Assembly: GCF_900104925.1 (NCBI RefSeq)
Contig: NZ_LT629735.1
Coordinates: 404,291-468,290 of the forward strand
Source: Opitutus sp. GAS368
Lineage (GTDB): Bacteria; Verrucomicrobiota; Verrucomicrobiia; Opitutales; Opitutaceae
DNA length: 64,000 bases
Direction: 5' to 3'
How positions within the stretch are numbered: the stretch's first letter is position 1; every line of letters begins with the position of its first letter. Positions 1-64,000 of the stretch are shown one piece after another. The position numbers and the translations under genes were made by a program. Under the pieces are notes generated by a model that worked only from the letters and a program-made list of their open reading frames with translations, made no database searches and had not been told where the DNA came from.

Positions 1-173
1 CACATGTAGCCCTCGGGCACGAGCCAGTTGCCGAGGTTGGTGCCCTTGATGTGCAGCGCCGAGCCGTCGGGCCTGATGAATCGCTGCCCGTCGACGCGGA
101 CGAACTGGGCGGACAGCGCGGGCGGCAGCAGCAGCGCGAGGCAGATGACGGCCAACGGCCTCATGGGAAACAT
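1..173 (-). CDS. N-terminal part of a secreted glycoside hydrolase, GH5-like (cut by window edge)
   Basis: Only the first 57 or so codons are present; the gene runs off the left edge. The minus-strand product begins with a signal peptide (MFPMRPLAVICLALLLPPAL) and continues with a stretch containing GTNLGNWL, typical of the first strand of GH5 cellulase/glucanase barrels. Its ATG (173-171) overlaps the TGA of the upstream GH30 gene in a TGATG arrangement, suggesting translational coupling. An alternative ATG lies at 164. With GH30 and GH2 upstream it completes a three-enzyme extracytoplasmic glycan-degrading operon. Family assignment rests on a short N-terminal motif only. Confidence 0.6.
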   Translation of the reverse strand, partial: MFPMRPLAVICLALLLPPALSAQFVRVDGQRFIRPDGSALHIKGTNLGNWLVPEGYM

Positions 174-1591
174 CAATGCACCATCAGCGTAATGATCGAA
201 TGGGCCGGACTGGCCGCGGCGGCCACGCCGCCGTCCAGCTGCAGGTTGAACGGCTGGTCCTGGTCCGTCGTGTTCAGCACGACCACGGCGATGCTGCCGT
301 CGGGGTTGCGGAAGGCCGTTGTCTCGAGCGTGTCGATCGTGGCCGAGCTGACAATACGGCGTGCCCCGGGCCGGATGAATTTCGAGAAGTGCCCGATGTA
401 ATAGAACGAATTCATGAACAGCAGCTCGCCGGTCTTGGTGTCGGCGTGGACCGGCGCGTAGCAGAAATTCTGCACGTGGTTCGGGCCGCCGGTCTCGTCG
501 AGCAGAATGTTCCAGTCGGTCCAGCCTTCCGCGCCGTTGTTGAAATCGTGGATCAGCGCCGTGCCGTAGCTCTCGCCCCAGTGCCACTCGGTCATCTTGG
601 CCCGGTCCCAAGGATACAGGCAGGCCTCGGTGAGCATGACATGGGTCTTCGGGTAGGCCTCTTTCACCAGGCGCACGTTGTCGTAGGAGTCGTTGACATA
701 CCAGTGGAAGCCGATGCCCCAGACGTATTTTGCCGCCGCCGGGTCGTCGAGCATCACGCGGGCGCGCTCATACATCAGCGTGCGGTTGTGGTCCCACGCG
801 ATGATCTTCCGGCCGCCGAGGCCGTTCTTCGCCAGCACCGGTCCGAGGTGGTCGCGGACGAAATCGCGTTCCTCCTCCGCCGTGAAGAAACACGACTCCC
901 AGCTCTGGATCGCCATCGGTTCGTTCTGGACGCTCAGGCCCCAGACCGGGATGCCGGCGGCCTCGTAGGCTTGGACGAACTTCACGAAGTAGCGCGCCCA
1001 GGCGTCGGCGAACTCCGGCTTCAGCTTGCCGCCGTGCAGCATGTCATGGTTGTCCTTCATCCACGCCGGCGGGCTCCACGGGCTGGCAAACAGGGTGAGC
1101 TTGCCGCCGGCCGTGGCGATGGCGTCCTTGATGAGCGGGAGGCGATATTGCCGGTCGTGGTCGATGGAGAAAGTCTTCAGTTCGGCGTCGTTCTCGGCGA
1201 CGTAGGTGTAGCTGCCGCTCGAGAAGTCGCAGCTGTGGATGCTGGTCCGGGCGAGCGAATACCCGATGCCCTCCTTCGGATCGTAATAGGCCTTGATGAA
1301 TTCGCGGCGTTTCGCTTCCGGGAGCCGGGCGTAGGTCTCGGCGGCGGCGTCGGTCAGGGCACCGCCGATGCCCAGGATCGACTGGAACTGTTTCCCGGCG
1401 TCGACGAACACGTATTGCTGCTTCTCCGTGAGCGCGGCCGACGGGGCGAGGGTCAGCGGGGCGGACGGGGCCAGGCGCTGGCCGGTGGCCTGCGCCGTGA
1501 CGAACACCTCGACGGTGCGCTGGGCGCGGGCGGTGGCGGCGAGCGCGGCCAGCAGGCCAAGGAGCGGAAGGATTTTATGGGGGGTAGGCAT
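173..1591 (-). CDS. Exported glycoside hydrolase family 30 (glucosylceramidase-like)
   Basis: Retaining beta-glycosidase of the GH30 family (beta-glucosidase, glucosylceramidase or related). The start at 1591 (MPTPHKILPL) gives a clean signal peptide ending near ATARA and lies 4 bp after the GH2 stop; the frame is open further upstream but would overlap GH2. Visible family features are the GIGGALTDAAAE loop, the SPWSPPAWMK segment, the acid/base Glu in VQNEP (about residue 224) and the nucleophile Glu in LTEAC (about residue 322), followed by a short C-terminal beta domain. About 472 residues, usual for bacterial GH30. It is the middle gene of GH2-GH30-GH5. The exact substrate cannot be read from the sequence. 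Confidence 0.9.
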   Translation of the reverse strand: MPTPHKILPLLGLLAALAATARAQRTVEVFVTAQATGQRLAPSAPLTLAPSAALTEKQQYVFVDAGKQFQSILGIGGALTDAAAETYARLPEAKRREFIKAYYDPKEGIGYSLARTSIHSCDFSSGSYTYVAENDAELKTFSIDHDRQYRLPLIKDAIATAGGKLTLFASPWSPPAWMKDNHDMLHGGKLKPEFADAWARYFVKFVQAYEAAGIPVWGLSVQNEPMAIQSWESCFFTAEEERDFVRDHLGPVLAKNGLGGRKIIAWDHNRTLMYERARVMLDDPAAAKYVWGIGFHWYVNDSYDNVRLVKEAYPKTHVMLTEACLYPWDRAKMTEWHWGESYGTALIHDFNNGAEGWTDWNILLDETGGPNHVQNFCYAPVHADTKTGELLFMNSFYYIGHFSKFIRPGARRIVSSATIDTLETTAFRNPDGSIAVVVLNTTDQDQPFNLQLDGGVAAAASPAHSIITLMVH

Positions 1592-1595
1592 AAGG

Positions 1596-3722
1596 TTAAG
1601 GGGTGGCGGCTTTGATCGCGCCGGTGATGACACACTCATCGGTCAGAGCCGGGGCGTCAATAGCGCGGGCCGCGATGCGGTTGTCGCCCGCGGCCAGCTT
1701 CACGTCCCAGCGGAAGACACGATTCTCGCTCGCAACCGTGCCGTGGGAAACGCCATTGAACAACAGCTCAACCCGCGCCGCGTTGGAGTAAACCGTGATG
1801 CTGGTGCTGCCGGCGGGACGCTGGGCGAAACGCCGGCCGGCAATGTGCAGCATCGGAGCGGGGTTCCAGTTCGCCTTGTAGAAATAGAACGCGTCCTTGC
1901 GCGTCCGGCGGTCGTAGGTGACCAGCCCCTTGTCGTTGATGCCCGGCATGGCGCCTTCGGATCGTTTGTCCGAGGCGAAGTCGAACATGTTCCAGACGAA
2001 CTTGCCCCACACATAGGGCCGCGCGGACAGCGCCTGCCAGCAGATCTCGTGGTAATGCGCCTGGTATTCCTCCGGGTGCCACTCGCCGCCGGGCGCGGGC
2101 TTGGCGCCGGAAAGCTCGTGCTGCCGGATGTTCGCGCCGGCGCCGAATTCGCTCAGGCCGAAGCGCAGCGCCGGAAACCGCCGGTGCGTTTCGTCCGCCC
2201 AGCTCGCGAAATCCCCCACGGTCCCGCCATACCAGCCGAAGTATTTGTTGAAACCCAGGACGTCGGTGTGGAAATTCCGCGTGTCCTCCGCCCGGTGGTG
2301 CGAGGCATAGGTGGAAAGGCGCGCCGGATCCTCCGTGCGGGCCAGCTCCGCCAGTTCCGCAATCAGGCGGTCGGAAGCCGCGCCATTCACCTGCGCCGGC
2401 TTGCCTGAGCGCTCATCGGCTTCGCGCGTCTCGTTGCCGACGCCCCAGAAGCAGATGGCCGGCCGGTTGTAGTTCTGCCGGATCAGCTCGCGGAGCTGCT
2501 CCCGGGCATTCTCGGCATAGACCGCCGTCGCCGGCACCTCGTTCACCACGGGGATCTCGGCCCACACGACCAGGCCGCGCTCGTCGGCGAGGTCATACCA
2601 GAGGGCGGACTGCGGATAGTGCGCGACCCGGATCGCCGTGGCCCCGATCTCCTCGATCATCGCGAAATCCTCGCGCTCGTCCTCCGGGCTGATCGCCCAG
2701 CCCTTGCCAGCCCGGTCCTGGTGCCGGCTCACGCCGTGCAGGTCGAGGTAGGCGCCGTTCAGGAAGAAGCCCCGGTCGGGATCGACCCGGAACGAACGCA
2801 GGCCGAAGCGCTGCCGCACCACGTCGCGCACCTGCCCGTCCGCCAGCACGGAGACCTCCGCCTCATACTGGTGGGGATCCTGCCGGCCGTTCCAAAGGTG
2901 CGGATGCTCCAGTCCAAAGGGCTGCGCGATGCGCGCGGCGCCGTGGGCAGCAAGCTCCTGCGCCTGCTCCTGCGTGGCCACGACCGCGCCCTGCCCGTCC
3001 CGCACCACGGTGCGGATCACGGCCTGCGCGGCCCGGCCGGAATCGTTGCGCACATTGATGGCGACGGAGAAATCGGCGCGGGCCGCCGTGACGTTGTCCG
3101 GGGTTACGAAGACCCCGTCGGCCGCGTGGTCCATGACGTCGACATGCAGCGGATCAAGGGCGAACAGGTGCACCTTCCGGTAGAGCCCGCCGAAAAAGGT
3201 GAAGTCCGCCGTGACCGGCGCCAGGCCGTCGTCGGCATTGTTCACTTCGACCGCCAGCAGGTTTTCGCCATCAAACTTCAGCGCCTCCGTCAGGTCGAAC
3301 CGGAACCGCGCGAAGCAGCCGGCGTGCGTGCCGATCTTTTTCCCGTTCAGGTAAACGGTGGCAACCCGGCTGGCGCCGTCGAACTGGATGTAGACCCGCC
3401 GCGACGACCAGGCCGCGTCAACCTGGAAACGGCGGACATACCAGCCGGCGCCGCGGACGTGGTTTCCGCCGCCGTCCGCGCCATCGGCCGCGTTCCAGGT
3501 ATGCGGCAGTCGCACGACCGGCCAGCCGGCCACCGTGCCGGCCAGGGCGGCCGGCCCGTTCTCAGCGCCGTAACGGAACGCCCAGTCCTCCGTCAGCGAG
3601 GCGGTCCGCCGGACCGGCGCGTCCTCCGCCATCAGGGGGCTGCCGGCCAGCAGGGCACCGGCGAAAATCAGGATGCAGGCGGGACGAAGCGTCGACGCCA
3701 GGATGAGACGGGAAATTCCCAT
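1596..3722 (-). CDS. Exported glycoside hydrolase family 2 (beta-galactosidase/beta-glucuronidase type)
   Basis: GH2 enzyme of 708 residues with an N-terminal signal segment (MGISRLILASTLRPACILIF), then sugar-binding jelly roll, immunoglobulin-like domain and TIM barrel. The acid/base is the Glu of GVGNE (about residue 431) and the nucleophile the Glu of GLSEFGAG (about residue 525); GVSRHQD and IRVAHYP are also typical GH2 segments. The start at 3722 is chosen because it gives the signal peptide; the frame is open another 73 codons upstream but the extra sequence is low-complexity and crosses a repeat. First gene of the GH2-GH30-GH5 operon and divergent from a TonB-dependent receptor, an arrangement seen in polysaccharide-use loci of Verrucomicrobiota and Bacteroidota. 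Confidence 0.93.
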   Translation of the reverse strand: MGISRLILASTLRPACILIFAGALLAGSPLMAEDAPVRRTASLTEDWAFRYGAENGPAALAGTVAGWPVVRLPHTWNAADGADGGGNHVRGAGWYVRRFQVDAAWSSRRVYIQFDGASRVATVYLNGKKIGTHAGCFARFRFDLTEALKFDGENLLAVEVNNADDGLAPVTADFTFFGGLYRKVHLFALDPLHVDVMDHAADGVFVTPDNVTAARADFSVAINVRNDSGRAAQAVIRTVVRDGQGAVVATQEQAQELAAHGAARIAQPFGLEHPHLWNGRQDPHQYEAEVSVLADGQVRDVVRQRFGLRSFRVDPDRGFFLNGAYLDLHGVSRHQDRAGKGWAISPEDEREDFAMIEEIGATAIRVAHYPQSALWYDLADERGLVVWAEIPVVNEVPATAVYAENAREQLRELIRQNYNRPAICFWGVGNETREADERSGKPAQVNGAASDRLIAELAELARTEDPARLSTYASHHRAEDTRNFHTDVLGFNKYFGWYGGTVGDFASWADETHRRFPALRFGLSEFGAGANIRQHELSGAKPAPGGEWHPEEYQAHYHEICWQALSARPYVWGKFVWNMFDFASDKRSEGAMPGINDKGLVTYDRRTRKDAFYFYKANWNPAPMLHIAGRRFAQRPAGSTSITVYSNAARVELLFNGVSHGTVASENRVFRWDVKLAAGDNRIAARAIDAPALTDECVITGAIKAATP

Positions 3723-4019
3723 ATGAATGGTGGTTACGCACGGCGAGCAGACGGTATGCGTCCTGGGGGCAACAAAGTCGCGCGTTGCAAGCAAGATAGG
3801 ACATTCTCCGGACGGCAGCATCCCTACTTTGAGGGGGGTGCCGGCCGCCGGCGCGGCGCAAAAACCCCCACCCCCCTCTAAGGAGGGATGTGGGGCCGGC
3901 GCGCTTGTATTATAGTTATGAAAGATCAAGCCTCCCCCCATGGCGCCCCCCCGCCATGCCCCGCCCCCACTCCCCCACGTCTGCGCCCGCGACCGACCCT
4001 CGCGCCTTTCTTTTCATCC
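3723..4019. promoter_or_regulatory. Divergent intergenic region between GH2 operon and TonB receptor
   Basis: About 300 bp without a gene. It holds a palindromic element (about 3829-3890) whose arms are G-rich (ttgaggggggtg) and complementary C-rich (cacccccctcta), resembling the repeat at 11747-11847. Next to it is an AT-rich run at 3905-3920 with TATTAT or TATAGT as possible -10 hexamers for the receptor gene. No operator for a specific regulator could be recognised. Confidence 0.4.
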
Positions 4020-7000
4020 ATGCACCACACCAACCCCAGAACCTCCCGCCTGCTAGTAGCCGTGAGCCTAACGCTCACCTTCGCCGCATCGGCCCTCGCC
4101 CAATCCACGGGCACGATCACCGGCCACGTCTTCAACACCGTCAACAAGGAGTTCGTCCGCGATGCGGAAATCCATGTCGAAGGCACCAACATCACCGTCC
4201 CGTCCGAGACCAGCGGCGCCTTCACCCTGTCCCGCGTGCCCGCCGGCGAGGTGACCGTCACGGTCAACTACACCGGCTTGCCGCCCACCACGGCCAGGAT
4301 CACCGTGAACGCCGGCGGGACGGTCGCCCATGAGTTCGAGATCGGCGGGACCGCCGCGGATGCCGGCACCGTCAAGCTGGAGACCTTCCGGGTCACCACC
4401 GAGGTCGACGGCAATGCCAAGGCGCTGCAGCGCCAGAAGAACTCCATGAATCTCGGCCGCTCGGTGTCGTCCGACGCGTTCGGCAACGTCACCGAGGGCA
4501 ACGTCGGCGAGTTCCTGAAATACCTCCCCGGCGTCGAAATGGAATACTCCGAGGCCGACACCCGCGGCCCCCGCCTCGGCGGCATGAGTTCGGAATACGC
4601 CAGCGTCACGCTCGACGGCCACAGCATCGCCAGCGCCGACGCCTTCTCCCAATACACCGGCTACGAAAACTCCCCCGCCGGCACGGCCAACCGCTCCTTC
4701 GGCTTCGACACCATTTCCATCAACAGCATCGAGTCGATCGAGATCAACCGCATCACGCCCGCCTCGATGGACGCCGACGCGCCCGCCGGCAACATCAACC
4801 TGAAGACCCGGAAGGCCTTCGACCTCAAGGGCCGGCGCATCGACCTGACCGTCGGCACCGTGTTCAACACCCAGGAGATGACGCTCAAGCGCGACGTCGG
4901 GCCCGACGACAGCAACGGCCTCAAATACCGGCCCAACTACGCCCTCAACTACTCCGATGTCTTCCTGAACAACCGCCTCGGCGTCGTGCTGAGCGTCCAG
5001 GAATCCAACGTCTTCGTGGAACAGTATCGCGTCGACGACACCTATAACCGCACCCCGACCGCCACCGACACGCGCGGCCAGGTGCTGACCGGCGTCCTGC
5101 TCAAGGACGGCCCCAAGTGGACGGAGCGCGCGACCTACACGGCGACCTTTGACTTCCGCGCCACGCCGAACCTCACGCTCTCTCTCAACACCCTCTTCGC
5201 CCGTTACCACGCCCAGTTCTACAACCGCCAGGTCACGATGAACGCCGGCGGCACCCGCGCGACCGTGCCGGGCGACGGCGTGCTCACCTACGGCACCGCC
5301 ACGCCTACGGGCGGCAGCATCGTCTTCGGCGGCGGCAACGGCGACAAGTTCACCAACACGCTGAACGTGATCCCCAGCTTTGAATATCGCCGGGGCAACC
5401 TCACCGTCGACGGCGCCTATGCGTCCTCCCACTCGCGCAACGCCTACGACAATCTCGCGAAAGGCACGCTGGCCACGAACAACGTGAACAACCTCACGGG
5501 CATCGGCTTCACCGCCGTCCGCACGAGTGCCGACGGCGCCGACTGGAAATTCGCCCAGACGGGCGGCCCCGACTGGACCGATCTGTCCCAGCAGAAGAAC
5601 CCGCGCATCTCCGACGACACCCGCGCGAACACGATCGACCTCAAGTCCGGCGAGCTGAACTCCAAGTATGTGCTGCCCTTCAGGCTGCCGACCTTTCTCC
5701 AGGTCGGAGCCAAGGACACCCGCGACTACGAGATCGCCAAGGACACGCGCTCCTATAGCGTCTGGCAGTTCATCGGGCCTGGCGGCGGAACCACGGGCTC
5801 GTTCGCCAATTATCCTTCTCCGATCGTGCTCTTTCCGGGCGGCAACCAGCCCGGCGTGCAGTTCACCTCGATCGGCGGCGCCGGCGCCCCGTCCTTCCCG
5901 AATCGCGACGCCCTCGGCACGCTCTTCCACACCAACCCGGAGGATTTCCTGCGCAGCCTGCCGGTCAGCAGCACCGTCGCCGGCAGCTCCGGCATGACCC
6001 TCTCCAACTACGAGAGCGGCCGCTACCTCAACGTGCCGACCTATGACGCCACGGAGACCATTCACGCCGGCTACGCGATGGCCAACACCCGCATCAACAA
6101 GCTGCAGCTGCAGGGCGGCGTCCGCTACGAGAAGACCGACATCGCTTCCAATGAGCTCGATCCCTACTCGAACCAGCAGGTCAAGGCCGCCGGCTTCGCC
6201 GTCACCTCCGCCGGTGCGCCCGACAGCGTGGCCGCCATCGACTACAAGTATTCCCGTCCGCGCGTCATCCGGCACGGCCAATACGACGATTACTTCCCGA
6301 GCCTCACGGCCAAATACACCATTACCCCCAATCTGCTGGCGGATATCGGCTGGGGCAAGGCCATCAAGCGGCCGAACCTGAAGGACATCAGCGGCACCCG
6401 TTCGATCAACGACGACGCCCTGACCGTCACCACGCCGAATCCCAACCTCCTGCCGGAGCGTTCGGAAAAGCTCGCCGCCTCGCTCAGCTACTTCTTCGGC
6501 AGCGCCGGCATCAACAACCTCCAGGTTACCGCCAGTCGGACCAAGGTGAAGAACCAGACGATCACCGGCCAAAACCTCACCTCCGATCAATACGGCAACA
6601 CCGACCCGGCGCTCGACAGCTATCAGTTCATCAGCCTCAGCAACGCCGACGCGCCGGTCACCTGGAGTTCCATGGAGTATTCCTACACCCAGTATCTGTC
6701 GTTCCTGCCGCGGGTCTTCCAGGGCACCTCCATCAACCTGTCCTACACCCACACCTACGTCACTTACGCGAATCCCGCCACCTTCCCCGTCCAGGGCGTG
6801 ATTCCGAACTCGGTGAAGGGCACGCTCGGCTGGCGCTATAACCGCGTCGGCCTGAGCTTCAGCGCCATCTGGCAAGACAACTCCGGTCCCTTCCTGAACT
6901 CCACCAATCGTTACCAGAAGGAGAACACCAAGTGCGACCTGAGCGGCAGCTACAAACTGACCAACCGCCTGAACTTCTACCTCGCCTGCCGCAATGTCTT

Positions 7001-7109
7001 CCAGCAGTCGCACCGCATCATGGAGAAGAGCGCCGGCAATCCCGATGTGCTCTTCCGCTATGAGAACTACGGCACGATCTGGTCGTTCGGCCTCAAGGGC
7101 ACCTTCTGA
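4020..7109 (+). CDS. TonB-dependent outer-membrane receptor with carboxypeptidase-regulatory-like N-domain
   Basis: Outer-membrane active transporter, 1029 residues. The chosen ATG (MHHTNPRTSRLLV) gives a signal peptide ending at ALAQ; the frame is open upstream but proline-rich and unlike a leader. After the signal come a CarboxypepD_reg-like beta-sandwich (GTITGHVFNTVNKEFVRDAE), a plug domain (YLPGVEMEYSEADTRGPRLG, DADAPAGNINLKTR) and a beta-barrel ending in a C-terminal Phe (GLKGTF), the usual BAM signal. Divergent from the GH operon, so its ligand is probably an oligosaccharide released by those enzymes; that link is contextual. A strong terminator follows. Confidence 0.92.
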   Translation: MHHTNPRTSRLLVAVSLTLTFAASALAQSTGTITGHVFNTVNKEFVRDAEIHVEGTNITVPSETSGAFTLSRVPAGEVTVTVNYTGLPPTTARITVNAGGTVAHEFEIGGTAADAGTVKLETFRVTTEVDGNAKALQRQKNSMNLGRSVSSDAFGNVTEGNVGEFLKYLPGVEMEYSEADTRGPRLGGMSSEYASVTLDGHSIASADAFSQYTGYENSPAGTANRSFGFDTISINSIESIEINRITPASMDADAPAGNINLKTRKAFDLKGRRIDLTVGTVFNTQEMTLKRDVGPDDSNGLKYRPNYALNYSDVFLNNRLGVVLSVQESNVFVEQYRVDDTYNRTPTATDTRGQVLTGVLLKDGPKWTERATYTATFDFRATPNLTLSLNTLFARYHAQFYNRQVTMNAGGTRATVPGDGVLTYGTATPTGGSIVFGGGNGDKFTNTLNVIPSFEYRRGNLTVDGAYASSHSRNAYDNLAKGTLATNNVNNLTGIGFTAVRTSADGADWKFAQTGGPDWTDLSQQKNPRISDDTRANTIDLKSGELNSKYVLPFRLPTFLQVGAKDTRDYEIAKDTRSYSVWQFIGPGGGTTGSFANYPSPIVLFPGGNQPGVQFTSIGGAGAPSFPNRDALGTLFHTNPEDFLRSLPVSSTVAGSSGMTLSNYESGRYLNVPTYDATETIHAGYAMANTRINKLQLQGGVRYEKTDIASNELDPYSNQQVKAAGFAVTSAGAPDSVAAIDYKYSRPRVIRHGQYDDYFPSLTAKYTITPNLLADIGWGKAIKRPNLKDISGTRSINDDALTVTTPNPNLLPERSEKLAASLSYFFGSAGINNLQVTASRTKVKNQTITGQNLTSDQYGNTDPALDSYQFISLSNADAPVTWSSMEYSYTQYLSFLPRVFQGTSINLSYTHTYVTYANPATFPVQGVIPNSVKGTLGWRYNRVGLSFSAIWQDNSGPFLNSTNRYQKENTKCDLSGSYKLTNRLNFYLACRNVFQQSHRIMEKSAGNPDVLFRYENYGTIWSFGLKGTF

Positions 7110-7164
7110 TTTTGCTGGGACCCAGTGTAAAGCGGCGGACGAGCGGGGGCTCGTCCGCCTGGGG

Positions 7165-7196
7165 CGGGCCGGCTGCAAAGCCGGCCCGTTTTCTTT
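7165..7196 (+). terminator. Rho-independent terminator after TonB receptor
   Basis: A 10-bp perfect stem (cgggccggct / agccggcccg, loop gcaa) is followed directly by ttttcttt. A second hairpin at 7134-7159 (ggcggac ... gtccgcc) lies just upstream of it. Confidence 0.85.
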
Positions 7197-7210
7197 GGCC
7201 CCCGAAGATT

Positions 7211-7277
7211 GGTAGGGCGAATCCTCCGGATGAGCCGCGTGCCGATAAACGGCTCGTCAGTGACGACTCGCCCTGCC
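7211..7277. repeat. Dispersed palindromic repeat, family GGTAGGGCGAATCC
   Basis: Outer arms ggtagggcga and tcgccctgcc with inner arms around ccggatgagcc / ggctcgtca. Copies of the same family lie at 44996-45050 and, inverted and inside a gene, at 14037-14104. Confidence 0.8.
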
Positions 7278-7324
7278 TGCAGAGCAGTGTTGCCTTCCCC
7301 GCCCGACCCTTAAACTCCGGCACC

Positions 7325-7732
7325 ATGAACCATTGGCTCGTGAAATCCGAACCCGAGACCTACTCGTGGGACGACCTCGTGCGCGACCAGCGCACCGACT
7401 GGACCGGCGTCCGCAACTATGCCGCCCGCCTCCACCTCAAGGCCATGGCCGTCGGCGACGAGGTTTGTTTTTATCACAGCGGCGAATCCAAGAGCGTCGT
7501 CGGCCTTGCGAAGGTCACGCGGACCGCCTTTCCCGACACCACGGCGGACGAGGAGGGCTGGGTCGCGGTCGAACTCGCACCGGTGAGACCGCTGGCCAAG
7601 CCCGTCACGCTCGCGCAGATCAAGGCGGAGCCGGCGCTCAAGGACATGAAGCTCGTGCGCGAGAGCCGGCTGTCCGTCTCGCCGGTCCGGCCGGCGGAAT
7701 TCACGAAAATCCTAAAGCTCGGAAGCCGCTAA
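7325..7732 (+). CDS. EVE domain protein
   Basis: Small cytosolic protein of 135 residues made of a single EVE domain (PUA-like fold, thymocyte nuclear protein 1 family). The N-terminal MNHWLVKSEPETYSWDDL and the following DWTGVRNYAAR and GDEVCFYHSGE segments are the family hallmarks. EVE domains bind modified bases in nucleic acids; the biological role in bacteria is generally unsettled. The start is fixed by the universal N-terminal WLVKSEP motif. It stands alone, flanked by palindromic repeats on both sides (7211-7277 and 7733-7784). Confidence 0.93.
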   Translation: MNHWLVKSEPETYSWDDLVRDQRTDWTGVRNYAARLHLKAMAVGDEVCFYHSGESKSVVGLAKVTRTAFPDTTADEEGWVAVELAPVRPLAKPVTLAQIKAEPALKDMKLVRESRLSVSPVRPAEFTKILKLGSR

Positions 7733-7784
7733 CTGTAGCGGCGCTCTATGAGCGCCGGACGGCGGTCACAGACCGCCGCTACAG
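7733..7784. repeat. Palindromic intergenic repeat (TGTAGCGGC type)
   Basis: Outer arms ctgtagcggc / gccgctacag enclose two smaller hairpins (ggcgctctatgagcgcc and ggcggtcacagaccgcc). It lies between the convergent EVE and FGE-like genes and starts directly after the EVE stop codon; it may serve as a bidirectional terminator. Confidence 0.75.
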
Positions 7785-7789
7785 GAAAT

Positions 7790-9412
7790 TCAGCGCGTCG
7801 CCAGCAGGTCCACCTCGACGACCACCCGGAAACCGGTGGTGCGGGAGCGTTCCGTGCGCGGTGTTTCCTGAATCGTGCCGCCCGGAATCAGCACCGGTGC
7901 CGTCGCCGGATCGCCCCCCTCGGGTGCGAGCCATTCGCCCAAACCGCCGGCCATATCCTTGAAGGTCGGATCGCCCGCGGCAGCCCGGCATTCCGCCGCC
8001 GTCGGCAGGCGCACCGCCGCGCCCAGCACCCAGCCCAGCCGCCGGCAAAACTCCTTGGCCTCGGCGTGGTTGACCGAATCCACCGGCCGTGCCGGCCCGG
8101 GATTCCGGCTGGGGTTCTGGTTCATCACCAGCGCGAACAGCGCCTGCGGCAGTCCGGTCTTCAGCAATGCCCCCGGCGTGCGACCCGGCAGCGGCAACAG
8201 AAGATCATAGGTCTGGTCCTGGATCCCGACCAGGTCGGCCGAGCGCCGCGCCAGGTAATTCAGCCGCTCGCACATCTCCTCGTCGAAACCCCGGGCCTTG
8301 GGCCACTGCTGCACCGCGTCCTCCAGCTGCTGCTGCGCCTGCGCCAGTTGCTGCTGGGCCTGGAACAGCTCGCGCCGGCGCAGGTGGCCGGTCACGGCCC
8401 CGTCACCCGCTCGCAGCGCGTCCAGCGCCGGCCGGGCGTGCAGCGTCTGCCGCTCCACCTCGATCTGTTCCAGCCGCTCCATGGACACAAAGCGGCTCTG
8501 GGGAAACCGGGTGTTGATGACCCGCTGCCGGTCGGCGGCGAGCGCGTAAAGGCGGTCCGCTTCCGCCGGCTTCCCCGCGGTGGCGGCGGTGGTCGCCTGC
8601 TGCTGGAAGGCATCCCGCTGCGCCAGCGCCTCGGTCGCGCTGAGCGACGCGATTTCCGTCTCGATCCGGCTGTCGGCCAGCAGGTCGGAAAACCGCGAGC
8701 GGGGAAAGTCGGTGTTGAGCTGCTGCTGGATCCCGCGCGCCCGGCCGTAGAGCCGCAGCGCATCCGTCCAGCTGCCGCCCGCGGCCGCCGCCCGCGCCTC
8801 CGCCAGGATGCCCTGTTCCTCGGCCAGCAGGGGCTGCGCCACGAGCTCCTCGAGCTGCTGCTGCAACATGGCCTCGCGGCCGTAGCTTTTCATCTGCCGG
8901 TCGGACATGCCGCCGTTGATCTCGCGCTGGAGCCGCAGGGCCTCGCGCAGCTTTTCCACGGCGGCCACGGTCTGTTTCTGGCGGAAAAGCTCCGTGGCCG
9001 CGGTTTCCAGCTCACGGCTTTGCCGGCTCAGGTCCCGGGCGTTGAAGTCGGCGAGCTGCGCCTGCCAGTCGCTCAGTCGCACACCATCGGCCGTCGCCGG
9101 CGGCACGCGTTGCCGCATCAGTTCGTCCTGACGCGTCACGGCCTCCTCGAGCAGCGCGCGGTGCGCGGCCGGGGGCGAATCTTCCGGCAGTGCCGCCAAT
9201 TCCGTGCGCAGTTTTTCCAATCGCGCCTCCAGGCCGGCGATCACCCCGGCCAATTGCTGCTGCCGGACGGTCGGAGCGGCCGGCTCCCGGCCGAATTGCC
9301 ACCAGGCCGCCCCCGCCGCCACCAGCAGCAGTCCGCCGCCCAGCCACAGGCCGCGGCGGGACGCCGGTTTCACCGGCCCGTCTGGCAGCTCCGGCACTTT
9401 GTCATAATTCAT
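7790..9412 (-). CDS. Membrane-anchored coiled-coil protein with degenerate FGE/sulfatase-modifying-factor-like C-terminus
   Basis: About 540 residues. The start at 9412 (MNYDKVPELP) places one transmembrane segment at residues about 20-40 (GLWLGGGLLLVAAGAAWW) with little cytosolic sequence before it. A long Gln/Glu/Ala-rich helical region with repeated LYxxAxxxQxxxNTxFPxSRF-like units follows. The C-terminal ~120 residues resemble the FGE/SUMF1 C-type-lectin-like fold (VDSVNHAEAKEFCRRLG, VRLPTAAECRAAAG, GLGEWLAPEG, GFRVVVE) but are much shorter than a full FGE domain and lack a recognisable catalytic Cys pair. Such domains often occur beside signalling proteins; here none is adjacent. Probably structural or binding rather than enzymatic. 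It is divergent from tyrA across an AT-rich palindrome. Confidence 0.7.
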   Translation of the reverse strand: MNYDKVPELPDGPVKPASRRGLWLGGGLLLVAAGAAWWQFGREPAAPTVRQQQLAGVIAGLEARLEKLRTELAALPEDSPPAAHRALLEEAVTRQDELMRQRVPPATADGVRLSDWQAQLADFNARDLSRQSRELETAATELFRQKQTVAAVEKLREALRLQREINGGMSDRQMKSYGREAMLQQQLEELVAQPLLAEEQGILAEARAAAAGGSWTDALRLYGRARGIQQQLNTDFPRSRFSDLLADSRIETEIASLSATEALAQRDAFQQQATTAATAGKPAEADRLYALAADRQRVINTRFPQSRFVSMERLEQIEVERQTLHARPALDALRAGDGAVTGHLRRRELFQAQQQLAQAQQQLEDAVQQWPKARGFDEEMCERLNYLARRSADLVGIQDQTYDLLLPLPGRTPGALLKTGLPQALFALVMNQNPSRNPGPARPVDSVNHAEAKEFCRRLGWVLGAAVRLPTAAECRAAAGDPTFKDMAGGLGEWLAPEGGDPATAPVLIPGGTIQETPRTERSRTTGFRVVVEVDLLATR

Positions 9413-9457
9413 CGCGAGGTTCACGAAACCGCGGCCGCCGCCAAAAGGCAACGGGAT

Positions 9458-9499
9458 TGGCCGGCCGGATAATTTGTAATATAATACGTTACAAATTAT
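9458..9499 (+). promoter_or_regulatory. Probable tyrA promoter overlapped by AT-rich palindrome
   Basis: An 11-bp perfect inverted repeat (ataatttgtaa 9469-9479 / ttacaaattat 9489-9499; extendable outward with one mismatch) encloses TATAAT at 9480-9485. A TTGGCC at 9458-9463 lies 16 bp upstream, giving a plausible sigma-70 promoter towards tyrA with an operator-like palindrome over the -10. Its very low GC stands out from the surroundings. Confidence 0.5.
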
Positions 9500-9563
9500 C
9501 GGGTGGCCTGAGGGCTGCGCGGCAAGCTCGACAATCCGGGGCCGGCCGTTTTGCCTTGGGCAC

Positions 9564-10418
9564 GTGTTTGACCGCATCGCCATCCTCGCTCCCGGCCTGC
9601 TCGGCGCCTCCGTGGCCCGGGCCGCGCGGCACTATGGCGCGGCCACCCATTTGACCCTCTGGGCCCGGCGCCCCGAGACCCGCCTGCAGCTCAAAGGCCG
9701 GCCGTGGTGTGACGCCGTGACGGACTCGCCCGCCGATGCCGTCCGGGCCGCCCAGCTCGTTGTCATCTGCGCCCCGGTGGACCAGATTGCCGCGCTCGTG
9801 GCACAGATCGCTCCCACGCTCCTGGCCGGCGCCATCGTCACCGACGTCGGCAGCGTCAAGGGCGAGATCTGCCGCCTGAGCCACAAGACGCTCGGCGGTC
9901 GCAGCCACTTTGTCGGTTCGCATCCCATGGCCGGTTCCGAGAAGACCGGCTGGGAACACGGCCGCGCCGACCTCTTCAAGGGTCGCACCGTCTTCGTCAC
10001 CCCGCTGCCCGAGACCGATGCCCGGGCCGCGGAGCGCGTCGCCGCCTTCTGGACCACCCTTGAGGCCGATGTCGCCACCATCGAGCCCGACGCGCACGAC
10101 GAGATCGTCGCGCACATCAGCCACCTGCCGCAGGTGCTGGCCTCCACGCTCTGCGCCAGCCTCGCCCAGCGCGACGTCCGGTGGCGCAACTACGCCGGCG
10201 GCGGCCTGCGCGACACCACGCGCATCGCCGGCAGCGACCCCAAGCTTTGGAAGACCATCCTCGACCAGAACCGCGACGAGGTGCTCCGCGCCGTCCGCGG
10301 CTACCAGGAGGAGCTGCACGGTCTCGAGCGCGCCCTCGCCAACCGCGACTGGTTCGAGGTGCAGGCCATCCTCGAACGCGGCCGCGCCTACCGCGACCAG
10401 TTCCGTCCGATACCGTGA
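9564..10418 (+). CDS. tyrA: Prephenate dehydrogenase
   Basis: NAD(P)-dependent oxidative decarboxylation of prephenate to 4-hydroxyphenylpyruvate (or the arogenate equivalent) in tyrosine synthesis; cytosolic, 284 residues. The N-terminal Rossmann fold begins directly (IAILAPGLLGASVARA), supporting the GTG start at 9564. SHPMAGSEKTGWEH near residue 115-130 is the diagnostic active-site segment, and SHLPQVLASTL marks the helical dimerisation domain. No ACT or chorismate mutase domain is fused. aroA and cmk follow on the same strand, an aromatic-amino-acid/cmk order common in bacteria, here separated by repeats. Confidence 0.95.
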   Translation: MFDRIAILAPGLLGASVARAARHYGAATHLTLWARRPETRLQLKGRPWCDAVTDSPADAVRAAQLVVICAPVDQIAALVAQIAPTLLAGAIVTDVGSVKGEICRLSHKTLGGRSHFVGSHPMAGSEKTGWEHGRADLFKGRTVFVTPLPETDARAAERVAAFWTTLEADVATIEPDAHDEIVAHISHLPQVLASTLCASLAQRDVRWRNYAGGGLRDTTRIAGSDPKLWKTILDQNRDEVLRAVRGYQEELHGLERALANRDWFEVQAILERGRAYRDQFRPIP

Positions 10419-10432
10419 AGGCGGCATTCCAA

Positions 10433-10506
10433 GGTGGAACCCGGCCTCCGGACGGGTTTGTTTGGCTCACAGCGAGGAAAGCGCGTCCAGAGGCCGCGCT
10501 CCACCT
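10433..10506. repeat. Dispersed palindromic repeat, family GGTGGAACCCGGCCTCCGGAC
   Basis: Imperfect palindrome with arms ggtggaacccggcctccg and ggccgcgctccacc around cgcgtcc. A sister copy lies at 42637-42712. It fills the tyrA-aroA gap and ends about 14 bp before the aroA start. Confidence 0.8.
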
Positions 10507-10519
10507 CACGCTTTCGTAG

Positions 10520-11728
10520 ATGTCTTCCTATCCCGACAAGCTTCCTATTCTTCCCTTCACCCGGCCGGTGCGCGGCAGTATCACGCTGCCCGGCTCCAAG
10601 AGCATCACGAACCGCGCGCTCATCCTCGCGGCGCTGGGCCAAGGCACGACCACCCTGCACGGCGCCCTCTTCAGCCGCGACACCCGCATCATGGTCGCGG
10701 CGCTGCGCGCCCTCGGCTTTGACGTGAAGACCGACGAGGTCGCGCTGACCATCACGATCACCGGCCGGGGCGGCGAAATTCCCGTGCGCGAGGCGAAGAT
10801 CGATGTGGGCAACGCCGGCACCGCCGCACGCTTTCTCACGGCGTTCGTCTGCCTGCGGCCCGACGGCACCTACCACTTTGACGGCGACGAAGCCATGCGC
10901 CGCCGGCCCATCGGCGCCCTGCTCGAGGCGTTGGAGTCGCAGGGCGCCAAGGCCAATGCGCGCACCTTTCCCTTCACGCTCAAGACCGCCGGCCTGCGCG
11001 GCGGCAACGTCGAGCTCGATGCCTCGGAAAGCAGCCAGATGCTCTCAGCACTGCTGATGGTCGCACCGCACGCCCGGTCGCCGCTCACGGTGCGGCTCAA
11101 GGGCGAAGCCGGCTCCAAGCCTTTCATCGCCATGACCGAGGCGATGGTGACGCAGTTTGCCGCTCGACCCGCCGACTACCCGATCGAAGGCGACGCCTCC
11201 GCCGGCAGTTACTTCCTGGCGTTGCCGCTCGTGACGGATGGCCGGCTCACCTTCACGAACTACGGCGGCCCACTTCAGGGTGACGTGAAATTTCGCGACG
11301 TGGTCGCGGCGGTCGGCTCCACTCGCCGCGCCGTCACACAGAACTTCCGCGAGTTTTCCGACACTTTCCTCACCCTCGCCGCGATCGCCCCGCTGCTTGA
11401 CGGCCCGACGAAGATCTCCGGCATCGCGCACACCCGCAAACAGGAGACCGACCGCGTCGCCGGCATGGCCCGAGAGCTGAAAAAGCTCGGCCAGCACGTG
11501 ATCGAGTCGGAGGACGCCCTGGAAATCCACCCGCGCCCGCTCATGCCCGGCATCGAAATCGAGACCTACCACGATCACCGCTTCGCGATGAGCTTCGGCA
11601 TCCTCGGCTGCCACGACCTGCTCAAAAGCGGCCAACCCTGGCTGACGATCAAGGATCCCGGCTGCTGCGCGAAGACCTTCCCGGCATTCTTTGACTTGCT
11701 GGCGGGCCTCCGCACTGCGTCTCATTGA
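10520..11728 (+). CDS. aroA: 3-phosphoshikimate 1-carboxyvinyltransferase (EPSP synthase)
   Basis: Sixth step of the shikimate pathway: shikimate 3-phosphate plus PEP to EPSP. 402 residues. N-terminal GSKSITNRALILAAL is the substrate-binding lysine loop, NAGTAARFL the second signature (about residue 95), and KQETDRVAGMARELKKLG the C-terminal signature. The ATG at 10520 gives the expected short lead to the first strand. Slightly shorter than the E. coli enzyme (427), within the family range. Follows tyrA after a repeat. Confidence 0.97.
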   Translation: MSSYPDKLPILPFTRPVRGSITLPGSKSITNRALILAALGQGTTTLHGALFSRDTRIMVAALRALGFDVKTDEVALTITITGRGGEIPVREAKIDVGNAGTAARFLTAFVCLRPDGTYHFDGDEAMRRRPIGALLEALESQGAKANARTFPFTLKTAGLRGGNVELDASESSQMLSALLMVAPHARSPLTVRLKGEAGSKPFIAMTEAMVTQFAARPADYPIEGDASAGSYFLALPLVTDGRLTFTNYGGPLQGDVKFRDVVAAVGSTRRAVTQNFREFSDTFLTLAAIAPLLDGPTKISGIAHTRKQETDRVAGMARELKKLGQHVIESEDALEIHPRPLMPGIEIETYHDHRFAMSFGILGCHDLLKSGQPWLTIKDPGCCAKTFPAFFDLLAGLRTASH

Positions 11729-11746
11729 GCCGTGATTTTCAACCCA

Positions 11747-11847
11747 ACACACCCCGTCGCTTCGCGCCACCCCTCTCAAGAGGGGATCTCCGGCCGCGTT
11801 GTCTTGCATCCCCTCTTGAGAGGGGTGCCCGCCAGGGCGGGGTGTGT
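11747..11847. repeat. Large palindromic repeat (acacaccccg ... cggggtgtgt)
   Basis: Outer arms acaccccg / cggggtgt, and two copies of an inner self-complementary block (cccctctcaagagggg and cccctcttgagagggg). This is the element type whose weaker relative lies at about 3829-3890. It occupies the aroA-cmk gap. Confidence 0.8.
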
Positions 11848-11906
11848 CAGGAGTTCGCGCCGTCTCACCGGGCACGGGGACTGTGAATTGCGTGCCCGCT
11901 GATTTC

Positions 11907-12572
11907 ATGGCGATCCCGCCTTTCATCATCATCGCGATCGACGGCGGCGCCGCCTCCGGCAAGTCGTCATCGTCCAAGATCCTCGCCGACCGGTTCAACC
12001 TGCTGCACGTGGACACCGGCTCCTTCTACCGGCACATCACCTACGAGCTGCTGCGCCGCGGCGTGTCGCACACCGACCTGCCGAACCTCAAGGCGGCGCT
12101 CGCCGACCTGAAGTTCACCACCCGGCTCAACGGCCGCTCGGCCCAGATGCTCATCGGTGGCGAACCCGCCAGCAGCGAGATCCGCGGGCAGAACGTCAAC
12201 GACCACGTCTCGCACTACGCCGCCATCCCCGAGGTGCGGCACACGCTGCTGGGTTACCAGCGCGGCCAGGTGGACGTGGCGAAGCAACACGGCTTCCGCG
12301 GCCTCGTGATGGAGGGCCGCGACATCGGCTCGGTGATTTTCCCCGCGGCCGACTTCCGCTTCTTCCTGCACGCCGACCCCGCCGAGCGCGCCAAGCGCCG
12401 CGCGAAGGAGGGCGGCCAGGACTCCATCGCCGAGCGCGACCGGCTCGACTCCTCGCGCAAGGCCTCGCCCCTCACCTGCCCCGCCGGCGCCATCGACATC
12501 GACTCGACGTTCATTTCGCTCGATCAGGTCGTCGAAAAGATGGCCGCGCTCATCGCACCAAAGCTGAAATGA
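11907..12572 (+). CDS. cmk: Cytidylate kinase
   Basis: Phosphorylates CMP/dCMP to the diphosphate. 221 residues from the ATG at 11907; the frame is open 21 codons further upstream but those overlap the preceding repeat. The P-loop reads DGGAASGKSSSSK (family: GPAGSGKST-like), followed by VDTGSFYR, MEGRDIGSVIFP (GRDIGTVV motif) and KRRAKEGGQD (lid Arg residues). The variant GGAASGKSS loop keeps the essential Gly, Lys and Ser. Next gene is plsC, a conserved cmk-plsC neighbourhood in many bacteria. Confidence 0.95.
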   Translation: MAIPPFIIIAIDGGAASGKSSSSKILADRFNLLHVDTGSFYRHITYELLRRGVSHTDLPNLKAALADLKFTTRLNGRSAQMLIGGEPASSEIRGQNVNDHVSHYAAIPEVRHTLLGYQRGQVDVAKQHGFRGLVMEGRDIGSVIFPAADFRFFLHADPAERAKRRAKEGGQDSIAERDRLDSSRKASPLTCPAGAIDIDSTFISLDQVVEKMAALIAPKLK

Positions 12573-12598
12573 GTGCTCCATTCACCCGATGCAGGGTT

Positions 12599-12681
12599 TG
12601 TCATCCTGAGTGCAGCGAAGGATCCAACGGGATGTCCGTCAGCGCAGATCACTCTGGATTCTTCACTTCATTCGGAATGAC
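12599..12681. repeat. REP-like repeat, family TGTCATCCTGAG (copy 1)
   Basis: Arms tgtcatcctgagtgcagcgaaggatcca and tggattcttcacttcattcggaatgaca flank a less conserved centre. Same family at 14774-16091 (split by the IS110 element), 44535-44624 and 58499-58581. A short direct repeat (tgtcctctgac, twice, 12696-12720) follows just before plsC. Confidence 0.85.
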
Positions 12682-12723
12682 AGACCTTGTTTGTCTGTCC
12701 TCTGACATCTGTCCTCTGACCCC

Positions 12724-13383
12724 ATGCCCCGCACGCCCGACCACCTGAAGATGCGGCCGTTCTACGGCTTCTTCCATTACCTGGCCAGCCTGGTGCACAG
12801 CATGTGGTTTCGCGGCGAGGTGGTCGGCACGGAAAACTTCCCCGCCGAGGGGCCCTTCCTGATCGCCTCCAATCACGCCAGCCATCTCGATCCGCCGATG
12901 GTCGGCAGCCAGATCGCGAAGCAGATGCGTTTCTTCGCGCGCAAGAGCCTGTGGGACAACCGGCTTCTCGCCTGGTGGCTGGACCGGGTGGAAACCATCT
13001 CCGTCGAACGCGACAGCGGCGACATCGGCGCCATCAAGAAGGTGCTGCAGGCGCTGAAGGAAGACCGGGCCGTCGTGCTGTTCCCCGAGGGCACGCGCTC
13101 GCCTGACGGCCACCTGCAAAAGGCCAAGGCCGGCGTCGGCCTTATGGCGTGCAAGACGGGCGTGCCGGTGGTGCCCTGCCGCGTCTACGGCTCGTTCGCA
13201 GCCTACGGCAAGGGCGCCAAGGTCCCGCGCTTCGGCACGCCCATCACGATCGTCTTCGGTGAACCGATTCCCGCCCGCGACTACGACGATCCCGCGGCCG
13301 GCAAGGCCCGCTACGAGACCGCCGCGCAGCGCATCATGGACCGCATCGCGGCCCTGCCCGAGCCGCACTACGCGGTGATCTGA
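12724..13383 (+). CDS. plsC: 1-acyl-sn-glycerol-3-phosphate acyltransferase
   Basis: Second acylation of glycerol 3-phosphate in phospholipid synthesis; inner-membrane associated, 219 residues. Acyltransferase motif I is SNHASHLDPP (His-X4-Asp, about residue 45-53), motif III is FPEGTRSPDG (about residue 120), and motif IV is VPVVPCRVYGS. The N-terminus (FYGFFHYLASLVHSMWF) is an amphipathic or membrane-inserted helix. Directly downstream of cmk and a REP-like repeat. Confidence 0.94.
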   Translation: MPRTPDHLKMRPFYGFFHYLASLVHSMWFRGEVVGTENFPAEGPFLIASNHASHLDPPMVGSQIAKQMRFFARKSLWDNRLLAWWLDRVETISVERDSGDIGAIKKVLQALKEDRAVVLFPEGTRSPDGHLQKAKAGVGLMACKTGVPVVPCRVYGSFAAYGKGAKVPRFGTPITIVFGEPIPARDYDDPAAGKARYETAAQRIMDRIAALPEPHYAVI

Positions 13384-13461
13384 GGATCCGGAACCATGTC
13401 GGGTCGGCGCTTGCCGCCGGACCGTTCAATGCGCGAGGCGGTCCGCCGAACAGCGGCGACC

Positions 13462-14766
13462 TTACAGTCGAGCCAATGCAGCCTGCGTGACTTCCTTCAC
13501 GCTGCTGCAACCCGCGAGCCCGAGCGTCAGATCGAACTCGGCAAGCACGTTGCCGATGACTTCCTCGACGCCCGGCTGACCGGCGACCGCGAGACCATAG
13601 ACATACGGCCGACCGAGGCAGACCGCCGTCGCGCCGAGCGCGAGGGCCTTGAACACATCCGCCCCGCCACGCACGCCGCTGTCGAGCAAAACCGGGATCT
13701 TGCCATTAACGGCCTCCGCGACCGCGGGCAACGCGTCGAGCGAGGCGATCTCCCCGTCGATCTGCCGGCCGCCGTGGTTCGACACCACCAGCCCGTCAAT
13801 GCCGAGCGCAACCGCTTTCTTCGCGTCGTCGGGGTGCAACACCCCTTTGAGCAGGATGGGCAGCTTGGTGTGCTGACGCAGGAACTTCAGGTCCTCCCAC
13901 TGCAGCGACGGACGCGAGTAGGTCGTCATGAAGCGCTGCACCGCCCCGCGGGGATCGCCGGAGGTGAGGTTCTTGAGCAACCCGCCGGGAAAATTCGCCT
14001 TCTGCTCCAGCGCCGTGGCGATGGTCTGCCAGTTCAAGGTAGGGCGAGTCGTCCCTGACGAGCCGTCACTCGAACGCGGCTCATCCGGAGGATTCGCCCT
14101 ACCTAATTCGGCCCGGAACACCGGATCGCTCGTGTATTGCGCGATGCCCTGCCCCGTCATGAACGGCAGCGAACCGAGGTCGAGGTCACGCGGCCGCCAG
14201 CCGAGCATCGTCGTGTCGAGCGTCAGCACGATGGCCGAGCAACCGCAGGCCTCGGCCCGCTGCACGAACGAGGCCACGAGCTCGTTCGACCGGCTCCAGT
14301 AGAGCTGAAACCAGCGCGGACTGTCGCTCATCGCGGCGGCACAGGTTTCCATCGGCACCGAGGCCTGGTTGGAAAAGATATAGGGCACGTGCAGCGCCGC
14401 CGCGGCTTTCGCGACCGCGAGATCGGCGTCACGATGCACCAGGCCGAGCACGCCGACCGGACACAGCAGCAGCGGCGACGGCAGGCGACGGTCGAACAGC
14501 TCGACCGACAGGTCGCGTTTCTCGACGTCGCGCAGCACCCGCGGCACGATCCGCCAGCGTTCGAACGCCGCGCGGTTGGCGTCCATGGTTGATTCGCGCC
14601 CGGCTCCGCCCGCCACGTAGGCCCAAGCCTCGGCTGTCATCGCCGCTTGGGCGGCCTTTTCCAGTTCGGCTTGGCCGACCGGCACCGCGGGACGTTGTCC
14701 ACCCACGCCAGCGACATAGATGGTGCGCTGCCGTTTCCGGCCGATGTCTGAGTGTGGTTCGCTCAT
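13462..14766 (-). CDS. FMN-dependent alpha-hydroxy acid dehydrogenase/oxidase, carrying an in-frame repeat
   Basis: 434-residue flavoprotein of the L-lactate dehydrogenase / lactate oxidase / glycolate oxidase family, oxidising an L-2-hydroxy acid. Key segments: [49 protein letters not shown] (as in lactate oxidases/monooxygenases), [12 protein letters not shown] (Lys), [12 protein letters not shown] (active-site His about residue 328) and [18 protein letters not shown] (Arg, FMN phosphate). Residues about 221-243 ([20 protein letters not shown]...) are encoded by a dispersed palindromic repeat in the variable loop region and are not family sequence. The reading frame is intact. It could be an oxidase rather than a quinone-linked dehydrogenase; no transmembrane anchor is seen. 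Confidence 0.88.
14037..14104. repeat. Palindromic repeat inside the FMN dehydrogenase gene
   Basis: Begins aggtagggcgagtcg and ends ggattcgccctacct: an inverted copy of the intergenic family at 7211-7277 and 44996-45050. It is read through in frame as about 22 codons, mostly polar, Pro/Ser/Arg residues. Confidence 0.85.
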
Positions 14767-14833
14767 GACGTATTGTCATTCGGAGCGAAACGAAGAATCC
14801 AGATATTGTCGATGCACGAGGGACTGGATCCTT

Positions 14834-15123
14834 GTATGTCTTGGGCGATGAAAGTTGAAAAGGGTTTGGCCCGAGCCGGGCTCCGAGAATGGGCCCGATG
14901 GCTCGTCGGAGGAGGCCGGCTTGGGCTGGGTTGCCAAGTCAGTCCGGGTGGATTGACTGGAGGCCGCCCACCAGGGCGTTCGCCGTGCAGGCCGCACGGT
15001 GGACGGCAAGACCGACAGATCGCTGGATCCTTGGGCCCTCGAGCCCGTAGTGAAGCCGGGTCGCGGTCTTGTGCCTGGTCAAACCTCGAACCGCTGAAAG
15101 AGTCATGAACTCGTATTACAAGG
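14834..15123 (+). ncRNA. Predicted IS110 bridge RNA region
   Basis: Noncoding left end of the IS110 element. Target-loop candidate: ctggatcctt at 15023-15032 is identical to the left target half including core (14824-14833). agtgaag at 15049-15055 is complementary to the right target half: 6 of 7 at this site, and all 7 in the REP copies reading cttcact near 12661 and 44604. A small hairpin (gggc-N6-gccc) lies between the two guides. Donor-loop candidate: accgctg at 15090-15096 equals the element's last 7 nt (16063-16069), and tacaag at 15117-15122 is complementary to its first bases cttgta (14831-14836). These two also flank a hairpin (gagt ... actc). The RNA ends are not known. Confidence 0.6.
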
Positions 15124-16061
15124 TAGAGTCGACCGAACCTGTGCGGTACGTCAGCTTGGATATCTCCAAGGCGCGCCTGGACTACACCATTGCCGGCCAG
15201 AAGTGCCGGCAGGTCCCGAACACGGCAGCGGGCATTGCCACGCTGATCACCCTCGTCCAGCCGCTGCCGGGAGTGCGCGTGGTATGCGAAGCGACGGGCG
15301 GGTATGAACGCCGGTTGCTGGAGCAGCTGCACCAAGCGAGCGTACCGGTCTGCCGCTTGCAGCCCGGGCGGGTGCGTAACTTCGCCCGGGCGGAGGGCAC
15401 GCTGGCCAAAACCGACAAGATTGATGTGGGGCTGATCTATCGCTACGCTTGCGCGATGCATCCCCGCGTGGAGAAGCCGCCGCTGCCCGAGGTAACCGCG
15501 TTGCGCGAGCTGCTGGATTATCGCCGGCAGCTGGTAGATCAAGGCACGCAAACGGCCAACCGGCTGGAAACAGCAGGCCCGACCTTGCAGGCCTTGCTGC
15601 AGGCGCAACGCGAGCAACAAGCCGCCGCCCTGGCCAAGGCCGACGAGTTGGTGGCGCAGCAGGTGCGGGCGCATCCCGCCCTGCGGGCCAAGGCAGAGCG
15701 GATGCAGCAGTTGCAAGGGGTCGGTCCGGTGCTGGCGACGACGCTGTTGGCGTACCTGCCGGAACTGGGCGAAGAGGACGACAAGCGCATCGCCGCCTTG
15801 GTCGGAGTGGCCCCGCATGCCCACGACAGCGGCGAAACCTCCCGGCCGCGCCATGCCCGCGGTGGCCGCGTGGAGGTCCGCAACGTCCTGTACATGGCCG
15901 CAGTCAGTGCCTCCCAGCACAACCCGGTCCTGTCGCTGTTCTATCAGCGACTCCAGGCCGCCGGCAAACCCGCCAACGTCTGCCTGCTCGCCGTCATGCG
16001 CAAAATGATTGTCGTGCTCAACCGCATGCTCAAAGACCCACACTTTACCCTTGTCGGCTGA
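15105..16061 (+). CDS. IS110-family transposase (DEDD/Tnp serine recombinase)
   Basis: 318 residues. An N-terminal RuvC-like DEDD domain has Asp in SLDISKARLD (about residue 19), Glu in CEATGGYE (about 62) and two Asp in TDKIDV (about 103). The C-terminal IS116/IS110/IS902 domain has the LQGVGPVLATTLLAYLPELG helix-hairpin-like segment and the GxxSRPRHARGG...R..LYMAA region containing the candidate catalytic Ser. Established for IS621/IS110: the enzyme recombines DNA guided by a bridge RNA encoded at the element's end. A GTG at 15141 (VRYVSLDISK) is an alternative start that fits the usual short N-terminus and would leave the predicted donor loop (15090-15122) outside the CDS. Confidence 0.93.
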   Translation: MNSYYKVESTEPVRYVSLDISKARLDYTIAGQKCRQVPNTAAGIATLITLVQPLPGVRVVCEATGGYERRLLEQLHQASVPVCRLQPGRVRNFARAEGTLAKTDKIDVGLIYRYACAMHPRVEKPPLPEVTALRELLDYRRQLVDQGTQTANRLETAGPTLQALLQAQREQQAAALAKADELVAQQVRAHPALRAKAERMQQLQGVGPVLATTLLAYLPELGEEDDKRIAALVGVAPHAHDSGETSRPRHARGGRVEVRNVLYMAAVSASQHNPVLSLFYQRLQAAGKPANVCLLAVMRKMIVVLNRMLKDPHFTLVG

Positions 16062-16103
16062 CACCGCTGCTTCTCTTCGCTCAGGATGACACACTGAAGG
16101 GCA

Positions 16104-16158
16104 CGCGTCCCTGCGGGTCGTCGGGATTCCATTCGCGAACACGGCCCGCAGGGACGCG
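16104..16158. repeat. Palindromic intergenic repeat (CGCGTCCCTGCGGG)
   Basis: Perfect 14-bp inverted arms, cgcgtccctgcggg (16104-16117) and cccgcagggacgcg (16145-16158), between the IS110 element and the trpS stop. It may terminate trpS transcription. Confidence 0.75.
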
Positions 16159-16174
16159 GGTCCTCCAACAGAGC

Positions 16175-17143
16175 TCAGCGCAGGCCGCAGGCCTGGCGGG
16201 CGCGGGCCATCGTCTTTTCGGCCACGGCGCGGGCGCGCTGGGCGCCATCGCGCAGGACCTGGTCCACGTAATCGGGATTGGTCGCGAGCTCGGCGCGCTT
16301 GGCGCGATACGGGGCGAAGAAATTCCAGTAGTGCTCGAACAGCGTCTTCTTGAGGTCGCCGTAGCCGAGGCCGCCGGCGCGCAGCCGGTGCTCGAAGTCG
16401 GCGGCAACGTCCTTCGGCGCGAACAGCTTCAGGAGCTGGACGGCGAGGTTCCTGTCGGCGTCGGGCTTGGGCTCGGCGGGCGTGCGCGAGTCCATGACGA
16501 TGCCCATGATCTTTTTCCGCAGTGCCTTCTCGTCGCCGAAGATCTCGATCGTGTTGCCGTAGCTCTTGGACATCTTCTGGCCGTCAAGACCGGGGATGAC
16601 GGCCATGGTCTCGCTGATGCGCTCCTCGGGCACGACGAAGGTTTCCCCGTAGATTCCATTGAATTTAAAAGCGATATCGCGCGTCATTTCCAAATGCTGC
16701 TTCTGGTCCCGACCGACGGGCACGACGTTGGTGTCGAAGAGCAGGATGTCGGCAGCCATGAGCACCGGGTAGGCAAACAGGCCGAAGTTGGGCGAGATGC
16801 CCTTGGCGACCTTGTCCTTGTAACTGTGGGCGCGCTCAAGCAGGCCCATGGGCGTAAGTGAGCCGATCAGCCAGGTGAGTTCGCAAACCTCAGGGACGTC
16901 ACTCTGTCGCCAGAAGACGGCCTTGGCAGGATCAAGGCCGCAGGCGAGCCAATCGAGCGCGATCTCTCGTGTGTAAGCGCGGCGTAATTTGGCGTTATCA
17001 AGCGCCGTCATCGAGTGGTAGTCGGCGATGAAATAATAGGCGTCGCCGCCGGCCTGCAGCTCGATGGCCGGGCGCATGGCGCCGAAATAATTGCCGATGT
17101 GCAGGGTGCCGGAGGGCGTGATGCCGGTGAGGATGCGGGGCAT
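16175..17143 (-). CDS. trpS: Tryptophanyl-tRNA synthetase
   Basis: Class I aminoacyl-tRNA synthetase charging tRNA-Trp; cytosolic, 322 residues, usual bacterial length. N-terminal ITPSGTLHIGNYFGA carries the HIGH-type motif (HIGN, about residue 15-18), and GQKMSKSYGN (about residue 190) is the KMSKS loop. YFIADYHSMT and FWRQSDVPEVCELTW are typical substrate-pocket segments. The ATG at 17143 gives the canonical start just before the first strand. A long palindromic repeat separates it from the upstream hexapeptide gene on the same strand. Confidence 0.97.
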   Translation of the reverse strand: MPRILTGITPSGTLHIGNYFGAMRPAIELQAGGDAYYFIADYHSMTALDNAKLRRAYTREIALDWLACGLDPAKAVFWRQSDVPEVCELTWLIGSLTPMGLLERAHSYKDKVAKGISPNFGLFAYPVLMAADILLFDTNVVPVGRDQKQHLEMTRDIAFKFNGIYGETFVVPEERISETMAVIPGLDGQKMSKSYGNTIEIFGDEKALRKKIMGIVMDSRTPAEPKPDADRNLAVQLLKLFAPKDVAADFEHRLRAGGLGYGDLKKTLFEHYWNFFAPYRAKRAELATNPDYVDQVLRDGAQRARAVAEKTMARARQACGLR

Positions 17144-17154
17144 GGAAAATAGGT

Positions 17155-17236
17155 TCTTTCTCGTTCTCGTAATCTTTCTCGTTCTCTCGGGAGCAAAGAA
17201 AGGAGAGAACGAGAAGGAGAACGATTACGAGAATGA
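17155..17236. repeat. Palindromic repeat of GAGAACGA/TTCTCGTT units
   Basis: A pyrimidine-rich arm (ttctcgttctcgtaat...) and its complement (...attacgagaa) flank a short loop, giving a long stem built from reiterated gagaacga units. Lies between trpS and the hexapeptide gene; lower in GC than its surroundings. Confidence 0.75.
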
Positions 17237-17242
17237 TTTTGC

Positions 17243-17929
17243 TCAGTCCCGGCGCGGCAACGTCGTGATGACGTGCCGGATGCGGGCCACGGTGTTGGCC
17301 GCGACATAGCCGCCGAAGGCGGTGCAGGGCATGATCATCGCACGCGGACCGATGAGCGAACCGGGGTTGAGCACGGCGTTGCAGCCGACCTCGGCCCGGT
17401 CGCCGATCACGGCACCGAATTTCTTCAGGCCCGTGCCGACCGTGCCGTTGGGCAGGCGCACCATCACCTCACCCTGGTCGAGCCGGAGGTTGGAACAGAT
17501 GACGCCGGCGCCGAGGTGCGCGCCGTTGCCGAGCAGGGAGTCGCCCACGTAGTTGAAATGCGCGGCCTGCACGCCGTCGAGCAGCAGGCAGTTCTTGAAC
17601 TCGCAGGAGTTGCCGAGGACGCAGTTTTCGCCGGCGATGACGTGGCCGCGGATGAACGCGCCGGGGCGGATCTGGGTGTTCGCGCCGATGTAGGCCGGCC
17701 CCTGGATGACCGCGTAAGGCGGAAGCTTGACCGAGGCGTGCAGCCAGACTTTGCCTTCAATATGGACCCCGGGCGGAATCTTCGGACCGGCGGGGTTCGC
17801 CTCGAGGCCCTCCAGCGCCGCGCCGACCTGCTTCAGCCAGTCCCACGGCGTCGCCGCGGCCGGAAAAAACTTGGCGAACCGGGCCAGCGACGGAGGCAGG
17901 GCGAAGAAGGCGGAGGCTTGCACGGCCAT
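17243..17929 (-). CDS. Left-handed beta-helix (hexapeptide) nucleotidyltransferase/acyltransferase-like protein
   Basis: 228 residues. The central part is a run of imperfect hexapeptides starting at IPPGVHIEGKVWLHASVKLPPYAVIQGPAYIGANTQIRPGAF, resembling the C-terminal beta-helix of GlmU and related sugar-phosphate enzymes, without an N-terminal nucleotidyltransferase domain. The first 75 residues are helical (FFALPPSLARFAKFFPAAATPWDWLKQVGAALEGL). The start at 17929 (MAVQASAFF) excludes a 72-codon upstream extension that is low-complexity. Likely an acyltransferase acting on a sugar nucleotide; substrate unknown. Upstream of trpS on the same strand. Confidence 0.82.
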   Translation of the reverse strand: MAVQASAFFALPPSLARFAKFFPAAATPWDWLKQVGAALEGLEANPAGPKIPPGVHIEGKVWLHASVKLPPYAVIQGPAYIGANTQIRPGAFIRGHVIAGENCVLGNSCEFKNCLLLDGVQAAHFNYVGDSLLGNGAHLGAGVICSNLRLDQGEVMVRLPNGTVGTGLKKFGAVIGDRAEVGCNAVLNPGSLIGPRAMIMPCTAFGGYVAANTVARIRHVITTLPRRD

Positions 17930-18165
17930 GTTGATACTAGAAAAGCCGCCCGAAACCAGCGGTTTCTGGCCGGCCCGATCCCGGCATTTGGGGCCCGCGG
18001 CGAGGGCGGGAACCCGTGCACCCGGGGCGACCCGTCCCCGGAAACGGGGAACTCTCGTTTTTCCCGGATTACCAAGCGGAGGGAAATACCCACCGCCCGC
18101 CGGGGCTGCGCCCGCGGTAACTCCGGTTGCAAAGTCGCGTCTCAATCCGATACTTGGTTTCTCGC

Positions 18166-20571
18166 ATGCGAACTCAGCCGGCCATCGCCGCCGTTGCCCT
18201 CGGGAGCATTCTTCTGGCCGGCCTGGCCCGGGCCGACGCCGCCAAACCGGTCGTCACCCTCAGTGCTTCGGTCCCCGTGACCGACGAGACCGCCGTCAAG
18301 CCGGGCGAGGTGATCGTGACCCGCGACGGCGACCTGTCGGCAGCCCTGACGGTCGAGTTCTCCCTCGGTGGCTCGGCCAAACCGGGCACCGACTATCACG
18401 AACTCCCGCGCACGATCACCCTGCCTGCCCAGGAAAAGACGGCCGTGGTCAAGGTGGAGGCCATCGGCGATTTCGACAGGCAGCCCGCACGCACGGTGGT
18501 GCTGCACCTCAAGCCGTCCCCGGCCTACCAGGTCGGCAACGTGGCCGAGGCCGTGGTGACCATCAACGACGTCCCACCGCAGCTGTTCATCGCGCAGATC
18601 CGCCCGACCGCGGAAGCATCCGAATCCACGGCCTACGGCACGGCCACCCTGCTGCTCGCGCCGGACCGTTCGCGCGCCCGGATCGTCGTGATGCATGCGA
18701 ACCTCACCTCACCGCTCGTGAGCTCCCACCTCAAGCTGGCCGCGCCCGGGGCGGAGGGAGCCTACCTGCTTAACTTCAGCCGGGAGGCCCGGGCGACCTT
18801 CGAATGGGCCCTGCAGCCGACGGGACAGTTCACCACCGCCACGCTGCAAGCCGCCCTGGAAAGCGGCCGCATCTATGTGGGTCTCGACAGCAAGAACCAT
18901 CCCACCGGGGAGCTCCGCGGCTATTTCATCCGCGCCGCCGGTTCGGAGAAATTCCAGCCCCCGCCCGCCCCGCCGAAGCTGCCGGGCGGCCCGTTGACCG
19001 AGCGCGACGCGGCGCGCTTCCTGACCCAGGCCACGTTCGGCCCGACCCGGACCGAGATCGCGGAATTCGTCCACCCCACCCCGCGGCCGAACGAGGCGCC
19101 GCCCAAGCCGCAGACCTTCGAGGGCTGGATCAACGAGCAGCTGGCCATTCCGGCCAGCTCCCACCTCGAGGAGATGCGCGCCGACTTTCGCGCCTTCCCG
19201 CCCGACTCGCCCCGTCCGCGCATCGGCCACAACAACCGCCAGGAGGCCTGGCTGCGGATCGCCCTCACCGGACCCGACCAGCTCCGCCAGCGCGTGGCGT
19301 TCGCCCTGAGCGAGATCTTCGTCATCTCCGACGTAAACGACACCGTGGCCAACAACGCCGAGGGCGCCGCCGTGTTCTACGACCTGCTCGCCCGCGACGC
19401 CTTCGGCAACTTCCGCCAGCTGCTCGAGGACGTCACCTTCAGCCCCGCGATGGGCGCCTATCTGAGCCACCTCAAGAGCGCCAAGGCCGATCCCAAGCGC
19501 GGCACCAGTGCCGACGAGAACTACGCCCGCGAGGTCATGCAGCTTTTCACCATCGGGCTGAACGAACTCCAGCCCGACGGCACCTACCGGCTCGGGCCCG
19601 ACGGCCTGCCGATCCCAACCTACGACCAGCACACCATCGAGGAGACGGCGCGCGTGTTCACCGGCCTGGGCTTTTATTCGCCCGAGCCGCGGCCGAACTT
19701 CGGCGGCGCCCGCGCCAATTTCGCCGCCCCCATGATGACCTATCCGGAGCAGCATGACGACGGCGAGAAGGTCATCGTCGGCGGCGTGAAGCTGCACGCG
19801 AAGCAGGGCCCGGCCGCCGACCTGAGGCAGATGCTCGACACGCTGTTCAACCACCCCAACACCGCGCCGTTCATCTGCCGCCAGCTGATCCAGCGCCTCG
19901 TCACGAGCAACCCGAGCCCGGGCTACATCTACCGGGTGTCCCAGGTGTTTGCGAAGAACGGCCACGGCGAACGCGGCGACCTCGGCGCCGTCATCCGGGC
20001 CATCCTCCTCGATTACGAGGCCCGTTCGCCGGACGTCACCGGCAACCTCGGCTATGGCAAGATGAAGGAGCCCCTGCTCCAGGCCACGGCACTGCTGCGC
20101 GCTTTCCAAGCCTCGGCCGCCAACGGTCGCTATTATTATCCGAATCCCGAGGGCCCGTTCGGCCAGGCCCCGCTGCGCTCACCCACGGTCTTCAACTTCT
20201 TCGAGCCGGACTACGTGCTGCCGGGTCCGCTCGCCGCCGCCGGCCTGCACGCGCCGGAATACCAGATCCTCACGGCCTCGACCGGCATCACCATCCCCAA
20301 CCAGCTCCGCAACTTTGTCTACGCCACCGCCGCCAACGGCCCGGGCGCCCTCGTGCTGAAACTCGACCCGCTGGCCGCCCTCGCCAAGACCCCGGAGGCT
20401 CTCGTCGACTATCTCGACCTCGTCTTCTGCGCGGCTTCCCTTTCACCCAAGGCCCGGGCCATCGTGCTCGACAAGCTCACCCAGCTGCCGCCCACGACCA
20501 GCGACCTCGACCTCGCGCGCAGCGCGCTGGACCTGATCGTCTCTTCCCCCGACGCCGCCATCCAACATTGA
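18166..20571 (+). CDS. Exported DUF1800 protein with Calx-beta- and CHRD-like N-terminal domains
   Basis: 801 residues. The ATG at 18166 gives a signal peptide (MRTQPAIAAVALGSILLAGL). Residues about 25-135 resemble a Calx-beta domain (PGTDYHELPRTITLPAQEKTA, VVTINDVPPQ). Residues about 140-255 look like a CHRD domain (ATLLLAPDRSRARIVV, ATLQAALESGRIYVGLDS, GELRGYF). The rest is DUF1800 (ARFLTQATFGPTRTEI, LRQRVAFALSEIFV, NYAREVMQLFTIGL, FICRQLIQRLVTSNPSPGYI). DUF1800 proteins are almost always followed by a DUF1501 protein, as here 8 bp downstream. Function unknown; probably a cell-surface or periplasmic pair. Confidence 0.92.
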   Translation: MRTQPAIAAVALGSILLAGLARADAAKPVVTLSASVPVTDETAVKPGEVIVTRDGDLSAALTVEFSLGGSAKPGTDYHELPRTITLPAQEKTAVVKVEAIGDFDRQPARTVVLHLKPSPAYQVGNVAEAVVTINDVPPQLFIAQIRPTAEASESTAYGTATLLLAPDRSRARIVVMHANLTSPLVSSHLKLAAPGAEGAYLLNFSREARATFEWALQPTGQFTTATLQAALESGRIYVGLDSKNHPTGELRGYFIRAAGSEKFQPPPAPPKLPGGPLTERDAARFLTQATFGPTRTEIAEFVHPTPRPNEAPPKPQTFEGWINEQLAIPASSHLEEMRADFRAFPPDSPRPRIGHNNRQEAWLRIALTGPDQLRQRVAFALSEIFVISDVNDTVANNAEGAAVFYDLLARDAFGNFRQLLEDVTFSPAMGAYLSHLKSAKADPKRGTSADENYAREVMQLFTIGLNELQPDGTYRLGPDGLPIPTYDQHTIEETARVFTGLGFYSPEPRPNFGGARANFAAPMMTYPEQHDDGEKVIVGGVKLHAKQGPAADLRQMLDTLFNHPNTAPFICRQLIQRLVTSNPSPGYIYRVSQVFAKNGHGERGDLGAVIRAILLDYEARSPDVTGNLGYGKMKEPLLQATALLRAFQASAANGRYYYPNPEGPFGQAPLRSPTVFNFFEPDYVLPGPLAAAGLHAPEYQILTASTGITIPNQLRNFVYATAANGPGALVLKLDPLAALAKTPEALVDYLDLVFCAASLSPKARAIVLDKLTQLPPTTSDLDLARSALDLIVSSPDAAIQH

Positions 20572-20578
20572 GCCCGCC

Positions 20579-21994
20579 ATGAACTCACCCGCCGACCATG
20601 CCATGACCCGGCGCCGTTTCCTCGGCGCCTGCTGCGCCGCGGTCGGCGCCACCGGCCTGCTGTCCACCCTCGCCCAGCTCCGCCTCATCGGCGCCACCGT
20701 CGAGACCGGCCCCGTCCTGCCGCCCGGCAGCCCGTCCGACTACAAGGCCCTTGTCTGCCTGTTCCTCGCCGGCGGCAACGACGCAAACAACCTCCTCATC
20801 CCGTGCGACGCGGCCGGCTACGCCGCCTACGCGCAGGGCCGCGGCGGGCTCGCGCTGCCGCCGGACGGCCTGCTGCGGCTCAAGCCGCGCCGGTCCGACG
20901 GCCGCGACTTCGCCCTGCACCCCGCCACGCCCGAGCTGCGCGACCTTTTCGCACAGGGCCGCCTCGCCCTGCTGGCCAACGTCGGCACCCTCGTCGTGCC
21001 GACCACCAAGGCCCAGTTCGAGGCCAGGTCGGTGCCGCTGCCCAACGCGCTGTTCTCCCACAACGACCAGCAGGTGCAGTGGCAGAGCAGCATCCCCGAC
21101 AGCAAGCTGTTCACCACCGGCTGGGGCGGACGCCTCGCCGACCTCACCAACGCCTTCAACGACAACCACGCGATCTCGATGTCCATCAGCCTGGCCGGCC
21201 AGAACTCGTTCCAGGTCGGCCGGACCGTCGCCCAATTCGCCGTGAGCCCGAACGGCGCCGTGCAACCCAACGCCACCGGCGGTCCGCTCGGCGCGCTGCG
21301 CGCGGAAGGCCGGCGCGAGCTGCTGCAGACGGAGGACCGCAACCTGTTCGAAACCGCCTTCGCCGGCCTCACCAACGACGCCGTGGCCGACAGCGCGCTG
21401 CTGGCGTCCGTGCTCGGCAAGGAAGCGCCCTTCAAGACCGAGTTTCCCAAGTCCGGCCTCGGCCAGCAGCTCCGCATGATCGCCCGGCTCGCCGCCAGCG
21501 CCCCGAGCCTCGGCCTGCGCCGCCAGGTCTTCTTCGCCCGCATCGGCGGCTGGGACCTGCACGACCACCAGGTCGTCGCCGGCGCCACCGCGACCGGCGC
21601 CCACGCCAAGCTCCTCGCCGACGTCAGCCAGAGCCTCGCGGCCTTCGCCCGCGCCACCGACGAGCTCGGTCTCGGCGACCGCATCACGACGTTCACCGCC
21701 TCCGACTTCGGCCGCACCTGGACGACGAACGGCGACGGCTCCGACCATGGCTGGGGCTCGCACCACCTCATCATGGGCGGCGCGGTCAAGGGCGGCGACA
21801 TCTACGGGCGCATGCCGGACTTCTCGCTCAAGGGCCCGGACGACACCGGCCGCGGCCGCTGGATCCCGAGCACCAGCGTCGACGAATACAACGCCACGCT
21901 CGCGACCTGGTTCGGCGTCAAGGACACCGACCTGCCGCTCGTGCTGCCCAACCTCGGCCGGTTCGCCAACCCGAACCTCGGATTCATGGGTTGA
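20579..21994 (+). CDS. Tat-exported DUF1501 protein
   Basis: 471 residues, partner of the DUF1800 protein. A twin-arginine leader (MTRRRFLGACCAAVGATGLL) starts at residue 9, so the ATG at 20603 is an alternative start. DUF1501 (sulfatase-like alkaline-phosphatase fold) features: LVCLFLAGGNDANNLLIPCD near the start, the central VFFARIGGWDLHD, and the SDFGRTWTTNGDGSDHGWGSHHLIMGG segment with likely metal-ligand Asp/His residues. Translationally close to the preceding gene (7-bp gap). No substrate is known for the family. Confidence 0.93.
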   Translation: MNSPADHAMTRRRFLGACCAAVGATGLLSTLAQLRLIGATVETGPVLPPGSPSDYKALVCLFLAGGNDANNLLIPCDAAGYAAYAQGRGGLALPPDGLLRLKPRRSDGRDFALHPATPELRDLFAQGRLALLANVGTLVVPTTKAQFEARSVPLPNALFSHNDQQVQWQSSIPDSKLFTTGWGGRLADLTNAFNDNHAISMSISLAGQNSFQVGRTVAQFAVSPNGAVQPNATGGPLGALRAEGRRELLQTEDRNLFETAFAGLTNDAVADSALLASVLGKEAPFKTEFPKSGLGQQLRMIARLAASAPSLGLRRQVFFARIGGWDLHDHQVVAGATATGAHAKLLADVSQSLAAFARATDELGLGDRITTFTASDFGRTWTTNGDGSDHGWGSHHLIMGGAVKGGDIYGRMPDFSLKGPDDTGRGRWIPSTSVDEYNATLATWFGVKDTDLPLVLPNLGRFANPNLGFMG

Positions 21995-22011
21995 GGCCCG
22001 GCGGACGGCGC

Positions 22012-22039
22012 AAAAAAACCGCCGGAGGAGCGGCGGTTT
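22012..22039 (-). terminator. Terminator for the b562-like gene (possibly bidirectional)
   Basis: Stem aaaccgccg / cggcggttt around gaggag. On the minus strand it is followed by a run of seven T, making a good rho-independent terminator for the 22069-22533 gene. On the plus strand the tail is only ttt. Confidence 0.7.
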
Positions 22040-22068
22040 GACGATGGAACGGAAGCTGAGGTGACGGC

Positions 22069-22533
22069 TCAGTCGATCGACTTGGACTTATACTCCTTGT
22101 GCCCCTCTTTCTGCATGGCGCCGAGCGCCTGCACGAGCTTCACGGCCTCGTCGTTCTGGCCGGCCTTGAGGGCGGCCTCGAGCTTGTCGATGCCCGCCAG
22201 GAAATCCTTCATCTTGGCCTTGAAGCCCTCGAGCATCTTGGCGCGATCCGCCTCGGGAATCTCCGTGAGCTTGAGCGGCTCGAGCTTGGAGCCCGCCGTG
22301 GCGTATTCCCGCATGGTCGCGACCAGCTGGAGCGACTCGGCGTTCTTCGTCGCGTCGGCGGCCTGCTTCTTGAGCTTGCGGTAGGCCGCGTTCATCTTGT
22401 CCATCTTCTTAGTCAGCTCGGTATCCTCCTTCTTCTCCTTGGCGGGGGCCGCCGGGGCCGCGTCGGCCGCAAACGCGACCGAGCCGGCGAAGATGACAGA
22501 GAGGACGACAAGCAGACGTGGCAGTGATTTCAT
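22069..22533 (-). CDS. Periplasmic cytochrome b562-like four-helix protein
   Basis: 154 residues with a signal peptide (MKSLPRLLVVLSVIFAGSVA) and a mature part that fits a four-helix bundle of the cytochrome b562 family. A Met near the start of helix 1 (TKKMDKMNAAYRKLKK) and a His near the end of helix 4 (MQKEGHKEYK) are where b562 places its haem ligands. AKMLEGFKAKMKDFLAGIDKLEAALKAGQNDEAVKLVQ matches helices 3-4 in spacing. There is no CXXCH. Haem binding is inferred, not certain. The adjacent gene encodes a CXXCH haem-binding protein. Confidence 0.7.
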   Translation of the reverse strand: MKSLPRLLVVLSVIFAGSVAFAADAAPAAPAKEKKEDTELTKKMDKMNAAYRKLKKQAADATKNAESLQLVATMREYATAGSKLEPLKLTEIPEADRAKMLEGFKAKMKDFLAGIDKLEAALKAGQNDEAVKLVQALGAMQKEGHKEYKSKSID

Positions 22534-22596
22534 GAGTGAGATTAGCAGACGGATAGGTGAAGGTTCGGGTTACGAAAGTCGATAGCGGGTTGCGCC

Positions 22597-23061
22597 TTAA
22601 CGGGACTGGATGTCATCGGCCAGGTCCTCGGCCCACTTGGCGAGGAGTGCGATCTCGGCGTCGGTGAGCCTCGCCTCCGGGTGCATGAGCCGGTAGGAGG
22701 CGAGCGGCATGCCATGATCGCGCACCTCGTCGGCCACGGCCTGCAGCTTGCGGACCGTGCGTTTCGTGTCGTAGCGGGCAAAATCCGAGAAATTCAGCTC
22801 GGCCTTTCCGTCGGTGACGTGCTGGTTCATCCACCACGCCACCGGCTGCACCGCGGCGTACCATGGGTATTTGGTATTATCCGAGTGGCAGTCATAACAG
22901 GCGCGCTGCAGCATGGCCTTCACCTGGCCGGACACCTTCTCCCGGGCAGCCAGCGACGCCGGCCCTTCCGTCGGGCCGGTGTTGCGCGGCGTCGGAACGA
23001 ACTGCACGGCAACGAGCGCCGCCAGGAGGCCGAGGCCGGTGACTCGCAGGGTTTTATTCAT
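22597..23061 (-). CDS. Exported haem-binding protein (CXXCH)
   Basis: 154 residues: an N-terminal signal/anchor helix (LRVTGLGLLAALVAVQFVP), then a domain with RACYDCHSDNTKYPWYAAVQPVAWWM and the C-terminal LTDAEIALLAKWAEDLADD. This matches the haem-binding domain family typical of Bacteroidota and Verrucomicrobiota, where CYDCH attaches haem c and the following segment caps it. Same strand as the b562-like gene 63 bp downstream; the two probably form an electron-transfer or haem-related pair. Confidence 0.85.
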   Translation of the reverse strand: MNKTLRVTGLGLLAALVAVQFVPTPRNTGPTEGPASLAAREKVSGQVKAMLQRACYDCHSDNTKYPWYAAVQPVAWWMNQHVTDGKAELNFSDFARYDTKRTVRKLQAVADEVRDHGMPLASYRLMHPEARLTDAEIALLAKWAEDLADDIQSR

Positions 23062-23229
23062 GGGGCGGGCCCAGCCAAAGCGCCAAACCCCCTTCGCGAA
23101 AGCCTAAACTTGCCGGCCGTCGCCGGTGTAACTCCCTGCCGGCAAGCAAAAAAGCCGCCGGGTAAAGATCCCCGGAGCAAGCTCTGGAGTATCGGACCCA
23201 TCGCGGATGAACCGGCGGATTTTCGTAAA

Positions 23230-23253
23230 TGGTGCGGGAGAAGAGACTCGAAC
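23230..23253 (-). other. tRNA-Gly 3'-end fragment (candidate attachment-site remnant)
   Basis: 23 of 24 bases equal the 3' end of the tRNA-Gly(GCC) gene at 39629-39704, including the T-loop GTTCGAGTCTC, the acceptor strand TCTCCCGC and the CCA end, in the same orientation. The rest of the tRNA is absent: the sequence on its 5' side cannot form a T-stem. This is the geometry left by an element integrated in the tRNA 3' end, with the interval 23.25-39.63 kb as the island. The 244 bp between it and dctA hold no convincing gene. Confidence 0.7.
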
Positions 23254-23497
23254 GTCGCGGGGCGAAATTACAAACAGGGCTGACATCGGCAAGATGCGGA
23301 AGCCGAAAAATCAATTTCCACCAAGAGCCTTACTCCCATCCGACCAGCCAAAACCCGCGCCGGGAAGGGTCCAAGGCCACGACGAGGCGTCCTTGCGCGG
23401 CAGAATTTCGGCCAATCCCAATGACCGACTCTTCGCCTGACTGCGTCACACCAGCTTCAGTTTAGCGAGCAGGTCAGTGACCGCCCACGGCTCGGCG

Positions 23498-24775
23498 CTA
23501 GATGAGGTCGCCCGATCCGATCTCAAGCGGTTCGCCGGCGAGGACTTTCTGGGCGCGTTTCTGGTCGAATTCCTTTTCCCAGGTAGCGATGGTCACCACG
23601 GCGACGGCATTGCCGATCAGATTGGTGAGCGCGCGGGCCTGCGACATGAAGCGGTCGATGCCCAGAATCAACGTGAGCCCCGCGACCGGGACGATCTGGG
23701 TCGAGGCAAGGGTGGCCGACAGGGTGATGAAGCCACCCCCCGTGACGGCCGCCGCCCCCTTGGAGGTCAGCAGCAACACCATCAGCATCCCCAGCTGCTG
23801 GCCCAGGCTCAGCGGGGTGTCGGTGGCCTGGGCAATGAAGACCGCGGCCATCGTGAGATAGATGGAGGTGCCGTCGAGGTTGAAAGAATAGCCCGCGGGC
23901 ACCACCAGACCCACGACCGGTTTCGAGCAACCCAGGTTTTCCATCTTGGCGATCAATCCGGGCAGGGCGGTTTCCGAGGAGGAGGTCCCGATGACGAGGA
24001 ACAGTTCCTCCCGGAGGTAGCGCAGGAAGCGCCACAAGCCCAGGCCGCTCAGGCGCAGAATGGCCCCGAGCACCACGATGATGAACACCGCCATGGTGAG
24101 ATACACGCAGGCCATCAGCGAGGCGAGGCCGGCCAGGCTGTGCAGGCCGAATTTCCCGACAGTGAACGCGACCGCGGCGAACGCGGCCAGGGGCGCCAGT
24201 TTCACGATGAAACCGACCACGCGCATCAGCATCTTGAAGGTGTCTTCCAGCAGCTCGGTCACCCGCCGGCCCTTGGTTCCCATCTGCACCAGGGCGGCGC
24301 CGCACAGGATGGCCACGAGCAGCACCTGGAGGATTTCGCCCGAGGTCAGGGCGCCGGGCAGCGTGCCGGGGATGATGTTCAGCAGGTAGTCGACCAGACC
24401 GATTTTCTTGGCCGGGTTGAGGTAGGTGCTGACGGCGCCCGCGTCCAGCGCGGCCGCGTTGGCATGGATGCCCGCGCCGGGCTGCACCCAGTTGACCACC
24501 GCCAGCCCGATCAACAGCGCGAGCGTGGTGACGACTTCAAAATAAACGAGGGCCTTCAGCCCGACGCGACCGACTTTTTTCAAGTCGGACATGCTGCCGA
24601 TCCCGACGACGATGGTGCAAAAGATGATCGGACTGATCAGCATCGTCACCAGCCGGACGAAGGCGTCGGCGACCGGCTTGAGCCCGGCGCCGAAGCCCGG
24701 CCAGAACTGGCCGCACACTCCGCCAAGCACGACGGCGATGAGGACTTGGATGTAAAGGTGACGCAGGTATTTCAT
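23498..24775 (-). CDS. dctA: C4-dicarboxylate:cation symporter, DctA type
   Basis: Inner-membrane DAACS-family symporter of 425 residues, about eight transmembrane helices plus two re-entrant hairpins. Signature segments: FVRLVTMLISPIIFCTIVVGI, the serine-rich hairpin GTSSSETALPGLI, and YSFNLDGTSIYLTMA, all conserved in DctA/GltP. DctA proteins import succinate, fumarate, malate and related dicarboxylates with protons or sodium. First gene inside the proposed island and downstream of an exported MmgE/PrpD gene on the same strand (152-bp gap); its cargo is therefore likely the acid handled by the neighbouring enzymes. A weak, degenerate match to the island operator is seen near 24826 but is not claimed. 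Confidence 0.93.
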   Translation of the reverse strand: MKYLRHLYIQVLIAVVLGGVCGQFWPGFGAGLKPVADAFVRLVTMLISPIIFCTIVVGIGSMSDLKKVGRVGLKALVYFEVVTTLALLIGLAVVNWVQPGAGIHANAAALDAGAVSTYLNPAKKIGLVDYLLNIIPGTLPGALTSGEILQVLLVAILCGAALVQMGTKGRRVTELLEDTFKMLMRVVGFIVKLAPLAAFAAVAFTVGKFGLHSLAGLASLMACVYLTMAVFIIVVLGAILRLSGLGLWRFLRYLREELFLVIGTSSSETALPGLIAKMENLGCSKPVVGLVVPAGYSFNLDGTSIYLTMAAVFIAQATDTPLSLGQQLGMLMVLLLTSKGAAAVTGGGFITLSATLASTQIVPVAGLTLILGIDRFMSQARALTNLIGNAVAVVTIATWEKEFDQKRAQKVLAGEPLEIGSGDLI

Positions 24776-24927
24776 CAGGAAGTTTGGTCCGGCAAGGCGC
24801 AGCCGGCCTGATCAGCCGGGATCGCGCCATCGGTTGGTGTGTGCTGCCGCGAACGGGAAAGGACGGGGCGGCCGGTTGCGGTCATGGCAGATCGAACCGC
24901 GGGCGGGGCGTTGACACGCTGATGGGG

Positions 24928-26448
24928 TTACCCGGTGCAGAGGGCGGTGAGGGCACCGACATCCGGCAAATCCTCCAGATGCTTGACGCCTTCGATGATC
25001 TGGCGGGCTTTCGCCTCCGGCCAGCCCGCATAGGCGGCGCAACCCTGGAATTTCTCGGCGACCTCGTCGTAACTCATGGGATTGGCCGGGCTGCCCTTTG
25101 CAAAGTCCGCCTTGCCCGATATCGTGCGACCGTCCTTGAGATGGATTTTCAGGATGGTGGTCATCTTGGAATAGCCGGCCGCCTCCGCCTCCGGATCGAC
25201 GTAGAACCGGACACGTCCGATCATCTCCTGCATCTCCGGCCGGCTGACGACGGCGTCGGTGAACTCGCCCAAGCCGGCCTTGCCCGCGACCAGCAGCACC
25301 GCCATGCAGTATTCCATGCTGAACTTGGCCTCCAATCCCTTCTTGGGCGTGTGATTGTGCAGGGATTTCGGCATCTGGGAATTCGTGCCCACCTCGACCT
25401 GGACGACATCCGCCGCCTTGATCCCCTCGGTTCTGATCAGGCGCGCCATTTCCGTCATGCCCGGATGGGTGAGCGAGCCGGAGGGGTAGGGCTTGATGGA
25501 GACCCCGGGAGACGCGAAGGTCCAGGGACGTCCGAGCTTGTTCAGCAGCGAATCCGCATCGTAACTGCCGCCGTAGGCATGAAAAAATCCGTTCTGGGCC
25601 TCCAGGATGTTTTCGGCGCCGTCCCAGCCCAGGGCCGCGAGATCACTGGCGATCACGCCCGCCTCGGCGGCGTGGCCCGCGTGGAACGGTTTCGTCAGGG
25701 TGCCGAAATTTTGCGACAGGCCCGAGGCCTGGCTGGCGGCGATCGGCATGGCCTGGCAGATGAGCCCGGCGTTGTAGCCGCGCAGCTTGGCGCAGGCCGC
25801 CATGCTGCCGAACACCCCGAAGGTGCCGGTCGAATGAAAGCCGTTTTTGTAGGCCCGGGGCGAGCACGCCTCCGCAAGCTTGCAGGCGACTTCGATCCCG
25901 ACATGGTAGCCGAGCATGAATTCCTTGCCGCTGACGTGCATGGTGTCGGCGGTCCCGAGCGCGGCGGGAAACACGGGCGCGGTCGGATGCATCAGTTGTC
26001 CATACACGCGGTCCTTGGCCACCGCGAGCTGGGTGTCGTCGAAGTCCTCCATGTGAATGGAGACGCCGTTGGCAAAGGCGGCGAAGCGGAGCGGCAACCG
26101 CGCCGTGGTCCCGAGGATCCGGACGCCCCCGGGGGCGCAGCCCAGCGAGTCGAAGTAGGTGCGCAAGAGGTGGCCGCCCCTCGATTTGCCTCCGACCAGC
26201 GCCAGGCCGAAGGCATCGAGCAGCGATTTCTTGCCCAGCTCGATCACCTCGGCGGGCAGGTCGGCGTATTGCGCCTCGGCGATGAACCTGGCGACATAGG
26301 GGGTGATGTCGGAGCGGACCTGGAAGGGAAGCTCACCGCCCGCGGCCGGCAAGGACGCCGGCTCCGCGGCGACCGCTGAAGCCGGGCCCAGGACACTGTA
26401 GGCCGCCCCTGCGCCGATGGCCGACTTGATGAAATTGCGTCTGTGCAT
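24928..26448 (-). CDS. Tat-exported MmgE/PrpD family protein (first copy)
   Basis: 506 residues. The start at 26448 gives a twin-arginine-like leader (MHRRNFIKSAIGAGAAYSVL) and cleavage near AVAAEP. The mature protein is a full MmgE/PrpD domain: KKSLLDAFGLALVGG, NGVSIHMEDFDDTQ, MHPTAPVFPAALG, YHVGIEVACKLAEAC, GFHSTGTFGVFG, VSIKPYPSGSLTHPG. The family includes 2-methylcitrate dehydratase, cis-aconitate decarboxylase and iminodisuccinate epimerase, which are normally cytosolic, so an export signal is unusual. Expressed from a promoter with the shared GGTG-N4-CACC operator (26535-26555). The substrate is unknown; a hydroxylated di/tricarboxylate is likely from context. Confidence 0.88.
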   Translation of the reverse strand: MHRRNFIKSAIGAGAAYSVLGPASAVAAEPASLPAAGGELPFQVRSDITPYVARFIAEAQYADLPAEVIELGKKSLLDAFGLALVGGKSRGGHLLRTYFDSLGCAPGGVRILGTTARLPLRFAAFANGVSIHMEDFDDTQLAVAKDRVYGQLMHPTAPVFPAALGTADTMHVSGKEFMLGYHVGIEVACKLAEACSPRAYKNGFHSTGTFGVFGSMAACAKLRGYNAGLICQAMPIAASQASGLSQNFGTLTKPFHAGHAAEAGVIASDLAALGWDGAENILEAQNGFFHAYGGSYDADSLLNKLGRPWTFASPGVSIKPYPSGSLTHPGMTEMARLIRTEGIKAADVVQVEVGTNSQMPKSLHNHTPKKGLEAKFSMEYCMAVLLVAGKAGLGEFTDAVVSRPEMQEMIGRVRFYVDPEAEAAGYSKMTTILKIHLKDGRTISGKADFAKGSPANPMSYDEVAEKFQGCAAYAGWPEAKARQIIEGVKHLEDLPDVGALTALCTG

Positions 26449-26754
26449 GATGGGTAGGGAGAAACAGAATACGAGGGGCACCGGAGGTGACCCACACGTC
26501 AAGCGGGTAGGATAAGCTTTCTTGGGCGGAATGACATCGGTGGAATCACCTAAAGCACCGGCCGTTGGAGGACACCGGGGTTGCCGCAGTCTTCGCCGAA
26601 GGGGAAAAGCTGGCAATGTAAATGGACGGCAGCAGGAGGAGGATATTTCCGCCGTCTGCTTCCAGCGGCGCGTGCTTAGGCTTGCGTTCGCCGCCGGCCA
26701 AAAATAAAACGCCGCTCGCCTTTCAGCCGGTTACCCCAAGGCGATACCCCCACC
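26449..26754. promoter_or_regulatory. Divergent region with operator A (prpD-like copy 1 / luxR)
   Basis: 306 bp between divergent genes. Inverted repeat GGTG-gaat-CACC at 26539-26550 within catcggtggaatcacctaaag (26535-26555). Read towards the minus-strand gene it is AGGTG-N4-CACCGATG, and a -10-like TATCCT lies at 26514-26509, centred 33 bp away, placing the site near -42. No equally good -10 is seen towards luxR. No other feature was recognised in the interval. Confidence 0.65.
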
Positions 26755-27873
26755 ATGCTATCAAAACGCAAGGCTGAACGCCCAATTTTTGATCTGCAGA
26801 CCGCCCTCGACCTCGACAGTTTTTGGCGGGCCAACCTGCGTTTGCTTCACAGCGTGATGCCGCATCACTCCTGCAGCCTGATGCTCGGCATTGTTGATTT
26901 CCAGCCGCTGGAGGGACGGCATCACGTGGAGGCGGAGACCGAGGGCGGCAACCAGCCGGTGACAAGCCTCAGCATATCGCGCCCGTTTCTGGCGGCGCAT
27001 CCCCGGGTGAAGCTGTATACCTACTCGGAAATCGTGCAGGAGGATCCGGCCGCCGGCCAGCGGCGCCTCGAGCGCGAGGAACAGTTCTGGGGCTGGAACC
27101 AATTCGTCCACCTGGCCTTTTGGGACGGGGCGCGCCCCGATGCGGTGCTGAGCATCCGGCGGAGCAAGGAGCAGGGTGACTTCATCGACGAGGAGAAGGA
27201 ATTCCTGGCGAACCTGCATCCGGTGATCGACGCGGGCCTGCGGCGCCTGCGGATGCTCGAGCGCGAACGCAGCCGCAGCGAAGGGATGGAGCGGTTCCTG
27301 TCGGGCCTGCCGATCCCGGTGATGTTCCTGGATGCGGAGTGCAAGCTCGGCTTTGCGACGCCGGAAGCCTACGACCTATGTGCGGTGTGGAACTACGGAT
27401 TCAAGGAAGCCCGCACGATGAACACGCGCCGCTGTTTCCGCATTCCGCCCGAAATCATCGCGGCCTGCACCCGGCTGGCCGGCGTGTGGGACCAGGGCGC
27501 GGCCCGGGGGGTGACGGTCGGCCTCGAAAGCGCGCGGGTCGACCACGCCGTGATTCCCCGGTTGGTGGCAAAAGTCGATGTCAGCCAGCCTTTCAAGGGC
27601 TCGCTGGTGCGGCCAGGGTTCTGGGTGACTTTGTCGGGGGAAATGAATCTCGACGGGGCCAACACCGAACTGAGCACCGAAGCCATCCACCGGCTGCAGT
27701 TCCTCACCCCGAGCGAGCGCCGGGTGGCGCTGTTGGTCGCGGAGGGGTGCGCCAACAACGAGGTGGCCCGCCGGCTGGGCAAATCGGCGCGAACGGTCGA
27801 GTTTCAGCTCAACATGATCTATAAGAAGCTGTGTGTTACCGGCCGGACGGAATTGGCGCATGTCCTTTCGTGA
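26755..27873 (+). CDS. LuxR-type HTH transcriptional regulator
   Basis: 372 residues, cytosolic. The C-terminal part (about 315-370) is a GerE/LuxR helix-turn-helix: LTPSERRVALLVAEGCANNEVARRLGKSARTVEFQLNMIYKKL. The long N-terminal portion has no acyl-homoserine-lactone-type motif; residues about 175-260 look PAS/GAF-like (FLSGLPIPVMFLDAECKLGFATPEA), possibly a ligand sensor. It lies in the middle of the catabolic genes and is the obvious candidate to bind the four GGTG-N4-CACC sites (26535, 27899, 29062, 31972), whose position near -42 fits LuxR-type class II activation. Effector unknown. Confidence 0.88.
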   Translation: MLSKRKAERPIFDLQTALDLDSFWRANLRLLHSVMPHHSCSLMLGIVDFQPLEGRHHVEAETEGGNQPVTSLSISRPFLAAHPRVKLYTYSEIVQEDPAAGQRRLEREEQFWGWNQFVHLAFWDGARPDAVLSIRRSKEQGDFIDEEKEFLANLHPVIDAGLRRLRMLERERSRSEGMERFLSGLPIPVMFLDAECKLGFATPEAYDLCAVWNYGFKEARTMNTRRCFRIPPEIIAACTRLAGVWDQGAARGVTVGLESARVDHAVIPRLVAKVDVSQPFKGSLVRPGFWVTLSGEMNLDGANTELSTEAIHRLQFLTPSERRVALLVAEGCANNEVARRLGKSARTVEFQLNMIYKKLCVTGRTELAHVLS

Positions 27874-27898
27874 GCGGCCCCGCCCCCGGCTGCAATTC

Positions 27899-27942
27899 AG
27901 GTGGTTCCACTTATGGCGGAAAGCGCGGGCGCCGGTCATACT
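27899..27942 (+). promoter_or_regulatory. Operator B and promoter of the tartrate/malate dehydrogenase gene
   Basis: AGGTG-gttc-CACT at 27899-27911, the most divergent of the four sites (last half-site CACT). CATACT at 27937-27942 is the -10 candidate, 34 bp from the site centre. If this promoter is used, the RNA starts near 27950 and the ATG at 27988 is the real start. Confidence 0.55.
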
Positions 27943-27987
27943 TAGCCAATGACAAAGGTTTCACCGCTTGCCAGCGGACCGCAAGCG

Positions 27988-29043
27988 ATGAAGGGATACC
28001 GCATCGCCACCATTCCCGGTGATGGCATCGGCAATGAGGTGGTCCCCGCCGGCATCGCCGTATTGGATGCGGCCGCCAGGAAGTTCGGCTTCCGCCTGGC
28101 GTGGGACCAATTCCCCTGGAGCTGCCAGTATTACCAGGAGACAGGGCGCATGATGCCCGAAAACGGCCTCGACCAGATCAGGCACCACGACGCGATCTAT
28201 CTCGGCGCCGTGGGGTTTCCCGGCGTGCCCGATCACGTCTCCCTGTGGGGCCTGCTGATTCCGATCCGCCGCGGATTCCGCCAATACACCAATCTGCGGC
28301 CGGTGCGCCTGATGCCCAGCGTGGTTTCGCCTTTGCGGGACCGCCATCCCGGCGACATCGATTTCTACGTCGTGCGGGAAAACAATGAAGGTGAATACAC
28401 CACGGTCGGCGGGCGCCTCTATGAAGGCACGGATGAGGAAATGGCGTTCCAGCAGGTCGTTTTCACGCGCCGCGGAGTTGACCGGATCCTGCGGTATGCG
28501 TTTGAACTGGCCCGGCGTCGGCCCAAGAAACACCTGACCTCGGCGACCAAGTCGAACGGCATCACGGTCACGATGCCGTTCTGGGACGAGCGTTTCAAGG
28601 CGATGGCGAAGGAATACCCGGACGTGCGGACGGACCAGTATCATATCGACATCCTCACGGCGCACTTCGTCCAGCACCCCGACTGGTTCGACGTGGTGGT
28701 GGGCTCCAACCTTTTTGGCGACATCCTTTCCGATCTCGGTCCCGCGGTCTGCGGCACCATCGGGATCGCCCCCTCGGCCAACCTGAATCCCGAACGCGAC
28801 TATCCCTCCATGTTCGAGCCCGTGCACGGTTCGGCGCCGGATATCGCCGGCAAGGGCATTGCCAATCCAATCGGCCAGATCTGGTCCGGAGCGATGATGC
28901 TGGAGCACCTCGGCCAGCCCGAGGCGGCGGCGGCGATTGTGCGGGCGATCGAGCAGGTGGTCCAACACGGGCCGCGCACGCGCGATCTGGGTGGAACGGC
29001 GACGACGGTGGAGGTCGGGCGCGCCATTGCGGAAGCGGTTTGA
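27988..29043 (+). CDS. Tartrate dehydrogenase / D-malate dehydrogenase-like enzyme
   Basis: 351 residues, NAD-dependent beta-decarboxylating dehydrogenase of the isocitrate/isopropylmalate superfamily. Near-complete agreement with TtuC/DmlA: IATIPGDGIGNEV, HVSLWGLLIPIRRGFRQYTNLRPVRLMP, DFYVVRENNEGEYTTVGGR, FTRRGVDRILRYAFELA, LTSATKSNGI, NLFGDILSDLGPA and GIAPSANLNPERDYPSMFEPVHGSAPDI. These separate it from LeuB and Icd. Known activities of the subgroup are oxidation of tartrate, D-malate (to pyruvate and CO2) and related acids. The start at 27988 (MKGYRIATIPGDG) is preferred to the upstream ATG at 27949, which would sit at the predicted transcription start. Followed 110 bp later by the second prpD-like gene. 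Confidence 0.93.
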   Translation: MKGYRIATIPGDGIGNEVVPAGIAVLDAAARKFGFRLAWDQFPWSCQYYQETGRMMPENGLDQIRHHDAIYLGAVGFPGVPDHVSLWGLLIPIRRGFRQYTNLRPVRLMPSVVSPLRDRHPGDIDFYVVRENNEGEYTTVGGRLYEGTDEEMAFQQVVFTRRGVDRILRYAFELARRRPKKHLTSATKSNGITVTMPFWDERFKAMAKEYPDVRTDQYHIDILTAHFVQHPDWFDVVVGSNLFGDILSDLGPAVCGTIGIAPSANLNPERDYPSMFEPVHGSAPDIAGKGIANPIGQIWSGAMMLEHLGQPEAAAAIVRAIEQVVQHGPRTRDLGGTATTVEVGRAIAEAV

Positions 29044-29058
29044 GCCGGGCGCCGGTCG

Positions 29059-29105
29059 TTTAGGTGATACCACCGATGGCTCGCCGCCGGGGCAGGCGAT
29101 ATAGT
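29059..29105 (+). promoter_or_regulatory. Operator C and promoter of second prpD-like gene
   Basis: tttAGGTG-atac-CACCGATGG at 29059-29079, the best inverted repeat of the set. TATAGT at 29100-29105 is centred 34 bp downstream of the site centre (29068.5). A further reversed pair, CCACCG-ctta-CGGTGA, lies at about 29112-29127 in the leader. Confidence 0.65.
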
Positions 29106-29153
29106 GACGGAACCACCGCTTACGGTGAAATCCGCGCACCCAACCGCCAGCTT

Positions 29154-30680
29154 ATGAATGCCCAAAATTTGTTTCCCCAAAGCGAAATCAACCCGACGGA
29201 CCTGACCCGGCGCAGTTTTTTGCAGGGCTTGGGCTGCCTGGCCGCCGTGGCCGGCCTGCCGTTGCCGGCCGCCAGGGCCGCGGACGCGACCCCCGCTGCT
29301 TCCGTCCCGGTGGCCGCCGCGGACGCCACGCTGATCACCAGGCTGAGCACTTACATGAGCGAGGCCGCCAGCCGCGAGATTTCGCCGGAGGCGGCGGAAA
29401 AAGCCAAGCATCACATCCTCGACACCCTGGCCGCCATGGTTTCCGGCGCCGACCTGCCCCCGGCAGTGGTGGCGCTGAAGTTTGCCCGTCTTCACGCGGG
29501 GGACAAGCTGGCGACGGTGGTTGGCTCCGACCTGCTGTGCGGGGCCATGGACGCGGCGCTCGTGAACGGCATGCTCGCCCACTCCGATGAGACCGACGAC
29601 TCGCATGCCCCGTCACACACCCATCCGGGATGTGCCATCGTGCCCGCCGCCCTGGCCTCCGGCGAACATTATGGCACCAGCGGAACACGCCTCCTGCGGG
29701 CGGTGACGCTGGGCTACGACATCGGAACCCGGATCACCATGGCGCTCGGCGGCCTGGACTTTCAGATGGAGACGCATCACAGCACGCACAGTATCGGTGC
29801 CAATTTTGGCGCCGCCGCCGCCGCGGGTTGCACGGCGGGCTTCAACGCGCAGCAGATGTGCTGGCTCATTGATTATGCCGCCCAGCAAGCCGCCGGCTCG
29901 GCGGCCTGGATGCGCGATCTCGAGCATGTCTCCAAGTCCCTGGTTTACGGCGGCCGGCCCGCGCATAATGCGATCGAGTCCGTCCTGATGCTCGAGCTGG
30001 GCGCCACGGGCGTGGCGGACATCCTGTCGGGTCCGGACAATTTCTTCATCGCCATGACGCCGAAGGCGGATCCCTCCAAGTTGATCGAGCAACTCGGCGA
30101 GCGCTACGAGGTGACGCGGACCAACATCAAGAAATGGACCGTGGGTTCGCCCATCCAGGCGCCGCTCGATGCGATCCAGAATCTGCAGAAGCGGCGCCCC
30201 TTTGAGGCGGACGAAGTGCGGAAAGTGGTGGTGCGGGTCGCGACCAGCGAAGCCAAAACCGTCAACAACCGGGGCATGCCAGACATCTGCATGCAGCACC
30301 TCGTGGCGGTGATGATCCTGGACAAGACGGTTTCGTTCGACGTGGCCCATGACAAAGCCCGGATGAAGGATCCGGCGGTGCTCAAAGTGCGGGCCAAGGT
30401 GCAGCTCGTGCCCGACGAGGAGCTCGAGCGTCTCTATCCGGAGAGGCAGGCGATCGTCGACCTGACCCTGACCGACGGAACCACGCTCAGTGAGCGGATG
30501 ATCGCGGTGCGGGGCACGGCGGAGAATCCCATGCCCCGGGAAGAGGTGGTCGCGAAGTGCCGCGACCTGATGGCCCCCCGCCTTGGGGCGGAGAAATGCG
30601 CCCGGCTGATCGAGAGCGTGCTCGACCTGGAGAACATCAAGGACATCCGCAGCCTGCGGCCCCTCCTGCAACGGACCTGA
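29154..30680 (+). CDS. Tat-exported MmgE/PrpD family protein (second copy)
   Basis: 508 residues. The ATG at 29154 gives a leader with a twin-arginine motif (LTRRSFLQGLGCLAAVAGLPL) and an AXA-type site near ARAADA. MmgE/PrpD segments: KHHILDTLAAMVSGADLP, NGMLAHSDETDDSHAPSHTHPG (the acidic/His active-site loop), VTLGYDIGTRI, FGAAAAAGCTAGFN, YGGRPAHNAIESV and KKWTVGSPIQAPLDAI. It is only distantly similar to the first copy (24928-26448), so it is not a recent duplicate, and a different step or epimer is likely. Controlled by operator C. Two exported PrpD proteins in one locus is unusual. Confidence 0.88.
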   Translation: MNAQNLFPQSEINPTDLTRRSFLQGLGCLAAVAGLPLPAARAADATPAASVPVAAADATLITRLSTYMSEAASREISPEAAEKAKHHILDTLAAMVSGADLPPAVVALKFARLHAGDKLATVVGSDLLCGAMDAALVNGMLAHSDETDDSHAPSHTHPGCAIVPAALASGEHYGTSGTRLLRAVTLGYDIGTRITMALGGLDFQMETHHSTHSIGANFGAAAAAGCTAGFNAQQMCWLIDYAAQQAAGSAAWMRDLEHVSKSLVYGGRPAHNAIESVLMLELGATGVADILSGPDNFFIAMTPKADPSKLIEQLGERYEVTRTNIKKWTVGSPIQAPLDAIQNLQKRRPFEADEVRKVVVRVATSEAKTVNNRGMPDICMQHLVAVMILDKTVSFDVAHDKARMKDPAVLKVRAKVQLVPDEELERLYPERQAIVDLTLTDGTTLSERMIAVRGTAENPMPREEVVAKCRDLMAPRLGAEKCARLIESVLDLENIKDIRSLRPLLQRT

Positions 30681-30822
30681 CGGGGTCGGTGTTGGAGAAC
30701 CGTTCCGCGGCCTGCGCGCGACTTTCAGTCCTCCGGATGAGACCGGCGCGGGAAGCGTGTCCGGCGCACGATGGGGCGCGCCAGCCCGCGGGGTGCCGGG
30801 CGAGGACGCGGGCGACGACCGG

Positions 30823-31878
30823 TCACGGGGCCTGGAAAATCAGCAGCTGCAATTTTGCGTCCGGCCGGCCCTTGCCGGAGGCGGCCACATACAACCGGTT
30901 CAGCTCGGGCACAAAGATCGATGATTTGGCGCGCCAGGCCGACGGCACCTCGGCGAGGTGCTCGTAGTGGTCCGCATCGCGTTGCGAAAAAACCGACACT
31001 GTCTCGCTTCCGCTGATATAAATCCGGCTTCTGGCAACATCGCGCGATATGTCGCTGTTCACCCCGACACAGGGAAGCGCGGCCACGACTTTTCCCGTGT
31101 CGGTATCGAACACGATCAGTTCCCCCGGCTTCCGGCTGACGCTGAAAAGGCGATGGTTCGCCTCGTCCAGGGCGATGGCGTGGGCCACGTGCGCGTCCGC
31201 TGGCAAGGGCCAACGGGCAATCACCTGCCGGGTTTGCAGGTCGATGACACCGACCTCATCCGTGCCGGTGAGATTCACATAGAGTTTTTTGCCGGCGTGG
31301 TCGACGACCATGCCCTCGTGGGATTCGCCGGGAAGCGTGACCTGCCCGGCCAGGGCAAAGGTCTTGAGATCGATGACATTGAGCCGGTGGGTGTTTCCGC
31401 CCGGAACGGTGGGTCCGCTCTCCACGTAATAACATTGGTCCACCGGATTGAACACCCCATGGTCCACCCCCGGGGGGAGCTTGACGGTGTTGATGATCCG
31501 GTAGTCCTTGCAGTCCACCAGTTGCACCGCGCCAGGGGTGCCGTCGGGGAAACCACCGTCCGTGACGAGCAGGCGATCGGACTCGGACAGATAGTGCATC
31601 ATGAGGGGATGGCCGAAACCCCCGATGCTTCCGGTTCGCGCGCCGGTCTTCAGGTCGAAGATCTCGACCGTTTTCGCCACCTCGGCCGCCAGGAACAGTC
31701 GGTTGCCCCGGAGGTCGGCGCCGAAATGGTCGAAGTCGCCGGTGAAGCCCGGCATCGGAGTCGTGGCGACCAACCGCAATGGGGGCGTTTCCTTTGCCGG
31801 ATCCTGCCGCGCGAGCAGGGCGGGCGCCGGCAGCATGCAGGTCGCACCAAGGGCCAGGGTCAATAGGGGCTTGTTCAT
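30823..31878 (-). CDS. Exported YncE-like beta-propeller protein
   Basis: 351 residues with a signal peptide (MNKPLLTLALGATCMLPAPA). The mature part consists of about seven repeats of the form VxxFDLKTGxxxxxIxxxG and LYVxxxxxxVxVIDLxTxxVxxxxPLP, typical of YVTN/NHL-type seven-bladed propellers (YncE, lactonase-like). Examples are DLKTGARTGSIGGFGHP, IDLKTFALAGQV, GVIDLQTRQVIARWPLP and FDTDTGKVVAALP. No catalytic residues are assignable. A paralogue of similar design is encoded at 35430-36461. It is divergent from the TonB receptor across operator D; a half-site CACCGA at 31951-31956 faces this gene. Confidence 0.85.
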   Translation of the reverse strand: MNKPLLTLALGATCMLPAPALLARQDPAKETPPLRLVATTPMPGFTGDFDHFGADLRGNRLFLAAEVAKTVEIFDLKTGARTGSIGGFGHPLMMHYLSESDRLLVTDGGFPDGTPGAVQLVDCKDYRIINTVKLPPGVDHGVFNPVDQCYYVESGPTVPGGNTHRLNVIDLKTFALAGQVTLPGESHEGMVVDHAGKKLYVNLTGTDEVGVIDLQTRQVIARWPLPADAHVAHAIALDEANHRLFSVSRKPGELIVFDTDTGKVVAALPCVGVNSDISRDVARSRIYISGSETVSVFSQRDADHYEHLAEVPSAWRAKSSIFVPELNRLYVAASGKGRPDAKLQLLIFQAP

Positions 31879-31967
31879 GAATCTCCCTATAACACGCCGG
31901 CGATTACGCCAAGATGATGCAGGCCAGTAAAAGTGATAATGCCCGTCATTCGGTGGCAGAATGGCGT

Positions 31968-32013
31968 TTCAGGTGAAACCACCGATAGGCGGATGTCCCG
32001 GCAATCTATATCG
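31968..32013 (+). promoter_or_regulatory. Operator D and promoter of the island TonB receptor
   Basis: tttcAGGTG-aaac-CACCGATAGG at 31968-31990, with TATATC at 32008-32013 centred 32 bp downstream of the site centre. The transcript would start near 32020, leaving an 80-nt leader before the ATG at 32101. Confidence 0.65.
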
Positions 32014-32100
32014 TAAAGGCGTAATCCAGACCCCAAACGTGTCGCGCCGGTTTCCGGCGTGCTCCCACCCCACCGCTCCGTTGTCCCCAAACACACCCCA

Positions 32101-34620
32101 ATGAAATTATTCCACTACATCTGCCTGGCGGGAGGGTTAGCCGCCAGCTTGCCCAGCGCTCGCGCCCAGACCGCTCCCGACACCCTCCCCGCAACCGATG
32201 AGACCAAGCCAACCGGTGCCACCATTGAGCTGTCCCCCTTCGAGGTCCGTTCCTCGACCGACCGGGGTTATGTGGCGGGCAACGCCGTTTCCGCGACCCG
32301 CATCTCGACCGTCATCAATGATCTGCCGTTCTCCATCAACGCCATCACGCCGCAGTTCATCTCGGACACCGGCGCGGAAAACCTGATGGACATCGTTTCG
32401 CAATCCGCGGGCGTGAAAAGCGGCGTCAGCGCCACCACCCAGGGCAACGCCGTGTTTTCGGTCCGCGGCTTCGTGCAGGCGCCGCAGCGCAACGGATTTT
32501 CCAGCAACCAGCTGGTCAGCAATTATGTGGATGGCAGCGTCATCGAGCGGGTCGAGGTGGTCAAGGGACCGGCCTCGCTCCTGTATGGCGCCATTGCTCC
32601 CGGCGGCACCGTCAACTACATCACGAAGGCGCCCGAGCCGAAGCCGTTCACCGAGGTGCGCTTTTCCCTCGGGGCCTACAACGCCTATGACACCACGCTC
32701 GATGTCAACCAGCCGTTGGCGACGGACAAGCTGCTTTTCCGGTTCGTCACCTCCTACGGCAACGGCGAGCAATACTACCAGAACACCCACAGCCACAGCG
32801 TGGTGGTTTATCCCACCCTCAAATGGATCATCACGCCGAACCTGTCCTTGAAGCTCGATTATCAGGGCTATCAGCAGCGGCAGGATCCGCCGGCCGTCTA
32901 TCTCCCCAACTCGGTCATCGCAACCCCGGCCAGCATCGTGAAAACCCTGTATGGCGTCGGTCATCCCGGCTCCAAGTCGCTTTTGGCCAACCAGACCGGA
33001 CCGGCCGTCGCGGAAGGCGTTTCCGACTCGTCGGATCCCGGCTTTATGCGTCCGTTCCCGGGGCTGCCGAAGAATTTCAACTATGCCGACGTCAGCGACG
33101 TGAAGAGCGACAACCTCAAGACCTTCAACGCCGAGCTGGATGCGAAGCTCAACGACCATTGGAACGGCCGCATCCACGTGGGCGAGGATATCGATCACTC
33201 CAGCTACAACCAGACGGGTCACGCCGCGGCTTACGTCGCGCCGCCGGATTCCCTGGTCTATGCCAACGGTCTTTGGAGTGTCGCGCCGAGCTGGAGCGCC
33301 TTGACGTCGGACCAGCAGATCATGCAGGGGCTCGCCTACGCCCAGCAAGCCGTCAACAACCCGGGTCTGCTGCAGTCGACCCAAAACGGCACGCCGAGTC
33401 CGATCATGATGGACCGCGCGCCGCGCGTGCAAACCCAGTCGGTGCGCGGCACCACCATCCAGGCCGAAGCGGTGGGCTCCTATGATTTGCGGGGGATGAA
33501 ACTCCAGGTGCTCGCGGGCGTTTTCTACGATCACGTCACCTACAGCGCCGCGACCCTGCAGAACGAGCACACGGCCGCCTCGCCCTTTTTCCGCGCCTGG
33601 GATGTCAACTCCGCCAGCCCCACGTATTACGTCAACACCAACGAGGGCGCCTTCACCGCCCAGCAGATGACCTCGGTCGACACCGACACGACGGCCATCA
33701 ACTCGGACAAGGCCGCCTACGTCCTGGTGAACGCCAGCTGCTTCGACAACCGGCTCTATTTTGTCGGCGGGGCGCGTTACAACGTCTCGTCGAACCAGGT
33801 CACCGATAACGCGGCGGGCTCGGTCGCTCCGGCGCTCAACAGCAAATACACGACGCCGCAGCTGGGGTTCGGCTTCAAGATCACGCGCGACGTGCTGCTC
33901 TATGCCTCCTACAGCGAATCCTACACGCTCTCCACCCAGCCCTACCTCACGGTGGCCGGCGTGGTGAACGGGATTCCCACCGCCATTCCGACCGGGCCGA
34001 CGGCGCCGACCATTGGCCGCGGCTACGAAACCGGGCTCAAGGGCGCGTTTCTCAACAACAAGCTCAATCTGACCCTTTCAGTCTACCAGATCGAGGAGGA
34101 CAAGGTTCTGCAGGACCTGAATCTTAACATCGATGGCTTCAGCATCGACAACTGGAACCAGGGCGCCAAGCAACGCGCGCGCGGGATCGAGGCCAGTGTT
34201 TCGTGGGAACTGCAGAAGAACTGGCAGATCGTCTTCAGTGCCGCCGAGGAGGATGTGCGCAACATCAAGGAACCCTTCGGCCTGGAATACTATCTCGGCC
34301 AGAACGTCGGTTATACCGCCAAGCCCGCCGTGCATTTCTGGAACCGCTACGCCCTGCCGCAGCCGGCCCTGAAGGGGCTGTGGATCGGAGCCGGCGTGGA
34401 CTATCAGGGCCGAAGCGCGGGCGATCCGCGGAACCGGGACTACTACATCCCCGCTTACACGCTGCTGAACGCCGCCATCGGCTACGACTGGAAGGTGAAC
34501 AAGGCCAAGCTGACGACGACTCTGAACATCAAGAACATCCGGGACGTAGCCTACAAGGATACCCCGCAGTCCATCGGCGAACCCCGCCGCATTCAGCTGG
34601 CGTGCACACTGCATTACTGA
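32101..34620 (+). CDS. TonB-dependent receptor, FhuA/siderophore-type architecture
   Basis: 839 residues: a signal peptide (MKLFHYICLAGGLAASLPSA), the TonB-box-like ELSPFEVRSS, then a plug (VINDLPFSINAITPQFISDTGAENLMDIVSQSAGV, VRGFVQ, VERVEVVKGPASLLYGAIAPGGTVNYITK) and a 22-strand-type barrel ending LACTLHY. Unlike the receptor at 4020-7109 it has no carboxypeptidase-like N-domain, and its plug resembles ferric-siderophore/small-ligand receptors. The shared operator with the PrpD and dehydrogenase genes suggests it imports the acid (or its metal chelate) used by this locus. The start at 32101 excludes a 14-codon upstream extension without leader character. Confidence 0.93.
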   Translation: MKLFHYICLAGGLAASLPSARAQTAPDTLPATDETKPTGATIELSPFEVRSSTDRGYVAGNAVSATRISTVINDLPFSINAITPQFISDTGAENLMDIVSQSAGVKSGVSATTQGNAVFSVRGFVQAPQRNGFSSNQLVSNYVDGSVIERVEVVKGPASLLYGAIAPGGTVNYITKAPEPKPFTEVRFSLGAYNAYDTTLDVNQPLATDKLLFRFVTSYGNGEQYYQNTHSHSVVVYPTLKWIITPNLSLKLDYQGYQQRQDPPAVYLPNSVIATPASIVKTLYGVGHPGSKSLLANQTGPAVAEGVSDSSDPGFMRPFPGLPKNFNYADVSDVKSDNLKTFNAELDAKLNDHWNGRIHVGEDIDHSSYNQTGHAAAYVAPPDSLVYANGLWSVAPSWSALTSDQQIMQGLAYAQQAVNNPGLLQSTQNGTPSPIMMDRAPRVQTQSVRGTTIQAEAVGSYDLRGMKLQVLAGVFYDHVTYSAATLQNEHTAASPFFRAWDVNSASPTYYVNTNEGAFTAQQMTSVDTDTTAINSDKAAYVLVNASCFDNRLYFVGGARYNVSSNQVTDNAAGSVAPALNSKYTTPQLGFGFKITRDVLLYASYSESYTLSTQPYLTVAGVVNGIPTAIPTGPTAPTIGRGYETGLKGAFLNNKLNLTLSVYQIEEDKVLQDLNLNIDGFSIDNWNQGAKQRARGIEASVSWELQKNWQIVFSAAEEDVRNIKEPFGLEYYLGQNVGYTAKPAVHFWNRYALPQPALKGLWIGAGVDYQGRSAGDPRNRDYYIPAYTLLNAAIGYDWKVNKAKLTTTLNIKNIRDVAYKDTPQSIGEPRRIQLACTLHY

Positions 34621-34846
34621 GCGGTCCCCGCCCCCCTGCCCTTCACCTGATCGGAACTCCCCGGCGGGGTTCCGGTCATTTGCTGGCGCTGTTGTCCCGG
34701 GGGCTGGCTGCACCGGTCGCGCGCAGTGGCTCCGGGAAAAATATTCCCGACCCTGATCGTCCGGCTGCATTGCTTCCGCCGGAAATCTCCGCGGCACCGC
34801 GCGCCGCATCCTCCGCCAATATCCGGCCTGAGCCTCTGGTCTCCAC

Positions 34847-35377
34847 ATGAACCAACCCCGGTCATTTCTCCGCGCGGGCATCCTGGCGCTGACGCTCGCG
34901 CTGTTTGTCCCGCCCGGGAGCGCGCAAACGGCCGCGTTACCAACCGAGCCCCCGCCGGGCAAGGCGGCGGACAACCGGATTTACGCCCAGCAGCTGGTCA
35001 ATGATCTGCTGGCCGCAAACGGCGATCTCCTGGCCGTCGGGCTGCATGCGATCCCTCCGGGTGGGACCGGGTATGCGATCGTGGCCCACTCGCGCGACCT
35101 GATCGGCAAAAAGGATTCCGTCGCCGATGTCGAGATGATCAAAAACGACCAGACTATCATCGGACCGGAGACGACGGGTTATACGACCACCCCGCGCATG
35201 GTCGTCCACGAGCCTTTGCGCGACAACCAGGGCCGGATCGTGGGCCTGGCCGTCCTGTCCTTCCGGCTCGAACCGGGCACCACCAAACTCGCGACGCATG
35301 CCCGGGCCAGCGCGCTCATGCAGGCACTGGCCCGGAAAATACCGGACGTCGCCGCGCTTTTCCAAGCCACGCCCTGA
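34847..35377 (+). CDS. Exported protein of unknown function
   Basis: 176 residues, signal peptide MNQPRSFLRAGILALTLALF ending near GSAQ. The mature part contains QQLVNDLLAANGDLLAVGLHAIP, YAIVAHSRDLIGKKDSVADVEMIKNDQTIIGPE and RMVVHEPLRDNQGRIVGLAVLSFRLEP. The PLRDxxGRIVGLAVL segment resembles the end of PDC/Cache-type sensor domains, but there is no membrane anchor or signalling output, so it may be a free periplasmic binding protein. Co-directional with the TonB receptor and the downstream beta-propeller gene. I do not recognise the family. Confidence 0.75.
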   Translation: MNQPRSFLRAGILALTLALFVPPGSAQTAALPTEPPPGKAADNRIYAQQLVNDLLAANGDLLAVGLHAIPPGGTGYAIVAHSRDLIGKKDSVADVEMIKNDQTIIGPETTGYTTTPRMVVHEPLRDNQGRIVGLAVLSFRLEPGTTKLATHARASALMQALARKIPDVAALFQATP

Positions 35378-35429
35378 TCCCCCCGGGACACCGGCCGGAA
35401 TTCCTCAAGCTTTTCCACCCGCAATCACC

Positions 35430-36461
35430 ATGAAAATACACAAAAAACTAGCATCCCTAGCCTTCGCGGCCGCCTGCGTCTATGCCTCGGCCGCCGAGGA
35501 ATACCACATCATCGCCCGCTATCACATTGGCGGCGACGATTCGCGCGTCGACTATTTGCGCGTTGATCCCGTGAACCGCCACCTGTTCGTGGCCCATACC
35601 AAGCTTTTCGAGGTGATGGACATCGATACCGGCAAGAAGGTCGGTGAGATCGCTCCCGCGCCGCGCGCCCACGGCGTCGCCCTCGTGCCGGAGCTGAACC
35701 GCGGCTTCGCTTCGTGCGGCAATTCGAATACGATCATCATGTTCGACTTGAAGACGCTGAAGACCATCGCCGTCATCGACTCGTCGGGCAAGAATCCCGA
35801 CGGGATTGAATATGATCCCGACACCAAGCGGATTTATGTGGCCAACGGGTCCTCGGGCAACGTCACGATCATCGATCCCGCCGCCGGCAAGGTCGTCGGC
35901 AACGTCGTCCTGACCTCCGGCAAGGACAGCAAGCTCGAGGCCATCGGATTTGACGGCGCCGGCCGGGCCTTTGTGAATGACGAGGATATGGCCAGCACGC
36001 ACGTCTTCGACCTGAAGACACTCAAGGCCCTTGCCACGTGGTCCCTGGCTCCCGGGGAGGGCGGCACCGGCATGGCGGTCGATCGCGCGCATCACCGGAT
36101 TTTTGCCACCTGCGCCAATGAAAAGCTGGTCGTCCTCGACAGCGACACCGGCAAGGTGGTCGCGACGCCGGCCATCGGCGAGGATCCCGACGCGGTGTTT
36201 TTCGATGCCGCCACGCAGACGCTCTTCGTCTCCTGCCTGGACGGCACGATGACGGTTCTCCACGAGGACACGCCTGACAGCTACAGCCTGGTGCAAACCG
36301 TCGCCACCGGCCCGGGGGCCAAGACGAGTGCCCTCGACAACGGGAAAATCTACCTGCCGGTGATGCAGTTCGGCACCCCGCCGCCGCCGACCAAGGACAA
36401 GCCTGAGCCCAGGCCGCCGGTCATTCCGGGTACCTTGGAAGTCATTGTCGTCGGAAAATAA
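35430..36461 (+). CDS. Exported YncE-like beta-propeller protein (second copy)
   Basis: 343 residues with a short signal peptide (MKIHKKLASLAFAAACVYASA). Repeated blades: VDPVNRHLFVAHTKLFEVMDIDTGKKVGEI, PELNRGFASCGNSNTIIMFDLKTLKTI, DPDTKRIYVANGSSGNVTIIDPAAGKVVG and DSDTGKVVATPAIGEDPDA. The C-terminus is a Pro-rich tail (PPPPTKDKPEPRPP). Same general class as 30823-31878 but different in sequence. 52 bp after the preceding gene, so probably co-transcribed. Propellers of this kind occur beside TonB receptors and redox proteins; the role is unknown. Confidence 0.87.
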   Translation: MKIHKKLASLAFAAACVYASAAEEYHIIARYHIGGDDSRVDYLRVDPVNRHLFVAHTKLFEVMDIDTGKKVGEIAPAPRAHGVALVPELNRGFASCGNSNTIIMFDLKTLKTIAVIDSSGKNPDGIEYDPDTKRIYVANGSSGNVTIIDPAAGKVVGNVVLTSGKDSKLEAIGFDGAGRAFVNDEDMASTHVFDLKTLKALATWSLAPGEGGTGMAVDRAHHRIFATCANEKLVVLDSDTGKVVATPAIGEDPDAVFFDAATQTLFVSCLDGTMTVLHEDTPDSYSLVQTVATGPGAKTSALDNGKIYLPVMQFGTPPPPTKDKPEPRPPVIPGTLEVIVVGK

Positions 36462-36611
36462 GATGACACCGCCCGGGGTTGACCCGCGCCGCCGCATGGA
36501 ACGGCCGGGTCAGCCCCCGTCGCGCTGCCGTTCCTCCGGTGGCACGGCCCGACCGGCGGCAACCTTGAACGGTTCGCCCAAGTTTGCGTCAAACCTCCGA
36601 TCTCCGGACCC

Positions 36612-37124
36612 ATGAAAAAAATCCTCGCCGGCGTTGTTATCGGGATATGCCTGCCTTTTGTGGCCGGCTATCTCTTCGTGATCTCGGGCCGCATGCCCGT
36701 GGCGACAAAGGGATCGCCGCTGCCCTTCGAGAAATTCCTCGCCCGCAAGGCCCAGCACGCGGTGATGGATCCCGAAGCCGGCAAGCCTTCTCCGCTTCCG
36801 GTCGACGAGCCCAATCTCCTCGCCGGCGCGCACGTCTACCAGGCCCAGTGTGCCGTTTGTCACGGCCGGCTCGGCCAGCCCGCATCAGCCATCGCCCAAG
36901 GCATGTTCCCCCAACCGCCGCAGCTCCTGCCACCGAAGACGGGTGTGACCGACGACCCGGTGGGCGAAACCTACTGGAAGGTAAAGAATGGCATCCGCCT
37001 CACCGGCATGCCGGGCTACAGCGGCAATCTTTCGGACACCGAGTTGTGGCAGGTCAGCCTGTTGCTGCGGCACGCGGACAAGTTGCCCGTCCCGGTCGAG
37101 GCGGTTCTTCACCAGACGAAATAG
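36612..37124 (+). CDS. Membrane-anchored cytochrome c (single haem)
   Basis: 170 residues. The N-terminal helix (ILAGVVIGICLPFVAGYLFVI) is an uncleaved anchor or signal. A class I cytochrome c domain follows: haem motif CAVCH at about residues 79-83 within AHVYQAQCAVCHGRLGQP, and axial Met in GIRLTGMPGYSGNLSD. The closing helix is SDTELWQVSLLLRHADKLP. Probably periplasmic electron transfer. It lies 12 bp upstream of a response regulator gene on the same strand. Confidence 0.92.
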   Translation: MKKILAGVVIGICLPFVAGYLFVISGRMPVATKGSPLPFEKFLARKAQHAVMDPEAGKPSPLPVDEPNLLAGAHVYQAQCAVCHGRLGQPASAIAQGMFPQPPQLLPPKTGVTDDPVGETYWKVKNGIRLTGMPGYSGNLSDTELWQVSLLLRHADKLPVPVEAVLHQTK

Positions 37125-37135
37125 GGTCGCACCCC

Positions 37136-37831
37136 ATGCGCATCCTGATTGTCGAGGAGTCGCCGCAACTCCAACACTTGCTGGGCCTGGCGCTCAGGGA
37201 GGCCGGCCATGTGGTCGATATTGCCGGCGATGGAGCGGAGGGGCTGCATCTGGCCGGGACCCGCGGTTACGCCATGATCGTTCTCGATGTCACGCTGCCC
37301 AGACTCGACGGTCTCACCCTGCTGTTGGAACTCCGCCGTCGCGGCCAGAACGTGCACGTGCTGTTCCTCACGGCTTGTGCGGCCGTGCCGGATCGCGTGC
37401 GCGGCCTCGAGGCGGGAGCCGACGACTATATGATAAAGCCCTTTGCGCTCGCGGAGCTGCTGGCCCGGGTTGAGGCGGTGAACCGGCGGGTCGCGGCAAA
37501 ACCGCAACACCGCATCCTTGTCGGCGACCTGGAGATTGACCTGCGGGCCCGATGTGCGCGCCTGCGCGGCCAATTGATGGAGTTGACTGCGCGGGAATTC
37601 CTTCTGCTCGAGTATCTCGCCCGCCGGCGCAGTGAAGTGGTCTCGCGCGCGGACCTCGAGGCGCATCTCTATGACGATAAGGTGGAGCCGATGAGCAATG
37701 TCGTCGCCTCGACCATCTGCTATCTGCGCCAAAAATTCCGCGCGGCCTGTGGATCGGACCTGATCCAAACCTGCGGAAGGTTGGGTTACGTGCTTGATCG
37801 ATCGACGATGGCTCTGGATGAAGCCGGCTAG
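37136..37831 (+). CDS. OmpR-family response regulator
   Basis: 231 residues. The receiver domain (1-115) has the acidic pair in VEES, phospho-acceptor Asp in VLDVTLPRLDG (about residue 51), Thr in LFLTA and Lys in MIKPF (about residue 101). The C-terminal winged helix (about 130-225) has LTAREFLLLEYLARRRSEVVSR and LRQKFRAACGSDLIQTCGRLGYVL. No histidine kinase is nearby, so it may be an orphan or paired with a distant sensor. Direct repeats of the CTAAG type with 11-bp spacing at 38145-38160 and 39261-39276 are plausible binding sites. The start is set by MRILIVEES. Confidence 0.92.
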   Translation: MRILIVEESPQLQHLLGLALREAGHVVDIAGDGAEGLHLAGTRGYAMIVLDVTLPRLDGLTLLLELRRRGQNVHVLFLTACAAVPDRVRGLEAGADDYMIKPFALAELLARVEAVNRRVAAKPQHRILVGDLEIDLRARCARLRGQLMELTAREFLLLEYLARRRSEVVSRADLEAHLYDDKVEPMSNVVASTICYLRQKFRAACGSDLIQTCGRLGYVLDRSTMALDEAG

Positions 37832-37856
37832 CCCTTGGCCTCCCCCGGTTCCTCGC

Positions 37857-38087
37857 TCACCTCGAATCCCAATTCCCTGTGTTCAGCGACCGCGGGTGTG
37901 GGACGGGTGCGGCGGAGTGTGACCTCATCTCCGCCGGCGTGCGCATGGGCTGCGATTTGCCGATGCAGAAACCCGCCAGGAACCCAGCGAGGGCAATCAC
38001 ACCGTACGCGACCAACCGGAAGGGCTCCATCCTCGGCGAAGCCGGCGGAGCGAACGACTCGTGCTGAATGATGACTTGGGTGCTCAT
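37857..38087 (-). CDS. Small single-pass membrane protein, unknown function
   Basis: 76 residues from the ATG at 38087 (MSTQVIIQHESF). One transmembrane helix at about residues 24-46 (FRLVAYGVIALAGFLAGFCIG), then a polar C-terminus. No family recognised. Supported by the hydrophobic segment, a sensible start and the upstream CTAAG-type direct repeat at 38145-38160; it is short enough that it could still be spurious. Confidence 0.5.
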   Translation of the reverse strand: MSTQVIIQHESFAPPASPRMEPFRLVAYGVIALAGFLAGFCIGKSQPMRTPAEMRSHSAAPVPHPRSLNTGNWDSR

Positions 38088-38144
38088 GCCCAAAGGATAT
38101 CCCCGTTCCATCCGAACGCTGAGTTATTTTCCGCCGCAAAACCG

Positions 38145-38160
38145 TTAAGAAAACGCTAAC
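38145..38160 (-). promoter_or_regulatory. Direct repeat TTAAG-N6-CTAAC (candidate OmpR-type operator)
   Basis: Two pentamers spaced 11 bp start to start, within taagaaaacgctaa. The same 14-bp core recurs at 39261-39276. Lies about 60 bp upstream of the small membrane protein gene on the minus strand. Confidence 0.45.
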
Positions 38161-38183
38161 GCCCGCGCGCGGGCCTTTCTTCC

Positions 38184-39020
38184 TCAAAACGTCCGGGTGT
38201 AGCTGACGGTCATTACGCCGCGGCCGACGGCGGCGGAATTGGGCACCTTGCCGTCCGTGCCGACCTTGACGAAGTTGTCGGACCCTTTCGTATAGGCCCA
38301 GCCGATCGAGAGCTTCGAGTCCCCGGTGACTTGGAAGGGTGCGGATACCCCGATCAGCCAGTAGTTGCCGTAATTCTTCACATCGGACGGCTGGCCGAGG
38401 GAGTTGATCTGATCGGGGGCGGCGGAGGTCCATTTGAACGTCCCTGCGGTCGCGGTGAAGTCCAGCTCGGTCTTCGCCTCGGTGAACAGAACGGTGTAGG
38501 CGGCGGTAAGCTCATACGTGGGCCCCTTGAGCCGGAGGTCGTAATAGATCTTCGGGGTGAATTTCACCCCGGCGACGGTGTAGTTCAGGGCAAGGTTGGG
38601 TTCGTAGGTGGCCTTGTAGAAACCGTCCGCCTGTTTTGCATTCGGATAGGTGTAGATGGTATAACCCGGCTGCCAGGACAGGGTGTCCTTGATCACCTCG
38701 ATGGTGTAGGAGCCATAAAAATCGAACTCGGGGTCGGACTGGCCGACGACCTTGTCCTTCAGCGGGGTGTTGTTCCACACGCCGACGGCGAGGGAGCCAT
38801 AGTCGTATTCAAGGGAAGGCTCAAAAGCCGGGCCGCCGAGGCGCGCACCACGAAACATGTATTGGGAGGCAACGGCCGGCGTGAACACCCAGGAGCCGGT
38901 GGTCGGCACGGGTGCGCCTGGCACCGGTGCCGCCGGAACGGTTTGAGCCTGAAGGGCGAGCATCCTCATGAGCAGGAAGAGGCCGACAAGAGAGCGAAGT
39001 GTTTGGAACAGGACTTTCAT
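38184..39020 (-). CDS. Outer-membrane protein of the Gcw_chp type (unknown function)
   Basis: 278 residues, signal peptide with cleavage near LQAQTV. The mature part starts VFTPAVASQYMFRGARLGGPAFEPSLEYDYGSLAVGVWNNTPL, the hallmark of the Gcw_chp/TIGR02001 family of predicted beta-barrel proteins, and continues with alternating amphipathic strands (FYGSYTIEVIKDTLSWQPGYTIYTYPNAKQ, TPKIYYDLRLKGPTYELTAAYTV), ending in an aromatic C-terminus (SYTRTF). Probably a small outer-membrane pore. Preceded by a 53-residue membrane-protein gene in the same direction. Confidence 0.82.
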   Translation of the reverse strand: MKVLFQTLRSLVGLFLLMRMLALQAQTVPAAPVPGAPVPTTGSWVFTPAVASQYMFRGARLGGPAFEPSLEYDYGSLAVGVWNNTPLKDKVVGQSDPEFDFYGSYTIEVIKDTLSWQPGYTIYTYPNAKQADGFYKATYEPNLALNYTVAGVKFTPKIYYDLRLKGPTYELTAAYTVLFTEAKTELDFTATAGTFKWTSAAPDQINSLGQPSDVKNYGNYWLIGVSAPFQVTGDSKLSIGWAYTKGSDNFVKVGTDGKVPNSAAVGRGVMTVSYTRTF

Positions 39021-39032
39021 GATGGTGCTGGG

Positions 39033-39194
39033 TTAGGGCTTGGCAGAGGAAGCTGGCGGCCAGTCTACGCGGGATTTTCCAGGGGTGCGCCGGGACAGGT
39101 CCTTGAACAGCAGGATCAGTCCAAGCGTGGCCAGCAGGATGAGCACGCTGCCGAACAGCCGCTGGCCGGTAGATTTCTGCGGAGGCGCATGCAT
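39033..39194 (-). CDS. 53-residue single-pass membrane protein
   Basis: Short gene on the minus strand, start ATG at 39194, stop TAA at 39035-39033. The product MHAPPQKSTGQRLFGSVLIL... has one strong transmembrane helix (LFGSVLILLATLGLILLF, about residues 13-30) followed by a basic stretch (KDLSRRTPGKSR), suggesting N-out or anchored topology. It ends 12 bp before the Gcw_chp gene start, so an operon is likely. Function unknown. Supported by the hydrophobic segment and tight spacing only. Confidence 0.55.
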   Translation of the reverse strand: MHAPPQKSTGQRLFGSVLILLATLGLILLFKDLSRRTPGKSRVDWPPASSAKP

Positions 39195-39628
39195 TGCGGT
39201 AATGCTGCGACTCTACGCCTTCGATCAGCCACCGCCTAGTTAAGACCCTAGCGCAGACCACTAAGAAAACGCTAAGCCCGGGTGCTCTAATTCGGCCGCA
39301 GGGCCGTGAGCGGACTGTTCTTGGTCGCACGACGCGCTGGCCGCCAGCAGGCGGCGACTGCGGCAGCACTGACCAAGACGACGGCCACCAGCACCGCGAG
39401 GAGTCAGTGCAGAACAACGCGCAGCCCCGCGAAAACTCTTTGTCTTCTCCTCTGGAGATGCCTGAAGCACTCACAAAGAGACACACAAAAGCCTGCAAAA
39501 ATCCGACCTCTTCGCCTCATTTTCGGCCCGCCGCCGCTTCAGCCATGAAAATCTGACTTTCCTAACTCGTCGCTAAACAGCGCATTAAACAAATCGCCCG
39601 GAATTACTTCCGGGCGACGTATGTAAAT
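39195..39628. other. Gene-poor stretch with direct repeats and a possible decayed membrane protein
   Basis: CTAAG direct repeats (39261-39276, 11-bp spacing) with a further TTAAG at 39240-39244, two helical turns away, upstream of the minus-strand gene pair: a candidate response-regulator operator. Further right, the minus strand encodes a hydrophobic run (LLAVLVAVVLVSAAAVAACW, about 39396-39337) followed by a basic tail and stop, but with an in-frame stop immediately upstream and no good start; it looks like a broken remnant. The last 100 bp before the tRNA are AT-richer and hold nothing recognisable. Confidence 0.4.
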
Positions 39629-39704
<76 letters not shown>

Positions 39705-39833
39705 GTGGGAGAGGCGGAGTATTCAACTCCGGATTTGCCCGTCAACCAGATTATTTATTGCACGCTTTCGGCCGCGCGCGGTGCATTTCCAGCTTTTCCC
39801 CAGCGGGTTGCACTGCTCATGTTAGCCTCTCCC

Positions 39834-42629
39834 ATGACCGGCCGTGCCACGCCTCCCGTCCGCGCCCAGCCCGCTTTCACGAGCGAAAGCTCGGCGGCGG
39901 AGCGTCTGGCCGCCTGCAAGGCCTACCTGGCGGCCGAGAGCGAGCGCATCTACCAGCGCCACCGCGCCGGTGGTCCCGGCCACAAGGTCACCCACGCCCT
40001 GGCCGGCCGCATGGACCGCCTGCTCCAGCCGCTGTTCGCCGCCGCGCTGGATGCCTGGCGCAAGGAACACGGCGAGCCGCCCGCACCCGTCTGCCTCATC
40101 GCGCTCGGCGGCTACGGTCGCGGCGAACTCAGCCCGCTGAGCGACGTCGACGTGATGTTCCTCTACCCTTCCAACGTGAAGGGCCTCGGCAAGTTCCAGG
40201 AGCACCTGTCCAACAGCGTCCTTTACCCGCTCTGGGACCTGCGCCTCAAGATCGGCCACTCCACCCGCACGCTCAACGAGGTCTTCTCCGAGGCCGTGCG
40301 CGACATCCGCACCAAGACCTCGCTGCTCGAGTCGCGCCTCATCGCCGGCGCCGAGGCGCTCTACGAGAATTTCGCCGAGACCTACCGCAAGCACTACCTG
40401 ACCGACGACCCCAAGGCCTACATCGCCGCGCGCCTCGCCGACCAGGCCAGCCGCCGCGCGCAGAACGGCGACACCGTCTTCATGCAGGAGCCCGACATCA
40501 AGAACGGCGTCGGCGGCCTGCGCGACTACCAGAACGCCCTGTGGATGGCCCGCGTGCGCCTCGGCATCTCGCGCATGGACGAGCTGGAGAAGCAGCACTA
40601 CCTGCAACCCGCCGAGCTCCGCGCCTTCCAGCGCGGCTACCACTTCCTGCTCCGCGTCCGCAACGAGCTCCATTACATGAGCAAGCATCCCACGGATGTG
40701 CTCAACCTCGAGACGCAGCCGAGGCTCGCCGCCAACCTCGGCTACCACCAGAAGGCCCTGCTCGAGCGCGTCGAGGCGTTCATGCAGGACTACTACGGCC
40801 ACGCCCAGGCCATCTACCGCATCTCGAAGATCATCGAGCAGCGCCTCGCGCTGACCATCGCCGCCGGCCCCGGCATCGTCGGCTCGCTGAAGAACCTGCT
40901 GCTTGCCCGCCGTGCCGACCGCACCAAGCGCCTCGACGGCTTCCTGCTGCGCGGCCGCGAGCTCGCCGCCGAGAATCCCAACGTCTTCAAGGAGGATCCC
41001 GTCCGCCTCATCCGCGTCTTCCGCCATTGCCAGCAGCTCGGGTGCGCGCCCGACGTCGACCTCGCCGCGCTCATCCGCGGCTCGCTGAAGCTGATCACGA
41101 AGAAGGTCATCGCCTCGCTCGATGCCAACCTGAGCTTCCGCACCATGCTGGAGGAATCCGGCCAGGTTTATGCACCGCTGGCCCTGATGCACGAGCTGGG
41201 GGTGCTCGGAAAGTTCATGCCGGAATTCGCCCCGCTGACCTGCCTGGTGCAGCACGAGTATTACCACCGTTATACGGCCGACATCCACACGCTCAGCGCC
41301 ATCCGCGAGCTCGACGCCATCTTCATCGCCGCCGAGCCCATCGCGGAGAGCTACCGCACCGAGCTGCACCGGACCGCCAGCCCCTCCCTGCTCTACCTCA
41401 TCCTCCTCCTGCACGACATCGGCAAGGGCGAGGGCATCCAGGGTCACGCCGAGGCGGGCGTGACGATGGCCGCCCCCGTGCTGAACCGGCTGCAGGTCGA
41501 TCCCGACAGCCGTGAAACCATCAATTTTATCATCAAAAATCACTTGGTGATGGCACGGTTCTGGCAGAAACACGATTTGGATGATCCCCAGACTTCAGCC
41601 ACATTCGCCGAGATGGTCGTGGAGCCCGACCGGCTCCGCTACCTCTACGTGCACACCTATTGTGACGCGCGGGGCACGTCGGCCGGCCTTTGGAACGGCT
41701 ACAAGAACTCGCTCCACCGCCGCCTGTTCGACACCACGCTCGAGCGCCTGACCCTGGGGGACAAAGTTGAAACCCGCCTCCGCGAGCGCATCGAAATGAC
41801 CCGCCAGACCCTCATCGCCCAGACCATCCCCGGCATCAGCCCGGATGAGATCACTGCGCACTTCAATCTCCTCCCCGAGCGCTATTTCATCCAGACCGAC
41901 GCCCCGGAGATCACGCTGCACATCCAGATGGTCAACCGGCTGCTGCACTCCATCTCGGCCGCCGACTCCCTCGGCTCGCTGCGGCCGGTCATCGAGTGGA
42001 CGGATGACATCAACCGCAGCTACACCACGGTCCACGTCGTTACCTGGGACCGCGCCGGCCTGTTCTACAAGCTCGCCGGCGCCTTCAGCGTGGCCGGCCT
42101 GAGCATCCTTTCCGCCAAGATCACCACCCGCTCCGACCACATCGCCATCGACACCTTCCACGTCGTCGAGCCCGGCCGCGGCGTCGTCCAGAACCAGAAG
42201 GCGATGGACACCTTCGCGCGCACCGTCGAGGAGGCGCTGATGAACAACAAGGACCTGCTGCCGGACATCACGGCGCAGGCGAAGAAGTTCGCCGAGGCCT
42301 CGCGCTACACGACGACCGCCTCGGAGCTGCCCGCCTCCTTCCCGCCGACGGTCGAGGTTTACCACGAACTCTCGCTCAACCGCATCATCGTCGAGGTGCA
42401 GGCCCACGACCAGATCGGCCTGCTCTACCGCCTGGTGAAGACCATCTCCGACCACGGCTTCGACACGACCTTCGCCCGCATCAACACCGAGCGCAGCGTC
42501 GCCATCGACACCTTCTACATCGAGCCCAACAAGCCCGAGACCGGCGCGGTCGACCCCGCCAAGCTGCACGCCCTGCGCGACGCCCTGCGCGCGATCATCA
42601 CGCCGGTTGCGGCGCCGGCGGCGGTCTGA
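39834..42629 (+). CDS. glnD: Bifunctional PII uridylyltransferase / uridylyl-removing enzyme
   Basis: 931 residues, cytosolic nitrogen-status sensor that uridylylates PII when glutamine is low and removes UMP when it is high. The nucleotidyltransferase domain carries LGGYGRGELSPLSDVDVMFLY (about residue 90-110). GlnD-type linker: FMQEPDIKNGVGGLRDYQN. The HD domain has HTLSAIRELD and LHDIGKGEGIQGH (His-Asp about residue 527). Two C-terminal ACT domains (about 730-800 and 850-920) start YTTVHVVTWDRAGLFYKLAGAF and NRIIVEVQAHDQIGLLYRLVKTI. The start at 39834 (MTGRATPPV) is chosen; an in-frame ATG at 39819 is possible, and anything further upstream would run into the tRNA. Confidence 0.96.
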   Translation: MTGRATPPVRAQPAFTSESSAAERLAACKAYLAAESERIYQRHRAGGPGHKVTHALAGRMDRLLQPLFAAALDAWRKEHGEPPAPVCLIALGGYGRGELSPLSDVDVMFLYPSNVKGLGKFQEHLSNSVLYPLWDLRLKIGHSTRTLNEVFSEAVRDIRTKTSLLESRLIAGAEALYENFAETYRKHYLTDDPKAYIAARLADQASRRAQNGDTVFMQEPDIKNGVGGLRDYQNALWMARVRLGISRMDELEKQHYLQPAELRAFQRGYHFLLRVRNELHYMSKHPTDVLNLETQPRLAANLGYHQKALLERVEAFMQDYYGHAQAIYRISKIIEQRLALTIAAGPGIVGSLKNLLLARRADRTKRLDGFLLRGRELAAENPNVFKEDPVRLIRVFRHCQQLGCAPDVDLAALIRGSLKLITKKVIASLDANLSFRTMLEESGQVYAPLALMHELGVLGKFMPEFAPLTCLVQHEYYHRYTADIHTLSAIRELDAIFIAAEPIAESYRTELHRTASPSLLYLILLLHDIGKGEGIQGHAEAGVTMAAPVLNRLQVDPDSRETINFIIKNHLVMARFWQKHDLDDPQTSATFAEMVVEPDRLRYLYVHTYCDARGTSAGLWNGYKNSLHRRLFDTTLERLTLGDKVETRLRERIEMTRQTLIAQTIPGISPDEITAHFNLLPERYFIQTDAPEITLHIQMVNRLLHSISAADSLGSLRPVIEWTDDINRSYTTVHVVTWDRAGLFYKLAGAFSVAGLSILSAKITTRSDHIAIDTFHVVEPGRGVVQNQKAMDTFARTVEEALMNNKDLLPDITAQAKKFAEASRYTTTASELPASFPPTVEVYHELSLNRIIVEVQAHDQIGLLYRLVKTISDHGFDTTFARINTERSVAIDTFYIEPNKPETGAVDPAKLHALRDALRAIITPVAAPAAV

Positions 42630-42636
42630 TTATCCA

Positions 42637-42712
42637 AGGTGGAACCCGGCCTCCGGACGGGTTTTCAGGATTCGCGCATGACAGAAACGCGTCCGGAGGC
42701 CGCGTTCCACCT
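42637..42712. repeat. Dispersed palindromic repeat, family GGTGGAACCCGGCCTCCGGAC (copy 2)
   Basis: Arms ggtggaacccggcctccggac and gtccggaggccgcgttccacc, nearly perfect and better conserved than the copy at 10433-10506. It fills the glnD-kinase gap. Confidence 0.85.
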
Positions 42713-42762
42713 CCATACATTTTCTCTCCCCAAGCCGGCCCATTCCTGTTCATCTGGCGCGA

Positions 42763-44481
42763 ATGAGTTCCGATGACCCGAAGGACCTGGCGGTCCTCTA
42801 TGCGATTGCCTCGCTGGCGGCCAGCGCCGCCGACGCGACGTCCGCGCAAAGCCGGGTCCTCACCGCCATCATGGCCGCGTTCCCCGCCGACAGCGGCTCG
42901 CTGGCGCTGCTCAGCCCCGAGACCGGCGGCCTGGAGATCTGCGTCCAGCAGGGCCTCCCGCCCGATGTCGGCGATTTCATCCTCAAGCCCGGCCAGGGCA
43001 TCACCGGCTGGGTGGCACTCCACGGCAAACCCCTGCTCGTTGCGGACGTCGCCGCCGAGCCGCGCTACATCTCCGCCCGGGCCGGTGTGCGCTGCGAGAT
43101 GGCCGCGCCGCTCATCTTCGACGGCCGCACCATCGGCATCGTCAACCTCGATGCCGACCGGCTCGGCGCTTTCAGCGCGGACGATCTGGCACGGCTGGCA
43201 CGTTACGCCGCCGAGGCCGGCACCGTCCTGCACCGCCTCTGGCAATACGAGCGGTTGCGCGCCAATTCCAAGCAGCTCACCACGCTGGTCGAGCTGGGCC
43301 ATGCGCTGGTCGCCCAGCTCGCGCCCGAGGAACTGCTGTCCACCCTCACCCAGAGCGGCCGCGCGTTGTTCAGCGCCCGGCTCTGCCTGCTGCACGACTA
43401 CGACGAGGAGCGGCGCGAGCTCCGGCTGCACGCCTGGTCGGCCGATGGCGACCTCTCGGCCGCGGGCCTCGCGCTGCAGCAGCAAACCGTTTCCGCCGAC
43501 CTGTCCCTGCTCGCCGCCGCCATCCGCTCGGGCCGCGCCACCGAGTTCCAGAACATCGACGGCCCCGGCTACCGCGAGGCGGCCGACCTGCCGCGCGACC
43601 GCTCGCTCTGCTCCGCCCTGGCTGTGCCGCTCATCCTCGAGGGCCAGCCGGCCGGCGTGCTGTCGGTCTTCCACGGCGAGCTTCACCGCTTCAGTGACGA
43701 CGAGAAGCGCCTGTTCACCGCCTTGGGCAGCTTTGCCGCCGTCGCCCTCCAGAACGCCCGGCTTTACGCCCGCGTGTTCCAGTCCGAGGAGGTGCTGCGC
43801 AAGAACGAGACCCTCACCACGCTCGGCCTGCTCGCCGCCGAGATCGCCCACGAGATCCGCAATCCGCTGCTCGTCATCAAGCTCCTGCACGGCACGCTCG
43901 GCATGGACTTCGCCGAGGACGATCCGCGCCGCCGCGATTTGCAGGTCATCACCGAAAAGATCGAGCAGCTCGAGAGCCTGGTCTCCCGGGTGCTGTCGTT
44001 CGGCCGGACCCCCGCCGCGCTGCACTCCCGCTGGGCGCTGGCCGAGATCCTCGACGACACGCTCGTGCTGCTCCGCGCCAAGCTCGCACAGGCCGGCGTC
44101 GAGCTGCATTACACGGCGCCGGCGCGCGCGCTGCTGGTCGAGGGCAACAAGGGCCAGCTGCAGCAGGTCATCCTCAACCTCGCGCTCAACTCCCTCCACG
44201 CCATGCCGCACGGCGGGGAACTCACCGTGGCCTGCACCGAGGAGACCTCAGCCCTCGGCCGCGTCGTGCAGCTTGATCTCACCGACACCGGCGCCGGCAT
44301 CCCGGAGTCCATCCGGCCGCGCATCTTCGAGTCGTTCCTCTCCGGCCGGGCCGACGGCACGGGCCTGGGCCTCGCCATCGCCCGCCGCATCATGAAGGAC
44401 CACCACGGCGAACTCACCCTGCTCAATTCCAGCTCGCGCGGCACCACGATGCGCGTGACGCTGCCGCTGTCCTCCGCTTGA
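42763..44481 (+). CDS. Soluble histidine kinase with two GAF domains
   Basis: 572 residues without transmembrane segments or signal peptide, so a cytosolic sensor. GAF 1 (about 15-165; FPADSGSLALLSPETGGLEI, GITGWVALHGKPLLVADV) and GAF 2 (about 175-335) precede a HisKA/HATPase module. The phospho-acceptor is His363 in EIAHEIRNPL, the N box is VILNLALNSLHAM, the G1 box is DLTDTGAGIP and G2 is GTGLGLAIARRIM. No response regulator is adjacent; kinases of this build often signal to distant NtrC-type regulators. Between glnD and a cupin gene, each separated by repeats. Confidence 0.93.
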   Translation: MSSDDPKDLAVLYAIASLAASAADATSAQSRVLTAIMAAFPADSGSLALLSPETGGLEICVQQGLPPDVGDFILKPGQGITGWVALHGKPLLVADVAAEPRYISARAGVRCEMAAPLIFDGRTIGIVNLDADRLGAFSADDLARLARYAAEAGTVLHRLWQYERLRANSKQLTTLVELGHALVAQLAPEELLSTLTQSGRALFSARLCLLHDYDEERRELRLHAWSADGDLSAAGLALQQQTVSADLSLLAAAIRSGRATEFQNIDGPGYREAADLPRDRSLCSALAVPLILEGQPAGVLSVFHGELHRFSDDEKRLFTALGSFAAVALQNARLYARVFQSEEVLRKNETLTTLGLLAAEIAHEIRNPLLVIKLLHGTLGMDFAEDDPRRRDLQVITEKIEQLESLVSRVLSFGRTPAALHSRWALAEILDDTLVLLRAKLAQAGVELHYTAPARALLVEGNKGQLQQVILNLALNSLHAMPHGGELTVACTEETSALGRVVQLDLTDTGAGIPESIRPRIFESFLSGRADGTGLGLAIARRIMKDHHGELTLLNSSSRGTTMRVTLPLSSA

Positions 44482-44492
44482 TCCGGTTTTTT

Positions 44493-44624
44493 GACTACGG
44501 ATTACACGGATGCACACGGATACAATCCTTTGCCTGTCATTCTGAGCGGAGCGAAGAATCCATGAGCATGAGCATGACCGCCAGCGCATATCATTCTGGA
44601 TTCTTCACTCCGTTCAGAATGACA
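44493..44624. repeat. Repeat cluster: TACGGATTACACGGATG element and REP-like family TGTCATTCTGAG (copy 3)
   Basis: 44493-44522 carries tacggattacacggatgcacacggat. 44535-44624 is a REP-like palindrome with arms tgtcattctgagcggagcga and tcttcactccgttcagaatgaca. The second arm has cttcact, a perfect match to the proposed IS110 right-target guide. Confidence 0.8.
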
Positions 44625-44676
44625 GGTTTCGTATGTCCGTCCTCTGTCTTCTGATCTTCGTCCTCCGATTTTTCCC

Positions 44677-45000
44677 ATGAGCTTCACCACCCTCGCCTCC
44701 CTGCCGGCCAAGGAAATCTTCGGCGGCGCCGTCCGCGGCCATTACGCCCACCTCGAGCGCCTCACCATCGGCGAGGTCGCGTTGCAACCCAACACCACCA
44801 TCCCGCTGCACCAGCATCCGCACGAGCAGGTCACCTACGTGGTCGAAGGACGCTTCCAATTCACCATCGGCACCGAGACCACCGTCCTCGGGCCCGGCAT
44901 GGCCGCCCTCATCCCCGGCGGTGTCATGCATGGTGGCACGACCCTCACGGCGTGCCGCGTGATCGACCTGTTCTCACCGGTGCGCGAGGATTACCGGTAG
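44677..45000 (+). CDS. Small cupin domain protein
   Basis: 107 residues, a single cupin barrel. Motif 1 is PLHQHPHEQVTYVVEGRFQF (two His, Glu), and motif 2 is GPGMAALIPGGVMHGG (His), so the four usual metal ligands (His, His, Glu, His) are present. Such minimal cupins include isomerases, sugar-binding and quercetinase-like proteins; the substrate cannot be inferred. The stop codon TAG is the first part of a dispersed repeat (44996-45050), so the native C-terminus may have been set by repeat insertion. Confidence 0.88.
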   Translation: MSFTTLASLPAKEIFGGAVRGHYAHLERLTIGEVALQPNTTIPLHQHPHEQVTYVVEGRFQFTIGTETTVLGPGMAALIPGGVMHGGTTLTACRVIDLFSPVREDYR

Positions 45001-45050
45001 GGCGAATCCTCCGGATGAGCCGCGGCTCGTCGGGGACGACTCGCCCTACC
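44996..45050. repeat. Dispersed palindromic repeat, family GGTAGGGCGAATCC (copy 3)
   Basis: ggtagggcgaatcctccggatgagcc ... gacgactcgccctacc, same family as 7211-7277 and 14037-14104. Its bases 44998-45000 (tag) are the stop codon of the cupin gene. Confidence 0.85.
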
Positions 45051-45105
45051 CGCACCGCGACAACTCCTGCCTCGCCGCAATTCCGTCAGGCAGAACGAAG
45101 GCGGC

Positions 45106-45723
45106 TCACTCCTCGAGCTCGACGTTCCAGTAGGCGACGTCGAGGAAGTCCTTCCACTTCTCGTGATTGTGGTTGCCGAGCACGAGGGAGATAACGGGGC
45201 GCCACTTCGGGCGGACGGGCTTGCGGATGAGCCGCATGTGCGCCTCGTGCGGCAGGCGGTTCGCCTTGCGCGAATTGCACTTGATGCACGAGCACACGAT
45301 GTTCTCCCAGGTCGTCTTGCCGCCGTAGTGACGCGGGATGACGTGATCGAGGTTCAGCTGCTCGCGCTCGAAGGTGTGGCCGCAATACTGGCACTTCTCG
45401 TCGTCGCGCTCGAAGACGTTGTTGCGGGTGAGCTTCAGCTCCTTGCAGGGCAGCTTGTCGAAGAAGGTCAGCAAAATCACGCGCGGCAGGCGGATGTTGC
45501 GGTTGATCGTGCGCACCGTCTCGAGCGCATCGACCGGCGGGTTGTAGACCGAGAAATCGATCCAATCCATCAGCGAGTAGGTGCGGAACGCATCCTCGGT
45601 CTGGTGGACGACCTGGGCGTGCTCGCGGGCCAGCAAGGCGAAGGCCCGGCGGGCCCCAATGACATTGACCGCCTGCCAGAGGCGGTTCAGCACGAGCACC
45701 GGTTGATCGAGCGCGGCTTCCAT
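45106..45723 (-). CDS. HNH endonuclease family protein
   Basis: 205 residues. HNH core at about residues 115-170: CQYCGHTFEREQLNLDHVIPRHYGGKTTWENIVCSCIKCNSRKANR, with two zinc-binding CXXC pairs and the catalytic His of LDHVIP, and Asn-His-type residues following. The N-terminal part (VLVLNRLWQAVNVIGARRAFALLAREHAQVV) is the conserved extension of the widespread, phylogenetically stable HNH protein class of bacteria; its physiological role is unknown. The start at 45723 (MEAALDQPVLVLN) fits the family N-terminus. It is a resident gene rather than an obvious mobile-element nuclease. Confidence 0.92.
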   Translation of the reverse strand: MEAALDQPVLVLNRLWQAVNVIGARRAFALLAREHAQVVHQTEDAFRTYSLMDWIDFSVYNPPVDALETVRTINRNIRLPRVILLTFFDKLPCKELKLTRNNVFERDDEKCQYCGHTFEREQLNLDHVIPRHYGGKTTWENIVCSCIKCNSRKANRLPHEAHMRLIRKPVRPKWRPVISLVLGNHNHEKWKDFLDVAYWNVELEE

Positions 45724-45788
45724 GGGCAACGGGCCTTGGAGATACGGACCGCCCGCCACCCTGTCAAGTCACGCGCCGGAAGGGTGTT

Positions 45789-45922
45789 GTAGGGCGGGAT
45801 CTCCGTATCCCGCCTTAGGTGGAGCGGCTTGACCTCAAGGCGCTTGCGTTGATGAAAGCGCGCTGGGGTCAGCACGTTCCACCGCAAGACGCAGAAGGCG
45901 GGATACGGAGATCCCGCCCTAC
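45789..45922. repeat. Nested palindromic repeats (GTAGGGCGGGATCTCCGTATCCCGCC outer, GGTGGA...TTCCACC inner)
   Basis: Outer arms gtagggcgggatctccgtat (45789-) and its complement ending 45922 enclose a second palindrome (about 45820-45890, ggtggagcggcttgacctc ... ggggtcagcacgttccacc). One repeat appears to have inserted into another. The outer repeat supplies the TAG stop (45921-45919) of the DUF985 gene. Confidence 0.8.
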
Positions 45923-46446
45923 CGCAGCCCCTTCGGCGGCTGCGCCCGCGTGAGCGCCTGGATGCCCTCCGCGAAGACCGGATGGGATGCCAGCAGCGCT
46001 TCGCGCGCGCCGAGCTCGAAGTCTCCCCAGACGAATTCCGGCGCCACGACACATGTCACGAGCGCCCAGCGCCCGCCGGCGGCGAGCCGCGTGCCCTGCC
46101 AGAGCTGCGCCGGCACGACGTCCTGCGGGCGCTCGCCCGCCGCGAGGTGCAGGCCGAGCTTCACCCATTCGCCGGTGCCATCCGGCCGCAGGCGCAGCGA
46201 CTCGAGCGGATCGCCCGCGTGGAAGCACCAGACCTCGTCCGTCGCCAGCCGGTGCAGCGCGGAGAATCCCCCGGGAGTGATCAGCGAATAAATCATCGAC
46301 CACGCGCGCTTGCCGCCAGGCAGAACCGTGGCCGACTCACCCGTGCGCCGGAAATAGCCGCCCTCCTGGTCGAGCGGCTCAAGCTTGAGCAGGCGCACGA
46401 CCTCGCCGGCGGTGTGAGTGTCGGGTGAGAGAGTGACGGTCTTCAT
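45919..46446 (-). CDS. Cupin superfamily protein, DUF985 type
   Basis: 175 residues. DUF985/cupin_5 features: VVRLLKLEPLDQEGGYFRRT at the N-terminus, then SMIYSLITPGGFSALHRLATDEVWCFHAGDPLESLRL (His and Glu ligands), VPAQLWQGTRLAAGGRWALVTCVVAPEFVWGDFELG. Enzymatic role of the family is uncertain (sugar or lipid isomerase-like proposals exist). The gene ends GLR and then a TAG contributed by a dispersed repeat. Upstream is another palindromic repeat and then a DEAD-box helicase gene on the same strand. Confidence 0.9.
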   Translation of the reverse strand: MKTVTLSPDTHTAGEVVRLLKLEPLDQEGGYFRRTGESATVLPGGKRAWSMIYSLITPGGFSALHRLATDEVWCFHAGDPLESLRLRPDGTGEWVKLGLHLAAGERPQDVVPAQLWQGTRLAAGGRWALVTCVVAPEFVWGDFELGAREALLASHPVFAEGIQALTRAQPPKGLR

Positions 46447-46458
46447 GCCTGCATCATT

Positions 46459-46536
46459 TGTAGAAGCCTGCTTGCAGGCGATTCAAGCAAACGCCAACGG
46501 ATCAATCGCTGAATCGCCTGCAAGCAGGCTCTACAA
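46459..46536. repeat. Palindromic intergenic repeat (TGTAGAGCCTGCTTGCAGGCGATTC)
   Basis: Near-perfect inverted arms tgtagaagcctgcttgcaggcgattc and gaatcgcctgcaagcaggctctaca around aagcaaacgcc...atcaatcgct. Each arm itself contains a smaller hairpin (gcctgcttgcaggc). It fills the gap between the DEAD-box and DUF985 genes. Confidence 0.85.
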
Positions 46537-46551
46537 AAAGATTGCCCCGTC

Positions 46552-48339
46552 TCATTCCGCGCCGGGCGGCACGATCGCCGGCTTCAGCGACTGGTTCTTG
46601 ATGCGGATGCCCGCGAGCTTGGCGACCACCAGCTCGGCGTGCTCGGTGGCGACGTCGACATTGGTGTGCTCCTCGTGGATGTCGATCGCGCCGACGACAT
46701 TGGCCGGCAGGCGGGTGACGCCTGCGATCTTGCCGACGAGGTCGGCCGGCGTGACGAGCTGCGCGCGACCGACGTTGAATGTCACCGTGGTGAAACCCGA
46801 TTCGCGGCCCGTGCGGGGTTTGCGGTCGAAGGTGCGCTTCTGCGCGGCAAACCGGTCGCCGGAAGGTTTTTCATAGACGGGCTTCTCATGGGTGGAGCGT
46901 GCTGACCCCAGCGCGCTGGCCGGAGGCGCCTTCGCGGGAGACGCGCCGGGGGCAGCGCGTTCCACCTTGGCGGCGGGCGCCACCTTCGGCGCCTCGTTGG
47001 CCGCGATGCGTTCGGCCTTGGTGCCCGGTCCCTTGGCCGGGGCTTCCTCGCCGGCGCCCTGCAGGAGGTGGATCAGCGCCGACGCGATGTCCGTGCTGGT
47101 GTAACCCTGCTCGATCAACCGCTGGACCATCTGGTCGTGCGGCCGGAATTTCTTCTCCTCGAGCGTGGCGCGGAGTCTCTCGAAGAACACGTTGCCCTTG
47201 GCCTCCTCGACCTCGTCCATCGACGGCACCCGCTCGCGGCGGATATTGAGCCGGCCATAATGGATCATGTTCTGCATCTTGTAGAGCTCGCGGCCCGCCA
47301 CGAAGGTGAAGGCCATGCCCTGCTTGCCCGCGCGGCCGGTGCGGCCGATGCGGTGCGTGTAGTCCTCCGCGTCGTTCGGCAGGTCGAAGTTGAACACGAC
47401 CTCGAGGTCGTCCACATCGAGCCCGCGCGCCGCGACATCCGTCGCGACCAGGAACTCGAAGCCGCGGCGGCGGAACTTGTCCATCACCCGCGTGCGCTGG
47501 GCCTGCGTGATGTCGCCGTGCAGCCGGTCGGTCGAGTAGCCGCGGGCGTGCAGGTGCTCGTCGAGCTCGTCGACCATGATCTTGGTGCTGCAAAAGATGA
47601 TGCCGAAGCGGAAGTCGTGGAGGTCGATGAGCCGCGTGAGCAGCTCGATCTTGGAGCGCCGGTCCACCTCGAAGTAGATCTGCTCCACCTGCGGTGCGTT
47701 CTGGGCGTGGGCCTCGATCCGCACCCAGACCGGGTCGCGGGTGTAGCGCTTGATCAGGTCCTGGATCATCTGCGGCATCGTCGCCGAGAAGAACAGGCAC
47801 TGCCGCTCCGCGGGCACCGACTTGAGGATGTGCTCGATGTCGTCGCGGAAACCCATGTCGAGCATCCGGTCGGCCTCGTCGAGCACGATGACCTTCAGCG
47901 CATCGAGCTTCATCGTGCCGCGGGCCATGTGGTCCATGACGCGGCCGGGCGTGCCGATGACGACCTGCGCGCCGGCGTGGAGCGCGCGGAACTGCCGCTC
48001 GTAGCTCTGGCCGCCGTAGATCGGCACCTCCATCAGGCCCTTCTTGAAAAACGCCAGCTTGCCGAATTCCTCGGCCACCTGCACCGCCAGTTCGCGCGTC
48101 GGGCAGAGCACGAGCACCTGCACCTGACGCAACTTCACATCGACCTTCTCGATCGCGGGGATGGCGAAGGCCGCGGTCTTGCCCGAGCCGGTCGCCGACT
48201 GACCGACCACGTCCTTGCCCGCCAATCCATGCGGAATGACCGCGGTTTGGATGGGCGAGGCTTCCTCGAAACCCATCTTGTCCACGGCTTTCAGAATCTC
48301 CGGCGACAGGCCGAGTTCGTTGAACGGGCGTTTTTCCAT
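46552..48339 (-). CDS. DEAD-box RNA helicase with DbpA-type RNA-binding C-terminus
   Basis: 595 residues. Q motif FNELGLSPEILKAVDKMGFEEASPIQ, Walker A ATGSGKT (about residue 50), PTRELAVQV, TPGRVMD, DEAD in VLDEADRMLDMGF, SAT in FFSATMP, then VATDVAARGLDV and HRIGRTGRAG. After a variable linker comes a DbpA-like RNA-binding domain (LVTPADLVGKIAGVTRLPANVVGAIDIHEEHTNVDV), so it probably acts in ribosome assembly or cold-shock RNA remodelling. The linker (about residues 455-483) contains a translated dispersed palindromic repeat. The start at 48339 (MEKRPFNEL) excludes a 61-codon upstream extension. Divergent from the permease gene; 213-bp gap. Confidence 0.93.
   Translation of the reverse strand: MEKRPFNELGLSPEILKAVDKMGFEEASPIQTAVIPHGLAGKDVVGQSATGSGKTAAFAIPAIEKVDVKLRQVQVLVLCPTRELAVQVAEEFGKLAFFKKGLMEVPIYGGQSYERQFRALHAGAQVVIGTPGRVMDHMARGTMKLDALKVIVLDEADRMLDMGFRDDIEHILKSVPAERQCLFFSATMPQMIQDLIKRYTRDPVWVRIEAHAQNAPQVEQIYFEVDRRSKIELLTRLIDLHDFRFGIIFCSTKIMVDELDEHLHARGYSTDRLHGDITQAQRTRVMDKFRRRGFEFLVATDVAARGLDVDDLEVVFNFDLPNDAEDYTHRIGRTGRAGKQGMAFTFVAGRELYKMQNMIHYGRLNIRRERVPSMDEVEEAKGNVFFERLRATLEEKKFRPHDQMVQRLIEQGYTSTDIASALIHLLQGAGEEAPAKGPGTKAERIAANEAPKVAPAAKVERAAPGASPAKAPPASALGSARSTHEKPVYEKPSGDRFAAQKRTFDRKPRTGRESGFTTVTFNVGRAQLVTPADLVGKIAGVTRLPANVVGAIDIHEEHTNVDVATEHAELVVAKLAGIRIKNQSLKPAIVPPGAE
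46890..46975. repeat. Palindromic repeat inside the DEAD-box gene linker
   Basis: ggtggagcgtgctgaccccagcgcgctgg ... cagcgcgttccacctt, related to the intergenic elements at 45820-45890 and 51960-52021. It is in frame and encodes a Pro/Ala/Ser-rich disordered segment (APGASPAKAPPASALGSA). Confidence 0.75.
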
Positions 48340-48552
48340 GGGACCAGCGTGGCGGTGTCGCCGCGAGAAAGAGAGATAAAAGTGCTCGGCCGAAGAAAGA
48401 GGCCGCGGCAAACATAAACTGCTTAGGACACCATTTTTGCCCGCCTTGGCCTGGGTTCTGACCGGTTGGCATGCTTGGCGCATAAACATTGGCTTTCCTT
48501 TATCCGTCGCCCTGGATCCCACCCCGTCCCAGCATCTGTTTCACCCGGCCAT

Positions 48553-50514
48553 ATGTCTCTCAAAACCCTCTTTTTCGGCAAATCGCGGTCGCTGTCTGAC
48601 CAAGATCTTTTTCACAAGGTGTCACTCATCGCGCTTTTCGCATGGGTGGGCCTCGGTGCCGATGGGCTCTCGTCCTCCTGCTACGGCCCCGAGGAGACTT
48701 TCAAGGCCCTGGGCGGCAATACCCACCTCGCGTTGTTCGTCGCCCTGGCCTCGGTTGTGACCATCATCGCGATCTGCGCGAGCTACTCGCAGATCATCTC
48801 GCTGTTTCCCACCGGGGGCGGCGGCTACCTCGTCGCCACCAAGCTGCTGTCGCCGTTCGCCGGCGTCGTCTCGGGCAGCGCCCTCCTCATCGACTATGTG
48901 CTCACCATCACCATCTCGGTGGCGAGCGGCGCGGACGCCCTCTTCAGTATTCTGCCTCAGGAATACCTGCCCTGGAAGCTCGTCTTCTCGCTCGCCGGCG
49001 TGGGTGGCCTCACGCTGATCAACCTGCGTGGCGTGAAGGAGTCCGTCATGCTCTGGGTGCCTGTGTTCTTCCTGTTCGTGGGCACGCACGCCTTTGCGAT
49101 CATCTATGCCCTGAGCACGCATGCCAGCGGCCTGGGGCAGGTGGCCTCGGCCACCGCCGGCGAAGTCCACCTGGTCAGCGCATCCGTCGGCTGGTTCGGC
49201 CTGATGGCCCTGCTGCTCAAGGCCTACAGCATGGGTGCCGGCACCTACACGGGAATCGAGGCCGTCAGCAACGGCCTGCCCATCCTGCGCGAGCCGCGGG
49301 TGCAGACCGGCCGCCGCACCATGATCTACATGGGCGTCTCGCTGGCCGTCACCGTCGCCGGCCTGCTGCTGGCCTATCTGCTTTACGCCGTCAAACCCAC
49401 GGAGGGGAAGACGCTCAACGCGGTGCTGTTCGAGGCCATGACCGGAGGCTGGGGCCACCGCTCCGGCTGGTGGTTCGTCAAGGTCACGCTGGCTTCCGAG
49501 GCCGCGCTGCTGCTGATCGCCGCCCAGACCGGGTTTCTCGACGGTCCGCGCGTGCTGGCCAACATGGCGCTCGACCGCTGGTTCCCGACGCGTTTCGCCA
49601 ACCTGAGCGACCGCTTCGTGACCCAGAACGGCCTGGTGCTCATGGGCGCCGCGGCGTTCGTGATGATGGCCTTCACCAAGGGCTCGGTCGACCTGCTGGT
49701 CGTGCTCTACTCGATCAACGTCTTCATCACCTTCTCGCTGTCGCAGCTCGGCATGGTGGTCCACTGGTGGCAGGAGCGCGCGGTGGAACCCGGCTGGCAG
49801 CGCAAGCTCGCGATCAACGGCTTCGGTTTCGCGCTGACTTTCTTCATCCTGATTTCCCTCACCCTCGAGAAGTTCACCGAAGGCGGCTGGGTCACCATCG
49901 TCATCACCGGCCTGCTCATCGCCGCCGCCTACGCAGTGCGGCGCCACTACCTGAACGTCGGCCTGCACCTGCGCCGGCTGGACGCCATCGTCGAGGCCGC
50001 CGACCTGCACGTGCCCGAGATCCGCGTGCTGGCCGCCCCGCCCAACCCCAAGGCCCGCACCGCCGTCATCCTCGTGAACGGCTACAACGGCCTCGGGCTC
50101 CACACGCTGCTGCATGTGCCCCGCATGTTCGGCGACACGTTCCGCAACTACGCCTTTGTCCAGGTGGGCGCGGTGGACGCCGGTAATTTCAAGGGTGCGG
50201 CCGACATCGAGGCCCTGCGCCACCACACCGCCGCGGAGGCCGCACGTTATGTGAAATGGGCGAAGGCCCGCGGCTACGGCAGCGAGAGTTACACCACCAT
50301 CGGCCACGACCTGGTCGGCGAGGTCCTGGCCCTGGCCCGGCAGGCCGCGGAGGCCTACCCCAACCATGTCTTTTTCGCCGGCCAGCTCCTGTTCACCCGC
50401 GAGACGCGGCTCACCCGCTGGCTGCACAACCACACCGTTTTCACCCTGCAGCGGCGCTTCTTCCTGGCCAACATGCCGTTCGTCATCCTGCCCATCCGGG
50501 TCGACGAGGATTAG
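48553..50514 (+). CDS. APC-superfamily permease with C-terminal cytosolic domain (KimA-like)
   Basis: 653 residues: about 12 transmembrane helices (GLGADGLSSSCYGPEETF, SLFPTGGGGYLVATKLL, IDYVLTITISVASGADAL, LLKAYSMGAGTYTGIEAVSN, AQTGFLDGPRVLANMALDRWFP) followed by a ~170-residue soluble domain (HVPEIRVLAAPPNPKARTAVILVNGYNGLGLHTLLHV). The GLGADGLSSSCYGPEE and GTYTGIEAVSNG motifs resemble the KimA/YdaO potassium importers more than classical amino-acid permeases. The start at 48553 is chosen for the MSLKTLFFGKSRSL lead into helix 1. Substrate (K+ or amino acid) is unproven. No riboswitch-like structure was recognised in the 213-bp upstream gap. Confidence 0.85.
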   Translation: MSLKTLFFGKSRSLSDQDLFHKVSLIALFAWVGLGADGLSSSCYGPEETFKALGGNTHLALFVALASVVTIIAICASYSQIISLFPTGGGGYLVATKLLSPFAGVVSGSALLIDYVLTITISVASGADALFSILPQEYLPWKLVFSLAGVGGLTLINLRGVKESVMLWVPVFFLFVGTHAFAIIYALSTHASGLGQVASATAGEVHLVSASVGWFGLMALLLKAYSMGAGTYTGIEAVSNGLPILREPRVQTGRRTMIYMGVSLAVTVAGLLLAYLLYAVKPTEGKTLNAVLFEAMTGGWGHRSGWWFVKVTLASEAALLLIAAQTGFLDGPRVLANMALDRWFPTRFANLSDRFVTQNGLVLMGAAAFVMMAFTKGSVDLLVVLYSINVFITFSLSQLGMVVHWWQERAVEPGWQRKLAINGFGFALTFFILISLTLEKFTEGGWVTIVITGLLIAAAYAVRRHYLNVGLHLRRLDAIVEAADLHVPEIRVLAAPPNPKARTAVILVNGYNGLGLHTLLHVPRMFGDTFRNYAFVQVGAVDAGNFKGAADIEALRHHTAAEAARYVKWAKARGYGSESYTTIGHDLVGEVLALARQAAEAYPNHVFFAGQLLFTRETRLTRWLHNHTVFTLQRRFFLANMPFVILPIRVDED

Positions 50515-50553
50515 CCTCGCTTTGTGCCCCGGTTGCCGGGGTAATGGCCCGCT

Positions 50554-51945
50554 ATGCCATTTTCCAAGCTCGGGCTGCCGCCCGCCCTCATCAACGGTGT
50601 CAAGGCCATGGGCTACGTTGACCCGACGCCCATCCAGCTGCGGGCCATCCCTGTCGTGCTCAGTGGCGGCGACCTGATCGCTTCGGCCCAGACCGGCACC
50701 GGCAAGACCGCCGCCTTCGCCCTCCCCGTCCTCGCCCGCCTCGGCAAGCACGAGATCCGCGGCCCGCGCGTGCTCGTCCTCGAGCCCACCCGCGAGCTGG
50801 CCGCCCAGGTCGAGACCGCCTTCCGCGACTTCGGCCGCTTCACCGACCTCCGTGCCACCGTCGTCCACGGCGGCGTCGGCTACGGCCGCCAGCGCAGCGA
50901 AATCCAGGCCGGCACCGACATCGTCATCGCCACGCCCGGCCGCCTGATGGACTTCCTTCAGGAGAAGACCCTCCGCCTCGACAACCTCAAGATCCTCATC
51001 CTCGACGAGGTCGACCGCATGCTCGACATGGGCTTCGTCAAGGACGTGAAGAAGATCATCGGGATGTGCCCGCGTGAGCGCCAGACGCTGTTCTTCTCCG
51101 CCACCGTGCCGCCCGAGATCGAGGAAGTCGCCCGCTTCGCCCTGCGCAACCCAGCGCGCGTCGAGATTGGCGTCGCCCGCACGGTCAACAAGTCCGTCAC
51201 CCACGCGTTCTACCCGGTCTCGCAGCTCAAGAAGTTCGACCTGCTCACCGCGTTGCTCGAGAAGACGGATTTTCACAGCTGCCTCATCTTCTCGCGCACC
51301 AAGCACGGCGCCGACAAGATCGCCCGCAAGCTCAAGTCCGCCAACCACTCCGTCGCCGTCCTCCACGCCAACCGCTCGCAGTCGCAGCGCGTCGAGGCCC
51401 TCGAGGGCTTCAAGTCCGGCAAATACGAGGTGATGGTCGCCACCGACATCGCCGCCCGCGGCATCGATGTCGCCGGCGTCTCGCACGTCATCAACTACGA
51501 CATCCCGGCCAACCCCGAGGATTACGTCCATCGCATCGGTCGCACCGGCCGCGCCGCCGCCGTCGGCGACGCCTTCACGCTGACCACGCCCGACCAGGCC
51601 GGCGAGATCCGCGACATCGAGCGTTTCATCGGCCAGAAAGTGCCGCAGCTGAAGCTCGATGGTTTCGATTACCACTCCGCCCCGACCATCGGTGCGTCCG
51701 CCGGTCCGCGCTACGTCGATCCCCGCCGCGCCCAGCAGCAGCACAATCGCGGCGGCCATGGTGGTGGTCACAGCGGCGGCCAGCCACGTCAGTCGCAAGG
51801 CCACGCGCCGCAGCCACCCCGTCCGCAAGGTCAGGGTCAGGCCCCGCGCCCGGCCCAGCCGGGTCAGGGTCACGGCGGTGGTGGCGGTCAGCCCGCCCCG
51901 CGCAAGTTCGGCGGCCTGTCGCGCGGCAGCTGGCGCCAGCGCTGA
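50554..51945 (+). CDS. DEAD-box RNA helicase, RhlE-like, with DEVD box
   Basis: 463 residues: FSKLGLPPALINGVKAMGY plus PTPIQLRAIP Q motif, AQTGTGKTAAFALPVLARL, PTRELAAQV, TPGRLMDFL, motif II written DEVD (LILDEVDRMLDMGF) instead of DEAD, FFSATVPPEIEEV, VATDIAARGIDV, HRIGRTGRAA. The 85-residue C-terminus is low-complexity, rich in Gln, Gly, His and Pro (GHGGGHSGGQPRQ, QPPRPQGQGQAP), as in RhlE-type helicases. Lies 39 bp after the permease gene on the same strand. Motif II Ala-to-Val substitution is conservative, so activity is expected. Confidence 0.92.
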   Translation: MPFSKLGLPPALINGVKAMGYVDPTPIQLRAIPVVLSGGDLIASAQTGTGKTAAFALPVLARLGKHEIRGPRVLVLEPTRELAAQVETAFRDFGRFTDLRATVVHGGVGYGRQRSEIQAGTDIVIATPGRLMDFLQEKTLRLDNLKILILDEVDRMLDMGFVKDVKKIIGMCPRERQTLFFSATVPPEIEEVARFALRNPARVEIGVARTVNKSVTHAFYPVSQLKKFDLLTALLEKTDFHSCLIFSRTKHGADKIARKLKSANHSVAVLHANRSQSQRVEALEGFKSGKYEVMVATDIAARGIDVAGVSHVINYDIPANPEDYVHRIGRTGRAAAVGDAFTLTTPDQAGEIRDIERFIGQKVPQLKLDGFDYHSAPTIGASAGPRYVDPRRAQQQHNRGGHGGGHSGGQPRQSQGHAPQPPRPQGQGQAPRPAQPGQGHGGGGGQPAPRKFGGLSRGSWRQR

Positions 51946-51959
51946 ACTCGAAATAAGGC

Positions 51960-52021
51960 CAAGCGCGCTGACCCCAGCGCGCTTGGCCCTCAAAACGCGT
52001 TGGGGTCAACGCGTTCCACCT
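51960..52021. repeat. Palindromic repeat (GCGCTGACCCCAGCGCGC / GTTCCACCT)
   Basis: aagcgcgctgaccccagcgcgctt is a self-complementary block, followed by aacgcgttggggtcaacgcgtt, then ccacct. Related to the elements at 45820-45890 and inside the DEAD-box gene at 46890-46975. Confidence 0.75.
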
Positions 52022-52079
52022 CACCCGGGCCAGAAATCGCTTGGCTCGGGCGCGCCGCCCTCGCCATGATGCCGCCGCG

Positions 52080-54308
52080 ATGTTGAGCCACGCCCGCAAG
52101 ACCTTCCGCCAGATCTGGTGGGCGCCGTTGGTGTGTTTCGGCCTGGCGTGGCTCGCGGATCACTATCTGGGCGTCGTGCAGCAGGCCGAATGGCACACCT
52201 TGGACTGGCGCACCCAGTTCCGCGCCTACTCCCAGCCGCCGCCCGATCCGCGCCTCGTCATCGTGCTCTTTGAGGATGACACCGACGCCAACCTGACGCC
52301 CTGGCCGCCCGACCGGGCATGGCACGGTAACTTCAACAAGTTCCTCGCCGTGGAAAAGCCCGCCGTCATTTCGTGGGACGTCATCCTTGACGCCCGGCGC
52401 GAGGGCGAGGGTGACGCCGCCATGGGCCGCGACACAAAAGCGGCCGTTGACTCGGGTGTGCAGGTCGTCACCGCGGCGGTGACCAGTTCTGACCCGCCCG
52501 AATACGAATCGCCTCCGGTGGGCCCAACCCGCCCGCTCACCCACATCGAGGGTGACATCAGCCAGCTCTACAGCGACCGGCACGCCCTCGTGCCCTTCCC
52601 TGCATTGAAGGCTATCGCGCCCTATGGTTTCGCCGACGCGCCGCGCACCACGGACGGTGTCATCCGTGAGGTGCCGCTGGTGATCCGGTTGGACGGCCAG
52701 GTCTTCCCCTCGCTCGCCCTGCAGACCGTGATGTGCTTCTACCACATCCCGCCGGAGAAGGTCCGCGTGCGGCCCGGTGACGGCATCTACCTGCCGGTCG
52801 AGGGCGGCGAACGCCGCATCCCTATCTCCGCCACGGGACGTTACACGATCAACTATCGCTTCGACCAAGAAGCCGACGGAACGCGCTTTGATTTCCCGAC
52901 GCACACTTACCGGGAAATGCTCCTGAAAATCCAAGCCTACCACGTCGACAAGACTCCCAACGCCGCGAAGCCGCCCAACATCGCCGGCAAGATCGTGTTC
53001 GTCGGCCAGACTGTCACCGGCAAGGCCGACGCCGGCCCGACCCAGCGCAATGCCTATTCCCCACTCGTGCTCGTGCACGCCAACATCGTGAACAACATCC
53101 TCAACGAGGACTACGTTCGCCCGGTGCCGCCCGCCCTGGTCTGGTCCCTCGCCCTGCTGCTGGGCTGGCTCGGGCTGGCGGTGATGGCCGACAGGTCTGT
53201 CATCGTGCTTTGCGGCGGCGCCGTGCTGGGGATCGTCAGCTACACGTCGGCTGCCGTCTGGGCGTGGGTGTGGGGCAACTGGCAGGTGCCGCTCGTGCCG
53301 CCCCTGGCGGGTTTCGCCGCACTGCAGTTCATCGTCATCGGCCGCCGCATCCTGGAGGAGCAGCGCGGTCGGCAGGCCATCAAGGGCATGTTCGGCGCCT
53401 ACCTTTCCCCGCAGCTGGTGGACCGGATGGTGAAGAGCGGCCAGATGCCGGAGCTGGGCGGACACCAGGAGGAAATCACCGCGTATTTCAGCGATATCCA
53501 GGGTTACTCGACCTTCTCGGAAAAACTCTCGGCGGCGCGCCTGGTCGAGCTGCTGAACGAATACCTCACCGTCTGCACCGACATCATCCAGGAGGAGGGC
53601 GGCACGCTCGACAAATACATCGGCGACGCCGTCGTGGCGATGTTCGGCGCACCCATCGCCCTGCCCGACCACGCCTACCGCGCCTGCGTGACCGCGCTGC
53701 GGGTGCAGCGTGCGCTGGAGGACCTGCGCCAGCGCTGGGCCGCCCAAGGCGAGACATGGCCGCTGACCGTGCGTCAGATGCGCTCGCGCATCGGCCTCAA
53801 CTCCGGGGTCGCCGTGGTCGGCAACATGGGCAGCCGCACCCGGTTCAGCTACACCATGACCAGCGACGACGTGAACCTCGCCGCGCGCATGGAATCCGGC
53901 GCCAAGAGCTGGGGCGCCTACACCATGTGCAGCGAGGCGACCAAGGCGGCCTGCGAGCAGCACGGCGGCGACCGGGTGGTCTTCCGCCCGCTCGGCCGGA
54001 TCGTGGTCAAGGGCCGTGCCCAGGCGGTGCCCATCCATGAGATTGTCGGGCTGAAGGAGCACGTGACGCCGACCACCCACGAGTGCCTCGCCCTCTTCAG
54101 CCAGGGACTGGCCCGCTACTATGAGCGCGACTGGGCGGGGGCGGAGACCCTGTTCCGGCGCAGTGCGGCCTTGGAGCCCAACCTGCCCGGCCAGACGCCT
54201 GGCGTGTCCTCCAACCCCTCTCTCGTATTCCTCGACATCACCGCCCATTACGCGGCCCACCCTCCCGCGGCAGACTGGGACGGGGTCTATGTCATGAAGG
54301 AAAAATAG
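52080..54308 (+). CDS. CHASE2-domain adenylate/guanylate cyclase
   Basis: 742 residues: N-terminal transmembrane helix (WWAPLVCFGLAWLADHYLGV), extracytoplasmic CHASE2 sensor (FEDDTDANLTPWPPDRAWHGNFNKFLAVEKPAVISWDVILDAR, GKIVFVGQTVTGKADAGPTQ), two or three further helices (about 345-420), then a class III cyclase domain beginning EEITAYFSDIQGYSTFSEKL with metal Asp, DKYIGDAVVAMFGAP, and NLAARMES. A short C-terminal TPR-like tail follows (ALFSQGLARYYERDWAGAETLFRRSAALEP). The start at 52080 is preferred over an upstream ATG at 52041. The following gene encodes a FecR-domain protein, a pairing seen with CHASE2 cyclases in several phyla. Confidence 0.93.
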   Translation: MLSHARKTFRQIWWAPLVCFGLAWLADHYLGVVQQAEWHTLDWRTQFRAYSQPPPDPRLVIVLFEDDTDANLTPWPPDRAWHGNFNKFLAVEKPAVISWDVILDARREGEGDAAMGRDTKAAVDSGVQVVTAAVTSSDPPEYESPPVGPTRPLTHIEGDISQLYSDRHALVPFPALKAIAPYGFADAPRTTDGVIREVPLVIRLDGQVFPSLALQTVMCFYHIPPEKVRVRPGDGIYLPVEGGERRIPISATGRYTINYRFDQEADGTRFDFPTHTYREMLLKIQAYHVDKTPNAAKPPNIAGKIVFVGQTVTGKADAGPTQRNAYSPLVLVHANIVNNILNEDYVRPVPPALVWSLALLLGWLGLAVMADRSVIVLCGGAVLGIVSYTSAAVWAWVWGNWQVPLVPPLAGFAALQFIVIGRRILEEQRGRQAIKGMFGAYLSPQLVDRMVKSGQMPELGGHQEEITAYFSDIQGYSTFSEKLSAARLVELLNEYLTVCTDIIQEEGGTLDKYIGDAVVAMFGAPIALPDHAYRACVTALRVQRALEDLRQRWAAQGETWPLTVRQMRSRIGLNSGVAVVGNMGSRTRFSYTMTSDDVNLAARMESGAKSWGAYTMCSEATKAACEQHGGDRVVFRPLGRIVVKGRAQAVPIHEIVGLKEHVTPTTHECLALFSQGLARYYERDWAGAETLFRRSAALEPNLPGQTPGVSSNPSLVFLDITAHYAAHPPAADWDGVYVMKEK

Positions 54309-54428
54309 CAGCCTCGGCTCATGCCATAGCCGCAATCCTCGGGAGATTTTACAGCAATATGAATAACTGCTTGAACAATGGGTTCGGCACTCTATTTGCT
54401 AATGACTCGCACTAACGCAGCAAATAAC

Positions 54429-55988
54429 ATGAAAAAAATAACTACTTTCCTCATTATCGCAGCCTTTCTCGCGCTTGGTAGCTCCAAGGCCTTGGCGGCT
54501 GAGACAAAGACGCAGGCAAAGGTGCTGAAAATCACCGGTGATAACGCGCAAGTCCTGATGCCAGGCGAGTCGACCCCGCGGTCGCTAAAGCTCGACGAAG
54601 AACTCCCGGAAGGTGCCACCGTCATTACTGGCGCGGGCACTGAGGTGTATATCCAGCCGATGGGCGGCGCCGTCGCCACCATCAAGCCCAACACCAACGT
54701 CGAACTGGAGAAACTGTCGATCAACCAGGATGGCGAGACGATTACGAAGCAGAGTGCGCTGTTGAACCTCAAGTCGGGTAACCTGGTCTCGTCTCTTGAT
54801 CCCAAAAAGAGAGCCATCAACGATTACGGCGTGCGCACCCCGAAGGGGGTTGCGGCGGCTCGCGGCACCGTATTCACAGTCAATGTTGCCGGTGTGAATT
54901 ACACCGTCGTGACCGGAACGGGCTCGGTTTCAATCTCCGCACCTGGTCAGATCCCGGTAACGATTTCCGCCGGTCAGGTCTCGCTTTCTGCCAACGGTGG
55001 CGGCGCGCAACCGGTATCGGCACTCTCCGCCGCCCAGCAGGCGGTCGTCGAACACGCCGTGACCATCGCCACCGCCGCCGTGGCCGTCGTCGCAAACAAT
55101 CCCGGGGCTTTTAATGTTGATCCCGCCACCGCCAAATCAGAATTGTCGGCCGTCGTTCAGACGACCGTGGCTTCCGTCCCCAACGCCACATCGGCGGTAA
55201 TCCAGACCGCCGCCGCCAATGCGCCGGCCCAGACCACCGCGGTCGTCCAAGCCGCCGTGCAGACGGCGGCCGCGGCCCCCGGCGCCACGGCCGCCAGCGT
55301 ATCTGCTGCCGCCTCGACTATCGCGGCAGCTGCTACAACGGGTGCGCCGTCTCAAGCCGCGGCCATCGCCTCCACGGCCACCACGGCGGCCCCCGCCGCT
55401 GCGGCACAAATTGCCGCTTCCACGGCGGCCGTTGCCCCGACGCAAGCGGCCGCAATCGCCTCATCTGTCACCACGGCGGCTTCGACCTCCAACGGAGGCG
55501 GCACCGCTGGCGTCCAAGCGGCCGCAAATATTGCGGCTTCCGTTGCGGCGACCGTGCCAGCCTCGGCGAACGCGATTGCCTCGGCGGTGGCAACTTCCCT
55601 GGCGAATTCAACCCCAGGCGGCGTGAGTGTGAATGCTCAGGCCACCGTGGCGGCTTCTGTCGCCCAGGCTTCCAACACTTCGGTCGCTTCGGTCGCTGCT
55701 GCGGTCGCCACCACGACTGGCAGCAATGTCAATGCCGTGACCAATGTGGCCAACAGCAGCAATGTTCAGTCCACCGCGGCCACAACCGCCACAACGGCCC
55801 AATCGACTGCCTCGCAGGCGAACACGACCGCGACGCAGCAGCAGACAACGACAACTCAGGTCAACCAAGCCACCGGGACAACTCCCGCTCCGACCACGCC
55901 GCCGCCCACCACACCGCCTCCGACCACGCCGCCGCCCACTACCACGCCGCAGCCGATCGATCCCTCGACGGTCAGCCGCTCGGGCTGA
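54429..55988 (+). CDS. Exported FecR-domain protein with long Ala-rich repeats and Pro/Thr tail
   Basis: 519 residues. Signal peptide MKKITTFLIIAAFLALGSSK. Residues about 30-190 form a FecR-type domain (ELPEGATVITGAGTEVYIQPMGG, LKSGNLVSSLDPKKRAINDYGVRTPKGVAAARGTVF). From about 200 to 440 the sequence is Ala/Thr/Ser/Val-rich, in units of roughly 15-20 residues, many starting with Pro (PSQAAAIASTATTAA, PTQAAAIASSVTTAAS, PASANAIASAVATSL). The end is TPPPTTPPPTTPPPTT, wall- or surface-spanning in character. N-terminal codon use is AT-richer than the neighbours. A terminator follows at 56010. Function unknown; FecR domains here are non-sigma-linked. Confidence 0.88.
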   Translation: MKKITTFLIIAAFLALGSSKALAAETKTQAKVLKITGDNAQVLMPGESTPRSLKLDEELPEGATVITGAGTEVYIQPMGGAVATIKPNTNVELEKLSINQDGETITKQSALLNLKSGNLVSSLDPKKRAINDYGVRTPKGVAAARGTVFTVNVAGVNYTVVTGTGSVSISAPGQIPVTISAGQVSLSANGGGAQPVSALSAAQQAVVEHAVTIATAAVAVVANNPGAFNVDPATAKSELSAVVQTTVASVPNATSAVIQTAAANAPAQTTAVVQAAVQTAAAAPGATAASVSAAASTIAAAATTGAPSQAAAIASTATTAAPAAAAQIAASTAAVAPTQAAAIASSVTTAASTSNGGGTAGVQAAANIAASVAATVPASANAIASAVATSLANSTPGGVSVNAQATVAASVAQASNTSVASVAAAVATTTGSNVNAVTNVANSSNVQSTAATTATTAQSTASQANTTATQQQTTTTQVNQATGTTPAPTTPPPTTPPPTTPPPTTTPQPIDPSTVSRSG

Positions 55989-56009
55989 TAAGCTTCCTCG
56001 CTTTTTCCA

Positions 56010-56037
56010 AGCCGGCCCCCCACGGGCCGGCTTTTTT
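56010..56037 (+). terminator. Rho-independent terminator after FecR-domain gene
   Basis: Stem agccggccc / gggccggct (9 bp, loop cccac) followed by ttttt. Confidence 0.9.
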
Positions 56038-56078
56038 GTGCCTGCATCCGGCGGCCAAAGCGTGTTCTGCTCTCCGTC

Positions 56079-57245
56079 GTGCATCTCACCCACCTCGCCT
56101 GCACCGCCTGCGCCCAGGAGCACGACGCCTCCGTCCCCCAGAACGTCTGCACCGCCTGCGGCAAGCCGCTCTACCCGCAATACGACCTCGCCGCCGCCGG
56201 ACGCACCCTGACCAAGGCCGCCCTCGCCGCCCGCGTGAAATCCCTCTGGCGCTACCGCGAGGTGCTGCCGGTGCGTTCCGACGCTGACATCGTCACGCTG
56301 GGCGAAGGCCTGACCCCTCTGCTGTCCGCTCCGCGACTCGCAGCGAAACACGGTCTCGCGAAGCTCTTCATCAAGGACGAGTCGCTCAACCCGACCCAGA
56401 GCTTCAAGGCGCGCGGCATGAGCACCGCCGTCTCGATGGCGAAGCAGTTCGGCCTGAAAAAACTCGCCGCTCCCTCCGCCGGCAATGCCGGCGGCGCCCT
56501 CGCCGCCTACGCCGCCCGGGCTGGCATCGAAGCGCACATCTTCATGCCGGCCGACACGCCCAGGGCGAACGTCATCGAATGCCGCGAGCTGGGCGCGCAC
56601 GTCACGCTGATCAACGGTCTCATCACCGACTGCGGTGCCGAGGTCGCGAAGCGCAAGGCCGCCGAGGGCTGGTTCGACGTCTCCACCCTCAAGGAACCCT
56701 ACCGCGTCGAGGGCAAGAAGACCCTCGGCTACGAACTGGCCGAGCAGCTCGACTGGACTCTGCCCGACGTCGTGCTTTACCCGACGGGCGGCGGCACCGG
56801 CCTCGTCGGCATGTGGAAGGCCTTTGACGAGATGGAACGCCTCGGCTGGATCGGGCCGAAGCGCCCGCGGATGTTCAGCGTCCAGGCCAGCGGCTGCCAG
56901 CCCATCGTCCGCGCCTTCTCGGCCGGCGAGAAATTCGCCGCCGAGCATATCGGCGCCTCGACCAAGGCCTCCGGCCTGCGGGTGCCCAAGGCCATCGGCG
57001 ACTTCATCATGCTCGACATTCTGCGGAAGTCCGGCGGCGGCGCGGTGGCCGTCACCGATGAAGAGATGATCGCCGGTGTGCGCGAGGTCGGCGCGGCGGA
57101 GGGCCTGTTCGTCGCGCCCGAGGGCGCCGCCACCTACGCCGCGCTCAAGCACCTGCTCGCCACGAAGACCGTCGGCCCCGATGAATCCGTCGTCCTCTTC
57201 AACACCGGCGCCGGGGTGAAATACCTCGAGTGCTTCGGCGGGTAA
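56079..57245 (+). CDS. thrC: Threonine synthase
   Basis: PLP enzyme converting O-phosphohomoserine to threonine; 388 residues. The N-terminal zinc-ribbon-like segment [21 protein letters not shown] is as in the plant/archaeal-type threonine synthases. [14 protein letters not shown] and [14 protein letters not shown] carry the PLP Lys (about residue 112); [33 protein letters not shown] and NTGAGVKY follow. The GTG at 56079 is the start that keeps the zinc-ribbon. Stands alone after a terminator; followed by a palindromic repeat and the convergent purM. Confidence 0.94.
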
Positions 57246-57261
57246 TTGTATTTTTCTGCGC

Positions 57262-57331
57262 TGTAGGAGGGGCTTTACGCCCCGATTCCGAACGCGGCAT
57301 CATTCCCATCGGGGCATAAAGCCCCTCCTAC
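57262..57331. repeat. Palindromic intergenic repeat (TGTAGGAGGGGCTTTACGCCCCGA)
   Basis: Arms tgtaggaggggctttacgccccga and tcggggcataaagcccctccta around ttccgaacgcggcatcattccca. It sits between convergent thrC and purM and could terminate both. Confidence 0.85.
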
Positions 57332-57342
57332 GGTTCGGAAAT

Positions 57343-58449
57343 TCACCGCACCTGCAGCGTGTCCGCTTCGTAGCCCAAGCCGAGCGACGGGATCGTGACC
57401 GCCTTGCGGCCGCCCTGCTTCTTCACCTTGCCTGCCACCCAGGCCTCGTGACCCGCGGCCTTGGCGGCGGCGAGCGTGGTCTCGACGGCCGACGGGGCCA
57501 CGTAGGCGGCGAAACCGACGCCCATGTTGAAGGTTGCGTAGGCCTCGCGCAGCTCGATCGGGCCGGCCTCCATCAGGAACTTGAACAGCGCCGGAATCGC
57601 ACGCGGCTCGGTGATCTCATAGACAAAAGGTTCCTCGAGCCGCATCAGCTTGCGCCAGCCGTGGCCGGTCACGTGCGCCACGTAGTTGAGCTTCACGCCG
57701 GCCTGCTGGCACTTGACCACGAAATCCACGTAGATGGCCGAAGCCGCGAGCAACGCCTCGCCGTAGGTGCGGTTGTCGCCATGCCCGACCGGCGTCGCGT
57801 AGCCCTGCGGCAGCTTGTCCGCGATGAGCCGGCAAAGACTGAGGCCGTTGGTCTGCACCCCCGTCGAAGCGAGAAAGATGATGGTGTCCCCGTCTTGCAC
57901 GTCGCCGGTAATGCGCTGGGACTTCGGCTCGATCTTGCCGATGGCGGAACCCGCCAGGACGATGGTGGCGGGATTGACGATGCCCTTGAGCGTCGGCGTC
58001 TCGCCGCCACCCCAGACCGCGCCGGCCTGGTGGCAGCCCTCGGCCCAGCCGTCCACCAGCGCCTGCATGCGCGCCGCGTCGGAGAACCAACCCGAGTCGC
58101 CCACCGCCGCGTGCATCGCCACGGAAATCGGCCGCGCACCGCAGGTGATAAGGTCGTTGACGATGGTCGCGACCGTATCGATGGCGATCTCCCGGTAGAA
58201 ATTCTTCCCGCTGGCGACGTAGACGGCGTCGGCCACGAGGTTCTTGGTGCCGAGGCCTTCCTCGACGTGCGCCAGGAAGTGATCCTTGCCCTCGATCAGG
58301 TAGGCGCTCTCGCCGCGGGTCGTTGCCGGCTCGGCATAGCCGTGGGCCGCGAGCTCGCCGGCCGTGCCGCGCGCGGCCTGCTGGCAGGCCCGCTTGAAGG
58401 CATCGAGCTGATCGTAGCGGACACCGGAACTTTCGTAGGAGAGAGACAT
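57343..58449 (-). CDS. purM: Phosphoribosylformylglycinamidine cyclo-ligase (AIR synthetase)
   Basis: Fifth step of purine synthesis: FGAM plus ATP to AIR. 368 residues. Features: GVRYDQLDAFKRACQQAA at the N-terminus, LVADAVYVASGKNFYREIAIDTVATIVNDLITCGARPI, VWGGGETPTLKGIV, FLASTGVQTNGLSLCR, HVTGHGWRKLMRLE and TFNMGVGFAAYV. Divergent in the Gly-rich loop and longer at the ends than the E. coli enzyme (345), as in the variant found in Bacteroidota/Verrucomicrobiota. Together with purF and purL it makes the purine cluster at the window end. Confidence 0.93.
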   Translation of the reverse strand: MSLSYESSGVRYDQLDAFKRACQQAARGTAGELAAHGYAEPATTRGESAYLIEGKDHFLAHVEEGLGTKNLVADAVYVASGKNFYREIAIDTVATIVNDLITCGARPISVAMHAAVGDSGWFSDAARMQALVDGWAEGCHQAGAVWGGGETPTLKGIVNPATIVLAGSAIGKIEPKSQRITGDVQDGDTIIFLASTGVQTNGLSLCRLIADKLPQGYATPVGHGDNRTYGEALLAASAIYVDFVVKCQQAGVKLNYVAHVTGHGWRKLMRLEEPFVYEITEPRAIPALFKFLMEAGPIELREAYATFNMGVGFAAYVAPSAVETTLAAAKAAGHEAWVAGKVKKQGGRKAVTIPSLGLGYEADTLQVR

Positions 58450-58452
58450 GAG

Positions 58453-58635
58453 GAAGAATCTCCGCGGATTACGCAGACACCCGCGGATACACCAGGATTG
58501 TCATCCTGAACGAAGTGAAGGATCCAGCAGGATTCCCGCGAGCGCATACCCTGCTGGATTCTTCGCTACGCTCAGAATGACAGGTATCGGAGATATGTTT
58601 TCTATCCGCGTTCATCGGCGTAATCCGCGGGGTTA
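58453..58635. repeat. Composite of two repeat families between purM and purF
   Basis: Outer element: gaatctccgcggattacgcag (58455-) and its inverted counterpart ttcatcggcgtaatccgcgggg (-58632). Nested in it is REP-like family TGTCATCCTGAG copy 4 (58499-58581; arms tgtcatcctgaacgaagtga and tcgctacgctcagaatgaca). The outer element ends in gtta, which supplies the purF stop codon TAA (58635-58633). Confidence 0.8.
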
Positions 58636-60546
58636 ATAGCTCCGGCCTTCCGCCTTCTCGAAGTAATTCACGTAGGCCTGGTTCACGACGCGGTAGCCAC
58701 CGGGCGTCGGGTATTTGCCGGTGAAATACCAGTCGCCGGTGTGGTGGGGCAGCGCATTGTGCAGGTTCTCGATCGACTGGAAAATGATCTCGATCCCACC
58801 CTTCCAGCCGTTGGGCTTCGGCGAGACCAGCTGCGTGATGCGCTGCGAAATCTCCTCGGCGGTGAACGGCTCGTAGATCTTGCGCACATGGTTGACCGGC
58901 TCGGGCCCCGGGTTCTTCAGCTCTTCGCGGCAGAGGCAGTAGACCTCCTCGATGAGCGCACTCTGCCCGCGTTCCTTGAGCAGGGCGATGGCCGCCTCGA
59001 AGGCGATGAACTTGCCGATCTCCGACATGTCGATGCCGTAGCAGTCGGGATAGCGGATCTGCGGCGCCGTCGAGGCGATGATGATCTTCTTCGGGTTGAG
59101 CCGCTTCAGGATACGCAGGATCGAGCGGCGCAGCGTCGTGCCGCGCACGATCGAGTCGTCGACGCAGACGAGGCTGTCCGCCGGCTGCACGACGCCGTAG
59201 GTGACGTCGTAGACGTGCGAAGCGAGGTTGTTGCGGGACTTCTCCTGGCTGATGAAGGTCCGCATCTTGACGTCCTTCGTGACGAGTTTCTCGCCCCGCG
59301 GCCAGTTGTTGAGGATCAGGTCGTCCACCAGCGCCTCGTCGATTTTGCCGGCGCGGGCGGCGTCGAGCAGGGTCTGCTTGACCTCGGCGCGACGGCGGAA
59401 GCGCAACTCGCTCATCAGGCCGAAGTAGGCCACCTCGGCGGTGTTGGGGATGAAGCTGAAGACGGAGTTGGCCAGATCGCCTCCGATGGACTTCCAGATC
59501 TGGCCGGCCAGGCCGGCCCCGAGGGCCTTGCGCTCGCGGTAGATGTCGGCGTCGTTGCCGCGCGAAAAATAGATGCGCTCGAAGGCGCACTGCGTCTTCG
59601 GCAGCGCGGGCTTGATGCGTTCGGTGGCCACGCGGCCGCCCTTCTTCATGATCACGGCGCAGCCGGGCTCGACCTCGCGGACCTCGGTGGCGTCGAGGCC
59701 GAACACCGTGCAAAGCGGCGCGCGCTCGGAGGCGAAGGCCACGACCTCGTCGTTCTCGAACCAGTGGCAGGGGCGGATGCCCGACGGGTCGCGCGCGACG
59801 AAGGCGTCGCCGTTGCCCAACACGCCGACGAGCGAGTAGCCGCCGTCCCAGTTGGCCGAGGCCGTGCGGAGCACACGGGCGGGGTCGATCTCCTCGTTGA
59901 TGCGGCGGGAGATCTCGGCGCCGGGCAGGCTTTCGCCGCGCAGGGCGCGGTAGAGGCGCTCGTGCTCGTCATCGAGGCAGAAGCCGATCCGCTCGAGGAT
60001 GGCCTGGGTGTCGGTGGCGAAGATGGGGTGCTGGCCGATGGCGATGAGGCTGTCGTTGAGCTCGCCGGTGTTGGTCAGGTTGAAGTTGCCCGCGAGCATC
60101 AGGTTGCGGGTCGGCCACGAGCTGCGGCGGAAGAACGGGTGGCAGGCGCTCAGGTTGTAGCCGCCGGAGGTGCCGTAGCGCAGGTGGCCGAGGTAGAGCT
60201 CGCCGCAGAAATCGAACTTCTTCTTCGCCGTGTCGGGGAATTCCGGGTGGATGGCACCGTCGCCGACCAGCCCGTTGTAGCGGGTCAAGAGGGCCTGGAA
60301 GATCTTGTCGAGCGGGTTGGTGTCGACGTTGCGCTCGCGAAACATGTAGGGCTCGCCAGCCGGGACGTCGAACTTCACGCAGGCTACGCCCGCGCCGTCC
60401 TGGCCGCGGTTGTGCTGCTTCTCCATCAGCAGGAACAGCTGGTGGAAGCCCCAGAGCGGCGTGCCGTATTTCTCCTGGTAGTAGGCCAGCGGCTTTTTCA
60501 GCCGGACCAGGGCAATGCCGCATTCGTGGGTGAGAAACTCGCTCAT
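58633..60546 (-). CDS. purF: Amidophosphoribosyltransferase, long form
   Basis: First committed step of purine synthesis (PRPP + Gln to phosphoribosylamine). 637 residues. The mature N-terminal nucleophile is probably Cys9 in MSEFLTHECGIALVRL, implying removal of an eight-residue propeptide. The glutaminase domain has MEKQHNRGQDGAGVACV, GHLRYGTSGGYN and AGNFNLTN. The PRTase domain has CVDDSIVRGTTLRRSILRIL (PRPP loop), ASTAPQIRYPDCYGIDM and KFIAFEAAIALL. About 130 residues longer than E. coli PurF, with insertions and a C-terminal extension (NLHNALPHHTGDWYFTGKYPTPGG), as in the Bacteroidota-type enzymes. The start at 60546 is chosen over 60561 for its closeness to the Cys. Confidence 0.92.
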   Translation of the reverse strand: MSEFLTHECGIALVRLKKPLAYYQEKYGTPLWGFHQLFLLMEKQHNRGQDGAGVACVKFDVPAGEPYMFRERNVDTNPLDKIFQALLTRYNGLVGDGAIHPEFPDTAKKKFDFCGELYLGHLRYGTSGGYNLSACHPFFRRSSWPTRNLMLAGNFNLTNTGELNDSLIAIGQHPIFATDTQAILERIGFCLDDEHERLYRALRGESLPGAEISRRINEEIDPARVLRTASANWDGGYSLVGVLGNGDAFVARDPSGIRPCHWFENDEVVAFASERAPLCTVFGLDATEVREVEPGCAVIMKKGGRVATERIKPALPKTQCAFERIYFSRGNDADIYRERKALGAGLAGQIWKSIGGDLANSVFSFIPNTAEVAYFGLMSELRFRRRAEVKQTLLDAARAGKIDEALVDDLILNNWPRGEKLVTKDVKMRTFISQEKSRNNLASHVYDVTYGVVQPADSLVCVDDSIVRGTTLRRSILRILKRLNPKKIIIASTAPQIRYPDCYGIDMSEIGKFIAFEAAIALLKERGQSALIEEVYCLCREELKNPGPEPVNHVRKIYEPFTAEEISQRITQLVSPKPNGWKGGIEIIFQSIENLHNALPHHTGDWYFTGKYPTPGGYRVVNQAYVNYFEKAEGRSY

Positions 60547-61057
60547 GCCTGCTTCCTCCAATCGCCGCTCACCGTTGCGGCCTTCCTGTTGCTGGCTGCT
60601 GTCAGCCCGGGATCAGTCGCGCAGCCTTCGCTGCGGCTGAGCTGGCTGCCCGGTGTTTGTCCGTGGTTCTCGCGAAGCGAAACCTCGGCAAACACACTAC
60701 GCCCGGCCGATGATTTGGTGGTGGGCGATGGGTGATTCTGGCGAGTCACGGCATTAAAGATGTTTAATGGGCCCAGCTCCCCGGATTCGTCAACGGCTTT
60801 CTCCATCATACCCCGACCCCAAGGCATTTTTTAGCCGCAAAAAGTCGCAAAAAACCCGGGGCGCATGCAGCGCACAAGGCGCCGATAGGTGCTCGGAACA
60901 GTATCGTCTGCACCACTAAACGCTTTTTGCGCCTTTTTGCGGTCATAATGTCTGCTTGCATCGCGTTCATCCGTGTCATCCCCGGGTTAATTCCTGCGGT
61001 CTTTCCCTTCGCCTTCTTGACGCGCCGGGCTGGTTTGCGAGTATCCCCATTCAGACC
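60547..61057. other. Gene-free divergent region between purF and purL
   Basis: 511 bp. From left to right: a GC-rich stretch with short hairpins (gcttcgctgcggctgagctggc); an AT-rich perfect palindrome cattaaa-gatg-tttaatg at 60752-60769, a candidate operator near the purF promoter; a large inverted repeat with arms gccgcaaaaagtcgcaaaaa (60834-) and ctttttgcgcctttttgcgg (-60942); and a fragment of the GTTCATCCGTGTCATCC repeat type (60966-60990). No known riboswitch or small RNA was recognised. Confidence 0.5.
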
Positions 61058-64000
61058 ATGCTGATCCTCCGCGGCTCACCTGCCCTCTCCTCCTTCCGCC
61101 TCGCGAAGCTCCTCCAAGACCTCACCTCGGCCGGTATCCCCGCGGTCGCCCTCGCCGCCGAGTTTGTGCACGTCGTGGACCTGGCCCGCGAGCTGACCGC
61201 GGCCGAGCGCAGCCTCCTGGACAAGCTGCTCACCTATGGCCCGACCCGCGAGGTCGCCCGTCTCCACGGCGTCGTGCAGATTGTCGCCCCGCGCCCCGGC
61301 ACGATCTCCCCCTGGGCTTCCAAGGCCACCGACATCGCGCACATCTGCGGGCTGGACGCCATCAAGCGCATCGAGCGCGTCATCGCCTACACGGTGGATG
61401 TCGGCGGCACCGCCCTGCCCTTCCCCCTCACCAGTCTCGATTCCGGCCAGCTGCACGTCCTCGGGGCGCGGCTCCACGACCGCATGACCCAGGTTGTCTT
61501 CGGCGACCTGGCCGCCTGCGAGCTGCTGTTCGAACACGAACCGGCCCGCCAGCTGAAGACCCTGCCGGTGCACCAGCTCGGCCGCGCCGCCCTGGTCAGC
61601 GCCAACCTCGACCTCGGCCTGGCCCTCGCAGAGGACGAGATCGACTACCTGCTCGCAGCGTTCACCCGGCTCGGGCGCGACCCGAGCGACGTCGAGCTGA
61701 TGATGTTCGCGCAGGCCAACTCCGAGCATTGCCGCCACAAGATCTTCAATGCCACCTGGGAAATCGACGGCGCGGCCATGCCCAAGTCGCTGTTCCAGAT
61801 GATCAAGAATACCTACGAGCTGCACCACGAAGGCATTCTCTCCGCCTACAAGGACAACGCCGCCGTCCTCACCGGCACCCGCGGCGGCCGTTTCTACTCC
61901 GACCCGCGCACCCACGAATACGCCGCGCACGACGAGGACATCCACCTGCTCTGCAAGGTCGAGACGCACAACCACCCGACCGCCATCTCGCCCTACCCCG
62001 GCGCCGCCACCGGCTCAGGCGGCGAGATCCGCGACGAAGGTGCCACGGGCCGCGGGGCCAAGCCCAAGGTCGGCCTCGTCGGCTTCACCGTCTCCAACCT
62101 TCGCCTGCCCGGCGCCGTGCAGCCCTGGGAAAAGGATCACGGCAAACCCAACCGCATCGTCTCCGCCCTCGACATCATGCTCGAGGGCCCGCTCGGCGGC
62201 GCCGCGTTCAACAACGAGTTCGGCCGCCCCGCCATCAACGGCTACTTCCGCACCTTCGAGGCCGAGGTCCCCTCGGCGGTTCCGGACCCTCAGGTTTCAG
62301 GTTTCAGGTCTCAGGTTTCCTCGACGGAGTTGAGAGGCTACCACAAGCCCATCATGCTCGCCGGCGGCCTCGGCAACATCAAGGGCGAGCACGTCCAGAA
62401 AGGCCGGATCAACCCCGGCGACCGCCTCATCGTCCTCGGCGGGCCGGCCATGCTCATCGGCCTCGGCGGCGGCGCGGCCAGCTCCATGGCCAGCGGCCAC
62501 GGCAGCGAGGACCTCGATTTCGCCAGCGTCCAGCGCGATAACGCGGAAATGGAACGCCGCTGCCAGGAGGTCATCGACCGCTGCTGGGCGCTCGGTCCGG
62601 ACAATCCCATTTCCTTCATCCACGACGTCGGCGCCGGCGGCGTCTCCAACGCCCTGCCCGAACTCGTCAACGACGGCGGCCGCGGCGGCAGGTTCGACCT
62701 GCGCTCGCTGCCCAACGACGAGCCGAGCATGTCCCCGCTGGAGATTTGGTGCAACGAGTCGCAGGAGCGCTACGTCCTTGCCGTCCCGATGGACCGCCTC
62801 GCCCTGTTCAAGGAGCTCTGCGAGCGCGAGCGAGCGCCGTTCGCCATCGTCGGCGAGGCCACCGAGGAGAAGAAGCTCGTCGTCAAGGATCCCCAGTCCG
62901 CCACCACCCCCATCGACATGCCGCTCGAGGTCCTGCTCGGCAAACCGCCGCGCATGCACCGCAAGGAAACCTCCCTGTCGCGCCCGCAATACCCGCTCGA
63001 CCTGCGCAGCGTCACGATCCTCGAGGCGGCCCGGCGCGTGCTCTCGCACCCGGCCGTGGCCGACAAGACCTTCCTCATCGCCATCGGCGACCGCTCGCTG
63101 GGCGGCCTGATCGCCCGCGACCAGATGGTCGGCCCGTGGCAGGTGCCCGTCGCCGACTGCGCCGTCACCGCCGCGAGCTACGACGTCTACACCGGCGAGG
63201 CCATGGCCATGGGCGAGCGCACTCCGGTCGCCATCAACAACGCCGCGGCCTCCGCCCGCCTCGCCGTCGGCGAGGCGCTCACGAATCTCGCGTCCGCCCA
63301 GATCGGCGACCTCGGCAAGGTTAACCTCTCGGCCAACTGGATGGCCGCGCCCGCCGTCCCGGGCGACGCCGCCGACCTTTACGCGGCCGTGCAGGCCGTG
63401 GGCCTGGAACTCTGCCCTGCGCTCGGTATCACCATCCCGGTTGGCAAGGACTCGATGAGCATGTCCACCGTTTGGCACGACGGCCCGGACCAGAAGCGCA
63501 TTACCGCCCCGATCTCGCTCATCGTCTCGGCCTTCGCGTCTGTCGCCGATATCCGCCTCACGCTGACCCCGCAGCTGAAATACGATCCAATTGCACAGGA
63601 GGCAACGGAGCAAACGGAGAAATCCCAAGACCTTGGCTCCTCCTCTGTTTCCTCAGTTACCTCCTGTGAAATTTCCGGACCTATTGGGGATACGGTCCTC
63701 TTGTTGATTGATTTGGGTCGCTCCAAGAACCGCCTCGGCGGATCGATCCTGGCACAAACCGTCTCCCAGATGGGCCAGGCCACGCCCGACGTGGACAATC
63801 CCGCCGACCTGAAGAATTTCTGGAAGGTCATCCAGCAGCTCGGCCGTGCCGGCAAAATTCTCGCCTACCACGACCGCTCCGACGGCGGCCTGCTGGCCAC
63901 AGTCACCGAGATGGCCTTCGCCGGCCACACCGGCGTGGACATCGAGATTCCGCACCTGCACGACCCGTTCGCCGCCCTCTTCAACGAGGAGCTCGGCGCC
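61058..64000 (+). CDS. purL: Phosphoribosylformylglycinamidine synthase, long single-chain form (cut by window edge)
   Basis: Fourth step of purine synthesis, FGAR to FGAM with glutamine. 981 codons are present without a stop; the C-terminal glutaminase domain lies beyond the window. N-terminal PurS-like domain ([32 protein letters not shown]), linker [20 protein letters not shown], catalytic core [93 protein letters not shown] and [12 protein letters not shown]. It matches the proteobacterial large PurL closely, except for two in-frame insertions at about residues 411-420 and 846-870 made of dispersed repeats. ATG at 61058. Confidence 0.94.
62290..62317. repeat. Heptamer tandem repeat (TCAGGTT x4) inside purL
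   Basis: Four consecutive 7-bp units tcaggtt, one with a single change. Read as [11 protein letters not shown] in the loop before [10 protein letters not shown]. The family sequence here is shorter (E. coli: [16 protein letters not shown]). Confidence 0.85.
63595..63667. repeat. Palindromic repeat inside purL (ACAGGAGG ... CCTCCTGT)
   Basis: Arms acaggaggcaacggagcaaa (63595-63614) and tttcctcagttacctcctgt (63648-63667) are imperfect complements. Read in frame as [25 protein letters not shown], replacing a short loop between LTPQL and LLLIDLG. The following ~50 bp are also AT-richer than the rest of purL. Confidence 0.85.

Follow-up and report, generated by a model that had tools for sequence, protein, structure and literature searches.

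This locus raises the question of how a repeat also found between genes comes to be translated as part of an apparently normal enzyme. The window, that is, the whole stretch of DNA analysed (64,000 nucleotides, positions 404291-468290 on the single 4.15-Mb contig of Opitutus sp. GAS368, genome G000 in this study), contains a palindromic repeat inside a dehydrogenase gene and two intergenic copies of it. The relevant features are given below in window coordinates.

13462-14766, minus strand: gene for an FMN-dependent alpha-hydroxyacid (lactate/glycolate-type) dehydrogenase or oxidase, 434 amino acids, with a Pfam FMN_dh match
14038-14103, minus strand: REPIN (inverted pair of GTAG REPs), 66 bp, within the host gene and translated as residues 222-243
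14077-14103, minus strand: left REP, G-GTAG-GGC-GA-ATCC-TCC-GGAT-GA-GCC-G (from the alignment of 27 copies and the REP monomer structure)
14066-14076, minus strand: variable REPIN spacer, 11 nt (from the alignment of 27 copies)
14038-14065, minus strand: right REP, inverted (from the alignment of 27 copies and the REP monomer structure)
7211-7278, plus strand: intergenic copy of the same REPIN, with no coding frame across it
44996-45050, plus strand: intergenic copy of the same REPIN with almost no spacer and no coding frame across it

The host gene has an intact open reading frame. Residues 39-432 of its product match Pfam FMN_dh over profile positions 1-349 of 350 (422 bits), which makes it a full member of the family and agrees with the preliminary description of an insert in the loop of an otherwise normal alpha-hydroxyacid oxidase. 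The same description gave the palindrome as 68 bp at 14037-14104; the palindrome was confirmed, but its actual size is 66 bp (14038-14103), one base fewer on each side. The predicted number of about 22 residues was also correct (222-243), but these residues are not simply extra: they take the place of part of the native loop, along with a KPP motif that is common in relatives. From YTSDP to GG, the segment spans 50 residues in G000 and 49 in G019, compared with 40-45 in most REP-free orthologues of Opitutaceae (L035, with a GG early in its loop, was set aside from these lengths). Among the PDB matches of the host (53 matched sequences) were lactate oxidase, lactate 2-monooxygenase, glycolate oxidase, mandelate dehydrogenase, and flavocytochrome b2. 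In the four of these 53 alignments shown, matching ends at residue 220 or before and restarts at 282-285, so the insert falls outside the stretch aligned to those solved relatives. The AlphaFold model of the dehydrogenase, built with 40 aligned sequences, had a mean pLDDT of 90.2, and residues 226-240, inside the insert and between two helices, were the sole stretch of at least three residues below 50. The insert lies in a loop between the barrel halves, with the predicted fold kept and the loop predicted to be unstructured. The gene adjoins an IS110-family transposase gene (15069-16061, plus strand; Pfam Transposase_20, 64.4 bits, and DEDD_Tnp_IS110, 61.4 bits). The dehydrogenase orthologue of G006 (L041 and L043) has its halves in different frames around query residues 264-272 and is probably frameshifted.

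The BLAST search of the element against its own genome yielded 54 rows representing 40 distinct places, 14 rows being the other strand of the same place; the number 40 is a lower bound because a copy upstream of a RAYT gene (see below) is absent from the BLAST list. These 40 places, together with the in-frame reading, bear out the earlier view of a dispersed intergenic repeat family inserted in frame. Its claim that one element occurs once coding and twice noncoding also holds, both intergenic copies (reported as 7211-7277 and 44996-45050) being present with no frame crossing either. The element length over the 40 places ranged from 53 to 83 bp, mostly from 53 to 69 bp. Across 27 aligned copies, both arms (about 27 bases each) are nearly invariant and the spacer is hypervariable, from almost 0 to about 14 bases; most copies have GTAG at both ends, and a few have GTGG, GCAG, or similar. 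The REP monomer can be written as GTAG-GGC-GA-N4-TCC(C)-N4'-GA-GCC, comprising a paired stem, GA/GA mismatches, and a TCC loop. The N4 stem was fully paired in 13 of 21 distinct monomers taken from the loci collected in this analysis (pairing counted by script), against a mean of 6.1 and a maximum of 12 when the 3' halves were re-dealt 1000 times. The 30-bp ends were complementary at 100% in the 14037-14103 copy and at 93% in the 7211-7278 copy. When folded as single-stranded DNA, the coding copy reached -22.1 kcal/mol compared with a shuffle mean of -11.9 (z -5.05), and none of 200 shuffles matched it. Three REPIN copies (L009, L012, and L014) were near-identical in the 15 bases on either side, had no overlapping ORF of at least 60 residues, and gave no Rfam match to a structured RNA at gathering scores; they are perhaps part of a longer repeat.

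A REPIN is an inverted REP doublet with conserved ends and a variable spacer, and the associated RAYT gene is flanked by the same REPs. The model R1, built from the element, matched 16 of 21 genus genomes, with the top counts in G016 (134) and G000 (90); these counts take both strands of the palindrome and derive from at most the best 150 scored candidates per genome. RAYT-type genes (Pfam Y1_Tnp) were likewise found in 16 of the 21 genomes and at nine places in G000. The one at about 3.205 Mb in G000 (L091/L348), although barely above the Pfam Y1_Tnp cut-off (23.2 vs 23 bits), carries the same repeat on both flanks, and its frame stops at the TAG of the downstream GTAG. The inverted GTAG REP arms, the spacer, and the RAYT gene flanked by the repeat identify the element as a GTAG-superfamily REPIN. 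No target-site duplication was detected: none of the 26 copies with readable ends (L021 and L029, with unreadable ends, were left out of the flank tests) had a repeat of three or more bases abutting both ends. With offsets of up to three bases allowed, five of the 26 had a 3-base match (shuffled mean 5.2) and none a longer one. No clear target motif was seen in the flanks of these 26 copies beyond the G and C belonging to the ends. A MITE with target-site duplication was rejected on the lack of abutting direct repeats, and a single-strand mechanism would fit the missing duplication better than a duplicating one. Movement by a RAYT is presumed rather than observed, and the REPIN may be regarded as a non-autonomous mobile element, most likely spread in trans by the RAYT at about 3.205 Mb.

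The in-frame reading extends to other genes. At 14 of the 40 places, the copy lies in frame in a Pfam-supported gene; the hosts are the FMN dehydrogenase, NadE, Mfd, a WD40 protein (two copies), MnmA, an FtsJ-like methyltransferase, HrpA (three copies), UvrA, a TrmA/RumA-like methyltransferase, TatD, and a DinG-like helicase. Domain matches flank or span the insert in 11 of the 14; the FtsJ-like and TrmA-like methyltransferases and the last HrpA case have them on one side only. Under a stricter test of codon usage, with 27 ORFs of the window as the training set, 10 of the 40 places remained, all within the 14; in G016, the same test kept 6 of 41 copies, which represent the top of the match list and not a random sample. 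As to a possible preference of the coding copies for one frame, raised in the preliminary description, the frame GGT-AGG-GCG (GRA..) was used by 10 of the 14, GTA-GGG-CGA (VGR..) by four, and the third frame by none. Calculated by hand, the split between the two open frames falls short of significance (one-sided binomial P about 0.09). The third frame is closed because the TAG of GTAG falls in it. Whichever way round it lies, a REPIN can thus be read in the two other frames, and its translation would give a hydrophilic coil rich in Gly, Pro, Asp, Ser, and Arg. Extragenic location, the original meaning of the REP name, does not apply to the copy in the host gene and 13 others of the 40. It no longer defines the class because intragenic REPs are already accepted in the literature, as passages of PMC3733652 attest.

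To place the insert among relatives, dehydrogenase homologues were compared. The residues of the insert were looked for in distant orthologues, where they would mark ancestral protein sequence, and were seen in none of the distant loops displayed from the best 80 of 567 homologues. These 80 came from several phyla, and among the displayed loops a recognisable REP was present only in the Opitutaceae records L135, L136, L137, and L141, as judged by eye on the peptide, by which a novel repeat family in a distant phylum would escape notice; the loop of L203 was incomplete. The family search gave an enzyme match in 16 of 150 genomes (E up to 1e-100) and the genus search in 12 of 21. The enzyme tree, calculated with the loop excluded, comprised 27 rows (three outside the family) from the family and genus matches and some homologue records, with the duplicate rows L137, L139, L140, L142, and L144 left out. 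The loop was occupied in nine of the 27 rows, for which the tree requires a minimum of seven gains or losses; well-supported branches make at least five of these unavoidable. When the occupancy labels were shuffled, 192 of 500 trials gave a result as low, so that the real labels show no more clustering than shuffled ones. The occupied G000 and G011, which has no REP in the enzyme loop, were sisters with a support of 100/98. Eight of the nine occupants belong to REP type F1 (including variants with compensated stems, two of them termed F9) and one, in G009, to F7; the labels F1-F12 were coined in this analysis. In G016, the enzyme carries a 66-bp element in the opposite orientation to that of G000 with identical boundaries. 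Records L225 and L223 (G148 and G113) have extra REP halves in a row in the enzyme loop, forming an in-frame array, and L225 contains ..NSPYPGNSPYPENSPHP...

Four further hosts were aligned across the genus genomes, several of which are incomplete. They were selected since G000 carries an insert there and are thus not an unbiased genome-wide gene survey. The fold z-score was discarded as a cross-species detector of palindromic inserts: it was too noisy in GC-rich DNA, with many motif-confirmed REPs above -3, and families were for this reason called by motif. Some occupants were assigned by visual inspection or with a regular expression, and the assignment of decayed copies is ambiguous. In TatD, found in 18 of 21 genomes, a REP-like palindrome was present at one loop in seven of the 18, with eight short and three unclear loops (by eye); the occupants were F1 (G000, G016, and G006), F2 (G011), F8-like (G014), and an unassigned family (G003 and G009). 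Mfd, aligned for 18 genomes, had F1 (G000, G016, and G009), F2 (G011), and F8 (G010 and G014) at site 1, and F2 (G000), F1 (G016), and F5 (five genomes) at site 2. HrpA, aligned for 17 genomes, had four sites, with F1, F2, F8, and F11 among the occupants of site 1; F1, F3, and F4 at site 2, together with an F2-type copy in G013 called by pattern; and F1 (G000), F3 (G016), and F2 (G014) at site 3. NadE carried F1 in G000 and F6 in G016, and unrelated linkers in G011 and others; in G009, a model match lies within the NadE gene by coordinates. At each of the TatD, Mfd, HrpA, and NadE sites, other genomes had no recognisable REP. A short in-frame palindrome of the CCTTCGCCAAGGCTACGG type was seen by eye inside the HrpA REPs of G016 (L303), G003 (L304), G014 (L306), and G013 (L307), apparently as a nested insertion.

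The same sites thus hold different families, even in the closest sisters. G000 and G011, united at 100/100 in a four-gene tree (TatD, NadE, HrpA, and Mfd, gappy columns removed), have F1 and F2, respectively, with the same boundaries in TatD and Mfd site 1, F2 and F5 in Mfd site 2, and F1 and an empty loop in HrpA sites 1 and 3. NadE of G001, G017, G016, G002, and G008 was left out of this tree, and G003, G004, G017, and G020 were represented by less than half of the columns. The minimum number of changes between filled and empty states was four at HrpA site 1, four at HrpA site 3, four at Mfd site 1, and six at TatD, based on 14 of 17 rows for each HrpA site, 10 of 18 for Mfd site 1, and 15 of 18 for TatD; unclear rows were excluded, and the decayed HrpA copies of G018 and G012 were coded as filled by eye. 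Among the filled rows (7, 11, 3, 6, and 7 at HrpA sites 1-3 and Mfd sites 1-2, with 4, 4, 3, 3, and 3 families), the family changes numbered 3, 5, 2, 2, and 2. No exact empty site was found in the loops of relatives, including those of the sister G011, because REP-free loops, too, differ in both length and sequence, as in NadE of G011.

The families behave as separate RAYT systems. The F2 and F3 patterns (up to three mismatches) occurred in 9 and 15 of 21 genomes, respectively, and the reversed-pattern control gave zero. RAYT-type genes flanked on both sides within a few hundred bases were found for F1 (L348), F2 (L349 and L350), F3 (L353), F4 (L365, L373, and L374), F5 (L072), F6 (L098), F7 (L097), F8 (L352 and L362), and F12 (L096). 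Eight REP families that occupy protein loops have a RAYT of their own in the genus. No RAYT for F9 was found among the loci scanned, and most of the remaining RAYT loci scanned were not flanked on both sides by any of these motifs. The window itself holds other repeats of this kind. Intergenic F4 dimers (GTGGAACCCGGCCTCCGGACGGG) lie at 10434-10504 and 42639-42710, and an F4-flanked RAYT lies about 9 kb past the window end (L373, genome positions 477207-477629). An inverted F12 pair (GTAGGGCGGGATCTCCGTATCCCGCC) occupies 45789-45922 with about 80 bases between its members, the F12-flanked RAYT being located at about 1.775 Mb (L096). Another palindromic repeat, of the TGTCATTCTGAGCGNAGCGAAGAATCCA type, occurs at 12595-12711, 14774-14803, 44526-44653, and 58495-58611.

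It is highly probable, taking these data together, that the segment is a REPIN spread by a RAYT into a tolerant loop and that such loops are reoccupied by different REP families. The dehydrogenase loop would be a reusable landing place, and loops or linkers of TatD, NadE, HrpA, and Mfd would likewise have been occupied several times by different families. Surface loops tolerating repeated REPIN insertion are the most likely basis. The protein would then be made with the segment, which would be tolerated rather than beneficial, with multiple insertions as the route. Among the points that count against this explanation, the boundaries match across species more exactly than plain loop tolerance predicts.

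One route, with about an even chance of being the true one, is that REPINs inserted repeatedly and independently, were kept in the few loops able to take up 20-30 additional hydrophilic residues, and were purged elsewhere. The scattering of occupied and empty states on the trees, the hypervariability of the loops even without REPs, and the predicted structure, in which the fold would be kept, are in its favour. The coincidence of boundaries speaks against it, as does the recurrence of sites: four of the six strict in-frame G016 sites sampled (HrpA site 1, Mfd sites 1 and 2, and WD40) are also REP sites of G000, an overlap far above that of a random pick among thousands of genes by a rough estimate. 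The other two strict in-frame hosts in G016 (a carboxyl transferase and a radical-SAM protein) do not appear in the list of 14 for G000.

Exchange in place is possible, and we favour it less: later RAYTs, or recombination via the common ends (GGTAGGG...CCCTACC), would swap or flip the resident REPIN while its boundaries stay fixed. The right ends of different families fall on one alignment column in six genomes at HrpA site 1 (G000, G016, G003, G014, G013, and G017), in three at site 3, and in five at site 4, whereas the left ends shift by 3-6 columns in some genomes (715 or 718 at site 1, 1725 or 1731 at site 3). Moreover, the common ends are only about 7-9 bp long, and an aligner can draw similar ends together. 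The shared boundaries of the sisters G000 and G011 with a change of family (TatD and Mfd site 1), and the reversed enzyme elements of G000 and G016, both 66 bp within the same boundaries, are what exchange would produce. Same-family arms of G000 and G016 differ at 0 of 18 third positions, compared with 29% in the flanks at HrpA site 1 and 38% at Mfd site 1. Other arm pairs are less extreme (G000-G007 at HrpA site 4, 2 of 18 vs 38%; G000-G009 at Mfd site 1, 1 of 18 vs 43%), and recent independent insertions would leave little-diverged arms too. A biochemical precedent is reported in part of PMC8266576, where E. coli TnpA-REP cleaves and recombines single-stranded REPs in vitro. On the other side, near relatives with the same sites are free of REPs, so plain gain and loss occur too; the family changes are the minimum demanded by the number of families at four of the five sites (all but HrpA site 2); and no intermediate was seen among the occupants compared. 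A stronger proposal is somewhat doubtful: that protein loops in Opitutaceae serve several separate RAYT-REP systems as common docking sites, where the REP of one system displaces that of another, reversal included, and that mobile hairpins in this way continually rewrite the same in-frame segments of housekeeping enzymes.

Selection of the encoded peptide for a function in the host protein, such as regulation, oligomerisation, or nucleic-acid contact, is quite improbable. Many hosts do act on nucleic acids (HrpA, Mfd, UvrA, TatD, DinG-like, MnmA, and TrmA-like), as passages of Di Nocera et al. (PMC3733652) also note for other species, but one site takes different peptides, frames, and orientations, close relatives do without the segment, and its predicted order is low. 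The least probable reading is that a single ancient insertion, or a stretch of ancestral protein sequence, diverged separately in the different lineages: several Opitutaceae have similar residues (GRA..PDEP and ..PY/RPT) at this position, the TatD copies of G000, G016, and G006 share one orientation, and some filled HrpA orthologues have residues after the insert in common, but the families have unrelated sequences, lie scattered through the genomes, and are served by separate RAYTs, and the sisters G000 and G011 differ. Ancestral protein sequence as such was rejected, since the segment is absent from the distant homologues compared and its carriers are scattered on the tree.

The REPIN studied here follows the doublet and RAYT plan of known REPINs, with the difference that about a third of the BLAST-detected copies lie in an open frame inside genes. 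REPs are usually described as extragenic; in these genomes, they repeatedly supply coding sequence, and in close relatives the same protein loops are shared by several RAYT-REP systems. The loops of HrpA, Mfd, TatD, NadE, and the dehydrogenase seem to accept 20-30 foreign residues and could serve protein engineering. Intragenic GTAG REPs and the in-frame inserts of Rickettsia are in print, so the kind is already known. In passages of Di Nocera, De Gregorio, and Rocco (2013; PMC3733652), intragenic GTAG REP dimers are described with the highest number in Opitutus terrae; the hosts include uvrA, DNA ligase, RNA helicases, and DNA repair genes, 20-30 residues are added in frame, the TAG of GTAG serves as the stop codon of flanking ORFs, and a linkage to RAYTs is noted. 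A role of GTAG is described for TnpA-REP in part of PMC8266576. The elements reported here resemble those of O. terrae, as presented in these passages, in being GTAG dimers in frame, in having uvrA as a host, in their RAYT linkage, and in coming from the same family, Opitutaceae. The same passages record different REPs at about the same site in recB of two Xanthomonas species; several RAYT-linked families in the same loops across many species, turnover between sisters, and reversal of orientation are found only here in comparison with them. Occupation of the same loops by several families in Opitutaceae was not found in open-licence PubMed Central, a weak negative given that one search missed PMC3733652 itself. 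The scale of this reuse, with a RAYT for most families, is unusual and goes beyond the print found there.

The palindromic elements of Rickettsia (RPE) are the other close comparison. According to parts of PMC10969869 and PMC3767692, they lie in frame in unrelated genes at solvent-exposed positions, measure about 100-150 bp, have a CGTC end where tagged, and are said to be a class without a dedicated transposase. The REPIN described here shares with RPE, as so portrayed, the in-frame insertion in recognisable ORFs; unlike RPE, it measures 53-83 bp, is tagged by GTAG, and is linked to a RAYT. For orthologous Rickettsia sites with different RPE groups, a passage of PMC3767692 favours a common origin for three groups and does not exclude hotspots. 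In Opitutaceae, families that each have their own transposase and population of copies differ between sister genomes at the same site, which makes this question of hotspots versus diverged insertions directly testable.
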